Part shown: piece by piece, positions 1 to 54,449 of the stretch
Layout: every line of letters starts with the position of its first letter
Position numbering within the stretch: position 1 is the stretch's first letter
DNA from: an uncultured Nitrospiraceae bacterium
GTDB lineage: Bacteria; Nitrospirota; Thermodesulfovibrionia; Thermodesulfovibrionales; Dissulfurispiraceae
Length of the DNA: 54,449 bases
NCBI GenBank assembly: GCA_903822005.1
Contig: CAIJNL010000033.1
Location: forward strand, 1-54,449
Reading direction: 5' to 3'
Program-made: the position numbers and the translations under genes
The notes under the pieces: model-generated
Seen by the model: only the letters and a program-made list of their open reading frames with translations
Databases searched by the model: none
What the model was told of the DNA's origin: nothing

Positions 1-52
1 GCAGCCTCTTGATCTCTCTTGCGCTCATAAAGATCCTGTCCTCTTCCGCCAT
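1..52 (-). CDS. N-terminus of a probable ISNCY-type transposase (cut by window edge)
   Basis: Seventeen codons are visible, starting at ATG 52-50 behind a strong GGAAGGGGG ribosome binding site and running off the left edge. The peptide reads MAEEDRIFMSAREIKRL. This resembles the start of ISNCY-family transposases, which open with an acidic stretch followed by an 'MS..E..R..' motif leading into a helix-turn-helix. The next 80 bp upstream hold the repeated sequence expected at an IS end, which supports the call. The family assignment is from memory and only the first residues can be seen, so confidence is moderate. Confidence 0.45.
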   Translation of the reverse strand, partial: MAEEDRIFMSAREIKRL

Positions 53-91
53 CTCGCCCCCTTCCAAAAAAGAGGCATAATAGCATCTTAT

Positions 92-134
92 GAGGACATT
101 TCTATATTGCTATAAGAGGACATTATCATATTGC
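92..134. repeat. Two tandem 19-bp repeats, likely insertion-sequence terminus
   Basis: GAGGACATTTCTATATTGC (92-110) is repeated as GAGGACATTATCATATTGC (116-134): 16 of 19 positions match, with a 24-bp period. They lie just upstream of the partial transposase start, where terminal transposase-binding repeats of an IS would be. The outer IS boundary and any target-site duplication cannot be fixed because only one end is in the window. Confidence 0.5.
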
Positions 135-273
135 CGTAACATGTTTACAATGCGAAATACATATGTTGACGCCGTATCCGACAGATCGTCCGTCTGCCCC
201 TTTTGCAGGCGGGCAAGAGGCTAACAGGGCGCAATTATTTTGTGATCGCTTGCTATACGTCAGTTGTTTTTTT

Positions 274-282
274 TGATATAAT
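274..282 (+). promoter_or_regulatory. Extended -10 promoter for the hexaheme cytochrome
   Basis: TGATATAAT is a perfect extended -10 (TGn followed by TATAAT at 277-282). No good -35 lies 17 bp upstream, which an extended -10 can tolerate. Transcription would start near 289, giving a leader of about 50 nt before the ATG at 339. The rest of 140-338 shows nothing else convincing. Confidence 0.5.
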
Positions 283-338
283 GAAAAGACGCTGTACATC
301 CGCAGTGCCGGATCGTTAACAAATATGGAGGAGGGCGC

Positions 339-1526
339 ATGAAAAAAGCGGTAATATTGTTCCTCATGATATCACTGTTCTTTATCGGACTGATTGCATC
401 AGGCACAATGGCCGATGTCAGCAAGGCAGTTGGCAAGAGCGAATATGTCGGCTCGGAAGCTTGCAAACAGTGCCACAAGGCCGTGTACGACAGCTGGAAA
501 CAGACCTACCACAGCAAGATGGTCAGAAAGAAACATGAGGCGCTGTTGAAAGACGCCGCTGAAAAATGGAAGAGCGACGGCGTCAGCGAAGGTCCGACGA
601 CCGGGAATGTCACCGGCAAGAAGTTCAGCATGGACGATGTGCAGCTAACTATCGGGTCAAAATGGAAGCAGCGCTACCTGGTTAAGGACGAGTCCACCGG
701 CGGTTACCAGTTCCTGAACAAGCAGTTCAACAGGGTGACAGGCAAGTGGGAGAATTACGCCGGCAACAAGAATGACTGGGACACCATGTGCGCTACCTGC
801 CATACCACGGGCTACCGCATCACCTCCTATGACTCCGAAAACCCCAAGACACAGAAGGTGGAATACAAGGAGCTGAATAACGGCTGCGAGAACTGCCATG
901 GACCGGGCATCAAGCATGTGAAGAGCAAGTCCAAAAAAGACATCTGGAACTTTGCGGGCAAGACAAAAGAAGAGCAGTCAAGGGTCTGCGGTTACTGCCA
1001 CATCCGCCTTGAGAACGAGAAGTATAAATCGGCCCAGGGCAACAACCGCGAGGATTTCCCCGCGCCGAAAGTTGGCGACAGCTTCAAACCGTGGGACAAC
1101 TGGACAAAATGGTATCCTGACGGCGTAATCCTGCCAGGAATGCAGCCCAATCACCCGTTCAATGCCGAGTATAAAGGCGACCTGAAGGGTCTATTCATGC
1201 TGGACGACATTGCAAAAGCCAATGGCGTTTATGAAGAGGCAAAGCACCATCAGGAGTATCAGGGCTTCCTCCAGTCAAAGCACTATAAGTCTGCGGACAT
1301 GAGCTGCAATGACTGCCACTCCTCGCATGCCACCAAAAAGCAGCCGATGAAAGATCCAAAGACGAGCTGCGCGCAGTGTCATGATGAGTCGTTCACTTAT
1401 ACCAAGTATATGCCAGGCACAGGAAAGACAGCAGAGAATCTCTTCCTGAGGTCCCACACCTTTATCAAAAACCAGCAGAGGCCCAACCTGCCGACGGTGA
1501 CGGGTGAGCCAGAATATTACAAATAA
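339..1526 (+). CDS. Periplasmic hexaheme c-type cytochrome (cytochrome c554-like)
   Basis: 395 aa, with a GGAGGAGGG ribosome binding site just before the ATG. An N-terminal signal peptide (about residues 1-25, MKKAVILFLMISLFFIGLIA) directs export. Six CxxCH heme motifs are visible: residues 42-46, 151-155, 183-187, 217-221, 323-327 and 344-348. Extra histidines (for example SKHYKS and RSHTF) could serve as distal heme ligands. The layout of an early heme, a cluster of three, then a distal pair resembles the cytochrome c554/multiheme family that passes electrons between quinol oxidation and periplasmic reductases. No reductase or quinol dehydrogenase gene is adjacent, so its partner is unknown. 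It appears monocistronic, ending in a strong terminator shared with the convergent phosphoesterase gene. Confidence 0.85.
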   Translation: MKKAVILFLMISLFFIGLIASGTMADVSKAVGKSEYVGSEACKQCHKAVYDSWKQTYHSKMVRKKHEALLKDAAEKWKSDGVSEGPTTGNVTGKKFSMDDVQLTIGSKWKQRYLVKDESTGGYQFLNKQFNRVTGKWENYAGNKNDWDTMCATCHTTGYRITSYDSENPKTQKVEYKELNNGCENCHGPGIKHVKSKSKKDIWNFAGKTKEEQSRVCGYCHIRLENEKYKSAQGNNREDFPAPKVGDSFKPWDNWTKWYPDGVILPGMQPNHPFNAEYKGDLKGLFMLDDIAKANGVYEEAKHHQEYQGFLQSKHYKSADMSCNDCHSSHATKKQPMKDPKTSCAQCHDESFTYTKYMPGTGKTAENLFLRSHTFIKNQQRPNLPTVTGEPEYYK

Positions 1527-1546
1527 ATTTCTGAGCTTAATGTAAC

Positions 1547-1580
1547 ACAAAAAAGGCGGGGGAACCCCCGCCTTTTTTGT
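1547..1580. terminator. Bidirectional rho-independent terminator
   Basis: A 14-bp stem of A-tract, GGCGGGGG, a short AAC-containing loop, CCCCCGCC and T-tract lies between the convergent cytochrome and phosphoesterase genes. The A-run on one arm and T-run on the other let it end transcripts from both sides. Confidence 0.9.
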
Positions 1581-1605
1581 TATGGCTTCGAAAAATTCGC
1601 TTTCC

Positions 1606-2769
1606 CTACTCGACAATCAACTGGCCGCTCATTTCTTCGTGGCCCTCCCCGCAATAGATATCGCAGAAGAATGTGAAGGTCCCTGTCTTGTCAGGTACCA
1701 GGCGTACTCTTGTTGTTTCTCCCGGCTTAATGTCTGCACGTATGCCGAAATCAGTACTATTGAAGCCATGCATGCGGTCCAGCGTTGTAAGTTCAAAGAC
1801 CACCGGCTCTCCCTTTTTCAGCCTGATCTCGCGGGGCGAATATTCAAACCTCCGCGCAGTAATTTTAACAACACGCTCCTGGGCCGCCTTTATCGGATAT
1901 TCGTTCAGCACCAGGGCGGCGTTTGACACCTTCGCGTCCACGCTCCGGTAGCCAAGATTCTTATATGGGGCCGCAGGGTCCCATGCGACCGGCGCTTTTT
2001 TCGGCACGGAATTAGGCGCCGGAAGAGGATACATCAGCCCATTCGCTGCATGATGCTGGATATGCGAGGTCATGTGATGATGCTCCTGGTGGATATGACC
2101 ATAAAGCACCGTGACGTTTTTATACGGCATCAGCAGTTCTATCGCCTTTGATCCGTCGCGTGTCCACCAGTCCCATTGAGGCAGGAGATCAAAGAGAGGC
2201 CGGTGCGTAAAGACCACAAGCCTGTCCTCCTTGTCGAATTTTTTCAGTTCAGAGCCAAACCACTGTAATTGCTCGTCACCGATAACCGTGGCCGGATCGG
2301 AAACATTGTCAAGGACTATGAAATTTACGCCCTTGTGCTGAAAGCTATAGTGGGTCTCTCCGAAAATCTCTTTGAATATCTCACCTTTGTCCAGACTTGC
2401 GTCGTGTTCCCCCGGCATAAGCCTGATGTTTTTTACCTTCAGGTCCTTGATGATCTCGCGGAATTCGGACATGCGTTTCCTCCGGTCCTTCGGATCATCG
2501 GTATTATGCGTCAGGTCACCGGTGAACATAATGAAGTCGGGTTGTGACTTCATACTGTTTATGGCAGCAATCGCTTTTTTCAGGGTGCCCGTGAAATCGG
2601 GGTTGACTTTGGTGTCTGTAAATCCCCAGTGAGGATCTGACATCTGGACGAACATGAAGTCTTCGTTCATCCTGCCGCCGGCCGCGCCGACCAGATTTCC
2701 TGGACCCAGCACCAGCACCGCAGTGCCCATCCCAGCCAGTTTTAGAAATTCTCTCCTGTCAATACTCAT
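1606..2769 (-). CDS. Tat-exported metallophosphoesterase fused to a CuA-type cupredoxin domain
   Basis: 387 aa. The N-terminus has a twin-arginine signal (MSIDRREFLKLAGMG, then a hydrophobic stretch), so it acts outside the cytoplasm after folding. Residues about 38-245 form a calcineurin-like phosphoesterase: SDPH (44-47), GDLTHN (84-89), GEHD (120-123, usually GNHD), THRP and YGHIHQEH (223-230) are its metal-binding motifs. Residues about 300-387 are a cupredoxin resembling cytochrome oxidase subunit II. They carry H334, C369, C373, H377 and M380, the His...CxxxCxxxHxxM pattern of a binuclear CuA centre. The residue between the cysteines that is usually Glu is Ile here. The substrate is unknown. 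A copper redox centre on a phosphoesterase is unusual. An AAGGAGTG ribosome binding site precedes the ATG. Confidence 0.85.
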   Translation of the reverse strand: MSIDRREFLKLAGMGTAVLVLGPGNLVGAAGGRMNEDFMFVQMSDPHWGFTDTKVNPDFTGTLKKAIAAINSMKSQPDFIMFTGDLTHNTDDPKDRRKRMSEFREIIKDLKVKNIRLMPGEHDASLDKGEIFKEIFGETHYSFQHKGVNFIVLDNVSDPATVIGDEQLQWFGSELKKFDKEDRLVVFTHRPLFDLLPQWDWWTRDGSKAIELLMPYKNVTVLYGHIHQEHHHMTSHIQHHAANGLMYPLPAPNSVPKKAPVAWDPAAPYKNLGYRSVDAKVSNAALVLNEYPIKAAQERVVKITARRFEYSPREIRLKKGEPVVFELTTLDRMHGFNSTDFGIRADIKPGETTRVRLVPDKTGTFTFFCDIYCGEGHEEMSGQLIVE

Positions 2770-2992
2770 GATTCACTCCTTGCAGTCAAGATTTGCGGCC
2801 GCAAAATGGAACTCGCCTCCCAGTACATGTATTCGAAAGCTGGCCGCATACTCAATTAATATCAAGGTTTAAGATGCTTGTCAAAGGTCTTTATGGTTTC
2901 AGAATTACCCCGCCCGGCCGGGTCTTCCTTGCTGCTGGAGATGGTGCCCTGACATACTGCTGGCAGTTATTGACATATTAAATTGATATAGA

Positions 2993-3042
2993 AAACCGAT
3001 CTGCCCCGCCAACTTTTCATGATTGGCGGGGCAGATCGGTTT
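2993..3042. terminator. 20-bp perfect inverted repeat, probable terminator of the POR operon
   Basis: The arms 2993-3012 and 3023-3042 are perfect reverse complements with a 10-nt loop. The hairpin lies nine bases past the stop codon of the gamma-subunit gene on the minus strand. The A-rich end of the left arm gives a short U-run on the minus transcript. The remainder of 2770-2992, upstream of the phosphoesterase start, shows no clear promoter. Confidence 0.75.
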
Positions 3043-3050
3043 CAAGGAAA

Positions 3051-3479
3051 TCAGACTGCCTGCTGACTCTCAAGCCCGCTTATCACTCCGTCTTCCACTT
3101 CCTGACCACTGCGTCCTTTTATAAACGAATCAAGCGAGACAAATGTGAACTGACCCGCTTTTTCTCCCAGTACACTGCTGTCAACCCCGAGGGCCATCAC
3201 CTTGCCGCCTTTCTTCAGTCCCTTTGTTACATCCGTCGCTGAAAACAGGCTGTTGTCAAGAACAACAACTATGTCCGGCTTTGTATTATTGGCAGCGCGT
3301 TCCCTGATAGGAGCAGCATCTGTCCTGATAACCACGTTCATCGGCCCTCCGGGACGGAATGGCGCGAACGCATTGGCCACCTGCACATGCTTGCCGTTTG
3401 CCATCGCTTTTTTGGCGATTGCCGAAGCCAGTTTTGCAACTGGCTGTCCGAATCTACCATGCAGACGAATCTCGCTCAT
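3051..3479 (-). CDS. porG: 2-oxoacid:ferredoxin oxidoreductase, gamma subunit (short form)
   Basis: 142 aa. The start IRLHGRFGQPVAK matches the conserved 'IR.HGRGGQG' opening of POR/KOR gamma domains, and a Rossmann-like core with 'PGGPMNVVIRTDAAPIRER' follows. The protein ends soon after the core, whereas gamma subunits are usually about 180-190 aa. It therefore lacks the usual C-terminal region, although its end is a normal stop followed by a terminator. It is the last gene of the operon, two bases after the beta gene, with an AGGAGG ribosome binding site inside the end of beta. Gamma subunits help bind CoA and complete the heterotetramer. Confidence 0.8.
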   Translation of the reverse strand: MSEIRLHGRFGQPVAKLASAIAKKAMANGKHVQVANAFAPFRPGGPMNVVIRTDAAPIRERAANNTKPDIVVVLDNSLFSATDVTKGLKKGGKVMALGVDSSVLGEKAGQFTFVSLDSFIKGRSGQEVEDGVISGLESQQAV

Positions 3480-3481
3480 AA

Positions 3482-4348
3482 CTATTTTGCCTCCTTTCGT
3501 CCGAAATGGCTGTTCACAGCATCCTGTATCTCTTTCACCTGTTCAGTCGACAGGTTCTTGAAACGGCCCTGAGACATGAGATATTCAGAAACCGGTATGA
3601 AGGAAGGTTCATGGGTCCGGGTCTTTTTACCGTCCACTACTTCATACAGTTCCCAAAAACCGCTTTCAACCGCCTTTCTCGCTGTTGCAACAGACTGGTC
3701 GGTTGGGATGTTCCAGCCGCGATAGCAGGGAGCCATGATGTGAATATAGGAGAAGCCATCGTGCGCTGCCGCCTTTTTGAACTTTTCGGCAAGGTCAAGG
3801 GGATGCGATATTGTAGCACTCGCAACATAGCCGACATCATGAGCGACCATGATCTTCAGCATATCTTTCTTTCCGGTCCTCTTCCCTTTTTGCTGATTGC
3901 TGGTCATGGCATATATCGGCGTCTGGCTGCCTGACTGGCCGCCGGTGTTCATGTACATCTCATTGTCATAACAGACATGGATAATGTTATCGTTGCGCTC
4001 GGCGGCACCTGAAAGAGACTGGAAGCCGATATCTGCCGTTCCAGCGTCCCCGGCCCATGACACCACATTCACATCTTTGATCCCCTGCGCTTCAAGTGAG
4101 GCCCGGATACCGGATGAAACCGCAGGAGCGATCTCGAAAAGCGTGTGATAAAACGGGATGCTCCACGCAGTCTTCTGATTAAGTCCGCTCAGCGTCGCCA
4201 TGCAGGAAGCCGGCATTGTTATAATGGTCCTGGCACCAAGTACTTTCATGGCCTGTCTTCCCGCAATCGCCGCGCCGCAGCCTCGGCAGCCCGCGTTGCC
4301 CGGCCCGAACAGGTCCTGCTGCGGCAAATCTTTAAGTGTCATCTTCAC
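3482..4348 (-). CDS. porB: 2-oxoacid (pyruvate):ferredoxin oxidoreductase, beta subunit
   Basis: The thiamine-diphosphate-binding subunit. The GTG at 4348 is chosen as start because GGAGG lies seven bases upstream; this gives 288 aa and removes a 16-bp overlap with the alpha gene. ATG 4342 is the alternative. The GDAGTADIG segment followed by YDNEMYMNTG is the Mg/ThDP-binding signature; 'YDNE.YMNTG' is typical of pyruvate oxidoreductases. Cysteines C21 and C24 (GCRGCG), C49 and the one in APCYRGW are the expected ligands of the proximal [4Fe-4S] cluster. With alpha, gamma and delta it would reversibly oxidise a 2-oxoacid, most likely pyruvate, to an acyl-CoA while reducing ferredoxin. Confidence 0.88.
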   Translation of the reverse strand: MKMTLKDLPQQDLFGPGNAGCRGCGAAIAGRQAMKVLGARTIITMPASCMATLSGLNQKTAWSIPFYHTLFEIAPAVSSGIRASLEAQGIKDVNVVSWAGDAGTADIGFQSLSGAAERNDNIIHVCYDNEMYMNTGGQSGSQTPIYAMTSNQQKGKRTGKKDMLKIMVAHDVGYVASATISHPLDLAEKFKKAAAHDGFSYIHIMAPCYRGWNIPTDQSVATARKAVESGFWELYEVVDGKKTRTHEPSFIPVSEYLMSQGRFKNLSTEQVKEIQDAVNSHFGRKEAK

Positions 4349-4365
4349 AAGCTCTCCTCCTTTCC

Positions 4366-5514
4366 TCATAAGCCGAACCACTCATATTCCGTAGTCTGCT
4401 TAGCCCTCTCTTCAGACAGGGCCATTACCTGTTTCAATTCATCAGGCCTGAAGTCCCGTCCCCCAAGGCCGCAAATGTAGTTCTTTACGGGTATCGAAAG
4501 ATGTCCGTAAAGGGCGGCTTTTGTTTCGTTGCCCAGGGCGCCGCCCGAGCCGAAAACAATATTCTTGTCGATGACCGTTACGTATTGCACTTTCTTCAGC
4601 ATTGCGCGCATTGCGGCTGCCGGAAAGGGCCGGAAGGAACGTATCTTGACCAGGCCTGCCTTTTTCCCTTCGGCACGCAGGGCGTCGATTACTATGCGGC
4701 CGTCACTGACTGTCGAACCCATGGTCACAAGGGCATGGTCGGCGTCATCCATCCGGTATCCTTCAATAACGCCGGACCAGTCACGGCCGAAATCCCTGCT
4801 GAATTCCGCAGCGACATTATTGATTACCTCAAGCGCCTGACTCATGGCGTCATTCTGATGGTATTTGTAATCCATATACAGGTCAGGGCTGGTAACAGTA
4901 TTTATGCCCTGTGGATTGTTGATATCGAGTGCCGACACCCTGGTGAAAGGCAGGAAAGCATCTACCTTTGCCAACTGCGGCACATCCACCTCTTCCTGCG
5001 TATGGGACTGAATATACCCTTCGTAGTTAACCATCACCGGAAGGCGGCAGGTCTCTCCCACCTTAAAGGCCTGGAGTATGGTGTCGAGCACTTCCTGGTT
5101 ATTTTCGCAGAAGAGCTGTATCCATCCGCTGGCATCCTGCGAAATCGCGTCGCCCTGTTCAGGGAAGCGGCTGTGCGGGGCTGATAGCGCCCTGTTTGCA
5201 ACAGCCATCACGACCGGCTGGCGGAGTCCTGCGGTATGATAAGCGACCTCAGTCATGTAAAGCAGCCCCTGCGAATTTGTGACCGTAAAGGTCCTGCTGC
5301 CGGCCAATGATGCGCCGAGAGCGGCTGCCAGTGCGCTGTGATCTCCTTCAGCGCGGATGAACCTGGTATTCATCTCTCCGTCTTCGATGAACTTGTTCAT
5401 CCTTTCCATGGCCGGAAAAGCCGGGGTTATGGGATAGTAAGCCAGGACCTCAATCCTGGCCAGCATGGCGCCGTAGGCGGCTGCTTCGCTTCCTGTTAAT
5501 AGTGTCAGGCTCAT
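4366..5514 (-). CDS. porA: 2-oxoacid (pyruvate):ferredoxin oxidoreductase, alpha subunit
   Basis: 382 aa, the usual length for a stand-alone alpha subunit. The N-terminal pyrimidine-binding domain carries GSEAAAYGAMLARIEVLAYY followed by PITPAF; the family has 'G..A...GA..A...v.a.YPITP'. A second transketolase-like domain follows ('ALVTMGSTVSDGRIVIDALR', 'VRSFRPFP'-like 'IRSFRPFPAAAM'). Its ATG overlaps the delta stop codon (ATGA), showing translational coupling; an SD GGAGGGC lies upstream. It forms the active-site interface with beta. Members of the family also use 2-ketoglutarate, 2-ketoisovalerate or indolepyruvate, so pyruvate is likely but not certain. Confidence 0.88.
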   Translation of the reverse strand: MSLTLLTGSEAAAYGAMLARIEVLAYYPITPAFPAMERMNKFIEDGEMNTRFIRAEGDHSALAAALGASLAGSRTFTVTNSQGLLYMTEVAYHTAGLRQPVVMAVANRALSAPHSRFPEQGDAISQDASGWIQLFCENNQEVLDTILQAFKVGETCRLPVMVNYEGYIQSHTQEEVDVPQLAKVDAFLPFTRVSALDINNPQGINTVTSPDLYMDYKYHQNDAMSQALEVINNVAAEFSRDFGRDWSGVIEGYRMDDADHALVTMGSTVSDGRIVIDALRAEGKKAGLVKIRSFRPFPAAAMRAMLKKVQYVTVIDKNIVFGSGGALGNETKAALYGHLSIPVKNYICGLGGRDFRPDELKQVMALSEERAKQTTEYEWFGL

Positions 5515-5813
5515 GATTTGCCCTCCTTGAGGGGGAAGATGCCGCGGTCACCACTGAATTCAAGGACCATGGTGATCGCCTTTTGAGGACATTCAAAGGC
5601 ACAGGTGCCGCAGCCATTGCACAATTCCAGGCTGACTGCAACCTTGCCGTTTTCGAGCTTCAGCGCGCCCTCGGGACAGAACATTATGCACTCAAGACAT
5701 TGGTTGCATTTGTCGCCGATGACCGGATGCTGTTCGCGCCAGATTATGCCTGACGGGGCCTCGGCCATGCTGCCTGCCTTGGCCGAAGGGACTATCGGTA
5801 GTTTTTTTGCCAT
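5511..5813 (-). CDS. porD: 2-oxoacid:ferredoxin oxidoreductase, delta (2[4Fe-4S] ferredoxin) subunit
   Basis: 100 aa. Two ferredoxin motifs, CNQCLECIMFCP and CNGCGTCAFECP, each supply three cysteines in CxxCxxC spacing plus a fourth in CP, holding two [4Fe-4S] clusters that relay electrons from the ThDP site to soluble ferredoxin. The roughly 30-residue N-terminal lead with SGIIWREQHPV is typical of POR delta subunits. A GGAGGAG ribosome binding site sits about 11 bases before the ATG. The gene starts 32 bp after the solute-binding-like gene, in the same operon. Confidence 0.88.
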   Translation of the reverse strand: MAKKLPIVPSAKAGSMAEAPSGIIWREQHPVIGDKCNQCLECIMFCPEGALKLENGKVAVSLELCNGCGTCAFECPQKAITMVLEFSGDRGIFPLKEGKS

Positions 5814-5845
5814 AATTACTTTGTCTCCTCCTGATAGATTTAAGG

Positions 5846-6613
5846 CTATGCTGCTATATCCGACGGAACACTGCCCTCTTTCAGCGGCGGAACTATCGGG
5901 GGCTGACCCGTCTTCTTCAATATCTCCTGGCCCTCAGCGGACAGGATCAGCCTGATAAATGCAGCGGCCTGACTGCCATGCGTCGCGGTGGCCGGAATGG
6001 TGGCCACATTTCTGATTTCTTCACTCAAATTGACTGTTGCAGGGAAATATATTATGTCAACGTCACCTGCAATAGTTACAGCTGCCGACAGGTATACGAT
6101 ACCGGCATTCGCGCTGTCACTTTTGACGGCCTGAAGTACATCGGGAATGGCATTGACCTTGATAGCACCGTCGATTATTTTCGATGCGGCATCCGGCTTG
6201 CCTTCTCCGGCTGTTGCCTTCTGAATAAATGCAATCGTCCTGTTGGTCGCCATGTCCTTCTCGCCTGTTACGCGCGCAAATTTGACACCCTCTTTAGCCA
6301 GGTCGCCCATTTGCTTTATCCCAAGGGGATTGCCTTTTTTTGTAATCACCACAAGTTCGTTGGCCGAGAAGGTGATATACCAGGATGCGGCTTCTTTGCC
6401 GTTTACACTTTGGCCAAACATACCCTTGGCCACCTGCGGATCAGAAGGAGCAAATACATCGCAGGCATCTCCTTTTAATATCCGTTCGACAAGTTCTTTT
6501 GAGCGTCCTGAAGTGAGATTGACCGTAATGCCTGCGTTTTTAGCTTCAAACGCTTTTTTAAACTGGCCCATCGGACCAGCCAATGAATCGGCGTGGAAAA
6601 CTTCTATGATCAT
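5846..6613 (-). CDS. ModA/WtpA-like solute-binding protein without a signal peptide
   Basis: 255 aa periplasmic-binding-protein fold of the molybdate/tungstate type: 'FHADSLAGPMGQFKKAFE', 'DVFAPSD', 'NELVVITKKGN' and 'GIVYLSAA' match the family, and 'SAEGQEILKKTG' near the end is its usual close. The start MIIEVFHADS is fixed by a GGAGG ribosome binding site eight bases before the ATG. The protein therefore begins at the first beta-strand with no leader, and should remain in the cytoplasm. No ABC permease or ATPase accompanies it. It sits between a carboxylate carrier gene and the POR genes, so it may bind an oxyanion or small organic acid inside the cell. That role is inference. Confidence 0.75.
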   Translation of the reverse strand: MIIEVFHADSLAGPMGQFKKAFEAKNAGITVNLTSGRSKELVERILKGDACDVFAPSDPQVAKGMFGQSVNGKEAASWYITFSANELVVITKKGNPLGIKQMGDLAKEGVKFARVTGEKDMATNRTIAFIQKATAGEGKPDAASKIIDGAIKVNAIPDVLQAVKSDSANAGIVYLSAAVTIAGDVDIIYFPATVNLSEEIRNVATIPATATHGSQAAAFIRLILSAEGQEILKKTGQPPIVPPLKEGSVPSDIAA

Positions 6614-6724
6614 ATTCTATCCTCCGTATTCCGGGCAGTCGCCCGGCCTCTGCCGGCTGCGACCGCCGTAATTTAGTTTCAACGCATCCTTTATTCAAAT
6701 AGCTTTCTGCAAAACCGTCCAAGG

Positions 6725-7999
6725 CTATATGCCTAATACGTGGAAGAACAGCCAGCAGATAAATGTTCCGACAAACACCATCGCAAAGCCCCATGCCAGC
6801 AGCTGCCTGAAGAATTTGACCTTGTCTGTTTTAGGTCCGGCCCCGCCGAAGAGAAGCGCGCCCGACGGCGACAGGGAGCTAAGATCAACGATGTGTCCAT
6901 CAAGCACTACGGTGTAGAGCAGTGCCAGGCCCATGGCCTCGCCGCCGCCAAGTTTGGCCAGCAGATCAGGGATGAGCGGTATGAAAGCGGGCATGATAAC
7001 CCCGGAAGTACTCGCATATACGGAGATGGATGATGCAATGAATCCCAAGACGATGGTGGCTGTATCAGGGGTCGAGACCGTGGCAATGAAGGTCGCGAAG
7101 AGCGCCATTCCGCCGACGTTCTGCATTAGACTGATCAGGACCGTAACACCGCATATCAGCAAAATGGTGGGCCATGGCATTGCCTTGATCGCCTTGTTCT
7201 CATCCGAGGCGTTCAACATGGTCAGTACTGCTCCTATTGTAAAGGCAGTCAGGCCTACATCGCTTTTAAATACGAGGACCGTAACCATTAATACGAGCAC
7301 TCCGGCCATGGTTATCTTCTGCTGATAATTAAAAGGCTCCACCGGCACGTCAAGGATCTTTCTTACTGCCGCAACTGATTCGGCGCTCTGGTGTTTCCAG
7401 AGTTTCAGTCCACCGAAGAGTAAGTACGCCCCAAACCCGACAACCGCGTGACCGAGAAAGGTGTTCCAGAAAAGGTGCCAGGTAATGCCGGTATATCCGA
7501 TCTTTGCCGCAAGGCTGTTGGCAATAACACCTGCTGGTGTAATAGGCGACATCGCGGCAGCCTGGGCGCCGTTGCCGATCATCATGGCCATAACAAAGAC
7601 AGGGATTCCGACCTCTTCAGACAGCAGCAGGCAGGGCGCCGCTATAAGCGCGAGGATGGCAGTGTGCCCCGGACCGAGCGCCGACAGAATGAATGCAACG
7701 AAAAAGAGCACAATCGGCAGAACAGCTATGCTGCCCCTTACAGCCTTGACCGAGTATCTCGTAAACTTGTCGATGGTTCCGTTGGCAATTGCTATGCCGA
7801 ACAGATAGGTTGTTCCGGCCAGGGTCATAAACAGGGAAAGCGGGAACCCGGCTATGATCTTCGCTGCCGGGACATGGCCGATGAGTCCGCCAACTACAAA
7901 CGCGAACGCTATGGCCAGTACCCCGACGTTTTTCGGCGATACGCAGCTTATTATAAGCGCAACCACCAGTGCTATAAGCGAAAGTACAGAGACATCCAT
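6725..7999 (-). CDS. MatC-like dicarboxylate carrier (SLC13/ArsB-type permease)
   Basis: 424 aa and almost entirely hydrophobic, with about 11-12 predicted membrane segments. The N-terminal half (VALIISCVSPKNVGVLAIAF, 'LFMTLAGTTYLFGIAIANGT') resembles the N-terminal domain of MatC, a malonate/dicarboxylate carrier; the C-terminal half carries a second ion-transporter repeat with 'YASTSGVIMPAFIPLIP'. It is the first gene of the minus-strand operon leading into POR, with an AGGAGGG ribosome binding site and a sigma54 promoter about 60 bp upstream. It probably imports the organic acid whose breakdown feeds POR; malonate-like or other dicarboxylates are plausible substrates. Confidence 0.75.
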   Translation of the reverse strand: MDVSVLSLIALVVALIISCVSPKNVGVLAIAFAFVVGGLIGHVPAAKIIAGFPLSLFMTLAGTTYLFGIAIANGTIDKFTRYSVKAVRGSIAVLPIVLFFVAFILSALGPGHTAILALIAAPCLLLSEEVGIPVFVMAMMIGNGAQAAAMSPITPAGVIANSLAAKIGYTGITWHLFWNTFLGHAVVGFGAYLLFGGLKLWKHQSAESVAAVRKILDVPVEPFNYQQKITMAGVLVLMVTVLVFKSDVGLTAFTIGAVLTMLNASDENKAIKAMPWPTILLICGVTVLISLMQNVGGMALFATFIATVSTPDTATIVLGFIASSISVYASTSGVIMPAFIPLIPDLLAKLGGGEAMGLALLYTVVLDGHIVDLSSLSPSGALLFGGAGPKTDKVKFFRQLLAWGFAMVFVGTFICWLFFHVLGI

Positions 8000-8059
8000 G
8001 AAACCCTCCTTTTGACTTATGAATTGGACGCTGTTCCGCCATGAATCATTTGTAATAGT

Positions 8060-8074
8060 ACAAATTGCGTGCCA
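8060..8074 (-). promoter_or_regulatory. Sigma54 -24/-12 promoter of the carrier-POR operon
   Basis: On the minus strand the sequence reads TGGCACGCAATTTGT: a consensus -24 TGGCAC, five bases, then TTGT for -12 (consensus TTGC). The -12 box is about 60 bp before the ATG at 7999. Candidate enhancer sites lie 280-360 bp further upstream and a PrpR-type sigma54 activator is encoded nearby. Confidence 0.75.
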
Positions 8075-8354
8075 GCTTTCCCTTTTGAAAAAATCGCAGC
8101 CGAAAAAGGGCGGGATATTCGGATATGTCGGTAATCAATCGATTGGCACTCGCGATTGTTACAACTGTCATGAGGATACATTTGAAAATAACACGCGAGG
8201 ACGACAACTTTGTAACCGACTGTAAAAAGGGTCATTTGCAGACTAAGGACTGATGCCTTGGCAAGATGCGGCTTCAGCTTTGGTCATGAGTTCCAGGGTG
8301 CAGATTAGCGGACAGGATTGTAACCCACCTGTGCCAAGGTAAATATTTTCGGAA

Positions 8355-8422
8355 TGAAAGCGTCTTTCAACCAGCGCAATGTTTCATTATTGAAACGACA
8401 AATATGTAACGCAACGTTTCAA
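8355..8422. promoter_or_regulatory. Cluster of GTTTCA/TGAAAC inverted repeats, candidate PrpR-type enhancer
   Basis: TGAAAGcgtCTTTCA (8355-8369) and GTTTCAttatTGAAAC (8381-8396) are perfect inverted repeats, and a degenerate copy lies at 8411-8422 (CAACGTTTCAA). The same hexamer forms the palindrome at 12253-12264 upstream of the PrpR-like gene. The sites are placed as enhancers for the sigma54 promoter at 8060-8074. The remainder of 8000-8577 holds no gene. Confidence 0.6.
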
Positions 8423-8463
8423 AAGGAGCGGTTTAACGCTTCTTTCAGCTTACTTCAAACAGG

Positions 8464-8510
8464 AAATGACGGCGGCAAGCCCAAGCAGTGGGTGGTTGCC
8501 GCCGTCATTT
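8464..8510 (-). terminator. 15-bp stem terminator downstream of the 8578 gene
   Basis: Arms 8464-8478 and 8496-8510 are perfect 15-bp complements with a 17-nt loop, about 70 bp past the stop of the minus-strand gene ending at 8578. A T-rich segment follows on the minus strand. Confidence 0.75.
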
Positions 8511-8577
8511 GAAAGCCCGCTCTTTGGCGGTCAATGATCAGGTTATTCTTCAGTCGAAAATCCGGCAGAAACTGCCG

Positions 8578-9252
8578 TTATTCTCCCTTTCGCACTTCTT
8601 CCAGAATCCGCTCAGCCTTGGCAGGATTGAAAACTCCGCAGACACAAAACCTTGAGAGGCAGTGAGCTGCCTCTTTTGGTGTCCTGCGTCCTTCCTTCAC
8701 CAGATCGATCATTTTCTTGGCAAAGTTGTTGGACACCATTCCATGCCCGCACATTGTGGACAGCTCAAGAACATGTTTGTCCGGCAGAAGGCTCAGGTCA
8801 CCATGGAAGCCCATGGAATACCCTACACTATGGCGTACAATGCCTGCGTTTTTGCAGCATAAACGCGCCATATCTGTCAGTGAGCTTATATTGACCGATA
8901 GCCCAAGATCTGCTTCCTTTAACTCAATGAGAAAGGCTTCCAGCTTTTCGGCGGTGTCGAAGACCACGGCCATCTGAGCACTTTTATCGTCAATGCTGTT
9001 CAGCACAGCCTCAGGGTCCCCCTCATCGACGCGGTGCCAGTGCACCAGCGGGCTGAGGTTCTCAGAGGTCCTGTACAATGAACCGTGGTGATTTCCTATA
9101 TTGACCGGTTTATGCTTCATGGCCATATGATAAAATTTTATCAACTTCTGTTTTGCGTCTTTATTGTTGATGCCCTGGGCAGCCATGCCGAAGATGACAA
9201 AATCGTCCCGGAAAGTCTCGGGCTCCCCGAATCTATGCAATGTATTGGTCAT
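8578..9252 (-). CDS. Unrecognised Cys/His-containing protein, partner of the adjacent ferredoxin
   Basis: 224 aa; I do not recognise the family. An AAAGGGAGAG ribosome binding site precedes the ATG. It has no signal peptide or membrane segment. Notable residues are NHHGS (54-58), adjacent cysteines 132-133, CGHGM (168-172) and a C-terminal C198...C203-V-C205-G-V-F-N, which together could bind a metal or iron-sulfur cluster. The middle (residues 65-125) looks like an alpha/beta domain ('AVVFDTAEKLEAFLIELKEADLGLSVNIS'). It is 33 bp downstream of the ferredoxin gene and ends before a strong terminator, so the two form a bicistronic unit. A redox role is inferred from the neighbour and the cysteines only. 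Confidence 0.7.
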   Translation of the reverse strand: MTNTLHRFGEPETFRDDFVIFGMAAQGINNKDAKQKLIKFYHMAMKHKPVNIGNHHGSLYRTSENLSPLVHWHRVDEGDPEAVLNSIDDKSAQMAVVFDTAEKLEAFLIELKEADLGLSVNISSLTDMARLCCKNAGIVRHSVGYSMGFHGDLSLLPDKHVLELSTMCGHGMVSNNFAKKMIDLVKEGRRTPKEAAHCLSRFCVCGVFNPAKAERILEEVRKGE

Positions 9253-9285
9253 AAATATTCTCTCCCTTTCTTTTGGAATATCCGG

Positions 9286-10098
9286 TCAAGCAGCGGGTGT
9301 GACAGACCGGCGGCCGAGACCTGCATTAGTTTTACCGCGAAATACATTATAACCTTCGCGGATAAACAGGGGCTCAAGCTTGTTGTCTCCCTTGGCATCA
9401 CAGCGTGTGGCCGCACCGATAGTAATAATGGTGTTAAGGGTTGGCGCGACTTCTTTGACAACCCGGAGAACCTCAGGAGCATGCGCAATGGTCGTCTTAA
9501 GTTCCAGAATGGCAGAAAGCAGCTTCTCGTTCATAACGTCTTCGCGGATGGTGCCCTTGACCGGATCGCTGAAGAGGGTATAAACAGGGTTCTTTTTTTC
9601 GAAGGTTACCGGCAGTGGCACCAGCGCATAGATCATTTTCTGGATATCCTTGAAATGAACGCCGACCCCCGGACGTCCGAATTCAATAGTAAAGCCTACT
9701 TCGCCTTCTTTAACCCGGTTCGTCAGGTCGTTGGTCTTGACCTCTTCCGTCCCGCGGCCGGTCACCCCTGTGGACTCATGCGGGACCTGGGGATCACTGA
9801 AAGCGCGCCGTACGATCCTGGGCCAGGTGAGTTCCTGCGGCGTGTGAGCGCCGGTCGGACATACATCAGGCTCGGGCTCAAAACGCAGGCGCAGCATTTT
9901 CAGAACTCCTCTGATCATACGTAACAGCGGCGGGTTCAGCCGTTCCTTGCTCATTGCGCGGCTGCAGGTGTAACACTCAACACAGGCATCCTGATTCACT
10001 GTCGAACGATTTGTCGCCGTATCGACATAAATGGCTCCCATGGGACAGACGGGCACACAGTTACCGCATCCGACACACTTCTTGCTGTCTATTTCCAT
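9286..10098 (-). CDS. Ferredoxin-domain protein with an interrupted second [4Fe-4S] motif
   Basis: 270 aa. The ATG at 10098 is chosen because AGGAGGTGT lies six bases upstream; a longer reading frame adds 17 unsupported residues. Residues 8-19 hold a normal motif, CVGCGNCVPVCP. The second begins CVECYTC (about residues 39-45), but its fourth cysteine, in 'VCPTGAH', comes about 35 residues later, after an insertion rich in Arg, Leu and Met that may be helical. The remaining 180 residues are not recognised. They contain 'FTIEFGRPGVGVHFKDIQK' and a C-terminal 'TIITIGAATRCDAKGDNK'. It is probably a cytoplasmic electron carrier or an enzyme's iron-sulfur subunit working with the protein encoded downstream. 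Confidence 0.75.
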   Translation of the reverse strand: MEIDSKKCVGCGNCVPVCPMGAIYVDTATNRSTVNQDACVECYTCSRAMSKERLNPPLLRMIRGVLKMLRLRFEPEPDVCPTGAHTPQELTWPRIVRRAFSDPQVPHESTGVTGRGTEEVKTNDLTNRVKEGEVGFTIEFGRPGVGVHFKDIQKMIYALVPLPVTFEKKNPVYTLFSDPVKGTIREDVMNEKLLSAILELKTTIAHAPEVLRVVKEVAPTLNTIITIGAATRCDAKGDNKLEPLFIREGYNVFRGKTNAGLGRRSVTPAA

Positions 10099-10293
10099 AG
10101 ACACCTCCTTATATTCATAATTCAACTTATTTGCCGCGCGCCGATTCAAGCCGACAATACCGGGGCAGTATTATTTTGCTGGTTTCAAGCGAACGGCGTT
10201 AGCGAGCCCAAAACATGATAAAAAAAGCAGCACCTTTGAAGCTCTGCCAATTTCTATTCTGATAATAATTGATTGCAACAAATTATTACAATA

Positions 10294-12231
10294 CTAACAG
10301 GTTTTCAATTTTCTCCAGAGCGTTGTCCGGCTCACCTTGAGCCTTCTTGCAGCCTCGGCTTTATTGCCGCCAGTCTCTTGCAGTATTTTTTCGATCAGGC
10401 CGGATTCAAGGCCGCTCAACTGTGCGGACAGCAGCGATCTGCCGCTCTGCCTTGCATGATCCGGCTCTCCGGAGGCTTTCTGCGCACTCTTTGTTTCCGG
10501 AAGACCTTCTGCAACAGGATCGAGTTCGAGCGTCTTGCGCACCTCATTTGGTCCGATAAAATCGCAATTGAACCGGAGTGAGAGACGCTTTATGGCATTG
10601 CGCAGTTCGCGTATATTTCCAGGCCAGGGGTAAAGCAGCAACTCCCGGCAGGCCTCCTGCGTAAAATGGGGAACAGGGCGCTTAAGATCACCATAAAACT
10701 CCCTGGCAAAGATTTCCGCAAGCAGAATTATATCGGTCCCTCTGTCGCGAAGGGGAGGGGCTGTCAGGGTCAACACATTAATGCGGTAGTAAAGGTCAGC
10801 GCGGAAGGTCTGTTCCCGCACCATGGTTTTCAGGTCCCTGTGAGTGGCCGCGATGACCCACACGTCAACGGGAATAATCCGGTCGTCGCCCAGTCGCATT
10901 ATCTCCCGTTCCTCCAGCACTCGAAGGATGCGGGCCTGCAGCCGAGGAGACATCTCCCCTATCTCATCAAGAAAAATTGTCCCCTTATGTGACAATTCGA
11001 ATAGTCCGGGCTTGCCGGCTTTGCGCGCACCCGTAAAGGCCCCTTCAACATATCCAAAGAGCTCGCTCTCCAGAAGACTTTCGGGCATTGCCGCACAATT
11101 GATCGCAACGAATGGACATTTGCGGCGTGCACTGGCCAGATGCATGGCATGGGCAAACATCTCCTTGCCTGTGCCCGATTCACCATGGATAAGGACGGTA
11201 GATTGGGAAGCGGCATATTCCCTGGCCATGTCGACTGCCTCGCGCAGGGCTTCGCTTTCACCCAGGATGCTGTCAAATGCATACTTGGCATTGTGTCCCC
11301 TGTCCGACAGCATGCGGCGCACCTTATGCTCGAGATTCTGGAGACTGGCGATATTCTGGAAAGTTGTTACGACCCCGACTGATCTGCCGTCCACCTTGAT
11401 CGGCACACGGTTAGCGACCACACGGGTACTGCCGATCTCGAGGATCTCTCCGAGTTCAGGCTTTCCCGACTTTAGTAATAAATGGCACTGGGCTTTAGGT
11501 ATGACATCGGTAACCGGCCGCCCGATAGCATCTTCGGCCTTCCAGCCCGACAGTTTTTCTGCCACCGGATTGAGAACGGTGACGCATCCACTCTCGTCAA
11601 GGGCTATGATCCCGTCATAAGCAAAATTCAGGATGGCATTGAGCTGTTCCGAGCGATGCTGTTCCTGCTTACATACGGAAAGTACCCTCTGCGCTTCTTT
11701 TAAAGCCTGGTGGACTGCCTCTTTCCCTGATGTTATAATCACGCTGTTCAGTCCGAAATTGCGCGCCTCCCTGGCCATTGCAATCTTTCCTATGACAACC
11801 TCTGCGCCCTCGTCCTTTATCTTCTGAATCCCCCTGAATATATCTTCTCCCTGGTTTTTAAGGGAGTATTTGATAAAGGTTTCGCCAAGAATTTTTTCGA
11901 GACTTTCGAGTCCCTGTATTACGTCCGGCACGTCCACTATGCCTATGGGGCCGCCATACTGCTTGGCCTGATAATATGCCCGCAATATATCATAGCCCCC
12001 GATAGGCACCTCGACTACCGGCAGGCCAATGCCGGCCTGCTGAATGAGCCAGGCAGTCACACCTCGGCTGACCACCACCTGGCACTTGTTTACCTTTGCC
12101 TCGAAGGCGGCCTGCACGCCCTCTTCTGTACGGGCCACCTGAATGTCCATGTCCAGACCCAGATCGCGGCTCACCTGACGGGCTATATGGGAAAGATCCT
12201 CATAGGGTGCTATGAAGAATATCTCGGTCAT
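10294..12231 (-). CDS. PrpR-family sigma54-dependent transcriptional activator
   Basis: 645 aa. Residues 1-190 form a PrpR N-terminal sensor domain ('[33 protein letters not shown]' type, quoted in part), which in the family senses a small metabolite. A PAS domain (about 195-290) follows ('[15 protein letters not shown]'). The AAA+ domain has Walker A GESGTGKE (350-357), the sigma54-contacting loop GAFTGA (397-402) and FLDEIGEM for Walker B. The last 40 residues are a Fis-type helix-turn-helix ('[21 protein letters not shown]'). A perfect TGAAACGTTTCA palindrome lies 21 bp upstream, and related repeats lie before the sigma54 promoter at 8060. It is therefore likely to activate the carrier-POR operon and control itself. 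The inducer is unknown; no prpB, prpC or prpD gene is nearby. Confidence 0.88.
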
Positions 12232-12252
12232 TCATCCCCTCAGTTTAATTAA

Positions 12253-12264
12253 TGAAACGTTTCA
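12253..12264. promoter_or_regulatory. TGAAACGTTTCA palindrome, candidate autoregulatory site
   Basis: A perfect 12-bp palindrome lies 21 bp before the PrpR-like start at 12231, in the divergent gap shared with the amidohydrolase gene at 12394. A further half-site, TGTTTCAA, lies about 10 bp away. It matches the arms of the 8355-8396 repeats. Confidence 0.55.
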
Positions 12265-12393
12265 GGTTTTCCACTGTTTCAATTTAACATAGGCCGGGCA
12301 GTAATAGAAATGAGCCGCATTTACTTCCAACGCCGATCTATGTAAAGATAACTCTAATAGCTGCGCATATAATCTAAAGGGGGGTAGCAACTT

Positions 12394-13347
12394 ATGTTGA
12401 CGAGACGTGAATTTATGGTTGGAGCAATGGCCGCCGGGGTGTTGCTGTACACAAAAACAGGCTATGCTAAACCAGCCCAACCTGCCACGCCGGTGAACTT
12501 CGACGTTCCCGCTGGAGCATGCGATTGCCACACGCATATCCATTATCCTGACAAATTTCCCTTTTATCCGGGACGTGTGTATACACCCGAGGCGGCGATG
12601 CCGGATGAGATGTCAAGGCTCCATAGGGCGCTTCACATCCAGCGCGTCGTTATAGTCACGCCGAGTGTCTACGGAACCGATAATTCGTGCTCAATTTACG
12701 GCATGAAGGCGCGCGGCAAAGATGCACGCGGCGTCGCGGTGATCGACGACAAAACCACGGAAAGAGACCTTGACGCCCTCGTAAAGGCAGGTTTTAAAGG
12801 CATACGGCTCAACCTTCATACGGTCGGGACGCACGACCCGTCCGTTGCCGCAAAGCAGTTTCAGAACGCGGCCAAACGCGTGCAGTCTCGCAACTGGCAC
12901 GTACAGCTCAATACAAGCCTGTCAGTGGTTGCCGCATTGAAAAATGAGTTCGCCGCGTCGCCCGTTCCGATAGTGTTTGATCATTTCTGTAACGCTGATA
13001 CAAAGCTTGGTGTAAACCAGCCCGGCTTTGCAGAACTGGTTGACCTGGTCCGGTCTGGCAAGGCCTACGTAAAAATCTCAATAACAGCTGGTCCGAGAAA
13101 GGATTATACGGGCTTTACACCGCTTGCCAAGGCGCTGATTGCCGCAAACCCGGACCGCATCGTGTGGGCAACAAACTGGCCGCATCCAAACTCGGTCACA
13201 CCGCCAGGGCGCAAACCCACTGAATTGACCCCCCTGTTTCAGGTCGACGACGGGCTCACGTTAAACCTGCTGCCGGTTTGGGAACCCAGTGCTGTTGTGC
13301 GCAAGAAAATCCTTGTGGACAACCCCGCGCGTCTTTATGAGTTTTAA
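12394..13347 (+). CDS. Tat-exported amidohydrolase-2 family protein (lactonase-like)
   Basis: 317 aa. MLTRREFMVGAMAAGVLL is a twin-arginine signal, so the enzyme should be exported. The mature part is a TIM barrel of amidohydrolase family 2, closest in pattern to 2-pyrone-4,6-dicarboxylate lactonase-like hydrolases: DCHTHIHYP (44-52, metal or substrate HxH), FDHF with H197, and ATNWPHP near 259-265. Position 261 is Asn where characterised lactonases of this group have a catalytic Asp, so activity may differ. The family hydrolyses lactones or decarboxylates cyclic acids. Such enzymes are usually cytoplasmic, which makes export notable. The gene is divergent from the PrpR-like regulator and ends in its own terminator. 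A TATAAT lies at 12368-12373 but very close to the start. Confidence 0.78.
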   Translation: MLTRREFMVGAMAAGVLLYTKTGYAKPAQPATPVNFDVPAGACDCHTHIHYPDKFPFYPGRVYTPEAAMPDEMSRLHRALHIQRVVIVTPSVYGTDNSCSIYGMKARGKDARGVAVIDDKTTERDLDALVKAGFKGIRLNLHTVGTHDPSVAAKQFQNAAKRVQSRNWHVQLNTSLSVVAALKNEFAASPVPIVFDHFCNADTKLGVNQPGFAELVDLVRSGKAYVKISITAGPRKDYTGFTPLAKALIAANPDRIVWATNWPHPNSVTPPGRKPTELTPLFQVDDGLTLNLLPVWEPSAVVRKKILVDNPARLYEF

Positions 13348-13405
13348 GGGGCGCTGAGTATTAATTTAGCCACCAGGATCACGTTGTAAGTAATGCAATC
13401 AAATA

Positions 13406-13438
13406 AAGGAGCTGCCGGTTTTCGGCAGCTCCTTTTCA
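13406..13438 (+). terminator. Rho-independent terminator after the exported amidohydrolase
   Basis: AAGGAGCTGCCG (13406-13417) pairs with CGGCAGCTCCTT (13423-13434) around a five-base loop and is followed by a short T-run. It separates the amidohydrolase gene from the next operon. Confidence 0.9.
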
Positions 13439-13515
13439 CAAAGACTACATCACGCAACAACACTTAAGGTCAGATGAAGGAAAAATGTCGGCATTGAAAT
13501 CGCTAGCATTGGTTT

Positions 13516-13530
13516 TAATAGGTGCTATTA
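13516..13530. repeat. TAATAG-gtg-CTATTA inverted repeat upstream of the 13590 promoter
   Basis: A perfect 6-bp inverted repeat with 3-bp spacer lies 60-75 bp upstream of the -24 box, a normal enhancer position. It does not match the other candidate enhancers in the window. Apart from this, the terminator and the promoter, the 338-bp gap 13348-13685 shows nothing. Confidence 0.35.
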
Positions 13531-13589
13531 GGAGCCCCAAATCGTATCTCGCTTGCCCATAGTGCTTGATACTATAAGCATTATAATAT

Positions 13590-13604
13590 TGGTATAAAAC
13601 TTGC
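13590..13604 (+). promoter_or_regulatory. Sigma54 -24/-12 promoter of the 13686-17419 operon
   Basis: TGGTAT, five bases, TTGC followed by TA: the GG and GC doublets are exactly ten bases apart as sigma54 requires, and only one position of the -24 box (T for C) is off consensus. The ATG of the first gene is about 80 bp downstream. Confidence 0.65.
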
Positions 13605-13612
13605 TATTTCGT

Positions 13613-13642
13613 ATGCAACGATAACTTTTTCGTTTAGGCGCG
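13613..13642 (-). promoter_or_regulatory. Candidate activator site resembling the porin-upstream palindrome
   Basis: Read on the minus strand this contains GCGC, TAAACG, five bases, GTTA and GTTGC. The palindrome at 22439-22466 has the same core, TAAACG-N5-GTTA, with the same flanking GCGC and GTTGC. It lies between the sigma54 promoter and the start codon. That is an unusual place for an enhancer, so the assignment is tentative. Confidence 0.35.
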
Positions 13643-13685
13643 TCGCAAACAATAGTTAAATACACATGTATGGAGGCAACTGACA

Positions 13686-14660
13686 ATGAAAGAAGTTCTT
13701 ATGATGAAAGGCGCGCGCACCGTCATTGACTTGTGCGCAAATGCAAAAAAGGGGGAAAATGTGCTTATCGTGACCGACCCGGAACGCGTGAGCATCGCAA
13801 AAGTGTTAATGGCCGCTCTCTATGAACGTTCGATCGATGCGGTCATGTGCGTAATGCCCGCTAATGAATTCGACGGACAGGAACCGCCAAAAACTGTTGC
13901 TGCCGCATTGCTTGAGGCCGATGTAGTGTTGATGCCGGTGAGCCGGTCTATTTCCCATTCAACAGCCGTGAAAGCTGCACTGAAGAATGGAGCACGCATT
14001 GTTGCCCTTTCGGCATTTGTAGAGGAACAGATGTATATCGGCGGGATACTGGCTGATTTTGCGAAAGAAAAAATTGTCTGCGACCGTTTTAGTGATTACT
14101 TTGATAAAGGCAGCACTGTAACAATCACCACGCCTGCGGGGACCAACTATACGGCCAGTATTGCCGGCAGGCCCGGAAATTCGCATTCGGGTATTGTAAA
14201 TAAACCCGGGGCCTATACTGCCGTTCCCAATATTGAAGCAAATGTCTCCCCGGTGGAAGGGACTTCGGAAGGCGTCCTCGTAATTGACGGCAGTGTTCCC
14301 AACTTCGGCATTGGCGTCGTTGAAACGCCCGTCATTTATAAAATGAAGGGCGGCGTGATATACGAAATAAGCGGCGGCAAAGAAGCGGCGCGACTGAGCA
14401 GCATGTCGCAATCGATGAATGATCCCGCGGTGTACAATATCGCCCAGATTGCCATTGGGCTTAACCCCGAGTGCAAAAGGGTAAACGGCCAGATGCTGAA
14501 CGATCACGGCGCCTACGGCAGGGTGCATATAGGTATCGGCACCAGTTCTTCACTTGGCGGGAAAGTGAAAGCCCCGCTTCATTATGATGTGGTTATGGAA
14601 AAACCGACCATGATTATTGACGGCAAAGTCGTGCTGAAGGACGGCATTCCCATAGACTGA
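13686..14660 (+). CDS. M29 aminopeptidase / NicX-like metalloenzyme
   Basis: 324 aa cytoplasmic protein, first in a three-gene operon (82 bp, then 40 bp gaps). It has the fold and motifs of the family that joins M29 (thermophilic) aminopeptidases with the ring-cleaving 2,5-dihydroxypyridine dioxygenase NicX: 'PNIEANVSPVEGTSEG', 'GGKEA', 'NIAQIAIGLNP', H281 in VHIGIG and H299-Y-D301. The HxD pair is a metal ligand pair in both subgroups. Q254, in NIAQIAIG, occupies a position where aminopeptidases usually have a metal-binding Glu, which weakens the peptidase reading. Sequence alone does not decide between peptidase and ring-opening enzyme. The neighbours (an amidohydrolase, a carboxylate transporter) suggest catabolism of a cyclic or amide-containing compound. 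Confidence 0.7.
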   Translation: MKEVLMMKGARTVIDLCANAKKGENVLIVTDPERVSIAKVLMAALYERSIDAVMCVMPANEFDGQEPPKTVAAALLEADVVLMPVSRSISHSTAVKAALKNGARIVALSAFVEEQMYIGGILADFAKEKIVCDRFSDYFDKGSTVTITTPAGTNYTASIAGRPGNSHSGIVNKPGAYTAVPNIEANVSPVEGTSEGVLVIDGSVPNFGIGVVETPVIYKMKGGVIYEISGGKEAARLSSMSQSMNDPAVYNIAQIAIGLNPECKRVNGQMLNDHGAYGRVHIGIGTSSSLGGKVKAPLHYDVVMEKPTMIIDGKVVLKDGIPID

Positions 14661-14742
14661 GGATGCTTTCTCAGAAAAAGAATCTCTGGTATTATAAGTC
14701 ATCAGTAGGCATTTAAAGAATAATCGGGAGGGCGCGAAGATA

Positions 14743-15909
14743 ATGAGTAATCTCACCTATATTAAAGCGGCATATATGTTCGATAGCCTGGACGGGACTT
14801 TCAAGCAGGGTCCGGTTGTTACTGTCGAAAACGACAGGATCGTCAATGTTCGCTTTGGCGTTTCATCCCTTCCGGACAACGGAAAAATCATCGAACTCAA
14901 GGGATGTACCCTGCTGCCGGGCTTCATTGACGCGCATGATCATCTGGCCCTCTCTCCCCAGTTAAAAAATTATCCTTCTATCATGGCTGATCCTGATCCT
15001 GTCCTGCTTATGCGGTCTATTATCAATATGAAAACCGACCTGTACGCCGGGGTAACGACTTCCAGGTGTCTGGGTGACAGGAATTTTCTTGATCTCTATC
15101 TGAAGGATGCCGTTAACCAGGGGCTGATCGAGGGGCCACGGATTTATACCTGCACCCGCGGTCTTAAGGCCAGTCACGCTCACGGTTTTGTAGGCACTCC
15201 ATTTGACGGAGTGGAAGCGATGCGGGCGGCTGTACGTGAAAATATAAAACGCGGGGCTGATTTTATCAAGATATTTGTGACAGGCAACTTCCGGCAGTCG
15301 CCATGGCTGCCCTACTACCTGAGTCCGCAGGAAATTTTCACCATTGCCGAGGAAGCCCACCGGGTAGGAAAAAAGGTTGCTGCCCATTGTATCGGAGGCG
15401 AGGGCCTGGACCAGTGCATTGAGCAGGGTGTGGACATCATCGAGCACGCCTATTATGCAACCGACGCACAGATAGAACGTCTTCTAAAAAAAGACAGGTG
15501 GGTCGTATTCACCCCGAGTAATAACTTTAATGATGCAAGATGGGCGAACGTAAGCGAAAAAGCCGTAAATGAAATGCGAGTCAATCGTGAGGAAGTTTTA
15601 AACAGCCAGAAGAAGGTGCTCAACTCAGGCGTCAAATTTGCTATCGGGACCGATGCCACTCATGGCGCGGTTGCTGAAGATGTGATATTTGTGGTCAATA
15701 CAATGGGCGGTACCATTGCCCACGCGCTTCAGGGGATATCCAAGTCAGCGGCAGAGCTGTGTGAAATGAGCCAGCTTATTGGTTCAATAACTGAAGGTAA
15801 AAAAGCGGATATTGTAGCGGTAACCGGTGTTGTGGAAAAAGATATCGAGGCGCTTAGGAATGTCTGCTTTGTAATGAAAGATGGAATTACTGTAAGAAAT
15901 AGCCTGTAA
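14743..15909 (+). CDS. Amidohydrolase (imidazolonepropionase/prolidase-like, metal-dependent)
   Basis: 388 aa, the normal size for amidohydrolase family 1. Visible active-site residues in order: H65 and H67 in DAHDH, K176 in FIKIF (the Lys that is carboxylated to bridge two metals), H215 in AAHC, H235 in IEHAYY and D304 in GTDATHG. 'LLPGFIDAH' and 'GKKADIVAV' are family hallmarks. No signal peptide. It hydrolyses a C-N bond in a cyclic amide, amino-acid derivative or dipeptide; the exact substrate cannot be read from sequence. It lies between the M29/NicX-like gene and the DASS transporter, consistent with stepwise breakdown of an imported compound. A GGGAGG ribosome binding site lies upstream of the ATG. 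Confidence 0.8.
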   Translation: MSNLTYIKAAYMFDSLDGTFKQGPVVTVENDRIVNVRFGVSSLPDNGKIIELKGCTLLPGFIDAHDHLALSPQLKNYPSIMADPDPVLLMRSIINMKTDLYAGVTTSRCLGDRNFLDLYLKDAVNQGLIEGPRIYTCTRGLKASHAHGFVGTPFDGVEAMRAAVRENIKRGADFIKIFVTGNFRQSPWLPYYLSPQEIFTIAEEAHRVGKKVAAHCIGGEGLDQCIEQGVDIIEHAYYATDAQIERLLKKDRWVVFTPSNNFNDARWANVSEKAVNEMRVNREEVLNSQKKVLNSGVKFAIGTDATHGAVAEDVIFVVNTMGGTIAHALQGISKSAAELCEMSQLIGSITEGKKADIVAVTGVVEKDIEALRNVCFVMKDGITVRNSL

Positions 15910-15949
15910 CACGGTCTATAACTTCCCTATACCACTGGAGGTGTGAAAG

Positions 15950-17419
15950 ATGTTTGGCTTGGACACTAAAGATCAACGCAATCTTATCTGGCTTTTACTG
16001 GCCTTGGCGAGCATGTTCCTGATTTTTTTCGCTGGTCCTGCCCCGGGCCTGTCTATTCAGGGTCAGCTCGTACTCGGCATCCTTGCGTTTTCAGTCATTG
16101 TCTGGATAACGCAGGCCATCTCGTATCCGCTCAGTGCCATTGCCATTATCGCTTTTCTTATCCTGTCTCTTGGATTTGCACCGGCTCCGTCCGGAAGTGG
16201 TCTGCTCGGCACCGGCAAGGCCATTGCGCTGGGCCTTAGCGGCTTCACCAATAGCGGCTGGGTGCTTGTCGCCACAGGGCTCTTCCTGTCAGCGATAATA
16301 GTCGATACCGGGCTCGAAAAGAGAATGGCGCTGGCAATCCTGAAAGTCTTCGGAACAAAGCCGAAGAATATTATCCTGGGAATGATCCTGGCCATGTATG
16401 CATTCGCGTTTTTCATCCCGTCTGCAACCGCCCGGGCGGCCACTCTGATACCCATCGCCCTTGGTCTGATAGAGACATTTAAGGTCAGCCTGAAAAGTAA
16501 TTTCGCGAAAGCTTTAACTATGGCCGTTGGAATCTCGGGGACTCTTTCGGGTATCGGCCTTTTAACCGGGGTCGCCCAAAACCCTGTCACCGTGTCATTC
16601 GTCGAAAAAGCGACCGGCAAGGGCACTACATGGATGGAGTGGCTCGTAATCGCTTTGCCGTTCGCTCTTGTCCTTGCGGGTGTTCTGTATTTCCTGCTTG
16701 CACGGATGATCAAGGACGAAGTTGCAGAGATTCCCGGGGGCAAAGAGATCGTATACAAGGGGCTTCAGGAGTTAGGCCCCATGAGTTTCCGTGAAAAAAA
16801 GGTCTTCTTTATTCTCGTTGTCACAATTATTGCTTGGGCTACTGAGGCATTTCATAAGATTGACGCCAACACGGTATCTATTATTACTGTGATGGTTCTT
16901 CTTGCTCCTGTCATAGGAGTTACCGAATGGAAAAACGTCGGCAAAAAAGTAGATTACGGTACATTATTGCTGTTTGCCGCTGGTATTTCTCTGGGTGATC
17001 AGGTATTAAGAACTGGTGCGGCGACATGGCTCGCGAAAAATTCTCTGGGCGCAGTAGGTGTAACCGAGATGCCGCCTTTCCTGATCCTGGTTTCCGTTGC
17101 TGCTGCCGTGTTTGTAATCAGGATAGCGTTCTCAAGCAGTACGTCTGCAACCGCTACATTGATACCGACTGTCCTGGGGTTCCTGATGAGCGCATCGGCT
17201 CCTAATCTGCCAATCGCCGGGATGGCAATCATCACGTCGTTCATTCTTCTGTTTGCTTCCATATTGCCGGTGAACGTACCACAAACAATGATAGCCTATG
17301 CCACCGATACCTTTGACACTAAAGATTTCCTCAAGATAACGATACCCTTGACTGTCATCGGATTTCTGGTTTGGCTGATTTTCTATGCAACCTATTGGCA
17401 CTGGATTGGACTAGTATAA
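15950..17419 (+). CDS. DASS-family anion:Na+ symporter (SLC13)
   Basis: 489 aa with roughly 11-13 membrane segments. It carries the divalent-anion:sodium symporter pattern: 'FIPSATARAATLIPIALG' and later 'FSSSTSATATLIPTVLG', the two Ser/Thr-rich re-entrant motifs that bind Na+ and carboxylate, plus 'PVNVPQTMIAYATDTF' near the end. The family imports di- and tricarboxylates or sulfate. A GGAGGTG ribosome binding site precedes the ATG. As the last gene of the 13686 operon it probably brings in the substrate processed by the two enzymes before it. Two hairpins follow it. Confidence 0.85.
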   Translation: MFGLDTKDQRNLIWLLLALASMFLIFFAGPAPGLSIQGQLVLGILAFSVIVWITQAISYPLSAIAIIAFLILSLGFAPAPSGSGLLGTGKAIALGLSGFTNSGWVLVATGLFLSAIIVDTGLEKRMALAILKVFGTKPKNIILGMILAMYAFAFFIPSATARAATLIPIALGLIETFKVSLKSNFAKALTMAVGISGTLSGIGLLTGVAQNPVTVSFVEKATGKGTTWMEWLVIALPFALVLAGVLYFLLARMIKDEVAEIPGGKEIVYKGLQELGPMSFREKKVFFILVVTIIAWATEAFHKIDANTVSIITVMVLLAPVIGVTEWKNVGKKVDYGTLLLFAAGISLGDQVLRTGAATWLAKNSLGAVGVTEMPPFLILVSVAAAVFVIRIAFSSSTSATATLIPTVLGFLMSASAPNLPIAGMAIITSFILLFASILPVNVPQTMIAYATDTFDTKDFLKITIPLTVIGFLVWLIFYATYWHWIGLV

Positions 17420-17438
17420 AGCAAGAAGATTTAACCCG

Positions 17439-17525
17439 GGCCGGAGATCGCCGAGAATGCGGCGGCTTCCGGCCTGAAGTAGATAATTATTCAATAATGC
17501 CCCCTCTGATCTGAGGATTTTTTCT
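17439..17525 (+). terminator. Two hairpins after the DASS gene; the second has a T-run
   Basis: GGCCGGA (17439-17445) pairs with TCCGGCC (17468-17474) around an inner CGCCG/CGGCG stem. A shorter CCTC/GAGG hairpin follows and ends in a six-base T-run near 17518-17523. The remaining sequence to 17811 is AT-rich and shows nothing I can identify. Confidence 0.6.
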
Positions 17526-17811
17526 GAAATCGCGAAATTTTGAAGCTGCATCGGGGCTTAGTTTTTCACAGGAACAAACAAATATGAGTTTCGATTCATT
17601 CTGTTGAGTACAAGCGATAATCTTGAGTGGTGACTTGCATTTTTTCTTTTATGTGAGCTACTTCTTGTATACTTGGAAAAACAGTCGACCAATATTATTA
17701 TCCGAAACGGCAACTCATAGTGACATCGCCCCCTCGTCGAAACAGCCAAGTTTCTATAACTGCTAATACTTGCAGGCGAGACAGGCTTCCGACACTATTT
17801 ACTTCTATCCG

Positions 17812-19176
17812 CTAGTAAAGATTATATTTGGTTAATTTATAGTGCAAAGCGCGCGACGATATTTCCAAGAGCCGCGCGGCTTCTGTCTTATTATTTTTAG
17901 TTATAGCAAGCGCATTCTTGATATATTGTCTTTCGAGCCTCTCCTTTGCATCGAGAAAAGGAACAGTTGTATCCATCTGGAACCTTAAGTCCAATTCACT
18001 GCCGGAATCAGTCCCGAGGGAGAATTCATCTTTATCCAGCACTTCATTCGACGTCGTGGCAACAGTGCGATGAATCGCCCACTTCAGCTCCCTGATATTA
18101 CCCGGCCAGGGATAGGCAAGTATCATCTTCATAGCGGCTTGAGTAACTCCTTTGACAGCTTTGTTATAAGTCAGGTTGGCCTGATCAATAAACGCTGAGA
18201 GGAGAATGGCAATGTCCTCCTTTCGCTGATTCAGAGAAGGCAGTTCGAATGATACGCCATTGACCCTGAAAAAAAGGTCTTTTCGAAAATGATTTGCCGG
18301 GTCTGTCAGATCTTTACAAGTAGCAGATATCAGACGCAGCGACACCTTGCGCTCCATTGCATCACCAACTCGATAATAGACTCCGCTTTCAAGTACGCGC
18401 AAAAACTTCGCCTGGATCGCTTCCGGCAACTCTCCGATCTCGTCGAGAAACAGGGTGCCGCCATCTGCGCGTTCGATCAAACCCACCGCATCTGCCGTGG
18501 CCCCCGAGAAGGCACCTTTTGTATGGCCGAAAAGTTCGCTTTCGACGATGTCTTTCGACAGAGCGGAACAATTTATCACCACCATTTCCCCTTCAACTTT
18601 TGACATTTCATGTATCCATTCTGCAAGCTTTTCCTTCCCGGTGCCTGTTTCTCCAACCACAAGTACTGGAATGTTTAGTGGGGCGATGAGAGGAGCCTTG
18701 TCCAAGACTTTTTTCATCTTTCCCTCTCCTGCGGTGAGAAACGAAGGGGATATTTGTTTTATAGTGCGGTCAAGGTCCATGATTTTCAGCTTAAGCAGGC
18801 GGTTTTCGAGATGGACCTGAAGCTCCCGTCGCAATTTTTCGATATCGATCGGCTTGGTGAAGTAGTCCACGGCTCCCTGCTTGAGTGCGTCTATAGCATT
18901 GTTTACAGTCGCAAAAGCCGTCATCATAATTACTATTGGTCTGGTGTCGAGGCTTCTGATTTCCCGCAGAAACTCAGTTCCATCGCCGTCTGGCAGCCTG
19001 ATATCAAGCAATATGGCATCGGGCGACTGATTAGCGAGAAATTCCCTGGCCGAAGATAGAGAAGTCGCAATCGAAATATCAAACAGGTCTTCAATGGTCA
19101 TCTTGAGCGACTCGCTGAAAAATAGTTCATCATCGACAATCAATATGCTTGGTTTGGTGATATTTATTGTTTTCAT
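17812..19176 (-). CDS. NtrC-type sigma54 response regulator (GAFSGA variant)
   Basis: 454 aa. A receiver domain occupies 10-125 with acidic pair D15-D16, phospho-acceptor D58 (LLDIRLPDGDG), T86 and K108. The AAA+ domain (about 145-375) has Walker A GETGTGKE and Walker B TLFLDEIGEL. The sigma54-contact loop is GAFSGA (221-226) instead of GAFTGA, a conservative Thr-to-Ser change at the key contact residue. A Fis-type helix-turn-helix ends the protein ('KTEAARLLEISSRALHYKL'). Its ATG overlaps the stop of the sensor kinase gene by four bases, so the pair is co-translated. Likely targets are the porin and the 13686-17419 operon, which flank it, have sigma54 promoters and share a TAAACG-N5-GTTA element. 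This is inference. Confidence 0.88.
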   Translation of the reverse strand: MKTINITKPSILIVDDELFFSESLKMTIEDLFDISIATSLSSAREFLANQSPDAILLDIRLPDGDGTEFLREIRSLDTRPIVIMMTAFATVNNAIDALKQGAVDYFTKPIDIEKLRRELQVHLENRLLKLKIMDLDRTIKQISPSFLTAGEGKMKKVLDKAPLIAPLNIPVLVVGETGTGKEKLAEWIHEMSKVEGEMVVINCSALSKDIVESELFGHTKGAFSGATADAVGLIERADGGTLFLDEIGELPEAIQAKFLRVLESGVYYRVGDAMERKVSLRLISATCKDLTDPANHFRKDLFFRVNGVSFELPSLNQRKEDIAILLSAFIDQANLTYNKAVKGVTQAAMKMILAYPWPGNIRELKWAIHRTVATTSNEVLDKDEFSLGTDSGSELDLRFQMDTTVPFLDAKERLERQYIKNALAITKNNKTEAARLLEISSRALHYKLTKYNLY

Positions 19177-20459
19177 AAGATTTTGATCTTTGAGACCGGC
19201 AGCATAATCTTTACACCGGCGCCATATTGCTCGCGATGAAAAATGAGCTTGCCGCCATGAGCAGTGACTATTTTCTGGACAAGGTGCAAACCGAGCCCGG
19301 CTCCCTGTGAACGAAAAGTGACAAACGGCTTGCTCAGTTCCTCAAGCTGAATATTCTCAGGGAAACCTATTCCGTTATCCACATAGTATATCTCACCGTA
19401 TTCAGGCTTTAAATGAGACTTTATAGTTATTTTCCAGGCTCGAGCCTGCACGCTGTTGTTTAAAAGATTTTCAAAAAGTAGCCCCACGTAAAATCTGTCC
19501 ACATATATCTGCGCCGACTGACAGTCAAGCTGCACCCCAAATTGCTTAGCCAGCGGCTCTACAAAATCAGATAAGGATATCCATTCCTCTTTTGGCATTA
19601 TCTCTCTGCCGTAAGACAGAAGATTGTCTATAAGCTGCTGTGTGCGTCCGAGAGCTTCCTTGGAAAGAACTCCGAACCGGGCGGCAAACTGAGAATCTCC
19701 AATGCGTGAGGGCATCGCATAAATAAGGTTTGATAAAGTGGCTATAGGTGTCCTTAGTTCATGAGCGAGCGTTGTTGTCATGCGACCTATCAGCACCAGG
19801 GCATGCTGCTCTTCAAGAACTCTATTTAACGCGGCTGTTTCGAGCTGGTGCCTCAATTGCACCTGTCGTTTCTGTTCCAACAGAACTACGAGCAACGTGA
19901 ACACGAAAAGGGTTGCCAGCCCCCCTTCGATCAGTAGAGGCATGCGAAGTTTTGAAAGTTCCGCTTTCAAAAATGATTTATTTATATAAATATCTATGGT
20001 CTCATTGTTTGCTGTGAACTCGTATAGGAATACAGCTATATCTTCCGGAGGGACTTTATCCCCCCTGGAAGGTTGAATCCAAATAACCTCGTCATTCATG
20101 ACAGTAGTGAGATATTGCTTTGTGTAGCGCATAACTTGTTCAGGTGTCTCTTGTAAGGCAACATCCTTGAATGCCTTAATGGCATTTTTTATATCAGTTT
20201 CAGTATCCAGCATAACATTCTGTTCAATCGTTTCGTCCCCGAAGCTTCCTGCAATAAACGTTATTGTGATACCGCACAGTAAAGATACAATAAGGTATCC
20301 GACGAGTCGGAGCGTCTGAAAGGAGGCCGTTAAATGTTTAATTCTATTAATCATTAATATTAGCAGTAGGAGCGAAGATCGCAAAGGCGATTTTCTCCAG
20401 ATCACATGCCTGCCAAAGCGGCTGTGATATATTTGGTAATACTCAATATTTACCTTCAC
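19173..20459 (-). CDS. Membrane sensor histidine kinase, partner of the adjacent NtrC regulator
   Basis: 428 aa from the GTG at 20459. Two membrane segments (about 52-71 and 175-195) flank a roughly 100-residue periplasmic sensor region of no recognised family. A short coiled linker leads to the HisKA helix with H233 in LAHELRTP, followed by an ATPase domain: N-box 'ENLLNNSVQA', 'DNGIGFP', and 'GAGLGLHLVQKIVTAHGG'. It would phosphorylate D58 of the regulator encoded immediately after it. The start is uncertain: there is no ribosome binding site before the GTG. A TTG at residue 26 behind GGAG, or the ATG at residue 36 (20354), are alternatives that still retain both membrane segments. Confidence 0.85.
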   Translation of the reverse strand: MKVNIEYYQIYHSRFGRHVIWRKSPLRSSLLLLILMINRIKHLTASFQTLRLVGYLIVSLLCGITITFIAGSFGDETIEQNVMLDTETDIKNAIKAFKDVALQETPEQVMRYTKQYLTTVMNDEVIWIQPSRGDKVPPEDIAVFLYEFTANNETIDIYINKSFLKAELSKLRMPLLIEGGLATLFVFTLLVVLLEQKRQVQLRHQLETAALNRVLEEQHALVLIGRMTTTLAHELRTPIATLSNLIYAMPSRIGDSQFAARFGVLSKEALGRTQQLIDNLLSYGREIMPKEEWISLSDFVEPLAKQFGVQLDCQSAQIYVDRFYVGLLFENLLNNSVQARAWKITIKSHLKPEYGEIYYVDNGIGFPENIQLEELSKPFVTFRSQGAGLGLHLVQKIVTAHGGKLIFHREQYGAGVKIMLPVSKIKIL

Positions 20460-20542
20460 GCGCTGTTTTATTATATCCTTAGTCAGATACGATTACAAAA
20501 ATAGAAATTGCAAGGCACAGAACTAACTGCTATCGCAACCTT

Positions 20543-20580
20543 CTCAAAGGGGACGGATCGCCGCCCCCTTTGAGCTTTTT
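20543..20580. terminator. Hairpin between the porin and kinase genes
   Basis: CTCAAAGGGG (20543-20552) pairs with CCCCTTTGAG (20565-20574), followed by CTTTTT on the plus strand. It lies downstream of the porin gene on the minus strand, where it has no U-run. It may slow the porin transcript before the kinase gene, or stop an antisense transcript. Confidence 0.5.
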
Positions 20581-20665
20581 GTTCCGCCCTGCTTTTAAAA
20601 CTTTGTGGAAGCAGATATCCAGCATCCCCTCGTAGTAGACAGGGCAATATTGATATAGTGCAACC

Positions 20666-22234
20666 TTAGAATTTGTACTGCATGCCAAGCGTGATTGCGG
20701 TAAGTTTTGTTCCCATGCGCGAATGTCCGGTCGCATCTTTATCATCAACCACAGTCCCGTGTCCGCTTGCGCCCAGGTCGTAATGCGCACCCCGTGCGTT
20801 CAGCATCTGGCTTCCTACTAAATAAATGCTTGTATTCTTGTCGAAGTTGTGCTTCAGGCCAACCGCCCACATATCGGCGGTATTTCTAACAGGGCCGTCA
20901 GCCACAGTACCATCGGCTTGAGTATACATAGGACTCCCCGGGCTCTTTCCCGCATGTGCCCATCCGAGATTCAGCACGGTTGATGGGCTACCGAGTTCCT
21001 GTGTAATAGCAACCCAGGTAGCTATAGGACGGGTTCTCTCGTTGTACCAATAAAACGCGCGATCTCTCTTCAAATATTCATAGAGGAGGTTGATGGTTGT
21101 GCCAGTCAGGGCGAGACGGTATTGCAGACCGGCCTTGAGTGCATACTCATTATGGATACCGGTTTGTGGGCCGTAGTCTACGCCGTCATAGTTTGGGTCG
21201 TCGCTTGTACGGTTGACACCCCTATGGAGTTCACCTGCCCCCACAATATACAAGGGCCCGTTCGTATAAGTCAGTGCAGCACTGAATGCATCGCCATAAC
21301 TGCCATCCGTGCAATTGCCGCCGCCACTGCCGCCTGCGCCCAGGCCAGCTGCGGGCGATCCCGGCCCTCCGTTACCGCCAGTGCAGTTTGATTCCCCTCT
21401 AGCTTCAAGAGTGTTGTCCGTGCCGCGGTTCTGACCGGGAGACCAGAGAAATGAAAGATTAAACCCGTAGACCTTGGGCGACTCATACCAAACTGCATGC
21501 GACAACCGGGTGTCAAACTCTGCTCGGTTGTCACCACCAGAGTTTCCAATGATCGAGTTATAGTCTCCCAGTGTGCGATCAAAGGGGTCCATCTTCGCCG
21601 TCGATGTCTTGTAGGGAGCATCGGTTTTCCCGATCTTTATTGCTCCATAAGGACTCCACAAACCAACATAGCTATTGCGGGATCCTATGCCGTTCTTCTG
21701 CTGGGGATCACCTGATGTAGCGCTACCTCCCGGCGTGTAAGAATATGCGATTTCGGTCTCAAACTGGAACACCGCGGATAACTTGTCTCCCAAAAGCGGA
21801 CGGGAACCGCGTATGCCAAAATAGGCAAGGTTGGACGATATCTCCGGCATCCAACCCATTTTCCCTTGGGCAGGTGCTCCAGTACCGAGATCGCCGCGCC
21901 AAACATTTTTGTTCTTCAACCCGTTGTTGACATAATCAAACGACACGTCAGCATTGCCATACAGGGAAACCTCTCCTCCAAGGAATCTCATGCTTACCGG
22001 GTCTCCATAAGAAAAGCCGAGCATCGGTTCCTTTTCTTTCTCTACGGTGACGGGCTGGGCCTTAGGCGCCGCGGCCTGCTGTTTGTTTAATTGCTCTTTC
22101 AATGCATTAATCTGTTGCTGCATCTGCTCGATCTGGGCCTTGATGGCACTATTATCATCAGCAAATGCAACAGCTACTGCCGAGAAAATGAAAAAGCAAG
22201 CAACTGCAATAATCAACAACCTTTTGATCTTCAT
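20666..22234 (-). CDS. Outer-membrane porin with N-terminal coiled coil
   Basis: 522 aa. ATG 22234 is chosen because AAAGGAGG lies seven bases upstream and a clear signal peptide follows (MKIKRLLIIAVACFFIFSAV, cleavage near AFA-DD). A short coiled coil ('IKAQIEQMQQQINALKEQLN') comes next, as in porins that anchor to peptidoglycan or trimerise there. The rest is a beta-barrel of the Gram-negative general porin type: alternating strands such as 'LSAVFQFETEIAYSY' and a C-terminal Phe in 'LGMQYKF' recognised by the BAM machinery. A glycine-rich loop at roughly residues 280-312 is bounded by cysteines and could form a disulfide-closed surface or constriction loop. A sigma54 promoter and a large palindrome lie upstream. 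Confidence 0.85.
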   Translation of the reverse strand: MKIKRLLIIAVACFFIFSAVAVAFADDNSAIKAQIEQMQQQINALKEQLNKQQAAAPKAQPVTVEKEKEPMLGFSYGDPVSMRFLGGEVSLYGNADVSFDYVNNGLKNKNVWRGDLGTGAPAQGKMGWMPEISSNLAYFGIRGSRPLLGDKLSAVFQFETEIAYSYTPGGSATSGDPQQKNGIGSRNSYVGLWSPYGAIKIGKTDAPYKTSTAKMDPFDRTLGDYNSIIGNSGGDNRAEFDTRLSHAVWYESPKVYGFNLSFLWSPGQNRGTDNTLEARGESNCTGGNGGPGSPAAGLGAGGSGGGNCTDGSYGDAFSAALTYTNGPLYIVGAGELHRGVNRTSDDPNYDGVDYGPQTGIHNEYALKAGLQYRLALTGTTINLLYEYLKRDRAFYWYNERTRPIATWVAITQELGSPSTVLNLGWAHAGKSPGSPMYTQADGTVADGPVRNTADMWAVGLKHNFDKNTSIYLVGSQMLNARGAHYDLGASGHGTVVDDKDATGHSRMGTKLTAITLGMQYKF

Positions 22235-22372
22235 TAATAATCCTCCTTTCATTTTTCCGCCTCCCGATGGAAATTCCATCTTTCGCACCTCTATTTGCGG
22301 GCCTCCTTCCCACGTTCTGCCAAAGAAGATAGTAAAGTAAGTTTTTTTCGCTCGCATAAACGTATTTATATT

Positions 22373-22387
22373 CCAATTTTTGTGCCA
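22373..22387 (-). promoter_or_regulatory. Sigma54 -24/-12 promoter of the porin gene
   Basis: On the minus strand TGGCAC, AAAAA, TTGG: a perfect -24 box and a -12 box with one change (TTGG for TTGC). The leader to the ATG at 22234 is about 130 nt. Confidence 0.7.
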
Positions 22388-22438
22388 CGATAAATTATCT
22401 TTATTTTCAATACGAGAGGAGCAAGTAAAGATACAACT

Positions 22439-22466
22439 GCGCAATAAACGTATACGTTAGTTGCGC
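22439..22466. promoter_or_regulatory. 28-bp near-perfect palindrome, candidate enhancer for the porin
   Basis: Nested arms GCGCAA...TTGCGC enclose a perfect AACGTATACGTT core; only the two bases on each side between them fail to pair. Its centre is about 80 bp upstream of the sigma54 -12 box, a standard position for an NtrC-type activator. Flanking sequence in 22388-22567 holds weaker repeats (ACAAC...GTTGT near 22544-22558) but no gene. Confidence 0.55.
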
Positions 22467-22567
22467 TCAGGTTCTATGTGCGGCCGACTACGGAATCGCC
22501 TGATGAACAAATCAATTTCAAATAAAATATGGTAATTACAAACACAACTTAAACGTTGTATTGGGGC

Positions 22568-22594
22568 TTAAGTTTTTATTCGCTCGGCCGATAA
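22568..22594 (+). promoter_or_regulatory. Sigma28 (FliA) flagellar-class promoter
   Basis: TTAAGTTT, exactly 11 bases, then GCCGATAA. The FliA consensus is TAAAGTTT-N11-GCCGATAA, so the -10 is perfect and the -35 has a transposed start. The next ATG is 70 bp downstream. Confidence 0.8.
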
Positions 22595-22664
22595 CAATAA
22601 AGAGAGGCAGAATGCCTCTGTTTAGATGGAATAGGAGAAACCAGACGGAAAGGAGGGGTTAAAC

Positions 22665-22898
22665 ATGACAATAGCGGCGCTAACAGCAGGTCTTCAGGCT
22701 ACACAAGTTGCTCAGACAGGTAATGCAGGCCATACAGCCGAGACAACAAAAAAATCTGCAGAACAAACGGCACCAACGGACAAGGTAACAATTTCAAAAC
22801 AGGCAGCAGCTCTAGCCTATCAGTCGTACAGTGCTCAGGAAGAAGCAAAAGAGACTCCGACTCAAAAAACAAAAGAAGCATCTATGGGCAAAAAATAG
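22665..22898 (+). CDS. Small Ala/Thr/Lys-rich protein under flagellar control
   Basis: 77 aa, with a GAAAGGAGGGG ribosome binding site. It is hydrophilic, without a signal peptide or membrane segment. The central 'DKVTISKQAAALAYQS' resembles the 'D.V.IS..A..LA' motif found in several small motility-associated and flagellar proteins. The rest is low-complexity. A sigma28 promoter directly upstream ties it to late flagellar gene expression. I cannot name a function; a secreted or regulatory flagellar accessory is possible. It shares the motif with the next gene ('DTLKLSSHAKAKNLK'), suggesting relatedness. Confidence 0.65.
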   Translation: MTIAALTAGLQATQVAQTGNAGHTAETTKKSAEQTAPTDKVTISKQAAALAYQSYSAQEEAKETPTQKTKEASMGKK

Positions 22899-22957
22899 CC
22901 GACGGCTCACATCTATAGGATAGAGAGATAATTTCACGGAAAAGGGGGGGAAACACG

Positions 22958-23212
22958 ATGCAGATTCCTTCAAGCATACCACCAGTATCTTTAAGCAGCA
23001 CGCCACATGTTAATCCACCAAAGCAAACAACGACAACTGAGAAACAGCACGGAGATACTTTAAAGCTTTCATCTCATGCAAAAGCCAAAAACCTCAAGCT
23101 GCAGGGAGCGACAAATTCCGAGATCGCCAACCAACTGGGCATAGACGTAAAAACGGTAAATGGTTACTTCACAGCAGCAGTAGCCGCCAAAAACACACCG
23201 GTAAAAGCATAG
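22958..23212 (+). CDS. Small protein with LuxR-like helix-turn-helix, flagellar-linked
   Basis: 84 aa, 59 bp after the previous gene and probably on the same sigma28 transcript; AAAAGGGGGGG serves as ribosome binding site. Residues 1-35 are Pro/Thr/Ser-rich and likely disordered. 'GDTLKLSSHAKAKNLKLQ' then leads into 'GATNSEIANQLGIDVKTVNGYF', which has the spacing of a LuxR/GerE-type helix-turn-helix. A stand-alone helix-turn-helix this short suggests a small DNA-binding regulator, or a repurposed domain. A terminator follows at 23258. Confidence 0.65.
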   Translation: MQIPSSIPPVSLSSTPHVNPPKQTTTTEKQHGDTLKLSSHAKAKNLKLQGATNSEIANQLGIDVKTVNGYFTAAVAAKNTPVKA

Positions 23213-23257
23213 GTTTTCGGTGAAAAAGTAAGAAAACTTACGTTTTGAATTACAACT

Positions 23258-23290
23258 AATGGATATTGCTGTTAATATCCATTTTTCTTT
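23258..23290 (+). terminator. Rho-independent terminator of the sigma28 transcript
   Basis: AATGGATATT (23258-23267) pairs with AATATCCATT (23274-23283) and runs into TTTTCTTTG. The following bases to 23519 show no gene or clear signal. Confidence 0.85.
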
Positions 23291-23519
23291 GTTGTTTGTT
23301 GTTTCCGGCCGTTGTTGAATGAAAGGATAATGTTGTTCATGACAGCTTTTCTTGATATTGAACGCTCTGCAGTTTATGCTGGAAATCTACAGTCTTGGGT
23401 AATATAGAAAATTATTGACTTTCAGAAGAAGGGAAATCCTCAGTAATACATACTCGCAAGGATACGGTTTGTCTTGAATGTTTCACGTAAAGATCTTCTA
23501 ATGTTTTAAAGAGCCCTTC

Positions 23520-24209
23520 TTATTTTACTCTCACAGCCCCGTCAGTTTGTCGTTCTAAGTGCGGCCTCAAAAGATTCCTGAGGCGATCAATGGGGCCTTG
23601 AATAGCATCAACCATGCCCTGAAGTCTTTGCCCATCAATATCAATATATTTTTGCCAGGCAGCATGCTTATTATTTTCATCATCGAGTGAATCGTAAATT
23701 ATGGCAAGATTATACCAAGCGATACCTAATTTCTGATTTTTTTCTAGCAACTCTTTGTAGTACGCTAGCCCCACATTTGTCTTTTGCTGTCTTTCCAGAA
23801 GGATTTCCTTTATTTCGACATCCGTCCCCCCGTTAAGTTTAGTCAGCATAGCACACGCGGCATATGCCGAAGGGATTTCTCCGATAATTATTTCTGTGCT
23901 CACCGTCGCCGCTTGAGAGCACAGTATTATTCGAGCTTTATTAAAATCATTTTTTTTCACGCTGTCTGCCGCATCATGGAATGCAGCTCCAAGGGTCAAA
24001 CGAGACACCATTTCATTAACAATAGTTTTGCGGTCTCTCGTCCCTTGCTCCACCAAATGCTCATCATCAATCAGTTGTTGTAACTGATTGAGCAAATGTT
24101 CTTGTTCTTCAGCAAAGGCATCACCAATAAATATTGTTGAAATGACAACTATGAGCATAAAAATGAGCATCAGGCCTATCGTGGTTATTATTAATTTCAT
24201 TCGGTCCAT
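23520..24209 (-). CDS. Hypothetical membrane-anchored protein with TPR-like helices
   Basis: About 229 aa from ATG 24209, preceded by GGAG at a rather long 12 bases; GTG 24239 gives 239 aa and is the alternative. An N-terminal hydrophobic segment (IITTIGLMLIFMLIVVIS) is a membrane anchor or uncleaved signal, followed by 'GDAFAEEQEHLLNQLQQL'. The C-terminal half ('NVGLAYYKELLEKNQKLGIAWYNLAIIYDSLDDENNKHAAWQKYI') looks like one or two tetratricopeptide repeats. No family is recognised. It is alone on its strand between the small flagellar genes and the AcfC-like gene, so context does not suggest a function. Confidence 0.6.
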   Translation of the reverse strand: MDRMKLIITTIGLMLIFMLIVVISTIFIGDAFAEEQEHLLNQLQQLIDDEHLVEQGTRDRKTIVNEMVSRLTLGAAFHDAADSVKKNDFNKARIILCSQAATVSTEIIIGEIPSAYAACAMLTKLNGGTDVEIKEILLERQQKTNVGLAYYKELLEKNQKLGIAWYNLAIIYDSLDDENNKHAAWQKYIDIDGQRLQGMVDAIQGPIDRLRNLLRPHLERQTDGAVRVK

Positions 24210-24322
24210 AGTGAATTGCGTCTCCAATTTATTACTCACTGTTAACTTTTAAGTGTCCGCCTGTGTCAATATTAACATATTTAATAATGAATATTAATAA
24301 TTCCGACCGCTGACAGTCAAAC

Positions 24323-24349
24323 ATCAACATTTCTTTTGGAAATCAATAC
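24323..24349. repeat. 27-bp imperfect direct repeat, copy 1
   Basis: ATCAACATTTC...AATCAATAC. It matches 25484-25510 at 23 of 27 positions; the copies flank the AcfC-like gene. The gap 24240-24552 also holds CTCAAT-att-ATTGAG (24362-24376) and no gene. Confidence 0.5.
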
Positions 24350-24552
24350 GTTGAACTACATCTCAATATTATTGAGTATCAGTAGTCATTTCGATTTTTC
24401 AGAACGAGTTGATCGCATTTCAGTCTAACAAATAATGGCGAGGCAAGATATGCTTAATATGTTGCTTGCAAGGAGTATAAATACCTATGGTTATTAGCTG
24501 AAAATGATAATTCTTGTTAATCTTTAACATAATATAGCCTTTGGAGGTTACC

Positions 24553-25323
24553 ATGGTAATTCGTGCAAGTATTCTGAGTATAATCTGCATGATGCTCTTT
24601 TGCACCGCGGCATCCGCAGCGGAGACCATTTTCGTATATGGCCCGGGGGGACCCGCGCCAGCCATGAAGGAAGCTGCCCAGGTATTTAGTAAGCAGAATA
24701 ATACAAATCTTGAAGTGACCGCAGGACCCACTCCTCAATGGATTGGCAAAGCGAGAAATGATGCCGAAATTATTTACAGTGGTTCCGAATATATGATGAC
24801 AGACTTCGTTGTTGCGATGGAGGGGAGAATCGACAATTCATCCGTTACTTCGCTATATATGCGACCTTCAGCGATTCTTGTCCGCCCAGGCAATCCAAAA
24901 AAAATTAAAGGATTCAAGGATCTGCTTAGGGCGGGCGTTAAGGTGGTTGTAGTGCAGGGATCGGGACAGACCGGGATGTGGGAAGATGTTGCAGGCAAAC
25001 AGGGCGATATTGGTGCGGTTAAAGCATTCAGAAAAAATATAGTGTCATACGCTCCTAACAGTGCCGAGGCAAAGAAAGTATGGATAGAAAGACCTGACAT
25101 AGATGCCTGGCTGATTTATAATATATGGCAGATCGCAAATCCGACAATTGCTGACCTAATACCTATTGAAAAAGAGCACGTAGTCTATCGCGATTGTGGA
25201 ATTGTCTTAACTGCGAAGGGAATGACCAATCCTCTGGCTAGAAAATTCATTGATTTCATCCAGTCTGCAGAAGGAGCCCGCATATTCAAAAAATGGGGTT
25301 GGATTGTGCCTGACGGAATATAA
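24553..25323 (+). CDS. acfC: AcfC-like periplasmic solute-binding protein
   Basis: 256 aa. The ATG at 24553 is taken as start (GGAGGTT four bases upstream) rather than an in-frame TTG at 24541. A signal peptide (MVIRASILSIICMMLFCTAASAA) leads to 'ETIFVYGPGGPAPAMKEAAQVF', the hallmark opening of accessory colonization factor AcfC and related sulfate/molybdate-type binding proteins. 'AEIIYSGSEYMMTDF', 'VVVVQGSGQTGMWEDVAG' and a closing 'SAEGARIFKKWGW' fit the same family. It probably binds an oxyanion or small organic ligand in the periplasm. No transporter genes are adjacent. In Vibrio, AcfC is linked to chemotaxis and colonisation; a sensing role here is inference. Confidence 0.8.
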   Translation: MVIRASILSIICMMLFCTAASAAETIFVYGPGGPAPAMKEAAQVFSKQNNTNLEVTAGPTPQWIGKARNDAEIIYSGSEYMMTDFVVAMEGRIDNSSVTSLYMRPSAILVRPGNPKKIKGFKDLLRAGVKVVVVQGSGQTGMWEDVAGKQGDIGAVKAFRKNIVSYAPNSAEAKKVWIERPDIDAWLIYNIWQIANPTIADLIPIEKEHVVYRDCGIVLTAKGMTNPLARKFIDFIQSAEGARIFKKWGWIVPDGI

Positions 25324-25367
25324 GGCTTTAATAAAGCTTAGCAATAGCCTATCATGATGGAGTAAAA

Positions 25368-25400
25368 CAATGAAGTGCGGCGCAGTCCCGCACTTCATTG
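25368..25400. terminator. 13-bp hairpin after the AcfC-like gene
   Basis: CAATGAAGTGCGG (25368-25380) pairs with CCGCACTTCATTG (25388-25400) around a seven-base loop. No T-run follows, so it may be a weak terminator or an RNA-stabilising structure. Confidence 0.5.
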
Positions 25401-25483
25401 TGCATTCAGCATATTATTTCCGATTCGTTCTAATAACTGCATCGCATCTCGAAATATTATGTCAGTCACGCGGGCGGGCAAAT

Positions 25484-25510
25484 ATCAACATTTCTTGCGA
25501 CAATCAATAC
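25484..25510. repeat. 27-bp imperfect direct repeat, copy 2
   Basis: Second copy of the repeat at 24323-24349 (23 of 27 identical), between the AcfC-like gene and hicB. Confidence 0.5.
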
Positions 25511-25548
25511 TTTTAAGTGAATGGCCATTCTCACGATTTTCAGTAGAA

Positions 25549-25884
25549 CTAAGTGACTGATTCATTAACGGCTCGGCGCAGTTTCTCATTAAGCCATGCG
25601 TTAATACTTTCGTCGGATAGCTTTGCTGATAAGTAAATCTTTCTGTGTAACTCAGGAGAAATGCGCACAACAAACTTCCCAGTAAAGGGTTTATCGGGTT
25701 CCTCCCCTCGTTCCTTACAAAAAGAAAGATAATCGTCCACTGATTCCTTGAAGACCTTTTTAATCTCCTTAGCGGTCTTCCCCTGGAAAGTGACCACATC
25801 TTTTATGTCAATCACTTCACCGTGAAAAATCTCTGCTTCATCATCGAACTCAACCTTTGCTGTGTATCCTTTGTATTCCATCAT
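25549..25884 (-). CDS. hicB: HicB-family antitoxin
   Basis: 111 aa. The N-terminal half (MEYKGYTAKVEFDDEAEIFHGEVIDIKD, quoted in parts: 'YTAKVEFDDEA', 'FHGEVIDI') is the HicB partial RNase-H-like fold; 'VTFQGKTAKEIKKVFKESVDDYL' follows. The C-terminus ('FTGKFVVRISPELHRKIYLSAKLSDESINAWLNEKL') is a ribbon-helix-helix DNA-binding domain, so the antitoxin can repress its own operon. It neutralises the HicA mRNA-interferase encoded just upstream; the two overlap by four bases (ATGA), with toxin first, as is usual for hicAB. Confidence 0.9.
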   Translation of the reverse strand: MMEYKGYTAKVEFDDEAEIFHGEVIDIKDVVTFQGKTAKEIKKVFKESVDDYLSFCKERGEEPDKPFTGKFVVRISPELHRKIYLSAKLSDESINAWLNEKLRRAVNESVT

Positions 25885-26135
25885 GGTTTCACTCCCGCTT
25901 CGACAAGAAAACGGCGCATTGACTTAAGCGCTCCCTTGTCAGTTTCCTTTCTTGGGTGTGGACGGTGAAAAACCGCCCTGATTCCGTTGAGAGCAATCCT
26001 TACTCTCGATCCGCTTCCTTCGCTTATCTCGGCACCGATATGCCGCAGCAATGCAATGATATCGTCCCAATTCACATCCGACCTGATAGGGTTTTCAAAG
26101 ATGAGTGCCAGCGTCTTTTGATGCTTAACAGCCAT
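25881..26135 (-). CDS. hicA: HicA-family mRNA interferase toxin
   Basis: 84 aa from ATG 26135 (a TTG two codons upstream is in frame). It is a double-stranded-RNA-binding-like fold that cleaves mRNA. The motif 'GSRVRIALNGIRAVFHRPHP' followed by 'KGALKSMRRFLVEAGV' identifies the HicA subgroup with GSRV where classical HicA has a GS-His motif; the histidines in FHRPHP are conserved in that subgroup. No Shine-Dalgarno is visible: the 31-bp palindrome that likely serves as operator abuts the ATG, so translation may begin with a very short or absent leader. Confidence 0.88.
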   Translation of the reverse strand: MAVKHQKTLALIFENPIRSDVNWDDIIALLRHIGAEISEGSGSRVRIALNGIRAVFHRPHPRKETDKGALKSMRRFLVEAGVKP

Positions 26136-26136
26136 A

Positions 26137-26167
26137 GACAATAGTATCAGTTAATGATACTATTGTC
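26137..26167. promoter_or_regulatory. hicAB operator: 13-bp perfect inverted repeat
   Basis: GACAATAGTATCA (26137-26149), a GTTAA spacer, then TGATACTATTGTC (26155-26167). It abuts the toxin start codon, the expected place for binding by the ribbon-helix-helix domain of HicB or the HicAB complex. Confidence 0.8.
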
Positions 26168-26363
26168 AAGATGAAATATGGCCAAAACAGATCAACTTAG
26201 GTTTGCTGTCAGCGATAAGCAGATAGGATAATTATGAAAGTTTCTTTCGTAAATCCGCAATCTTAAGCAAAGGCTGATTGTATTGACTCTCAGTAGTAAT
26301 TTTGAATCGCTTTGTTCATCCTATCACTTTAAAATTGCTTTACAAACGCGGCACTGTTCACCC

Positions 26364-27002
26364 TCACTCCACAATCGTCCACGAAAACGAACCTATAAGT
26401 TCGCTTTCAGCTTCGATAGTATCGCCGACATTAAGAAGTCCGACACCTGACGGGGTGCCGGTATACATTAAATCGCCAGGATAGAGCGTCCATATCTTGC
26501 TCAGCTCTACGAGGAGTTTTCCAATGCTGACTACAAGGTTGCCGGTATTCCTCTTCTGCCGCTGCTCTCCGTTGACCTTGCAGCCAAATGAGATATTATT
26601 CAGGTCGATCGACTCATTATACGGAATGAAGTTTCCAATAGGAGCACTCTGATCAAAGGCCTTTGCGATTTCCCAGGGCTGGCCTTTTTCCCTCAGTTTG
26701 TTCTGCACGTCCCGCAAGGTCAGGTCCAGACCGACAGTTATCGAATCTATAAAGGCAAGTGCTTCTTTCTCTGTGCGCGCTTTCCCCTTGCGTCCTATCC
26801 TGACCACTATCTCGACCTCATGGCTCAGCTCTTTGCCATGCTTGGGATACCGGATCTTATCTCCCGGCGCAACAAGGCATGTTGCGGGTTTCATAAAAAT
26901 GACCGGTTTTTCCGGAGGTGTATTTGAGATTTCCCTTATATGGTCCAGGTAATTAAGGCCAAAACAGAAAATGCGTGTCATGGTTGCTCCGCTTCTGGGC
27001 AT
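26364..27002 (-). CDS. Fumarylacetoacetate hydrolase (FAH) family protein
   Basis: 212 aa from ATG 27002, chosen because GGAGG lies eight bases upstream; the longer GTG frame has no ribosome binding site. It begins MPRSGATMTRIFCFGLNYLDH, with the family 'GLNY.dH' motif. 'HEVEIVVRIG' carries the metal-binding Glu residues (E-x-E) and 'GLDLTLRDVQ' the Asp that completes the site. 'PGDLMYTGTPSGVG' is the conserved C-terminal signature. The size and sequence resemble the FAHD1/YcgM subgroup, which hydrolyses acylpyruvates or decarboxylates oxaloacetate. It is a single gene, with no sign of an aromatic-degradation cluster around it. Confidence 0.85.
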   Translation of the reverse strand: MPRSGATMTRIFCFGLNYLDHIREISNTPPEKPVIFMKPATCLVAPGDKIRYPKHGKELSHEVEIVVRIGRKGKARTEKEALAFIDSITVGLDLTLRDVQNKLREKGQPWEIAKAFDQSAPIGNFIPYNESIDLNNISFGCKVNGEQRQKRNTGNLVVSIGKLLVELSKIWTLYPGDLMYTGTPSGVGLLNVGDTIEAESELIGSFSWTIVE

Positions 27003-27232
27003 TTTAATATCCTCCGTCACTGATTATGAATATCTGCAACTTGCTTTAAATCGCTGCGGCCTTGGTATTGTCCGGATAAAATAGCATAAATTAATAAAAT
27101 CATGATATACCTTATATGTTATTATTTAATTCCGGCAGATTACTTTTTTAATCGCGCTCCTTAAATTTGGGCTGAAAGTTTTTATATTATAAACAAGAGA
27201 CATATGTTCAATGGAGTTGTATAAGGGGAGAC

Positions 27233-28603
27233 ATGTCAAAGAGCCTTTTAATAGTCGAACATGAAGAATCGCTGAGAGAATCCCTCAGGCAGATGTTCGT
27301 CGACGACGGTTATTTCGTTGAGACAAGCGATTCCGCCGAGAGCGGGCTTGGACTCTTAAAGGCGCGCTTCTATGACGTGATCATCTCCGATGTGCAGCTG
27401 CCCGGCATGGACTGTGTCGAGTTCTTCTCAAAGGTCAAGGAAGAGACGCCGGACCAGGTATTTATTGTTATAACGCCCTCAGCTTCAATCGAGACCGCAA
27501 AGAAGGCACTAAAGGCAGGCGCATTTGATTTTGTTATGAAGCCGGTGATCAGCGATGAGATAGGGCAGCTGGTAAGAAATGCCATACGCCACAGGACCCT
27601 GCTTTCGCAGAACCTGCTTTTAAGAAGGGAGATCGGAAAGGATTTCGATTTCAGCAGCATTATAGGTGAAAATGCGGTACTGCAGTCGATCATAGGTCAG
27701 GTAAAGAAGGTTGTAGATTCCAGGAGCAACGTCTTGCTTTTGGGTGAGACCGGCACAGGCAAGGAGCTTTTTGCGCGCGTCATTCACAATAACAGCCTGA
27801 GAAGGGACATGCCCTTTATCCCGATTAACTGTTCCGCAATCCCGGAAAACCTGCTCGAGAGCGAGCTGTTCGGTCATTTGAAAGGCGCGTTTACCGGCGC
27901 GATTGCAGCCAAGAAAGGACTGTTCGCCGAAGCGGACGGCGGCACGGTCTTTCTGGATGAGATAGGTGATTTGAGTATTTCGTTCCAGGTCAAGCTGCTG
28001 CGCGTACTCGAAGACCAGATGATCAGGCCGGTTGGCAGCAACAAGGCCGCCAAGGTGGACTTAAGATTTATTTCTGCGACCAACCGGGACCTTAAAGCGG
28101 GTGTTGAGAAGGGCACTTTCCGTGAAGACCTTTTTTACAGGATACATGCCATCACCCTGCAGATACCTCCTTTGCGTGAGAGAAGAGACGATATTCCGAT
28201 GCTCGCGCAATATTATTTACACCTATATGCGGAGGAACTCCAGACACCGGTCAAGGGAATCACGCCCGAGGCCCTTGCGGTGATCTGCACTTACGATTGG
28301 CCCGGAAATGTACGCGAGCTGCAGAACGTTATCGAAAGGGCCGTGCTTATCGCGGAGAGAGACAACATCGATGTGTCGGACCTGCCCGAAGGAGTGGGCG
28401 TTTCGGAAATGCCTGCCAGCCGGGGGCAGGATGAAGATTTCCTGACCGCGTCTTTGCGTAAACGACTGACGATTGATAATTATACAAAGGAATTTATCAT
28501 GAAATATGAAAACACTTATAATGAGCAGCAGATAGCCGATATGCTTGGAATAACAAGAAAATCCCTATGGGAAAGACGCAAGAAATGGGGCCTGAGCAGA
28601 TAG
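27233..28603 (+). CDS. NtrC-type sigma54 response regulator, likely activator of the acetate block
   Basis: 456 aa. The receiver domain (1-115) keeps phospho-acceptor D53, T81 and K103, but the Mg-binding acidic pair, normally Asp-Asp, is E9-H10 ('LLIVEHEES'). Phosphorylation chemistry may therefore be altered or absent. The AAA+ domain has GETGTGKE, GAFTGA and TVFLDEIGDL, all intact. The final helix-turn-helix is 'QQIADMLGITRKSLWERRKKW'. No histidine kinase gene adjoins it; the hybrid kinase at 37250 is the nearest. Downstream, three sigma54 promoters each have paired GTTAC-N5-GTnnC elements upstream, which are the natural candidates for its binding sites. Confidence 0.87.
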   Translation: MSKSLLIVEHEESLRESLRQMFVDDGYFVETSDSAESGLGLLKARFYDVIISDVQLPGMDCVEFFSKVKEETPDQVFIVITPSASIETAKKALKAGAFDFVMKPVISDEIGQLVRNAIRHRTLLSQNLLLRREIGKDFDFSSIIGENAVLQSIIGQVKKVVDSRSNVLLLGETGTGKELFARVIHNNSLRRDMPFIPINCSAIPENLLESELFGHLKGAFTGAIAAKKGLFAEADGGTVFLDEIGDLSISFQVKLLRVLEDQMIRPVGSNKAAKVDLRFISATNRDLKAGVEKGTFREDLFYRIHAITLQIPPLRERRDDIPMLAQYYLHLYAEELQTPVKGITPEALAVICTYDWPGNVRELQNVIERAVLIAERDNIDVSDLPEGVGVSEMPASRGQDEDFLTASLRKRLTIDNYTKEFIMKYENTYNEQQIADMLGITRKSLWERRKKWGLSR

Positions 28604-28631
28604 TATTTGTTCTTCTTTTTCCTTAGTCGGC

Positions 28632-28677
28632 GTTACTTTTTGTAACATCGCAACTTTTCCGCGTTACGTTTGGTTGC
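28632..28677. promoter_or_regulatory. Paired GTTAC-N5-GTnnC elements, candidate enhancer 1
   Basis: GTTACtttttGTAAC (28632-28646), a perfect inverted repeat, and a weaker GTTACgtttgGTTGC (28663-28677). Starts are 31 bp apart, three helical turns. They lie about 90-130 bp upstream of the sigma54 promoter at 28763. Confidence 0.65.
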
Positions 28678-28762
28678 ATATCCGCCTGGATGCATGCAAA
28701 CCTTAGCCGCCTATCTCATTGATAATACTGAAATATGGCGGTATTTTTTTGTACCTTTTTTT

Positions 28763-28777
28763 TGGCATTATACTTGC
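28763..28777 (+). promoter_or_regulatory. Sigma54 promoter of the zinc-ribbon mini-gene
   Basis: TGGCAT-TATAC-TTGC, with TT following: matches the -24/-12 consensus at all key positions. From -24 to about 12 bases past -12 it is nearly identical to the acs promoter at 29507. Confidence 0.8.
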
Positions 28778-28876
28778 TTCTATTAAACAGCAGTAAGGAT
28801 GAATGTAATATTCCAGCTTCATTGAATACGCTGAAATAAGACGCATCCACCAGATTAAAAAGATATAGGAGGGCTT

Positions 28877-29056
28877 ATGAGATTCATTACCTGCGAAAAT
28901 TGCAAGAATATCCTGAAGTTCTTTGTGCCTGAAAGGCAGGACAACAAATTCTATCACCGCTGCTGTACCTGCGGAGTTGTGAATGACCTGGCCCTGGACG
29001 CTGCATCGAGCGGCGAAAACAGGCCCGTGTTTAAAGTAGTCGGCTCCCGCCGTTAA
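28877..29056 (+). CDS. 59-aa zinc-ribbon-like protein
   Basis: ATG 28877, with TAGGAGGG four bases upstream; stop TAA 29054-29056. The peptide starts MRFITCENCKNILKFF and has CxxC pairs at C6/C9 and C29/C32 (with an extra C30), the layout of a small zinc ribbon. It is hydrophilic and cytoplasmic. The sigma54 promoter with paired upstream elements places it in the same regulon as acs. A small regulator or adaptor is possible; function is not known. A hairpin terminator lies about 150 bp downstream. Confidence 0.7.
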   Translation: MRFITCENCKNILKFFVPERQDNKFYHRCCTCGVVNDLALDAASSGENRPVFKVVGSRR

Positions 29057-29133
29057 TAGACAGCATGGTTAATGGCGCCGGCAGTACTTTTATTAACTGA
29101 ATACTAATAATTGAGGCAGCATATAATCTGCAT

Positions 29134-29235
29134 TGATTGTGCGGCTTGACTGCGGCAGGATAGTAGGGGCTGCCGCACGAATAGCTAAATGCTGTCTTTT
29201 GAATATGCGCCACGCGTGGACGTGGCGCATTTATT
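29134..29235 (+). ncRNA. Possible small structured RNA ending in a terminator
   Basis: A TATAAT (29122-29127) lies upstream, then a hairpin TGCGGCAG/CTGCCGCA (29151-29158 with 29170-29177), then a 10-bp terminator stem ATGCGCCACG/CGTGGCGCAT (29205-29214 with 29221-29230) and TTTATTT. No convincing -35 is present, so these may equally be part of the 3' untranslated region of the mini-gene. The rest of 29057-29619 holds the enhancer and promoter of acs. Confidence 0.25.
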
Positions 29236-29236
29236 T
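29205..29236 (+). terminator. Rho-independent terminator before the acs promoter
   Basis: 10-bp perfect stem ATGCGCCACG/CGTGGCGCAT, six-base loop, then TTATTT. It isolates the mini-gene transcript from acs. Confidence 0.85.
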
Positions 29237-29387
29237 CAGCATGACGCCGAATGCATCGAACAGTTGAATTGCGCCTGCCATTCAAAGCGTATGCCTTTAA
29301 CGATCAAATCAATTTACAACCCTCAATCGAATTATATAATTGACTGACGCACGCTCCTTTTGCTTTTCGATTTTATTATTCGGTGCC

Positions 29388-29432
29388 GTTACAATTTGTA
29401 GCATGCATCTCCGACGAGTTACTTTTTGTTAC
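29388..29432. promoter_or_regulatory. Paired GTTAC-N5-GTnnC elements, candidate enhancer 2
   Basis: GTTACaatttGTAGC (29388-29402) and GTTACtttttGTTAC (29418-29432), starts 30 bp apart, 75-120 bp upstream of the acs sigma54 promoter. Confidence 0.65.
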
Positions 29433-29506
29433 ACCGCTTTTTTACTGCATCCCGCAAAAACCACTGATTACGCCATATTTTGGCCTTTTAGCGGCTTTTT
29501 AGCTAT

Positions 29507-29521
29507 TGGCATCATACTTGC
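29507..29521 (+). promoter_or_regulatory. Sigma54 promoter of acs
   Basis: TGGCAT-CATAC-TTGC: full agreement with the consensus. The flanking CTCTATTAAA is shared with the 28763 promoter. The acs ATG is about 100 bp downstream. Confidence 0.82.
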
Positions 29522-29619
29522 TCTATTAAATGTGTCACCTTAAATAGATGCAATCAGGGCGCGTTAGGTGAATTAGTGCGGCTGACACAAACAGCTGATA
29601 TAAAATCGGGAGGAACGAG

Positions 29620-31701
29620 ATGAAGGCGACGTTGGAGAAAAAGACGAAACGCAAAAGTTTTGGCATGGCCGCGGATATAGTTGCTCCGAAAAAGGTTTCC
29701 AGGAGCAGCGGAAACGGGAAGCGTAAGTCACTTGCTGAAACCATCGATGTCCTTTCTATTGAAGGGATGACCTTTCCGCCCTCAAAAGAGTTCAGCGAAA
29801 AGTCTTATATAAGAAACATGGATGAGTACGACAGGATCTACAAGCGCGCCATGGAGCATCCTGAATTGTTCTGGGCCGAGATGGCTGAAGAAAACCTGTC
29901 GTGGTACAAGAAATGGGACAAGGTGCTGGAATATGATTTTGAGCGGCCCACTATTAAATGGTTTATAGGTGCCAGATTGAATGTCACCTATAACTGCCTT
30001 GACAGGCATCTGACGGGGCCCAACAGGAACAAGGCTGCCATTGTGTGGGAATCTGACGAGGGCGACTACAAAACATACACCTATCAGCAGCTCCATTATG
30101 AGGTGAACCGTTTTGCGAATGTCCTGAAAAAACATGGCATAGGAAAGGGCGACAGGGTCACCATTTATCTTCCCATGGTTCCGGAACTGACGATAGCGAT
30201 GCTCGCCTGCGCAAGGATAGGAGCGATACATAGCGTGGTTTTCGCCGGCTTCTCGCCAAAGTCCCTCAGGGACAGGATCAACCATTGCGAATCCAAGCTT
30301 CTCATCACTGCTGACGAGGGAATAAGGGGCAGGAGAAAAGTGCCGCTCAAGGCCAACGCTGATGAGGCACTGCTCGGATGCCCGTGCGTAAGGGAAATGA
30401 TCGTTGTAAAGAGAAGCGCCGGTGATGTGGACATGAGCCCCGGCAGGGATTTCTGGTGGCATCAGGAAATGTCGGTGAAGAGCATCGCGAATTACTGCGA
30501 ACCTGAGCAGATGGACGCCGAAGACCCGCTGTTCATTCTTTATACGTCAGGGTCTACGGGCAAGCCAAAGGGTGTGCTGCATACCACGGCAGGATACCTG
30601 CTTCATGCGGCCCTTTCGTTCAAATGGGTTTTCGATTACCATCCCGAAGACATTCACTTCTGCACTGCAGACATAGGATGGATAACCGGACACAGTTATA
30701 TAGTTTACGGACCGCTTGTATGCGGGGCGACCAGCATTATGTTTGAAGGCGTACCGACCTATCCAGATCCGGGAAGGTTCTGGGACATTGTAGACAAGCA
30801 CAAGGTGAATATATTTTATACAGCGCCAACAGCGATCAGGGCCCTGATGAGAGAGGGAGAAGGTTGGGTCAAGAACCATGACCTCTCGTCGCTGAAGCTG
30901 CTCGGGTCGGTCGGCGAGCCGATCAACCCTGAGGCCTGGAAATGGTATTACGAAAATGTCGGGGAAAAGAGATTGCCGCTGGTGGACACCTGGTGGCAGA
31001 CAGAAACAGGCGGCATAATGATAGCGCCCTTGCCCGGCGCCATGAGCTTGAAACCCGGATCAGCATGCAAGCCGCTGCCCGGTATAGTGCCGCGGGTACT
31101 GAAGGAAGACGGAACGCCTGCTGCTGCGAATGAAGGCGGTTATCTTGTGATAGAAAAGCCCTGGCCCGGCATGCTGAGAGGCACCTGGGGCGACCCTGAA
31201 AACAAGCGGGTCAATGAGGAGTATTTCACCCGCTTCCCCGGGAAGTATTTCACCGGAGACGGCGCCAGGTATGACGAGAACGGAGACTACTGGCTGATGG
31301 GCAGAATCGATGACGTGCTTAATGTCTCGGGCCACAGGATAGGAACGGCCGAGGTTGAATCCGCGCTCGTCAGCCATCCGTCGGTGGCCGAATCGGCGGT
31401 CGTGGGCTTCCCTCATGAGATCAAGGGCGAAGGCATTTATGCATATGTTGTTCTTAAGGGAGATTGCGAGCCGTCTGCCAGCCTGGCAATGATGCTTACC
31501 GGTCATGTCAGGGAGGTAATCGGAGCAATCGCCAGCCCGGACAAGATACAGTTCGCGCCCGGATTGCCGAAGACGAGAAGCGGAAAGATCATGAGGAGAA
31601 TACTCAGGAAAGTGGCCTGCGGAGAGCTCGAAAACCTTGGGGACACATCTACTCTGGCCGACCCCTCGGTCGTTGACGCCATAGTAACGAACAGGCTTTA
31701 A
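29620..31701 (+). CDS. acs: Acetyl-CoA synthetase (AMP-forming)
   Basis: 693 aa, about 40 longer than usual because of a basic, low-complexity N-terminal extension (MKATLEKKTKRKSFG...). It converts acetate, ATP and CoA to acetyl-CoA through acetyl-AMP. Family motifs: 'LYTSGSTGKPKG' (phosphate-binding loop), 'YTAPTAIRALM', 'DTWWQTETGG' (adenylate-forming signature), 'GRIDDVLNVSGHRIGTAEVE' (hinge) and 'PKTRSGKIMRR', whose Lys is the catalytic residue that protein acetyltransferases acetylate in many bacteria. A GGGAGGAACGAG ribosome binding site precedes the ATG. It is transcribed alone from a sigma54 promoter and ends in a strong terminator. The regulator at 27233 and the ActP operon downstream complete an acetate-scavenging set. 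Confidence 0.95.
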   Translation: MKATLEKKTKRKSFGMAADIVAPKKVSRSSGNGKRKSLAETIDVLSIEGMTFPPSKEFSEKSYIRNMDEYDRIYKRAMEHPELFWAEMAEENLSWYKKWDKVLEYDFERPTIKWFIGARLNVTYNCLDRHLTGPNRNKAAIVWESDEGDYKTYTYQQLHYEVNRFANVLKKHGIGKGDRVTIYLPMVPELTIAMLACARIGAIHSVVFAGFSPKSLRDRINHCESKLLITADEGIRGRRKVPLKANADEALLGCPCVREMIVVKRSAGDVDMSPGRDFWWHQEMSVKSIANYCEPEQMDAEDPLFILYTSGSTGKPKGVLHTTAGYLLHAALSFKWVFDYHPEDIHFCTADIGWITGHSYIVYGPLVCGATSIMFEGVPTYPDPGRFWDIVDKHKVNIFYTAPTAIRALMREGEGWVKNHDLSSLKLLGSVGEPINPEAWKWYYENVGEKRLPLVDTWWQTETGGIMIAPLPGAMSLKPGSACKPLPGIVPRVLKEDGTPAAANEGGYLVIEKPWPGMLRGTWGDPENKRVNEEYFTRFPGKYFTGDGARYDENGDYWLMGRIDDVLNVSGHRIGTAEVESALVSHPSVAESAVVGFPHEIKGEGIYAYVVLKGDCEPSASLAMMLTGHVREVIGAIASPDKIQFAPGLPKTRSGKIMRRILRKVACGELENLGDTSTLADPSVVDAIVTNRL

Positions 31702-31735
31702 CAAATATTGTCTTAAGGCTGTCTGCCGCAACTTT

Positions 31736-31769
31736 TGGAGAGGGATCCCTCCCCCCTCTCCACTTTTTT
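31736..31769 (+). terminator. Rho-independent terminator of acs
   Basis: TGGAGAGGG (31736-31744) pairs with CCCTCTCCA (31754-31762), followed by a seven-base T-run. Confidence 0.9.
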
Positions 31770-31813
31770 TGTCCCCTTAAAACGGACTATTTGTGGCAGC
31801 TCAAACCGATGAT

Positions 31814-31860
31814 GTTACTTTTTGTAGCGTCTTTTTGGGTAGTATATTACATTACGTTAC
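31814..31860. promoter_or_regulatory. Paired GTTAC-N5-GTnnC elements, candidate enhancer 3
   Basis: GTTACtttttGTAGC (31814-31828) and a weaker ATTACattacGTTAC (31846-31860), 32 bp apart. They lie about 305-350 bp upstream of the sigma54 promoter at 32164, further than in the other two cases. The intervening sequence to 32163 shows nothing else recognisable. Confidence 0.55.
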
Positions 31861-32163
31861 ATTCACCCTGGTTTCAGTATCGGGCATGTGTTATTCGCGC
31901 AATCGCATGGAATTTCTTTTCAGTCATCCTGTTCTTCATAATCAGCTTCCGTCCTGCGTTCATGACACGGGCTGTCTTAAACGCGTTTCGTCACTCGTGA
32001 CTTTGTTGGCAATAACATAATGATTTACAAGCATATTTTCTTACCATGTGTTGCCGGGACCCAGGGCTTTCTTCCTGTCGATTGGCCGCTGTCCGCAGCC
32101 GTGCCCTGTATAACACCCGAAGCATAGCTGTGCCTCAAGTCATTCATTCCTGATCGAGGCAAG

Positions 32164-32178
32164 TGGCATCAATATTGC
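32164..32178 (+). promoter_or_regulatory. Sigma54 promoter of the DUF294-actP operon
   Basis: TGGCAT-CAATA-TTGC followed by TA: full consensus. Transcription should start near 32190, at or just before the first ATG (32191). Confidence 0.78.
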
Positions 32179-32208
32179 TATATTTATAATATGAGACAAA
32201 AAAGCAGT

Positions 32209-34128
32209 ATGGACAAAAACAACTTGATACTGGAAGATGTGGTTGCCTTCCTCGGCAAGGTGCAGCCCTTCATGTCTCTCGACCAGGCCGAACTGGAATC
32301 CGTTGCCCGAAACCTGACCATTGAATTTTATCCAAAGGGCACTGTCATCCTCAAACAGGGAAATGCGCCCAGCGATTCAATCCGGATCATCAAAAAAGGC
32401 GGGGTCAAGGTTTCGATGGCGTCCAGGCAGGAAAGCGATGAGATAATCATCGACTATCGCAGCGAGGGCGACAGCTTCGGTTTTCTGTCGCTTGTAAGCG
32501 GCGAACTCATACGGGCCAATTTCACGGCCATAGACGATACGATCTGCTATCTGCTCGGAAAGGACATGTTCCTGAATCTGCTGGAGTCTCACCGCACCTT
32601 TACCGAATATTTCGTCAAGTCTCATATCGTGAAGTATATAGACCAGGCCTCAGGGGAACTCATTGACAGGAACATGTTCCGCGGCGGAAGCGACCGCCTG
32701 CTCTTTACGACACATGTGGAAGACATTGCTGTAAAGAGCGTGGTCACTACCACGGGAGAAACCCCTATAAGGGAAGCGGCGCGCATAATGTCTGAAAAGC
32801 AGATCAGTTCAATAATCATAACAGACGCCAGGGACCTGCCGGTTGGCATCATAACCGACCGGGACCTGCGCAAAAAAGTGGTCGCTGCCGGACGCAATGT
32901 CACAGAGCCGGTAAAAAACATAATGAGCACCTCGCTCATCAAGGTGGATGCTCAGGACTACTGTTTTGAGATAGTGCTCAAGATGATAAAGCACAACATC
33001 CATCACGTTATTGTGGTCAGGGAAGGCAGACTTGCCGGAGTTGTCACGAATCATGACCTCATGATGCTGCAGGGCAACTCGCCTCTCTCACTTACAAAAG
33101 ACATAGAGAGTCAGCAGACTGTTGCGGGACTCATACCGGCCTCAAAGAAGATCAACAGCATTGTCGGTCTGATGCTTAAAGAAGGCGCCAGGGCCAGCAA
33201 TATTACCATGGTTATAACCGAGATAAACGACCGCCTCGTGCGCAAGGTACTCGAGCTGGCTGAACAGCGTTTCGGCAAGCCTCCGACCGCATATTGCTGG
33301 ATCGTGTTCGGCAGCGAAGGCCGCAGGGAGCAGACCTTCAAGACCGATCAGGACAACGCGCTAATTTATGCGGACCCCTCTGACGGGGCGCAGGCTGAAG
33401 CGCAGCTGAAATATTTTACAGAATTATCGGCATACGTGCGCGACGGCCTGATGATGTGCGGTTTCCCCATCTGCCCGGCGAATAACATGGCGAGCAATCC
33501 GAAATGGTGCCAGCCGCTCGGGACCTGGAAGAGATATTTCACCTCCTGGATCGACAACCCGACACCGGATGCGCTTATGAATTCGGTCACTATCTTTGAT
33601 TTCCGCCCGCTTTATGGTGATTACTCACTGGCGGAATCACTGAGAGAACACCTTGGCGCACTGCTGAAGGACCAGCAGGTCTTTCTGGGTCATCTGGCGA
33701 ACATGGCCATTCACAATGCGCCGCCCATCGGTTTTTTGAGATCTTTTGTGGTCGAAAAATCCGGCGAGCACAAGGACCAGCTCAATCTCAAGGTAAAAGG
33801 CCTTGCGCCTTTTGTGGATGTCATAAGACTTTTCGCCCTCGAAAAAGGCATTACACAGACTTCGACCCTCAGCCGGATCGAGACCCTGAAGGGTATGCAT
33901 ACCATCGTTGGTGAATTCGCGGAAGACCTGGAGCATGCTTTTGAACTCATCATGCTGCTGAGGATACACCACCAGTACGAACAGATCAGTACAGGCCGGA
34001 CGCCCGATAATTTCATTGACCCCAAACGCCTGGGCAGTCTTGAAAAGCGGTTGATAAAGGATGCGTTCCATCTGATAGCAAAGATCCAGAAGCTTATAAT
34101 CGAGCGCTACAAGTCGCTCATCTGGTGA
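32209..34128 (+). CDS. cNMP-binding / CBS-pair / DUF294 nucleotidyltransferase-like signalling protein
   Basis: 639 aa from ATG 32209; an ATG at 32191 would add six residues but coincides with the predicted sigma54 transcription start. Domains in order: a cyclic-nucleotide-binding fold (about 10-130, 'FYPKGTVILKQGNAPSDSIRIIKKG'); two CBS motifs (about 160-275, 'SSIIITDARDLPVGIITDRDLR' and 'HHVIVVREGRLAGVVTNHDLM'), which bind adenine nucleotides; a DUF294 nucleotidyltransferase-like domain with 'GSEGRREQTFKTDQDNALI', the GS and DxD catalytic pattern; and its helical C-terminal domain. Such proteins commonly neighbour acetate and solute symporter genes. By inference, it adjusts uptake to nucleotide or energy state. 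First gene of an operon with the exonuclease, DUF485 and actP genes. Confidence 0.88.
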   Translation: MDKNNLILEDVVAFLGKVQPFMSLDQAELESVARNLTIEFYPKGTVILKQGNAPSDSIRIIKKGGVKVSMASRQESDEIIIDYRSEGDSFGFLSLVSGELIRANFTAIDDTICYLLGKDMFLNLLESHRTFTEYFVKSHIVKYIDQASGELIDRNMFRGGSDRLLFTTHVEDIAVKSVVTTTGETPIREAARIMSEKQISSIIITDARDLPVGIITDRDLRKKVVAAGRNVTEPVKNIMSTSLIKVDAQDYCFEIVLKMIKHNIHHVIVVREGRLAGVVTNHDLMMLQGNSPLSLTKDIESQQTVAGLIPASKKINSIVGLMLKEGARASNITMVITEINDRLVRKVLELAEQRFGKPPTAYCWIVFGSEGRREQTFKTDQDNALIYADPSDGAQAEAQLKYFTELSAYVRDGLMMCGFPICPANNMASNPKWCQPLGTWKRYFTSWIDNPTPDALMNSVTIFDFRPLYGDYSLAESLREHLGALLKDQQVFLGHLANMAIHNAPPIGFLRSFVVEKSGEHKDQLNLKVKGLAPFVDVIRLFALEKGITQTSTLSRIETLKGMHTIVGEFAEDLEHAFELIMLLRIHHQYEQISTGRTPDNFIDPKRLGSLEKRLIKDAFHLIAKIQKLIIERYKSLIW

Positions 34129-34247
34129 GCCTGCGCCGTACCCATGCATGATCAGGCATCATGCCGGAGCATGGTTCGCCAACCGGACTTTTATTCGAAG
34201 CATCTTTTTCATCGTCAACATACTTTAAATGGCAGAAGGAGCAGACA

Positions 34248-34952
34248 ATGATAGGACTTATGAAGGAAATGCTGCGGAAGACCAGCTCGATTGACCCAGA
34301 AACGCCGCTTGCCGAGGTCAGGTTTGTCGCCCTGGACACAGAGCTTACAGGGCTGGATGAAAAAAACGACTGCATTGTTTCCGTAGGCGCAGTCCGCATG
34401 ACAGGAGGAGTCATTGATATCGGAGACAGCTTTTATCAGCTCATCAATCCCGATAAAGAGCTGTCCGCCGGCAGCATTGTCATCCACGAGATCACGCCCT
34501 CAGAGGTGGCTGCAATGCCCTCGATCGCGGCGGTGCTCGCCGACTTCCTGGAATTCGCGGGCAATGATGTTTTCGTGGGCCATTTCATCTCCCTTGACCT
34601 CTCTTTTATTAACAGGGAGATGAAGAGAATACTGAAGCATAAGGTCCTTAACCCGGCAATCGATACATACAGCATATATGAGTGGCTCTCAAAACGCCTT
34701 AAAGGCAGCGGCTGCTTTGCGGCGCGGCCTGACGGATACCGGCTCTATGATATCGTGAAATGTTTCGACGTGCCTGTGAATTGCGCGCACAACGCTATCA
34801 TGGATGCGTATACTACGGCCCTGTTATTCCAGCGCTTCCTTCCGCTTCTCGCAGAAGCTGGGGTTTGCAGCATTGGCGACCTGTTAAGCATGGGAAAACC
34901 GTTTAAAGGAGGTGACAGATTTCTGATAAACAGCGAATTCAATAATTTCTGA
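34248..34952 (+). CDS. DnaQ-like 3'-5' exonuclease (DEDD family)
   Basis: 234 aa from ATG 34248, chosen because GAAGGAG lies seven bases upstream; the frame is open 87 bases further 5' without a ribosome binding site. It has three exonuclease motifs: 'ALDTELTGLD' (ExoI, DxE), 'VGHFISLDLSFIN' (ExoII Asp) and 'HNAIMDAYTTALLF' (ExoIII, HxxxxD), so it is a DEDDh enzyme acting on DNA or RNA 3' ends. Stand-alone DnaQ-like exonucleases next to DUF294/CBS proteins and ActP-type symporters are a recurring arrangement. The reason for this pairing is not understood. It is probably co-transcribed with its neighbours. Confidence 0.85.
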   Translation: MIGLMKEMLRKTSSIDPETPLAEVRFVALDTELTGLDEKNDCIVSVGAVRMTGGVIDIGDSFYQLINPDKELSAGSIVIHEITPSEVAAMPSIAAVLADFLEFAGNDVFVGHFISLDLSFINREMKRILKHKVLNPAIDTYSIYEWLSKRLKGSGCFAARPDGYRLYDIVKCFDVPVNCAHNAIMDAYTTALLFQRFLPLLAEAGVCSIGDLLSMGKPFKGGDRFLINSEFNNF

Positions 34953-34996
34953 CGCGGGCTGCAGGGCAGCTTAATAATTATCGAGGAGAATGACAG

Positions 34997-35305
34997 ATGA
35001 ATGGCAAGATGAAAAAAGAAGACCTCTTGAAAGATCCTGATTTCAAGAAACTCGTTGCCCAGAAAGATTCCATATCGTGGATGCTTACGGTCATGGAACT
35101 GGTGCTCTACTTCGGGTTTATCGGCCTGATAGCGTTCAGCAAGCCATTCCTGGGAATGAAGATCAGCGGCGCTATCACAGTCGGCATACCGATTGCAGTC
35201 GGGACTATAGTGCTCTCCTGGGTGCTCACAGGCGTTTACATCTGGTGGGCTAACAGCAGGTACGATGATATGGTCCAAAAAATCAAGGACAAGGTAGGTG
35301 GATAA
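34997..35305 (+). CDS. yjcH: DUF485 small membrane protein (YjcH-like)
   Basis: 102 aa, with GAGGAG before the ATG. An N-terminal soluble stretch ('[19 protein letters not shown]') is followed by two membrane segments (about 31-50 and 60-85) around '[25 protein letters not shown]', the conserved DUF485 core, then a short charged tail. DUF485 proteins are nearly always encoded immediately before the ActP-type symporter and probably form a small subunit or stabilising partner. Here the gap to actP is two bases, which implies translational coupling. Confidence 0.9.
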
Positions 35306-35307
35306 TC

Positions 35308-37056
35308 ATGCCTCAGACTTCGATCGGTCAGGTTCACGCAACATCGATAATTTTCTTTCTGATCTTCGTGCTCGTCACGCTCGCCATTACTTACTGGGCT
35401 GCCAAGCGGACACGTTCCACAAAAGAGTTCTATGCCGCCGGCAGGAGCATAACCGGTTTCCAGAACGGGCTTGCCCTTGCAGGCGACTATATGAGCGCTG
35501 CCTCGTTTCTCGGTATCGCGGGCCTTGTGTCGACACGGGGCTATGACGGCCTGATATACTCGGTAGGCTGGCTCGTGGGCTGGCCAATTATTATGTTCCT
35601 GATAGCCGAGCCCCTGCGAAACCTCGGCAAATATACTTTTGCCGACGTCGTGGCATTCAGGCTGCAGCAGCGCCCGATACGCGCGGCGGCGGCGGCAGGT
35701 TCACTCACGACCGTGCTCTTCTATCTGATAGCACAGATGGTAGGCGCGGGCACGCTCATCAAGCTGATGTTCGGGCTGCCCTATGAACTCGCGCTCGCAA
35801 TAGTCGGTTCGCTCATGATCGCTTACGTGATCTTCGGCGGCATGCTGGCTACCACCTGGGTGCAGATCATCAAGGCCGTAATGCTTTTGGGCGGGGCCAC
35901 AATCCTCGTGCTTATGACACTGGGCAAATTCGATTTTAGTTTTGCCGAGCTCTTCTCACAGGCCGAGGCGCTCTATACCGTAAAGTTTATGCAGCCCGGA
36001 GGGCTTGTCTCTGATCCGATTGACGCCTTCTCTCTCGGACTGGCGCTTATGTTCGGAACAGCCGGACTGCCGCACATCCTGATGAGGTTTTACACTGTGC
36101 CTGATGCCAAACAGGCGCGGAAGTCGGTTTTTGTGGCGACCGGCTTTATCGGTTACTTCTACATATTGACCGTGACCATCGGCTTCGGCGCTGCGGTGCT
36201 CGTCGGCCAAAAGATAATCATGGGCATTGATGCAGGCGGCAACATGGCGGCCCCGCTGCTTGCCGAGACATTGGGCGGCACGGCCTTCCTCGGATTTCTG
36301 GCAGCAGTCGCATTTGCTACGATCCTTGCGGTCGTGGCCGGGCTGACTCTTGCCGGAGCGTCGGCACTCTCGCATGACCTTTATGTCGGCGTGCTGCGGC
36401 GCGGCGTGTCAGCCGAAAGGGAAGAAGTGAAGGTCGCAAAGATCGCGACGGTCTGCCTTGGCGTTGCGGCGATACTGCTCGGCATCCTCTTTAAGGGCCA
36501 GAACGTTGCCTTTATGGTGGGCCTTGCCTTTGCAGTTGCAGCCAGCGCTAACTTCCCGGCACTCCTTATGTCGATCATGTGGAAGAATTTCACTACAAAA
36601 GGCGCTGTTGCGAGCATCTGCACCGGCATGGTACTCGCTGTCTTGTTGATAGTGCTTTCTCCGACAGTCTGGGTAGACATTATACACAAAGATGAAGTCC
36701 AGGCAGTAAAGACTGCAGTCGTCGGTCTCGACTCCATGGCAAAGCAGAGCCAGCTCAGGATTGACGATCTACAGAAACAGCTGACTGTTGCCACCGGCAT
36801 GAACAACAGAAATGCGGCCATTGAGACCGCTATTTCTATTGAAAAGTCCTCGCTGGCAGATATTGAAGCAAAGAAGGCAGAGGCCAACACCGCTATGCCT
36901 GCAGCCATAGTCAAGTACAAGAATCCCGGGCTATTCTCGATGTTCGCGGCATTCTTTGTCGGCATTCTCGTGTCGCTGCTCTGGCCCGAGAAGGAAGCCG
37001 CGGCGAAATATGCTGATCTGAAACTCAGAGAGTACGCCGGGATCGGTGCAGAATAA
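35308..37056 (+). CDS. actP: Cation/acetate symporter ActP with a coiled-coil insertion
   Basis: 582 aa sodium:solute symporter family protein with about 13 membrane segments. '[34 protein letters not shown]' (parts quoted) is the ActP start, and '[25 protein letters not shown]' its mid-protein signature. It imports acetate and other short monocarboxylates with a cation. Odd feature: between the last two membrane segments, residues about 460-530 form a hydrophilic, heptad-like stretch (for example '[20 protein letters not shown]') where ActP normally has a short loop. Preceded by the DUF485 gene, and the last gene of the operon. Confidence 0.92.
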
Positions 37057-37092
37057 GAAGCGGCTGCTGAGAGTTATTTATCATTCTGGACA

Positions 37093-37125
37093 GGGGGGGG
37101 GGCGGCATAAACACTATTCCGCCCC
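37093..37125. repeat. Ten-G homopolymer inside a GC hairpin after actP
   Basis: G10 at 37093-37102 continues into GGGGCGG (37099-37105), which pairs with CCGCCCC (37119-37125). There is no T-run. It may act as a weak terminator between the convergent actP and kinase genes. A run this long is prone to length errors in sequencing and to slippage in the cell. Confidence 0.55.
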
Positions 37126-37249
37126 TCCTGAAATAGAGCCAAATGTAAATAGTAATCCACCCTCAGGACGTGATCACATATTGCAGGCGATTCAAACGGT
37201 TATTTTGGCACACTTATGCTGCTTCGCCACGCAGGACACTTCTTATTTT

Positions 37250-40200
37250 TTAAAAAAGTTCTTTAGGTGAAACGGGTTTTGATATGAAGTTTACATCTTT
37301 TCCCATGCTCAGTTTATCTGAAAGGTAATCCCCCGTGTACCCGCTCATGAGTATGACTTTCACATCCGGCTTTATCGCCCGCAGCTCCAGATAGACTTCT
37401 CCGCCGCTCTTACGGGGCATGATGACATCCATAAGCACCAACTGGATTTCATCCTTGTGCTCAAGGAATTTGGTGACTGCTTCATCTCCATCGCAGGCTT
37501 CTATAATGGTATGTCCAAATCTCTGCAGCATCTTGGTGATCGCTCTCCTCACATTACTATCATCTTCAACAATAAGTATAGTCTCGGGAGGGCATTCAGG
37601 ATCAAAGTGCCCATCGTCGCTAACTGCTTCCTCAATATCTCTTTCAACGACCGGCATATACACTTTAAAGACGGTACCCTCTCCCACATTACTTGATACG
37701 TCAATATACCCATTGTGCTGTTTTACTATTCCATATACCATCGAAAGGCCAAGTCCGGTGCCTTTCCCTACTCCTTTTGTCGTAAAAAAAGGCTCAAATA
37801 TTTTCTTCAGGGTCGCAGAATCCATGCCCTCTCCACTGTCTGAGATCGTCATTACTACATAATCGCCCTTACTGCCATAGCCATGCTTTGTTATAAAGTC
37901 TTCGTTTATAAAGGCGCGTTCTGTCCCTATTCTAAATGCTCCGCCCCTTGGCATCGCGTCCCTGGCATTCGCCGCAAAGTTCATCAGAACCTGGCCTATC
38001 TGGTTACTATCTGCCAACACTGTGGTATCCTGTTCAGTCAATTGCAGACCAAGACGAATGTCTTCACCGATAGTCCTTGTTAAAATCTTTTCTGTCATTC
38101 TTATCGTTGCATTCAGGTCAATAGGCCGCGCATTAATCTGCTGTTTCCTGCTGAAAGCCAGAAGGCTGCGCGTCAGGTCGGCAGCCCTGTTCGAAAGGGC
38201 CTCTATATCGCCCAGCTCTTCCGACTCGATGTTGTGATCCCTGAGATTGATCTTGATTATGTGCAGGTTGAGGGATATTGACTGAAGTATATTGTTGAAA
38301 TCATGCGCAACACCGCCTGCCAGCTGGCCGATGGACTCCATTTTCTGGGCCTGAAGCAGCTGGTCTTCGAGATTTCTTTTTTCAGCCTCTGCATGTTTGC
38401 GCATCAGCGCCGAGCCGATGTGCAATGCGATTCCCTCCAGGATTTCAAGAGTATCAAGGGTGAAGCGCCCTTTGCGCCTGTCATTCAGTTGAATCAAGCC
38501 GACAATACTGCCCTTTTCCTTTATAGGTATCAGTGCCACTGAGGCAAATCCCTCATGTATGCATAGGTTGCGCGGATGATTACGGGGATCCTGCCCGGGC
38601 GGGATTTCCAGAAGAGGCAATGAATCGTTCGTCCAAAAGCTTCCCCCTTGCGTGAAGAACGGATTGTCCGGATGCGTCTTGCCGCAGATGACCAGACCGC
38701 AGGTACACTCCAGACTGATATTGCCTTCTTCGTCACGGCACACACCGCCATCCACAGCGCGTTCGATCAGAGAATTTTCGACCAGCAGAAAGTCTTTGGA
38801 AAAACCGTCTTGTGCGAAATACGGGAAGTCATTCCCGTCTTTCAGCCGGATGCCCACGGCATCGAACGCAGAGCGCGTTTTCAATACTGCGAGAACGCGC
38901 TGGATCGAATCCTTCAGATCTCCTTCCTCATTTAATATCTGAAGAACTTCACGGCCCATATCTCTATATGTTTCGACTATTTTGCGCGCGGTGATGTCCT
39001 GATTTGCACCGAGGACCTGAATAGTCCGTCCTGTTGCGTCTTTGGTAACAGCAATGTGCACCGATACATGCCGAATGTCACCGCCCCGGCAAATAATGCG
39101 GGTTTCGGATTGCGCATGGTAATCCGCTTCAGCCGCCGCAACAGCCTTTGCGATTTCTTCACCAACCATATGAGCATCGTCCGGATGCACAAATTTGCCG
39201 GCAAAAGCCTCGGCAGACATCTCGCGGCCGCCTTCAAGTTCGGATGTGGTGTTATGGAGAACATAATAGCGGTCGCTGAACACAAAGAGTCCGCTTGCCA
39301 CGTCATAGACCCAATCAAACAACTGTGCCATGTTCATGGCGTAAGCCAGCCGTTCCCTGCTTTCCCTCAACTCTTTCTCAGACAGCCTTCGCCTTTGCTC
39401 CTGGCTTTCCAGTGCGGCCGCCATGCTATTAAAGTCCGCCCCAAGCTCGCCTATTTCATCTTTATAACCGGCCACATCGACCCGCGCCTTCAGATGCCCT
39501 TTTTTCAGCTCAGCCGTGGCGTTTTTTAGCAACTTTACACGGCGCAGCACTAAATAATCACTGCCAAACCATGCGACAAGCAACGACAGGATGCTTATTG
39601 CAAAAAGTATGATAAGATTGTTTAAGAGTACCTGGTTAATTTCGGCAAGTACCGATGCCCGCGATATACCATATCTGATGAATATGCTGTCATCCAGGCC
39701 GGGTACAGTAGTAAAAGCCCAGATACGTTCGATTCCGTCAAATCCTTTTGCGACAGCAACGTCCTCCTTTTTCAGTCCTATCGTCTTCGAGAGTTCCGTA
39801 TCAGACACTCTCTTGCCAATCCTTTTCTGCGGGTCCCGATTGCGGTACAGGATGGTCAGATTACGATCCAATACCGATAGTACCGCCTCATCTTCCTGAG
39901 ATACTTTTATCCTGGCCAGTTCTTCCCTGAACCAGCCGAGTTCAATCGTAACGAAAACAACGGCCCTGACCCTCATTCCGGTGTCCAGTACAGGCAAGGC
40001 AACGCTAATGACAGGGCTGTTATCTATTTTCGATAACACATACTCGCCAACAACATACTTTTTACTTTTGACGGCCGCCTGAAAGAACAGGCGATCGGCC
40101 ATATTTAGTTTCTTCGTGGTAGCGACTGAATTGCAGAAGATGTCTCCGTTCGGTTTTGCAGCGGCAATTCGGGAATACATGGGAAGTCTATCTTTGACAG

Positions 40201-40468
40201 CAAAGACATAGGCATTACAGACGGCAGAATTGTAATCCCGCACTGCCTGCAATTCTGCGAATACCGTAAGCATCTGGCGCGACCCGGAGAACATCTGCTC
40301 GAGACTATTCGCAGCAAGCTGCGCTGTAATCATCACATCTTTCTTTATTTCAGTCTCTCGATATTTTCGCTGTTCATAGGATGAATACAACATGAATATA
40401 AGGGCTGGAATTATTGCTAGTGCAACAAGGATAATAAGGCGGGTTCGCAGGCTTTTTATCGTGATCAT
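37250..40468 (-). CDS. Membrane hybrid histidine kinase (Cache-HAMP-PAS-GAF-HisKA-HATPase-REC)
   Basis: 1072 aa from ATG 40468; an upstream in-frame TTG adds 16 residues without support. A membrane segment near residues 10-30 and another near 300-320 ('LIILFAISILSLLVAWF') enclose a large periplasmic Cache-type sensor. HAMP, a PAS domain ('LFDWVYDVASGLFVFSDRYY'), a GAF domain ('VGLIQLNDRRKGRFTLDTLEILEGI'), the kinase core with 'LAGGVAHDFNNILQSISLN' and '[20 protein letters not shown]', and a C-terminal receiver ('LVLMDVIMPRKSGG') follow. The protein stops soon after the receiver's 'SKPVSPKELF', so the last receiver helix is short. Convergent with actP and the nearest kinase to the orphan regulator at 27233; a functional link is possible but unproven. 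Confidence 0.87.
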   Translation of the reverse strand: MITIKSLRTRLIILVALAIIPALIFMLYSSYEQRKYRETEIKKDVMITAQLAANSLEQMFSGSRQMLTVFAELQAVRDYNSAVCNAYVFAVKDRLPMYSRIAAAKPNGDIFCNSVATTKKLNMADRLFFQAAVKSKKYVVGEYVLSKIDNSPVISVALPVLDTGMRVRAVVFVTIELGWFREELARIKVSQEDEAVLSVLDRNLTILYRNRDPQKRIGKRVSDTELSKTIGLKKEDVAVAKGFDGIERIWAFTTVPGLDDSIFIRYGISRASVLAEINQVLLNNLIILFAISILSLLVAWFGSDYLVLRRVKLLKNATAELKKGHLKARVDVAGYKDEIGELGADFNSMAAALESQEQRRRLSEKELRESRERLAYAMNMAQLFDWVYDVASGLFVFSDRYYVLHNTTSELEGGREMSAEAFAGKFVHPDDAHMVGEEIAKAVAAAEADYHAQSETRIICRGGDIRHVSVHIAVTKDATGRTIQVLGANQDITARKIVETYRDMGREVLQILNEEGDLKDSIQRVLAVLKTRSAFDAVGIRLKDGNDFPYFAQDGFSKDFLLVENSLIERAVDGGVCRDEEGNISLECTCGLVICGKTHPDNPFFTQGGSFWTNDSLPLLEIPPGQDPRNHPRNLCIHEGFASVALIPIKEKGSIVGLIQLNDRRKGRFTLDTLEILEGIALHIGSALMRKHAEAEKRNLEDQLLQAQKMESIGQLAGGVAHDFNNILQSISLNLHIIKINLRDHNIESEELGDIEALSNRAADLTRSLLAFSRKQQINARPIDLNATIRMTEKILTRTIGEDIRLGLQLTEQDTTVLADSNQIGQVLMNFAANARDAMPRGGAFRIGTERAFINEDFITKHGYGSKGDYVVMTISDSGEGMDSATLKKIFEPFFTTKGVGKGTGLGLSMVYGIVKQHNGYIDVSSNVGEGTVFKVYMPVVERDIEEAVSDDGHFDPECPPETILIVEDDSNVRRAITKMLQRFGHTIIEACDGDEAVTKFLEHKDEIQLVLMDVIMPRKSGGEVYLELRAIKPDVKVILMSGYTGDYLSDKLSMGKDVNFISKPVSPKELF

Positions 40469-40590
40469 AGGTATTCCGTTTCCCCGGAAAAAAAGGAACG
40501 CCCCGTATTCCGGCAACTCTGCAGGCGCACTTTAGAATACCATTTAACACATCTTAAAACAAAACTGTACTCTTCATATTCAATAGAACG

Positions 40591-40620
40591 TTGACAGCTG
40601 AAAATATCTCGTGCTACCGT
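40591..40620 (+). promoter_or_regulatory. Possible sigma70 promoter for the HExxH protein
   Basis: TTGACA (40591-40596), 18 bases, TACCGT (40615-40620). The -35 is perfect and the -10 weak. The start codon is 50 bp downstream. Confidence 0.35.
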
Positions 40621-40669
40621 ATTTTCAATGACTTTTTTTGCCCTTCCGGTCGGGATAGAGGAGGACGCC

Positions 40670-41641
40670 TTGAACAGACGGATGATATTATCGGTGTTTG
40701 CAGCATTGTTGATCAGCACGGTTTTTACGTTTCATGTGGCAGATGGAGCAGGCATGAGCGGCACGCTGTTGTGCAGCTGCACGCAACGGGCTTACGACAC
40801 TCCCAATGATTTATTGCCTAACTGCACACGCCCGGTTCTGACCCGGCCCGGATGCGGCGCGATATTGCCTGTTGACAGGCAGAGCTGTTCGGTTTTCAAG
40901 AGACAAAATGGCTTTAAGGTGGCGTATGATGCAGTCGTTCTTGGGCGCACAGTCACCCCGGCTGTAATAGCATTGGGCATAAGGGGCAGGGGATTCAATG
41001 ACTACGCAGCTCTTGTCGGCCTTGTCATCGACACCTTTTACAGACCCTGGACGCGTAGCGACCTATATATCGAGGTGACACGCGGGGCTGCTGAAGGCGG
41101 CGAGTATGCAAAGGTTGATAAGATAACTTCAACAAGGATCGCCCTTATTGTGCGGGGCGCAATTTTCAGTGAACTCTCGCCCGCCGCTTTCATTGCAAAG
41201 TTGGGTCATGAGATGATCCATGTCGAACAGGTGAAGAGGCAATACACGGGGGTCAGGTTTGACAGGATCAACGACATTGTTGCAGCAATGAATGAGTTGG
41301 AGGCGTCGAGCTGGGAAACAGGCCATTCACGTTTCGCCTGGAAGATCGGCCCGAATGAGCTTTGGGGCTGTGAGACAGGCAAAGAGCAGGATTTCGCGAA
41401 AGCGATACGCTCCTGCCGCGAATGGCAAATCAGGGAACTGCTGATCACGGTGAACCAAAACCAGTCAGCGCAGGATAATTTCGGCAAATGGCTGGAACAG
41501 AATCAATGGGCCAAGACGAGCTGGCTGCCCAGGAACCGCGACTGGCGCAATATCAGGACCAACAACGCGCAATCCGTAATCCCAATCCCCAGTGATCCCG
41601 GCCAGGGGCTGGATTGCAGCAGTCTTATTCCGGGCAGGTAG
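40670..41641 (+). CDS. Secreted putative zinc metalloprotease (HExxH)
   Basis: 323 aa from a TTG at 40670, chosen because GAGGAGG lies five bases upstream; ATG 40682 is the next option. A signal peptide (MNRRMILSVFAALLISTVF) leads to a mature protein with about eight cysteines in its first 75 residues, suggesting disulfides. H180-E181-M-I-H184 in 'LGHEMIHVEQ' is an HExxH zinc site. 'NELEASSWE' 25-35 residues later supplies Glu residues (209, 211, 216) that could be the third ligand, as in gluzincins of the DUF4157 type. The C-terminal third is Asn/Trp/Arg-rich. Substrate unknown. Convergent with the methyltransferase gene. Confidence 0.7.
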   Translation: MNRRMILSVFAALLISTVFTFHVADGAGMSGTLLCSCTQRAYDTPNDLLPNCTRPVLTRPGCGAILPVDRQSCSVFKRQNGFKVAYDAVVLGRTVTPAVIALGIRGRGFNDYAALVGLVIDTFYRPWTRSDLYIEVTRGAAEGGEYAKVDKITSTRIALIVRGAIFSELSPAAFIAKLGHEMIHVEQVKRQYTGVRFDRINDIVAAMNELEASSWETGHSRFAWKIGPNELWGCETGKEQDFAKAIRSCREWQIRELLITVNQNQSAQDNFGKWLEQNQWAKTSWLPRNRDWRNIRTNNAQSVIPIPSDPGQGLDCSSLIPGR

Positions 41642-41678
41642 GCCAGGCAGGCCGTATCGGCAGTCCAAATTGAATTCT

Positions 41679-42359
41679 TTACTCTTTGTCTATCCTGAAG
41701 ATCAGGAAAGCGCCCCAGAAGGGAACGAGCGCCTGACAAATCCTTTCTATCATGCGGCCAATGAATATGCAAAACGCGTTATCAAAGGGCGGGGCGAATA
41801 TCGCACCTTTCACTACGGCATTGGAGCCGAATTTTTCGGCCATCTTCTTCATCTCGCAGAATGAATAAAACCTTGCCTCTCTGAATATTGAATCCGGGTT
41901 TCTGCGGGCGGCGCGGCTTCTTCTGAACGCCCACCACGAGCCTGAGCCTAAAGTGCCGACAACCACCCTGCCGTCTTTTTTGCAGACCCGCACCATTTCC
42001 GATATCGCCTTTTCGGGTTCACTGATAAACTCGAGCGCTGTTATTGACATGACGAGATCGAAGGTTTCGTCCGGAAAATCGAGAGATACGGCGTCGCCGA
42101 CAGATACCTTTTCTATGCCCCTCGCTTTTGCGACCTCGAGCATTTTTTCAGCGATATCTATGCCTGTAATATCCACTTGATACTGCAGATAGTCGGCGGC
42201 AAAGTAACCAGTGCCGATCCCCACATCGAGTATTTTTTCCCCTTTTTTGGGCTGCGCGAGCTTCAGTACCAGTTCTTTTTCGTATTGGGCCACATACCTG
42301 CCCTGGCGTGTCTCGAACCACTTGTCATATTTTTCGACAAAGCTGTCAAAGGTCTGCAT
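41679..42359 (-). CDS. Class I SAM-dependent methyltransferase
   Basis: 226 aa. 'ILDVGIGTGYFAADYLQ' is the SAM-binding motif I, 'GIDIAEKMLEVAKARG' carries the acidic residue that binds ribose, and 'FDLVMSITALEFI' is motif II of the Methyltransf_11 group. The acceptor is unknown; small molecules such as quinone or lipid precursors are typical. The C-terminal third ('AIFAPPFDNAFCIFIGRMIERI') is hydrophobic, so it may sit against the membrane. An AGGAGT-like ribosome binding site lies upstream of the ATG. It is the last gene of the minus-strand group with ferrochelatase, 98 bp downstream of it. Confidence 0.82.
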   Translation of the reverse strand: MQTFDSFVEKYDKWFETRQGRYVAQYEKELVLKLAQPKKGEKILDVGIGTGYFAADYLQYQVDITGIDIAEKMLEVAKARGIEKVSVGDAVSLDFPDETFDLVMSITALEFISEPEKAISEMVRVCKKDGRVVVGTLGSGSWWAFRRSRAARRNPDSIFREARFYSFCEMKKMAEKFGSNAVVKGAIFAPPFDNAFCIFIGRMIERICQALVPFWGAFLIFRIDKE

Positions 42360-42457
42360 AAGGAACTCCTCTTTGGGTAGTTTTAAACGGGCTGTTTAAA
42401 TATGCCTGCTGTCCGGAATAATGCCTGCCGCTATATTAACTGTTCTTTATGTACTGA

Positions 42458-43405
42458 TCAAAGTATATGCTTGTGCCTGATCACCATGCCGGCAAGGGCC
42501 GCGATAAACGCGGGGGATGTATTAAGAGATTCGGTCCTCTTCAGATTAATCCCGAGTTTTGTTGCGAGTCCTTTGTACAGGATGTCAATCTCGTACAGCG
42601 TCTCGATGTGGTCAGACACGAAACTTACCGGAACCACCAACAGGTTCTTCACGCCTTCTTCACAGAGGTCTTCGATCATCTTTTCGGTCGAGAGACCGAG
42701 CCACTTCACCGGACCGCTGCGGGACTGGAACGAAAGGTGCCACTCCAGCTTTATTTCCTCTTCAAGCGCCTCGATAGTTCTTAACGTATGCTCAAGATAA
42801 GGATCACCTTCATCTATCAGCTTTTGAGGCAGGCTGTGCGCGCTGAAAAGGACAACCGGTTTTTCACTGAAGCAGTCCATGCCTTTTCTGATCTTTTCAG
42901 CAAGAGCGCCTATGTACATGGGATTGTCATACCAGGCTTCAATGCAGTGGTACCTGATATGCAATGCGTCGGCTGCAGCCCTGAATTTATTCATTGCCGA
43001 ACCGGTGGTTGCGGCTGAATATTGGGGATAAAGTGACAACGCTACAATATCCTTGATGCCATCATCCGCCATCCTTGCAACGGCATCTTCTATATACGGC
43101 TTCCAGTAGCTCATGCCCGCATATACCCGATATGACTCTCCACCCCCCGCAGACCGCAATACAGCCTCAAGGGCCTCTGCCTGTTCCTGGGTGATTAAGG
43201 GCAACGGCGACTTGCCACCGATTTGGGCATACATTTTCTCTGAATGGGCTGACCTCATTGTCGATATGAGCCATGCTATGGGCTTCTGGAGAATCGCGGG
43301 GCCGAGCCTTATGATATCGCGGTCCGAAAAGAGATTATACAGAAACGGCCTGATTGCTTCGGTGGAGTCCGGACCGCCCATGTTCAATAAAAGCACACCT
43401 GTCAT
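42458..43405 (-). CDS. hemH: Ferrochelatase
   Basis: 315 aa, normal length. It inserts ferrous iron into protoporphyrin (or coproporphyrin) to make heme. Start 'GVLLLNMGGPDS' and 'RLYNLFSDRDII'-like 'FLYNLFSDRDIIRL' are class hallmarks. 'VLFSAHSLP' contains the metal-binding His, 'FQSRSGPVKWL' the substrate-loop motif and 'SFVSDHIETLYEID' the C-terminal signature with the acidic proton path. There is no obvious iron-sulfur C-terminal extension. The gene fits the presence of multiheme cytochromes. A strong ribosome binding site is not visible before the ATG. It lies 47 bp after the Cys-rich gene. Confidence 0.95.
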   Translation of the reverse strand: MTGVLLLNMGGPDSTEAIRPFLYNLFSDRDIIRLGPAILQKPIAWLISTMRSAHSEKMYAQIGGKSPLPLITQEQAEALEAVLRSAGGGESYRVYAGMSYWKPYIEDAVARMADDGIKDIVALSLYPQYSAATTGSAMNKFRAAADALHIRYHCIEAWYDNPMYIGALAEKIRKGMDCFSEKPVVLFSAHSLPQKLIDEGDPYLEHTLRTIEALEEEIKLEWHLSFQSRSGPVKWLGLSTEKMIEDLCEEGVKNLLVVPVSFVSDHIETLYEIDILYKGLATKLGINLKRTESLNTSPAFIAALAGMVIRHKHIL

Positions 43406-43452
43406 GAATTAAGGATACAGCATGCCGTTAATGGATTCAATCCCGGCAGCTA

Positions 43453-43710
43453 TCATGGCGCAGCCTCTTCCTGCTCTTTCAGTTTTCTGATGAGTCTTTC
43501 GTATTTTTCAGGGCCGACGCAATCACGCGCTGCCGGACACCATTCAATGCATGACGGCGCCATGTCCCTTGTGATAATCTTTCCGCAGCCCTTGCATTTC
43601 ATGTCAGGCTCATCGGACCATATCTCATTCTTATGGCAGCAATAAGCACAGACGAGATCTTCCGGAAAGGGGCTCTTTATCTCTTTGCTCCCGGGGCAGC
43701 TCTCTTTCAT
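43453..43710 (-). CDS. Small Cys-rich (zinc-ribbon-like) protein upstream of hemH
   Basis: 85 aa. Nine cysteines: C5, C21-xx-C24-C25-H26, C39-xx-C42, C54, C58 and C64. CAYC...CKGC forms a probable zinc ribbon; 'SCIEWCPAARDCVG' resembles a second metal-binding cluster. There is no signal peptide. The C-terminal tail is charged and helical. First gene of the hemH group, divergent from the PAS kinase. I recognise the general pattern (small Cys-rich protein in anaerobes) but not a defined function. Confidence 0.65.
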   Translation of the reverse strand: MKESCPGSKEIKSPFPEDLVCAYCCHKNEIWSDEPDMKCKGCGKIITRDMAPSCIEWCPAARDCVGPEKYERLIRKLKEQEEAAP

Positions 43711-43867
43711 GCTTTTATCTTATCAGTTATCGATGGAATCCATAACCGTCACAGATCGCCATCCCGGCATTTTACTGCCTGTGCTTCAAGAAGATATAAT
43801 GTCGTAGTCGGGACAAGCGGAACATGGAAGAGATCCATGTCGCTGCCGGACAGAAAGGTCATTCAGA

Positions 43868-45364
43868 ATGTCCAGATCTTTTGCGGAAGATTTTCCGTCA
43901 GGAATTAAGGACGACCTGTACCGGACAATATTTTACAGTGCGGGGGTCGCGATGGTAGTAATCGAAAAAGACACTACCATATCTGTTGCCAATGCCGAAT
44001 TTTCCGCCATGACCGGATTCTTAAAAGAAGAGATCGAAAACCGCCTGAGCTTGACCAGTTTTTTTATCGATGACATGGATGAACCCATGATCGAATATTA
44101 CCATCCCCACCGCATTCCTCCTGATAAGGAACCGAATAAATACCAATCCCGACTCCGCAACAAAGAAGGGAGAATATATGATGTCCTTGTCAACGTGTCC
44201 CTTCTTGCGGATTCGGACAGAACCCTCGCGACACTTATAGATATCACCGACGCTAAACACATGGAAAAAAATGTTATGGAGCGCGACAATGCGTTTATTC
44301 TTTTCGGGGAGCTCCAGACCATATTCAATGCCATGCCGGGTACACTTTCCATTATATCGTCGGACATGAAAATTATATGGACAAACCGCAACAATAGGTC
44401 GCGGCGTGGGCTGCCTGCTGTCAATGTACTCATGGATAAATGTTTTGAAGCGTATCACGGGCTCGACAAACCGTGCCGGGATTGTCCAATCATTGAGTGT
44501 TTTTCGACCGGTGAACCCCGGACAGCGCGTATCCATTCCCCTGCGGGAGCCATATGGGACGTTAAAGCCTTCCCTATCATGGACGACAGCGGCAAGGTGC
44601 TTAACGTGATCGATTTCGCTGAAGATGTGACAGAAAAGGCCAAACTCGAGCTCGACGCGGAAAGGTCGGCCCATCTCGCATCCATCGGCAAACTCGCTGC
44701 CGGCGTGGCCCACGAAATCAATAATCCCATCAACGGCATTATCAACTACGCGCAGATTCTTATTAACGATAACAGGACGGGTGAGACGCATGAGATTGCA
44801 TCGCGCATCGTGTCTGAGGGTACGCGCATTGCCGGAATAGTAAGGAGCCTTCTCTCATTCGCCCGCCAGGACAGGGAAGCCAAAAGCGCCGTTTCAGTGC
44901 GGGACATTATAGATGAATCGCTTACCCTCGGGACTGCAATGCTCCGTCGTGACGCCATCCGGCTTGAAATTTTCATAGTCGACGGGCTGCCGATGATTTA
45001 TGCAAATGCGCAGCAGTTGCAGCAAGTGTTGCTGAATTTGCTTAGCAATGCGCAGCACGCCCTTAACGAAACATCCCGGGAAACAGGTCATAAGAAACTT
45101 TCGATTATTGCGGAATCAATCAAGGGTGGTACCTTTGTGTCAGTATCATTTATCGATAATGGGATAGGTATCCCGGCTGAAAACCTAGAAAAGGTCATGC
45201 TGCCTTTTTTCACCACAAAACCGTCCGGCAAGGGAACAGGACTCGGGCTCAGCATTAGTCACGGAATTATCGCGGATCATGGCGGCACATTGTCGCTTCA
45301 GAGCATACCGGGGGTATCTACTACCGTGACCATCAGCCTGCCGGCGATTAGGGAGGACGCTTGA
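43868..45364 (+). CDS. Cytoplasmic PAS-PAS sensor histidine kinase
   Basis: 498 aa, without membrane segments. The first PAS (about 15-125) is '[30 protein letters not shown]'-like (parts quoted). The second (about 150-255) contains '[21 protein letters not shown]', a Cys-rich insert found in some PAS domains that may bind a metal or sense redox state. The kinase core has '[21 protein letters not shown]' (phospho-His), '[13 protein letters not shown]' and '[20 protein letters not shown]'. The stop codon overlaps the TTG start of the following response regulator gene, so they are a co-translated two-component pair. AAAGG lies about ten bases before the ATG. Confidence 0.87.
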
Positions 45365-47067
45365 AACCATTGATACTTGTTATTGATGACGAAGAAAGCC
45401 TGCGCTACACTTTTAAAAAGTTTTTGACCAATGCCGGGTACGATGTCGAAGTGGCGGCAAGTCTGGATGAGGCACTTGCGCAGATCGACAAAAAACATAT
45501 CGACATGATTTTTACCGACATTGTCCTCGGCTGGCAAAACGGCCTGGATATACTCGGCATCGTGGGTGAGCGTCGCCTGACCTGTCCTGTGGTCATCTTC
45601 ACCGGAGCGCCTGATCTGAATACCGCGGCTGAGGCTGTCAGGCTCGGGGCTTTTGACTACCTCTCAAAACCTGTACTGGAGAACACTCTTCTCAGGCTCG
45701 CCGACCGTGGCATAAAACATAAGAAAATCGTTGATGAGAAGGAGCTCTTCAGAATCCATATCGAGGCCATATTCAGCAGCGTAAAGGACGGTATAATTGC
45801 TGTCGACCCTGCCCTGAAAATTATCGCCATGAACGATGCGAACAGGAAATTCTGCGGCTGCACTGATAATATGCTCGGCAGACCTCTGACTGAGTCTTTC
45901 ATGCGTTGTCAGGGCCGATGCCTGGCTGCTGTGCAACAGGCCATAGAGACAAAGGTCCCGGCCGAATTTCTTCGGGTCGAATGTATGCGCGACGATGCGC
46001 CTCCGCGCATAGTCACGCTGACGGCATCACCGCTTGAAGACGGTTCAGGATCATTTCTCGGCGCTGTGCTGGTAAAGCGGGATGAGACCCGATTAGCAGT
46101 CCTGGAACGGCGGCTCGCAGAACAAACGGGCGCACACGGCATGGTCGGCGACAGTAATGAGATCAGGGAAGTACTTTCTCTGCTTGAGAGCCTTGCCCAG
46201 GTTGAGACAACGGTCCTTATACTCGGAGAAAGCGGTACAGGGAAAGAGCTTGCTGCCCAGGCCCTTCACTTTTTAAGCCCGCGAAAGAACGGGCCCTTTG
46301 TTAAGGTAAATTGTGCGGCCCTGCCAGATGATCTGCTTGCGAGCGAACTTTTCGGACATGTCAAAGGCGCCTTTACCGGGGCCATTTCGGACCGAATCGG
46401 GCGCTTCCAACAGGCCTCGGGCGGAACAATTTTTCTCGATGAAATAGGTGATATATCCGCGCGGATGCAGCTCAGTCTTCTCAGGGTACTGCAGGAAAAA
46501 GAGTTTGAGAGGGTGGGCGAATCGCAGCCGCTCAAGGCAGACCTGCGTATTATTGCGGCCACCAACCGCGACCTTCGTGAAAAGGTAAAGGCGGGCGAAT
46601 TCAGGGAAGACCTTTTCTATCGTCTTAATGTGATACCTGTGCGCATGCCGTCTCTCAGAGAGCGAAAAGCGGACATACCTTTGCTTACTCATCATTTTAT
46701 ACGCGAGTTCGCTCTCAAGTTCGACAAGTCAGGGACAGACCTTTCGGATGATGCAATGCGGGCCCTGATGGAATATGCCTGGCCCGGCAATGTCAGGGAA
46801 TTGCGCCACGCCATAGAGCACGCATTTGTAGTGACCCGCGATTCGACCATTACAATCAGCAGCCTGCCGGGTGAGCTGCGTTTATTAGCGACGGGAAAAG
46901 AAGCTGACGACGCTTCGGCCGATAGCGGCATAAATGCCGCCACATTAAGCCGCGCCCTTGAACAATGCAGCTGGAACAAGGCAAAGGCGGCGCGTCTTGT
47001 CGGTATAAGCAGACGTACGATCTACCGCAAGATAAAGGAATTCGGACTGGAAACCGATTCAGATTAG
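45361..47067 (+). CDS. NtrC-type sigma54 response regulator with internal PAS domain
   Basis: 568 aa from TTG 45361, four bases after GGGAGG and overlapping the kinase stop. A receiver domain (1-120) with an intact acidic pair ('VIDDEE') and phospho-acceptor in 'IFTDIVLG' comes first. A PAS domain (about 130-240; 'IFSSVKDGIIAVDPALKI', with Cys in 'FCGCTD' and 'CQGRCLAA') is inserted before the AAA+ domain, an uncommon three-part layout. [14 protein letters not shown] and [10 protein letters not shown] are intact, and a Fis-type helix-turn-helix closes the protein ('NKAKAARLVGISRRTIYRKI'). The chemotaxis genes immediately downstream start from a sigma54 promoter with paired inverted repeats, the likely target. 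Confidence 0.9.
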   Translation: MKPLILVIDDEESLRYTFKKFLTNAGYDVEVAASLDEALAQIDKKHIDMIFTDIVLGWQNGLDILGIVGERRLTCPVVIFTGAPDLNTAAEAVRLGAFDYLSKPVLENTLLRLADRGIKHKKIVDEKELFRIHIEAIFSSVKDGIIAVDPALKIIAMNDANRKFCGCTDNMLGRPLTESFMRCQGRCLAAVQQAIETKVPAEFLRVECMRDDAPPRIVTLTASPLEDGSGSFLGAVLVKRDETRLAVLERRLAEQTGAHGMVGDSNEIREVLSLLESLAQVETTVLILGESGTGKELAAQALHFLSPRKNGPFVKVNCAALPDDLLASELFGHVKGAFTGAISDRIGRFQQASGGTIFLDEIGDISARMQLSLLRVLQEKEFERVGESQPLKADLRIIAATNRDLREKVKAGEFREDLFYRLNVIPVRMPSLRERKADIPLLTHHFIREFALKFDKSGTDLSDDAMRALMEYAWPGNVRELRHAIEHAFVVTRDSTITISSLPGELRLLATGKEADDASADSGINAATLSRALEQCSWNKAKAARLVGISRRTIYRKIKEFGLETDSD

Positions 47068-47104
47068 CAGCAGGACACGCTGTATAAGTCGGCTTTCGCC
47101 CAAA

Positions 47105-47153
47105 TCTGCACCGTGGCACAGATATGCGTCACGAATTCTGTGCCAGTGACACA
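47105..47153. promoter_or_regulatory. Paired inverted repeats upstream of cheW, candidate enhancer
   Basis: TGGCACAGA (47114-47122) is mirrored by TCTGTGCCA (47137-47145). The region can also be read as two sites, TCTG...CAGA (47105-47122) and TGTG-N7-CACA (47139-47153), whose centres are about 32 bp apart. The sigma54 promoter lies 80-125 bp downstream. Confidence 0.55.
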
Positions 47154-47230
47154 TATTCCTTTCGCCTTTCAAAACACTCCTTTCTGCATATCTCACTGAA
47201 TAATGGGAATTTCTCAACTTTTCATTCTCC

Positions 47231-47245
47231 GGGCATGTGACTTGC
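47231..47245 (+). promoter_or_regulatory. Sigma54 promoter of the cheW-chemoreceptor group
   Basis: GGGCAT-GTGAC-TTGC followed by TATA. GG and GC are ten bases apart; only the first base of the -24 box differs from TGGCAT. The cheW ATG is about 90 bp downstream. Confidence 0.68.
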
Positions 47246-47336
47246 TATAAATATGCACGGTATGTCGAACAAACAATCTGTTCAGGCAGCTCAAAGGTTC
47301 GGCAGATCAATTCAAGGTTTAATTATGGAGGATATC

Positions 47337-47837
47337 ATGAACGCAATCGATACAAAAAAGGAATTATCTGTTCCCGGCAGCAGCGTTACCATACAACTGG
47401 TTACCTTCTTCATAGGCAGCGGCGAGTATGCTGTCGATATAGGGAAGGTGCAGGAGATAAACCGTTATAACGATGTTACGAAGATGCCAAACACACCTGA
47501 TTATATCGAAGGGATCATAAATCTGCGGGGCAAGGTAATGCCTGTGATAAACCTGGCAAAGCTCATGGGCCTCGACGGATCATTCCTGAAAGACTCGAAG
47601 ATAATGATTGCGGATATCAGGGGCGTCACTACCGGGCTGCTTGTGGATAATGTATCAGAGGTGCTCAGAATATCCTCAACGCTTTTAGAGCCGCCGCCGG
47701 TGCTTTCAAACGAGAAATCCGGAGATATAGTAAGGGCAATAGCAAAGCTTGAAGACCGGCTGCTGATGCTGCTGGACCTCGACAAGCTCATGATGGCGGA
47801 CATCCCGGCCGATATACTTGCACTGGAACATGTATAA
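47337..47837 (+). CDS. cheW: CheW chemotaxis coupling protein
   Basis: 166 aa from ATG 47337, chosen for GGAGG six bases upstream; the open frame extends 84 bases further 5' without support. The fold is the CheW SH3-like domain: 'QLVTFFIGSGEYAVDIGKVQEI', 'MPNTPDYIEGIINLRGKVMPVINL' (the strongly conserved segment) and 'GLLVDNVSEVLRI'. It links chemoreceptors to the kinase CheA. No cheA, cheY, cheB or cheR is in the window, so this group adds receptors to a system encoded elsewhere. First gene under the sigma54 promoter at 47231. Confidence 0.92.
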   Translation: MNAIDTKKELSVPGSSVTIQLVTFFIGSGEYAVDIGKVQEINRYNDVTKMPNTPDYIEGIINLRGKVMPVINLAKLMGLDGSFLKDSKIMIADIRGVTTGLLVDNVSEVLRISSTLLEPPPVLSNEKSGDIVRAIAKLEDRLLMLLDLDKLMMADIPADILALEHV

Positions 47838-47915
47838 AATCTGTTTTCCACGACTATTTTATTCTGGTTCCCATATCAGATTGTAATTTGGCGGACAAGA
47901 ACGAAAGGCGATGAC

Positions 47916-48095
47916 ATGGTCAATCAGGACGAACCAAAGAAACCTTGCCCGTTTATCCATAGCCCGAGCAAAGATTGTTATTGCTATGAGATAAGCAGCA
48001 GCAGGGTGCAGGATGTGCTGAGATATTGCAATGCGTTTTACACACTTTGCCCCGTTTATCAGGGGATCAAGTCTGGCGAGAAGATCAATAAATAA
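47916..48095 (+). CDS. 59-aa Cys-rich protein between cheW and the chemoreceptor
   Basis: ATG 47916, stop TAA 48093-48095; AAAGG lies about ten bases upstream. It contains six cysteines: 'KKPCPFIHSPSKDCYCYEI' and, after a helix, 'RYCNAFYTLCPVY'. The C-x9-C-x-C ... C-x6-C pattern suggests metal or disulfide binding. No signal peptide. It sits 78 bp after cheW and 33 bp before the receptor gene, so it is probably co-expressed. The family is not recognised. Confidence 0.65.
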   Translation: MVNQDEPKKPCPFIHSPSKDCYCYEISSSRVQDVLRYCNAFYTLCPVYQGIKSGEKINK

Positions 48096-48128
48096 TTTTT
48101 ACAATATATTTCCCTGGGAGGGGCAGAC

Positions 48129-49808
48129 ATGTTAAACAACATGAGAATAGGCAGGAGGATGGCAGTATGCTTCGGGGTAATTCTATTTTTGATGCTTACG
48201 ATAGTTCTCATCGCATTTTACAATATGAACGTGATACAGGACAATCTTGACCGTATCGTGAAAATTAACAATGTCCGCCTGTCGGAAGTTACCAATATAA
48301 GTGAGGATATTCGCGAGATATCCATCATATCCCGTAATTTCTTTCTTATAAAGGGAGAAGATGCGGAATTTTTCAAACGCATTGAACAACACAGGATCAG
48401 GCTCGCAAAGTCAGTTAAAACAATAGAAGGCCTGACAAGCAAGGATGATGTAAAAGGCCTGGAATTAATCGCGAAAATTAAGCAGGGAATATTGGCTGCA
48501 AGAGACAGCAATACTAAAATGTTCGATGCTATTAAGGCCGGGAAACAGGGAGAAGCTCACAGCATACTTCTTTCGTCGGCGCGTGTGGCTATGCGTAATT
48601 TGCTTAATACTGCTAATGATTACGCAAAGCACCAGGTTGAACGCAATAGTCTTCGCTATGCAATGGCCGTTGAGTCAAAAAATGCCGCCCTTATCGTTAT
48701 GGCCGTTGCGGGCTGCCTTGCAATACTGTTAGCAGTGTTCTTTGCCATATTCCTGACGCGAAGCATTGTCGGACCGCTTGGCAGGAGCGTTGAGATGGCC
48801 GACAAGATAGCTTCAGGTGATCTCACTTCCGCAGAACTCGACACATCATCAAGAGATGAGGTCGGACAGCTGTCCAGTTCTCTGAACAAGATGCAGAGCT
48901 CACTCGCCGCCATGATAGGAAAATTTTCTGATACCTCCAATCATGTGGCCTCAGCCTCGGAAGAGCTTTCAGCCACCGTTCTGCAGATAACCCAGAGAGT
49001 AGAAGAGCAATCGGCAAAGACAACACAGGTTGCCACGGCAACGGTCCAGATGTCGCAAACTGTTGTTGATATTGCAAAAAATACCTCGGGCATAGCGACC
49101 TCTGCAACAGAAACCTTTCAGACTGCTGAAGACGGCGCACGGATAGTTGAGCAGACCGTTAAAGAGGTAAGCGAGATTGCCCAGACCGTCGACGGTCTTT
49201 CAGGCATGATGAATACGCTCGGTACAAGGTCTCACCAGATTGGCGACATCGTCGGGGTCATAAGAGACATAGCGGACCAGACTAATCTGCTCGCGCTGAA
49301 TGCTGCGATAGAAGCTGCACGCGCAGGCGACCAGGGCAGGGGATTTGCAGTTGTGGCGGACGAAGTCCGCAAACTGGCCGAAAAAACGGCCGCTGCCACC
49401 TCGGAGATCGAAGACATGATAGAAGCCATGCAGGCTGAAACGGCTAATGCTGTCAATTCGATGGGTACTGCCCAGACAAAAGTCGAAGATGGAGTTGCTC
49501 TTGCTTTAAAAGCAGGTGATGGCCTGCGCAAGATTGTGGCCGGTGTCAGCGAACTGCAGTCCATGGTACAGCAGATAGCCTCTGCTACCGAGGAAATGTC
49601 GACTGTTTCGGAACAGATAAGCGGAGATATCGAGCTTGTGGCGGAGGTGTCGAGAGAAACGCAAGAAAGCTCCAGCCAGATTGGCAAAGAGGCCAACAGC
49701 CTGTCAAGGCTTTCGGGAGACCTGCTTGTCGAGGTCAGGAAAGTGAGATTGAATGACAAGACATTCAGCGCGGCCGGTTTGGCTGTATCGTCCGTGGCGC
49801 TTTCATAA
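48129..49808 (+). CDS. Methyl-accepting chemotaxis protein with four-helix-bundle sensor
   Basis: 559 aa, with a GGGAGGGG ribosome binding site. Membrane segments near 10-32 and 188-212 flank a helical periplasmic domain of about 155 residues that looks like 4HB_MCP ('[25 protein letters not shown]'-type pattern, parts quoted). A HAMP domain ('[26 protein letters not shown]') follows, then a long signalling coiled coil whose tip contains '[20 protein letters not shown]' and '[15 protein letters not shown]', the CheA/CheW contact region. There is no C-terminal CheR-binding pentapeptide; it ends AVSSVALS. Confidence 0.92.
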
Positions 49809-49975
49809 CAACATAATTGGGAGGCGTTTTATTAAATAATATTCAAGTAGTTTATGATCAGAATACCGGGTTGATTCCCGTAAGAACTTATTGGCTCTTT
49901 GCAGCTTTCTTATCAGTAGCAAAGCTTAAGCCCTGCAATTTATTAACAGTATGATATTTCGGAGGAAAAGGAAAA

Positions 49976-52036
49976 ATGAAAATCTTCAAAATTAACAGCT
50001 TCAGCGGCAGGATATCCCTGATGATGATGGCCGGGTGCATAGCCGTGGCTTTTGTAGTGAGCGCGCTGGCCCTGTCGCAGAATTACAAAATTTACAAGCA
50101 ATCGACGGACGAGCTTAAAAATACCTTATATGCTGACTTTGACACACTTGCCAAAAGTGAAGTCCAAACAGCTGTCGGTATGCTGCAGGGCATCTATGAT
50201 CGGCACCAAAAAGGTGAATTGACCGTTGAACAGGCAAAAAAACTCGGAGCAGCTCAGCTGAATACGCTCAAATACGGAACGGATGGTTACATCATAGCTT
50301 ATACCATGGAAGGCATCAACGTTGCTCATCCCAATCCAAAACTTATAGGTACTAACCGATATGATATTCAGGACCCCAAAGGCAATTATGCTGCACGCGA
50401 TTTCATTAAAGAAGGCTCTAAACCCGAGGGTGGTTTTAGTGTGTACTGGTTTCCAAAGGAAGGCGGCACAGTGCCGTTTCCCAAGAGAAGTTATTCCCTG
50501 CAGTTCAAACCTTTCGACTGGGTTGTCGTAACCGGCAATTATGTCGACAATATGGACGCAGTTATCTCAAAAGAGGAAGAAAAGTTCCATAGCAATTTTA
50601 TCAGCAGCATATATTGGCTGCTCGCATTGACAGTTCTTTGCATTCTCGCAGCGGTCCTGGTCTCAACCCTTGTCACAAAGCGGCTTCTGAAGCAGTTGGG
50701 GGGAGAACCCGCTGTCATTGCGGAGATAGCAGAAAAGATAGCTGCAGGGGATTTGACCATGCAGATCGAAACGGACGGCAAGGAAGCAACTGGTGCCTTT
50801 GCTGCCATGAACAGGATGAGACATGCGATGAATGAATCCATGCTGGGCATTATGAGCAGTTCTAACAAGATCGTTGATGTTGTTGATGCTGTGCGCGTAA
50901 GCTCGGATAAAACGGCTGAAGGTGCAAAAAAACAGGTTGAGCAGGGCGTTCAGATCGCAACGGCTGCGGAGGAGATGAGCCAGACCATTACCGACATCGC
51001 AAAGAATGCCGGCCAGTCATCCCAGGCCTCTGAACATGCCGTGCAGGTAGCGGTCAAGGGTAAAGAAACTGCCGACAAGGCTGTAACTCTTGCAAAAAAA
51101 GTACATGATTCGACTGATGAGCTTTCTGTCATGGTAAAGACCCTTAATGCCAGGGTTGTAGAGATCGGCGGCATTATCACCGTAATCAATGATATAGCAG
51201 ACCAGACTAACCTGCTGGCACTTAACGCCGCTATCGAAGCTGCCAGGGCGGGTGAGCAGGGCAGGGGATTTGCTGTTGTAGCCGATGAGGTCCGCAAACT
51301 TGCTGAAAAGACCATTAAAGCGACGGGTGAGATCTCCGGCAAGATCAGCGCGGTACAGTCAGAAGCTGAACGGACAAGCAAGTCCATGGAAGATTCATCC
51401 CGCAACGTAAATGAAGTGACATCGCATATCGGCGAGGTCGGCGCAGCGCTGGACGATATAGTGGGAGTCATACAGAAGGTAAGGGACCAGATCATCCAGA
51501 TCGCGACTGCAGTGGAAGAGCAGTCTGCAGCCTCTGAAGAAGTTGCCGGAAGCGCTGAGACCTCATCGTCTATTGCCAAAGACATGGAGCGTATGGCAGG
51601 GGATGTATCAGGTGAGGTGAACGGCCTTCTCAAGATAGGCGAAGAGCTGCGGAATCTGACGTCAAAGTACAAATGCAGCGGGGCTGAGCTGATGATACTC
51701 GATATAGCCAAGAGCGATCACCGCATCTTTGTCGGAAAGATCAGCAGCTGCATTAACGGCAATCTGAAGTTGGACGCCGGGCAGCTGCCGGACCATCGCA
51801 ACTGCAGGCTGGGCAAATGGTATTTCGGTGAAGGACAGGCCCGATGCGGGACCAAACAGAGCTTCAGAAACCTCGACGCGCCGCATGCCAAAATCCATTC
51901 TTTGGCAAAAGAGGCTGTTGTACAGTATCAGCGCGGAGAAACGGAGAGCGCGAGAAAGACCTATGAGACCATAGAGTCGGTCTCTCAAGAGGTTGCCAAC
52001 CTCCTTGATGGTGTTAAGAGGGAATGCGGCAAGTAA
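49976..52036 (+). CDS. Cache-domain chemoreceptor with C-terminal CZB zinc-binding domain
   Basis: 686 aa, with CGGAGGAAAAGG before the ATG. Membrane segment about 12-35; a periplasmic single-Cache domain (about 40-190, '[26 protein letters not shown]' pattern); a second membrane segment about 205-225; HAMP; then a signalling domain with '[20 protein letters not shown]'. The last 110 residues form a CZB (chemoreceptor zinc-binding) domain: a His in 'SDHRIF', '[11 protein letters not shown]' and later 'HAKIH', which together hold zinc and can sense oxidants such as hypochlorous acid in studied receptors. A Cache domain of this type often binds small carboxylates. It follows the first receptor gene by 167 bp and ends in a terminator. 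Confidence 0.93.
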
Positions 52037-52076
52037 CGCTATTTATCTATACTGAGATGGACCTTCTGTAACCATA

Positions 52077-52110
52077 TCCCTGCGCCTGAAAAGTCGCAGG
52101 GATTTTTATT
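52077..52110 (+). terminator. Rho-independent terminator after the chemoreceptor genes
   Basis: TCCCTGCG (52077-52084) pairs with CGCAGGGA (52095-52102), followed by TTTTTATTT. Confidence 0.88.
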
Positions 52111-52160
52111 TAAGCCTCATGACGCAATGAATACTGACTGCAACTGACCCTCCTGCCTTT

Positions 52161-53300
52161 TTAGCCCGGGAGCAGCACCCAGCCCTCCATCAGTCGACGC
52201 GCGCTCATACTCATGCTGGCCTTTGTCACCTTCCATGCATCCTTTTCCTTCACCGCCTCTGCGCCGACAGACAGGACACCTGAAGTATGCCCTATGCGGA
52301 CTGTTGCAGGGTCCGGACGGTTAAGCGTGATATTACTCACGATATTGCCCGGGATGGCAGCGGCAACAGCGAGCGCAACCGCGCCAGTGCCCGTATAGGA
52401 ATGATGCAGCAGGCCCATTGAAAGTATCCTCGCGGCAAGATCTGTGCTGCCGCTCTTTACCGGGGTGCCGCTCGCGGCAATATAGTCCTGGGCCTTTGCG
52501 ACATATGAGATCTTGGGTGAATGCGGCCGCTTTTCGGTGGCCTCTGCAGCACTCGATGCAAGGCCCATTACAACCGCGCCATGTGCGCGGACCGCCTCAA
52601 AACGTGAAAGCAGGGCAGCGTTGTTATTTACGGCTTCCTGTAATTCAGTGGCCGTAAGTCCCATGGCAGATGCCTCTATAAAAATCATCGGACTGCCGGC
52701 ATCAATAAGGGTTGCCTCCAATTTGCCGACACCCGGAACATCCAGCAGGTCGACCGTATTCCCGGTAGGGAACAATGAGCTGCCGGCCGGATCTATAAAA
52801 TCAATCTTTATCTCTGAGCCTGGAAAGGACACCCCGTCAAACAGAAAATCCCCATCTTCTATGACGCTGCCATCGCGCACAGGCACATGGGAGATAATGC
52901 GCTTGCTTATATTCGCCTGCCACATACGCACTTGCGCGATTCCGTTCTTGGGGGCTTTTACAAGTCCTTCACCGATCGCAAATGGCCCGACAGCCGCCGT
53001 AAGATTGCCGCAATTCCCTGACCAGTCTATGCCCGGAGAATCAATCTTTATCTGCCCTGAAAGATATTCGACATCGCAGTCCTCACGGATCGAAGGCGAT
53101 ACAATTATTGCCTTGCTGGTGCTCGACGTTCCGCAACCCATACCGTCGATCTGTTTGCCGTAAGGGTCCGGACTGCCGATGACCCTGAGAAGGATTTTGT
53201 CGCGCTCTGCCGGATCAACGGGCAGCGCGTCCGCCCGAAAGAAAACCCCTTTGCATGCACCCCCGCGCATAAAGACAGCCGGTATTCTCGTGTTTGCCAT
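52161..53300 (-). CDS. prpF: PrpF-family isomerase (2-methylaconitate / oxalomesaconate type)
   Basis: 379 aa, the usual length. 'IPAVFMRGGACKGVFF' is the PrpF start with the catalytic-site Lys; 'GKQIDGMGCGTSSTSKAIIV' and 'DWSGNCGNLTAAVGPFAI' (containing the Cys/Gly-rich catalytic loop) follow. The C-terminus has 'MGLLHHSYTGTGAVALAVAA' and 'SGVLSVGAEAV'. PrpF proteins have a diaminopimelate-epimerase-like fold and shift the double bond or geometry of unsaturated tricarboxylates: 2-methylaconitate in propionate breakdown, or 4-oxalomesaconate in gallate breakdown. No prpC, prpD, acnD or gallate genes are nearby, so the substrate is open. A GGAGGAGA ribosome binding site precedes the ATG. Confidence 0.85.
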   Translation of the reverse strand: MANTRIPAVFMRGGACKGVFFRADALPVDPAERDKILLRVIGSPDPYGKQIDGMGCGTSSTSKAIIVSPSIREDCDVEYLSGQIKIDSPGIDWSGNCGNLTAAVGPFAIGEGLVKAPKNGIAQVRMWQANISKRIISHVPVRDGSVIEDGDFLFDGVSFPGSEIKIDFIDPAGSSLFPTGNTVDLLDVPGVGKLEATLIDAGSPMIFIEASAMGLTATELQEAVNNNAALLSRFEAVRAHGAVVMGLASSAAEATEKRPHSPKISYVAKAQDYIAASGTPVKSGSTDLAARILSMGLLHHSYTGTGAVALAVAAAIPGNIVSNITLNRPDPATVRIGHTSGVLSVGAEAVKEKDAWKVTKASMSMSARRLMEGWVLLPG

Positions 53301-53487
53301 TAAATAATCTCCTCCAACTTTTGTCTGAATGTTGAATAAGCGTATTTATGATTTTACCACATACCCGGCCCGCCGCGACCGCATGCGGTAAATGACAGAT
53401 TAGTATATTTCGTCGTATTATTAACAGGAGCATGCAGATTGGCCTGTAAGGCGCACATAAACGCTGTATATATGAGGGAGGGGAAAG

Positions 53488-53997
53488 ATGAAGAGCTGGC
53501 TGATAATCATTTTTGCCGCAATGCTGATAATATCGGGCTGTGAGTACCAGGAGCCTCTGGCTGAAAAGCAGAATTTACCGATAGACGAATCTCTCATCGG
53601 ACAATGGAATGCCGTGCCTGACAGCAGTGATACTTCTCCCGTGAATGACCGCATAGTCGTACTGAAACTCAGCGGCACCGAGTATCTGGTCCATTATTAC
53701 ACCGGCTCCGGCAGCATGTACTTCAGGGCCTATCCGTTAAAGGTCGGGAACATCGAGTGTCTTCAGCTGCAGCTGCTCGGCTATCAGGACGGCAAGCTTG
53801 CCAGGGATGACGCTCCCTTTCAGGTCGCCAAATATACGGTCTCGGGAGATATAGTTGAAATACGGATGATGAACACTTCAGTTGTAAGCCCGAAACTCGG
53901 CAGCAATGCTGCGATGAGGGAGGCCTTTTTAAAGAACCAGGCTAATGACACGCTGTTCAGAGACCCCGGCAAATTCAGGCGGGCAATAAAGCCCTGA
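53488..53997 (+). CDS. Hypothetical lipoprotein
   Basis: 169 aa, with a GAGGGAGGGG ribosome binding site. MKSWLIIIFAAMLIISGC is a lipoprotein signal with lipobox IISG-C18, so the mature protein is lipid-anchored at C18. The mature part reads 'IGQWNAVPDSS...RIVVLKLSGTEYLVHYYTG', a beta-rich pattern like small lipocalin-type or 'protein of unknown function' lipoproteins. There is no known catalytic motif. It is a single gene immediately upstream of the tmRNA gene. Confidence 0.72.
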   Translation: MKSWLIIIFAAMLIISGCEYQEPLAEKQNLPIDESLIGQWNAVPDSSDTSPVNDRIVVLKLSGTEYLVHYYTGSGSMYFRAYPLKVGNIECLQLQLLGYQDGKLARDDAPFQVAKYTVSGDIVEIRMMNTSVVSPKLGSNAAMREAFLKNQANDTLFRDPGKFRRAIKP

Positions 53998-54063
53998 CAG
54001 TCATCCCGATATATGTAATGGATTGTGGTAATCCCGTGCTGTCCGGCCGTGGCCGTCAGAAAA

Positions 54064-54072
54064 TGTTATAAT
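54064..54072 (+). promoter_or_regulatory. Extended -10 promoter of ssrA
   Basis: TGTTATAAT: TGn plus a perfect TATAAT (54067-54072). No good -35 is visible. The transcript would start about 20 bases before the mature 5' end, leaving a short leader for processing. Confidence 0.55.
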
Positions 54073-54099
54073 ATAAGTACCAGTAAAGCTTCACCAGCC

Positions 54100-54447
54100 G
54101 GGGGCGAAAGGGCTCGACGGGGGTTATGAGGCTCAGGTGGCATGTCGTGGCTCCATCACCACGTAAAAAGGTGGAACAAACACAAACGCCAATAACGAAC
54201 TGGCACTTGCTGCTTAACTAAAAGCGGCACGCTCAGGGGGGACTGCCTGTGGCCCTCTGCGAGCGTCATTTAGCAGGCTGCCGTTGCATGAGTGCCCTGG
54301 CATGCAACGGGAGATTTCTGGGATAGGATACCGGAGGGCCTGCCAGCCGGCATGCCGGTGTCCGAAACTTTAAGTAGGCAGGATAAACATGTAGAAACCT
54401 GGGAGTAGTGCTTTCGGACGCGGGTTCAATTCCCGCCGCCTCCACCA
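54100..54447 (+). ncRNA. ssrA: tmRNA (transfer-messenger RNA), complete
   Basis: 348 nt. The 5' end GGGGGCG (54100-54106) pairs with CGCCTCC before the 3' ACCA (54444-54447), forming the alanine-tRNA-like acceptor stem with one G-U pair. 'GGGTTCAATTCCCGC' is the T-arm, and 'GGGCTCGACGG' near the 5' end is the conserved D-region. The CCA is encoded. The tag reading frame is GCC at 54188 to TAA at 54217 and gives ANNELALAA, ending in the -LAA degron seen by ClpXP. tmRNA with SmpB releases stalled ribosomes and labels the unfinished protein. The pseudoknot-rich part (54218-54400) contains several inverted repeats as expected. Confidence 0.97.
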
Positions 54448-54449
54448 AA

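Follow-up and report, generated by a model that had tools for sequence, protein, structure and literature searches.

An exported protein of the metallophosphoesterase (MPE) fold carries a CuA-type cupredoxin as a C-terminal fusion, and we put the chance at about one in two that this protein, a member of what we propose to call the GEHD family, works with a small electron carrier of its own, here the fused CuA domain, with electrons exchanged between CuA and the MPE site. Metallophosphoesterases rank with the commonest hydrolases, and to our knowledge they are not counted among the proteins that pair with electron carriers. An MPE family that spans many phyla and is almost always accompanied by one of three unrelated carriers, twice in fused form, would point either to a redox enzyme built on the MPE fold or to a general tie between hydrolysis and respiration; as far as sequence comparison goes, it suggests that an old hydrolase fold has been put to use in redox chemistry. 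The family is widespread and apparently without prior study: a search of open-access papers for metallophosphoesterases or phosphoesterases in combination with cupredoxin, CuA, MauG, SoxA or plastocyanin returned nothing relevant on it. Because the fused proteins set MPE and carrier at 1:1, the question can be addressed on a single polypeptide.

The Fused Gene and Its Product

The gene occupies positions 1606-2769 on the minus strand of the window (the whole stretch of DNA that was analysed, 54,449 nucleotides), with its stop codon at 1606-1608, and encodes 387 amino acids; an earlier sequence-only reading had placed it at the same coordinates and had left out the strand. By open reading frame, Pfam and the AlphaFold2 model it is a complete gene consisting of a Tat signal, a GEHD-type metallophosphoesterase and a CuA-type cupredoxin, and a Shine-Dalgarno-like AAGGAG, read from the sequence, lies upstream of the ATG (2776-2781, minus strand). 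The Tat signal peptide that had been noticed at residues 1-30 (2680-2769, minus strand; DRREFLKLAG) scores 20.4 bits on TIGR01409, above the cut-off of 16.7, while the Pfam TAT_signal match stays below its cut-off. A search of the domain databases for this architecture, proposed in the same reading, returned Metallophos (PF00149) at residues 40-228 with 45.7 bits (cut-off 21.5), and Cupredoxin_1 with 55.2 bits (27) and COX2 with 24.9 bits (22), both at about 292-386, each of them passing its curated Pfam cut-off. The AlphaFold2 model, built from 44 sequences, has a mean pLDDT of 81, with most of both domains at about 90 or above and a low-confidence linker at residues 252-295 (1885-2016, minus strand; pLDDT about 50); its pTM is 0.67, so that the arrangement of the domains is not firm. 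Pfam, phmmer and predicted structure thus agree on the fusion of an MPE to a CuA cupredoxin that had been claimed.

A CuA-Type Cupredoxin Domain

The cupredoxin domain covers residues 296-387 (1609-1884, minus strand) and was identified by Pfam, phmmer, Foldseek and VIA-align. Searched against the PDB with phmmer, it retrieved the Thermus CuA domain at about 1e-13 in a gapless alignment with all five ligands aligned; Foldseek placed the C-terminal domain of the model on 2cua_A at 0.9 Å over 88 columns, and VIA-align paired model residues 295-387 with residues 75-167 of 2cua (93 residues, 1.2 Å, zero gaps). The constant offset of 220 puts H334 (1768-1770, minus strand) on H114 and the loop C369-x3-C373-x3-H377-x2-M380 (1630-1665, minus strand) on C149, C153, H157 and M160, which together we take to be the CuA ligands of 2cua. 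All five residue numbers in the sequence-only reading are correct for the 387-residue protein, in which C369 and C373 are the sole cysteines, and the agreement of phmmer with the superposition argues that the ligand pattern recognised there is not due to chance. Failure of these residues to come together in a predicted structure had been named beforehand as grounds for giving up the assignment; tested indirectly, by superposition on 2cua, no such failure was found. On the model, then, the C-terminal domain is a CuA-type cupredoxin with the fold and the full ligand set of two Cys, two His and one Met, and its copper content is predicted. The best NCBIfam match of this part is a NosZ model, far below cut-off, and the NosZ models cover residues 276-387 only. 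A second CuA match in the same genome proved to be an ordinary coxB (G000:C23).

The separate cupredoxins encoded at 32 orthologous loci all retain C-x3-C-x3-H, and the position of the first CuA ligand is occupied by His in 17 and by Met in 15; the last ligand is Met in 30 of the 32 and Val or Leu in two. Some partner cupredoxins therefore need not be canonical CuA proteins. Among the Burkholderiales, a comparison of L145, L146 and L151-L153 with other cupredoxins shows that His and Met at the first ligand vary among close relatives, which makes these proteins natural CuA-site variants. A CuA-like site in a protein that is neither a cytochrome oxidase nor an N2O reductase would deserve attention, and so would natural partners in which Met replaces the first CuA His.

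The Metallophosphoesterase Site

The MPE domain (PF00149) spans residues 38-250 (2020-2658, minus strand), and its nearest solved folds are GpdQ (VIA-align Z 21.8, 2.0 Å over 201 residues) and Rv0805 (Z 20), followed by purple acid phosphatases (Z 17). On the same strand lie the metal ligands D45 and H47 of the D-x-H motif (2629-2637), D85 at the bridging-ligand position (GD, 2515-2517), H189 (2203-2205) and H225 and H227 of GHxH (2089-2097), all invariant in a 25-member family alignment, as is W199. The site had been described as a complete calcineurin-type motif set, and for D45, H47, D85, H122, H189, H225 and H227 that description holds; the exception is the canonical metal-ligand Asn of GNHD, whose place in the GEHD motif (E121-H122, 2404-2409) is taken by Glu. 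In the family alignments and the comparison with the two solved folds, E121 aligns with N80 of GpdQ and N97 of Rv0805, and the Glu is invariant in 25 diverse family members. Directly after GHxH comes a His-rich hairpin, EHHHMTSHIQHH (residues 229-240; 2050-2085, minus strand), which is specific to the CuA-partnered clade, where H231 is conserved in 33 of 33 members, E229 and H239 in 32 each and H240 in 31; it is absent from the other clades in the 25-member alignment.

Another account would see in the MPE domain an ordinary phosphoesterase that acts outside the cytoplasm and has Fe or Mn in its site, with a carrier that either holds that site in its active oxidation state or senses respiratory redox. 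The domain shares its fold with GpdQ, Rv0805 and purple acid phosphatases, most metal ligands are retained, and calcineurin and purple acid phosphatases are inactivated when their dinuclear site is oxidised, all of which would fit. However, Glu in place of a metal-ligand Asn in every member argues for a changed chemistry, and a dedicated carrier seems costly for mere regulation. The sequence-only reading had offered redox regulation as one of two possible functions; a redox role for the pair gains support from the wider family, and a redox-gated hydrolase is kept among the competing readings as an unlikely one.

One Family, Three Electron Carriers

By genome scan, plasmid searches and a local HMM survey we collected 117 GEHD-family loci, a set that is unevenly spread over taxa, includes near relatives and counts Derxia gummosa twice (L039, L149), and at 114 of these a small electron carrier adjoins the MPE gene or lies within it; two of the three carrier-less exceptions are near contig ends. 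Roughly a third of the loci were recovered by protein similarity without use of the GEHD pattern, and they too are GEHD. As a control, 30 MPE loci were sampled from 11 pair-bearing genomes, and a carrier partner was found at 7 of 7 GEHD loci against 0 of 23 others (Fisher p 5e-7). The window protein shows the traits by which we would define the family, namely the GEHD motif, a Tat signal and a fused or adjoining small electron carrier.

The carriers are of three types: a CuA-type cupredoxin; a blue-type cupredoxin with the pattern H...C-x2-H-x2-M, whose best NCBIfam match is amicyanin, below cut-off; and a haem c protein of the SoxA/TsdA type with a conserved Cys, which matches PF21342 above cut-off and SoxA in the PDB at 7e-14 with the Cys aligned. 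A tree made by a quick method separates three clades, one per carrier, with SH-aLRT values of 97 for blue copper, 99 for CuA and 93 for haem c. The pairing of MPE and carrier is conserved, and the carrier itself is swapped between clades.

On plasmid 1 of Gemmatirosa kalamazoonensis, a GEHD MPE has been fused independently to a blue-type cupredoxin that is amicyanin-like (L155, 4815-6245), and plasmids of Streptomyces and Mycobacteroides abscessus (L156, L157) carry the closely packed genes of a cupredoxin, a GEHD MPE and a small hydrophobic membrane protein in that order. A general role with SoxYZ or in thiosulfate oxidation was considered and set aside, since soxYZ was seen in S. meliloti only. 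Nor was haem c adopted as an obligatory partner of the CuA clade: a search of six genomes of Proteobacteria, Thermodesulfobacteriota and Myxococcota, of undemonstrated sensitivity, gave no match.

Respiratory Context and the Question of Copper Delivery

The convergent neighbour of the fused gene encodes a c-type cytochrome (339-1526, plus strand), in which the six CxxCH motifs of the hexaheme protein reported by the sequence-only reading are indeed present. Its bearing on the fused gene found no support: the two genes converge, a symmetric terminator-like repeat read from the sequence (1551-1578) lies between them, and no such cytochrome was seen beside the orthologues that were read. The hexaheme gene thus probably stands outside the module, and we set it aside as the electron partner. 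The same cytochrome gives partial, below-cut-off matches to a GSU2203-type decaheme model and to a model of a UshA-like MPE-multiheme (seleno)protein, the latter being another hint of combinations of MPE with haem. The next same-strand gene upstream, about 280 bp away, is a putative 2-oxoacid:ferredoxin oxidoreductase-like gene, named from its reading frame. Farther along the window (12394-17419), a Tat-exported amidohydrolase-like protein, an aminopeptidase-like protein, a second amidohydrolase and a dicarboxylate-type transporter, also named from their reading frames, stand in a row that looks like a catabolic cluster.

Several loci place the family near terminal oxidases. One same-family homologue is immediately followed by SCO and a caa3 oxidase operon, rhizobial members have SCO and cbb3 genes as neighbours, and in the window's order a strong COX1 match occurs in 8 of 9 gene-bearing genomes against 36 of 167 others (p 7e-5, not kinship-corrected), an association weakened because it is confounded by kinship. 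Taken together, the caa3 and cbb3 contexts and the order-level association would fit a link to respiration. Elsewhere in the window's own genome (G000:C23:25149-33459), the reading frames give in a row SCO, a caa3 operon, a Tat molybdopterin-type oxidoreductase-like protein and monohaem and diheme cytochromes. At L033, L163, L164 and L158 a carboxypeptidase-regulatory protein is encoded upstream of the MPE, with SCO or cbb3 oxidase genes close by, and in L033 and L164 this protein contains a cupredoxin-like C-x2-H-x2-M motif.

Such neighbours might be taken to mean that the cupredoxin brings copper for insertion into CuA or CuB during oxidase assembly and that the MPE is its scaffold or regulator, much as the sequence-only reading had suggested in proposing a copper carrier or insertion factor; the variability of the first CuA ligand would be compatible with this. 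Yet at most CuA-clade loci that were read neither an oxidase nor an SCO gene is close by, and in the two sister clades the partner is a blue-copper or a haem c protein. Copper cannot be supplied by a haem protein, and the SoxA-like haem c that stands in for copper weakens the proposal to the point where we consider copper delivery quite improbable. We prefer to see the MPE and its carrier as a pair with a redox function, because electron transfer is what the three unrelated carriers have in common.

MauG-Family Proteins and Cofactor Maturation

In the haem-c clade, a gene for a MauG-family diheme protein usually lies upstream of the MPE gene, and a module of MauG-like diheme protein, Tat-exported GEHD MPE and SoxA-like monohaem cytochrome recurs in Myxococcota, Acidobacteriota, Planctomycetota and Binatota (L047-L116); other candidate neighbours of this clade were discarded, being beyond these three genes mostly antisense shadow ORFs. 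The module raises the idea that the redox partners act in the manner of MauG or MbnH and oxidise residues of the MPE, such as the conserved Trp W199 or W201, to form a protein-derived cofactor. We know of no cupredoxin that carries out residue-oxidising chemistry of this kind, and in the 117-locus survey the MPE genes of the CuA and blue-copper clades showed no MauG-like neighbour. The MauG-family protein encoded beside the MPE across most of the haem-c clade and the invariance of W199 do speak for maturation, as does BthA, which has been proposed to oxidise its putative phosphatase partner (PMC6405878); we rate maturation very unlikely.

A Two-Gene Module Fused in One Genome

Orthologues at about 51-73% identity come as two neighbouring genes, one for the MPE and, directly after it, one for a cupredoxin that generally has a signal peptide of its own, and such pairs were found at 32 loci in Nitrospirota, Thermodesulfobacteriota and Burkholderiales. 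The pair is present in 18 of 300 Burkholderiales genomes, and in the window's order the MPE occurs in 9 of 176 genomes, with the fusion in the window's genome alone; the other genome of the genus is without the gene. In four Nitrospirota members, a SoxA-like monohaem cytochrome gene is located just upstream. Judged by these comparisons, the MPE-CuA fusion, known from one assembled genome, is a local form of a module that is conserved elsewhere as two genes.

Around the position of the linker, the orthologues show a stop codon and the signal peptide of the cupredoxin. Read-through of a lost stop codon is ruled out as the origin of the fusion, since that signal peptide is gone as well. Two separate genes that were linked by mistake during sequencing or assembly could be suspected where a fusion occurs in one genome and the genus's other genome has no copy, but the missing signal peptide and the open frame across the junction call for a deletion and not just a lost stop, the sequence contains no Ns and GC is alike in both parts, which makes an artefact hardly credible.

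A Proposed Redox Partnership

The reading that we favour is that of an electron-exchanging pair. In it, the substrate would be handled at the MPE's dinuclear metal site (D45, H47, D85, E121, H189, H225 and H227), and CuA would swap electrons one at a time with this site, or with a redox species that arises there, and relay them to or from a periplasmic cytochrome c and a terminal oxidase. We infer transfer of electrons between the domains and its direction, the metals presumably bound, and an MPE chemistry that would be either redox or redox-gated. The layout would parallel that of nitrous-oxide reductase, with a C-terminal CuA domain serving a separate catalytic domain. The carriers could also serve regulation or cofactor maturation and not turnover. 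A bolder and distinctly more tentative proposal is that the GEHD family constitutes a new class of extracytoplasmic oxidoreductases on the MPE fold, in which the site has been retuned from Asn to Glu for redox catalysis and a replaceable carrier, be it CuA, blue copper or haem c, ties the substrate to the respiratory chain.

Comparison with Known Systems

The CuA domain finds its closest match in subunit II of the Thermus ba3 oxidase (2cua), with which it shares the cupredoxin fold (1.2 Å over 93 residues) and the positions of the five side-chain ligands. Unlike cytochrome c oxidase subunit II, however, the window protein has no membrane anchor, no COX1 alongside and no adjoining oxidase genes, and is a two-domain protein with a Tat signal that is joined to a phosphoesterase; the true coxB lies elsewhere in the genome (G000:C23). 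NosZ, including L-NosZ, likewise has a C-terminal CuA domain that serves another metal-containing domain, but in place of its beta-propeller with the CuZ site the window protein has a Metallophos domain at its N-terminus.

By fold and curated profile the protein belongs to the metallophosphoesterase superfamily (PF00149). It resembles the class III phosphodiesterases of the GpdQ, Rv0805 and CpdA type in fold (Z 20-22 to GpdQ and Rv0805) and in most metal ligands, and departs from them in its predicted Tat export, in its dedicated redox partner and in a ligand set where the N of the class III series D, H, D, N, H, H, H is Glu121. Purple acid phosphatases are recognised by the Tyr ligand of GDxxY and by GNH(D/E), for which the window protein has GDLTH and GEHD, and throughout the CuA clade the position of that Tyr is taken by His or Gln. 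The Sox system offers another parallel, in that a SoxA-like, Cys-bearing haem c is encoded next to an MPE-fold protein, as with SoxA(X) and SoxB; the GEHD family differs in having no 5'-nucleotidase-type C-terminal domain, which is absent from the window protein's Pfam matches, and no general link to soxYZ.

BthA of Burkholderia is a MauG-family diheme enzyme whose gene always lies downstream of one for a putative phosphatase, and which is proposed to oxidise this partner (PMC6405878). The haem-c clade is alike in that a MauG-family redox protein is encoded together with a phosphatase-like protein; the authors call the partner of BthA a putative purple acid phosphatase, and the accessible text of that paper reports no CuA or cupredoxin. 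By analogy, the BthA diheme protein and its phosphatase appear to be the nearest published precedent for the pairing of an MPE-fold protein with a redox partner of its own.
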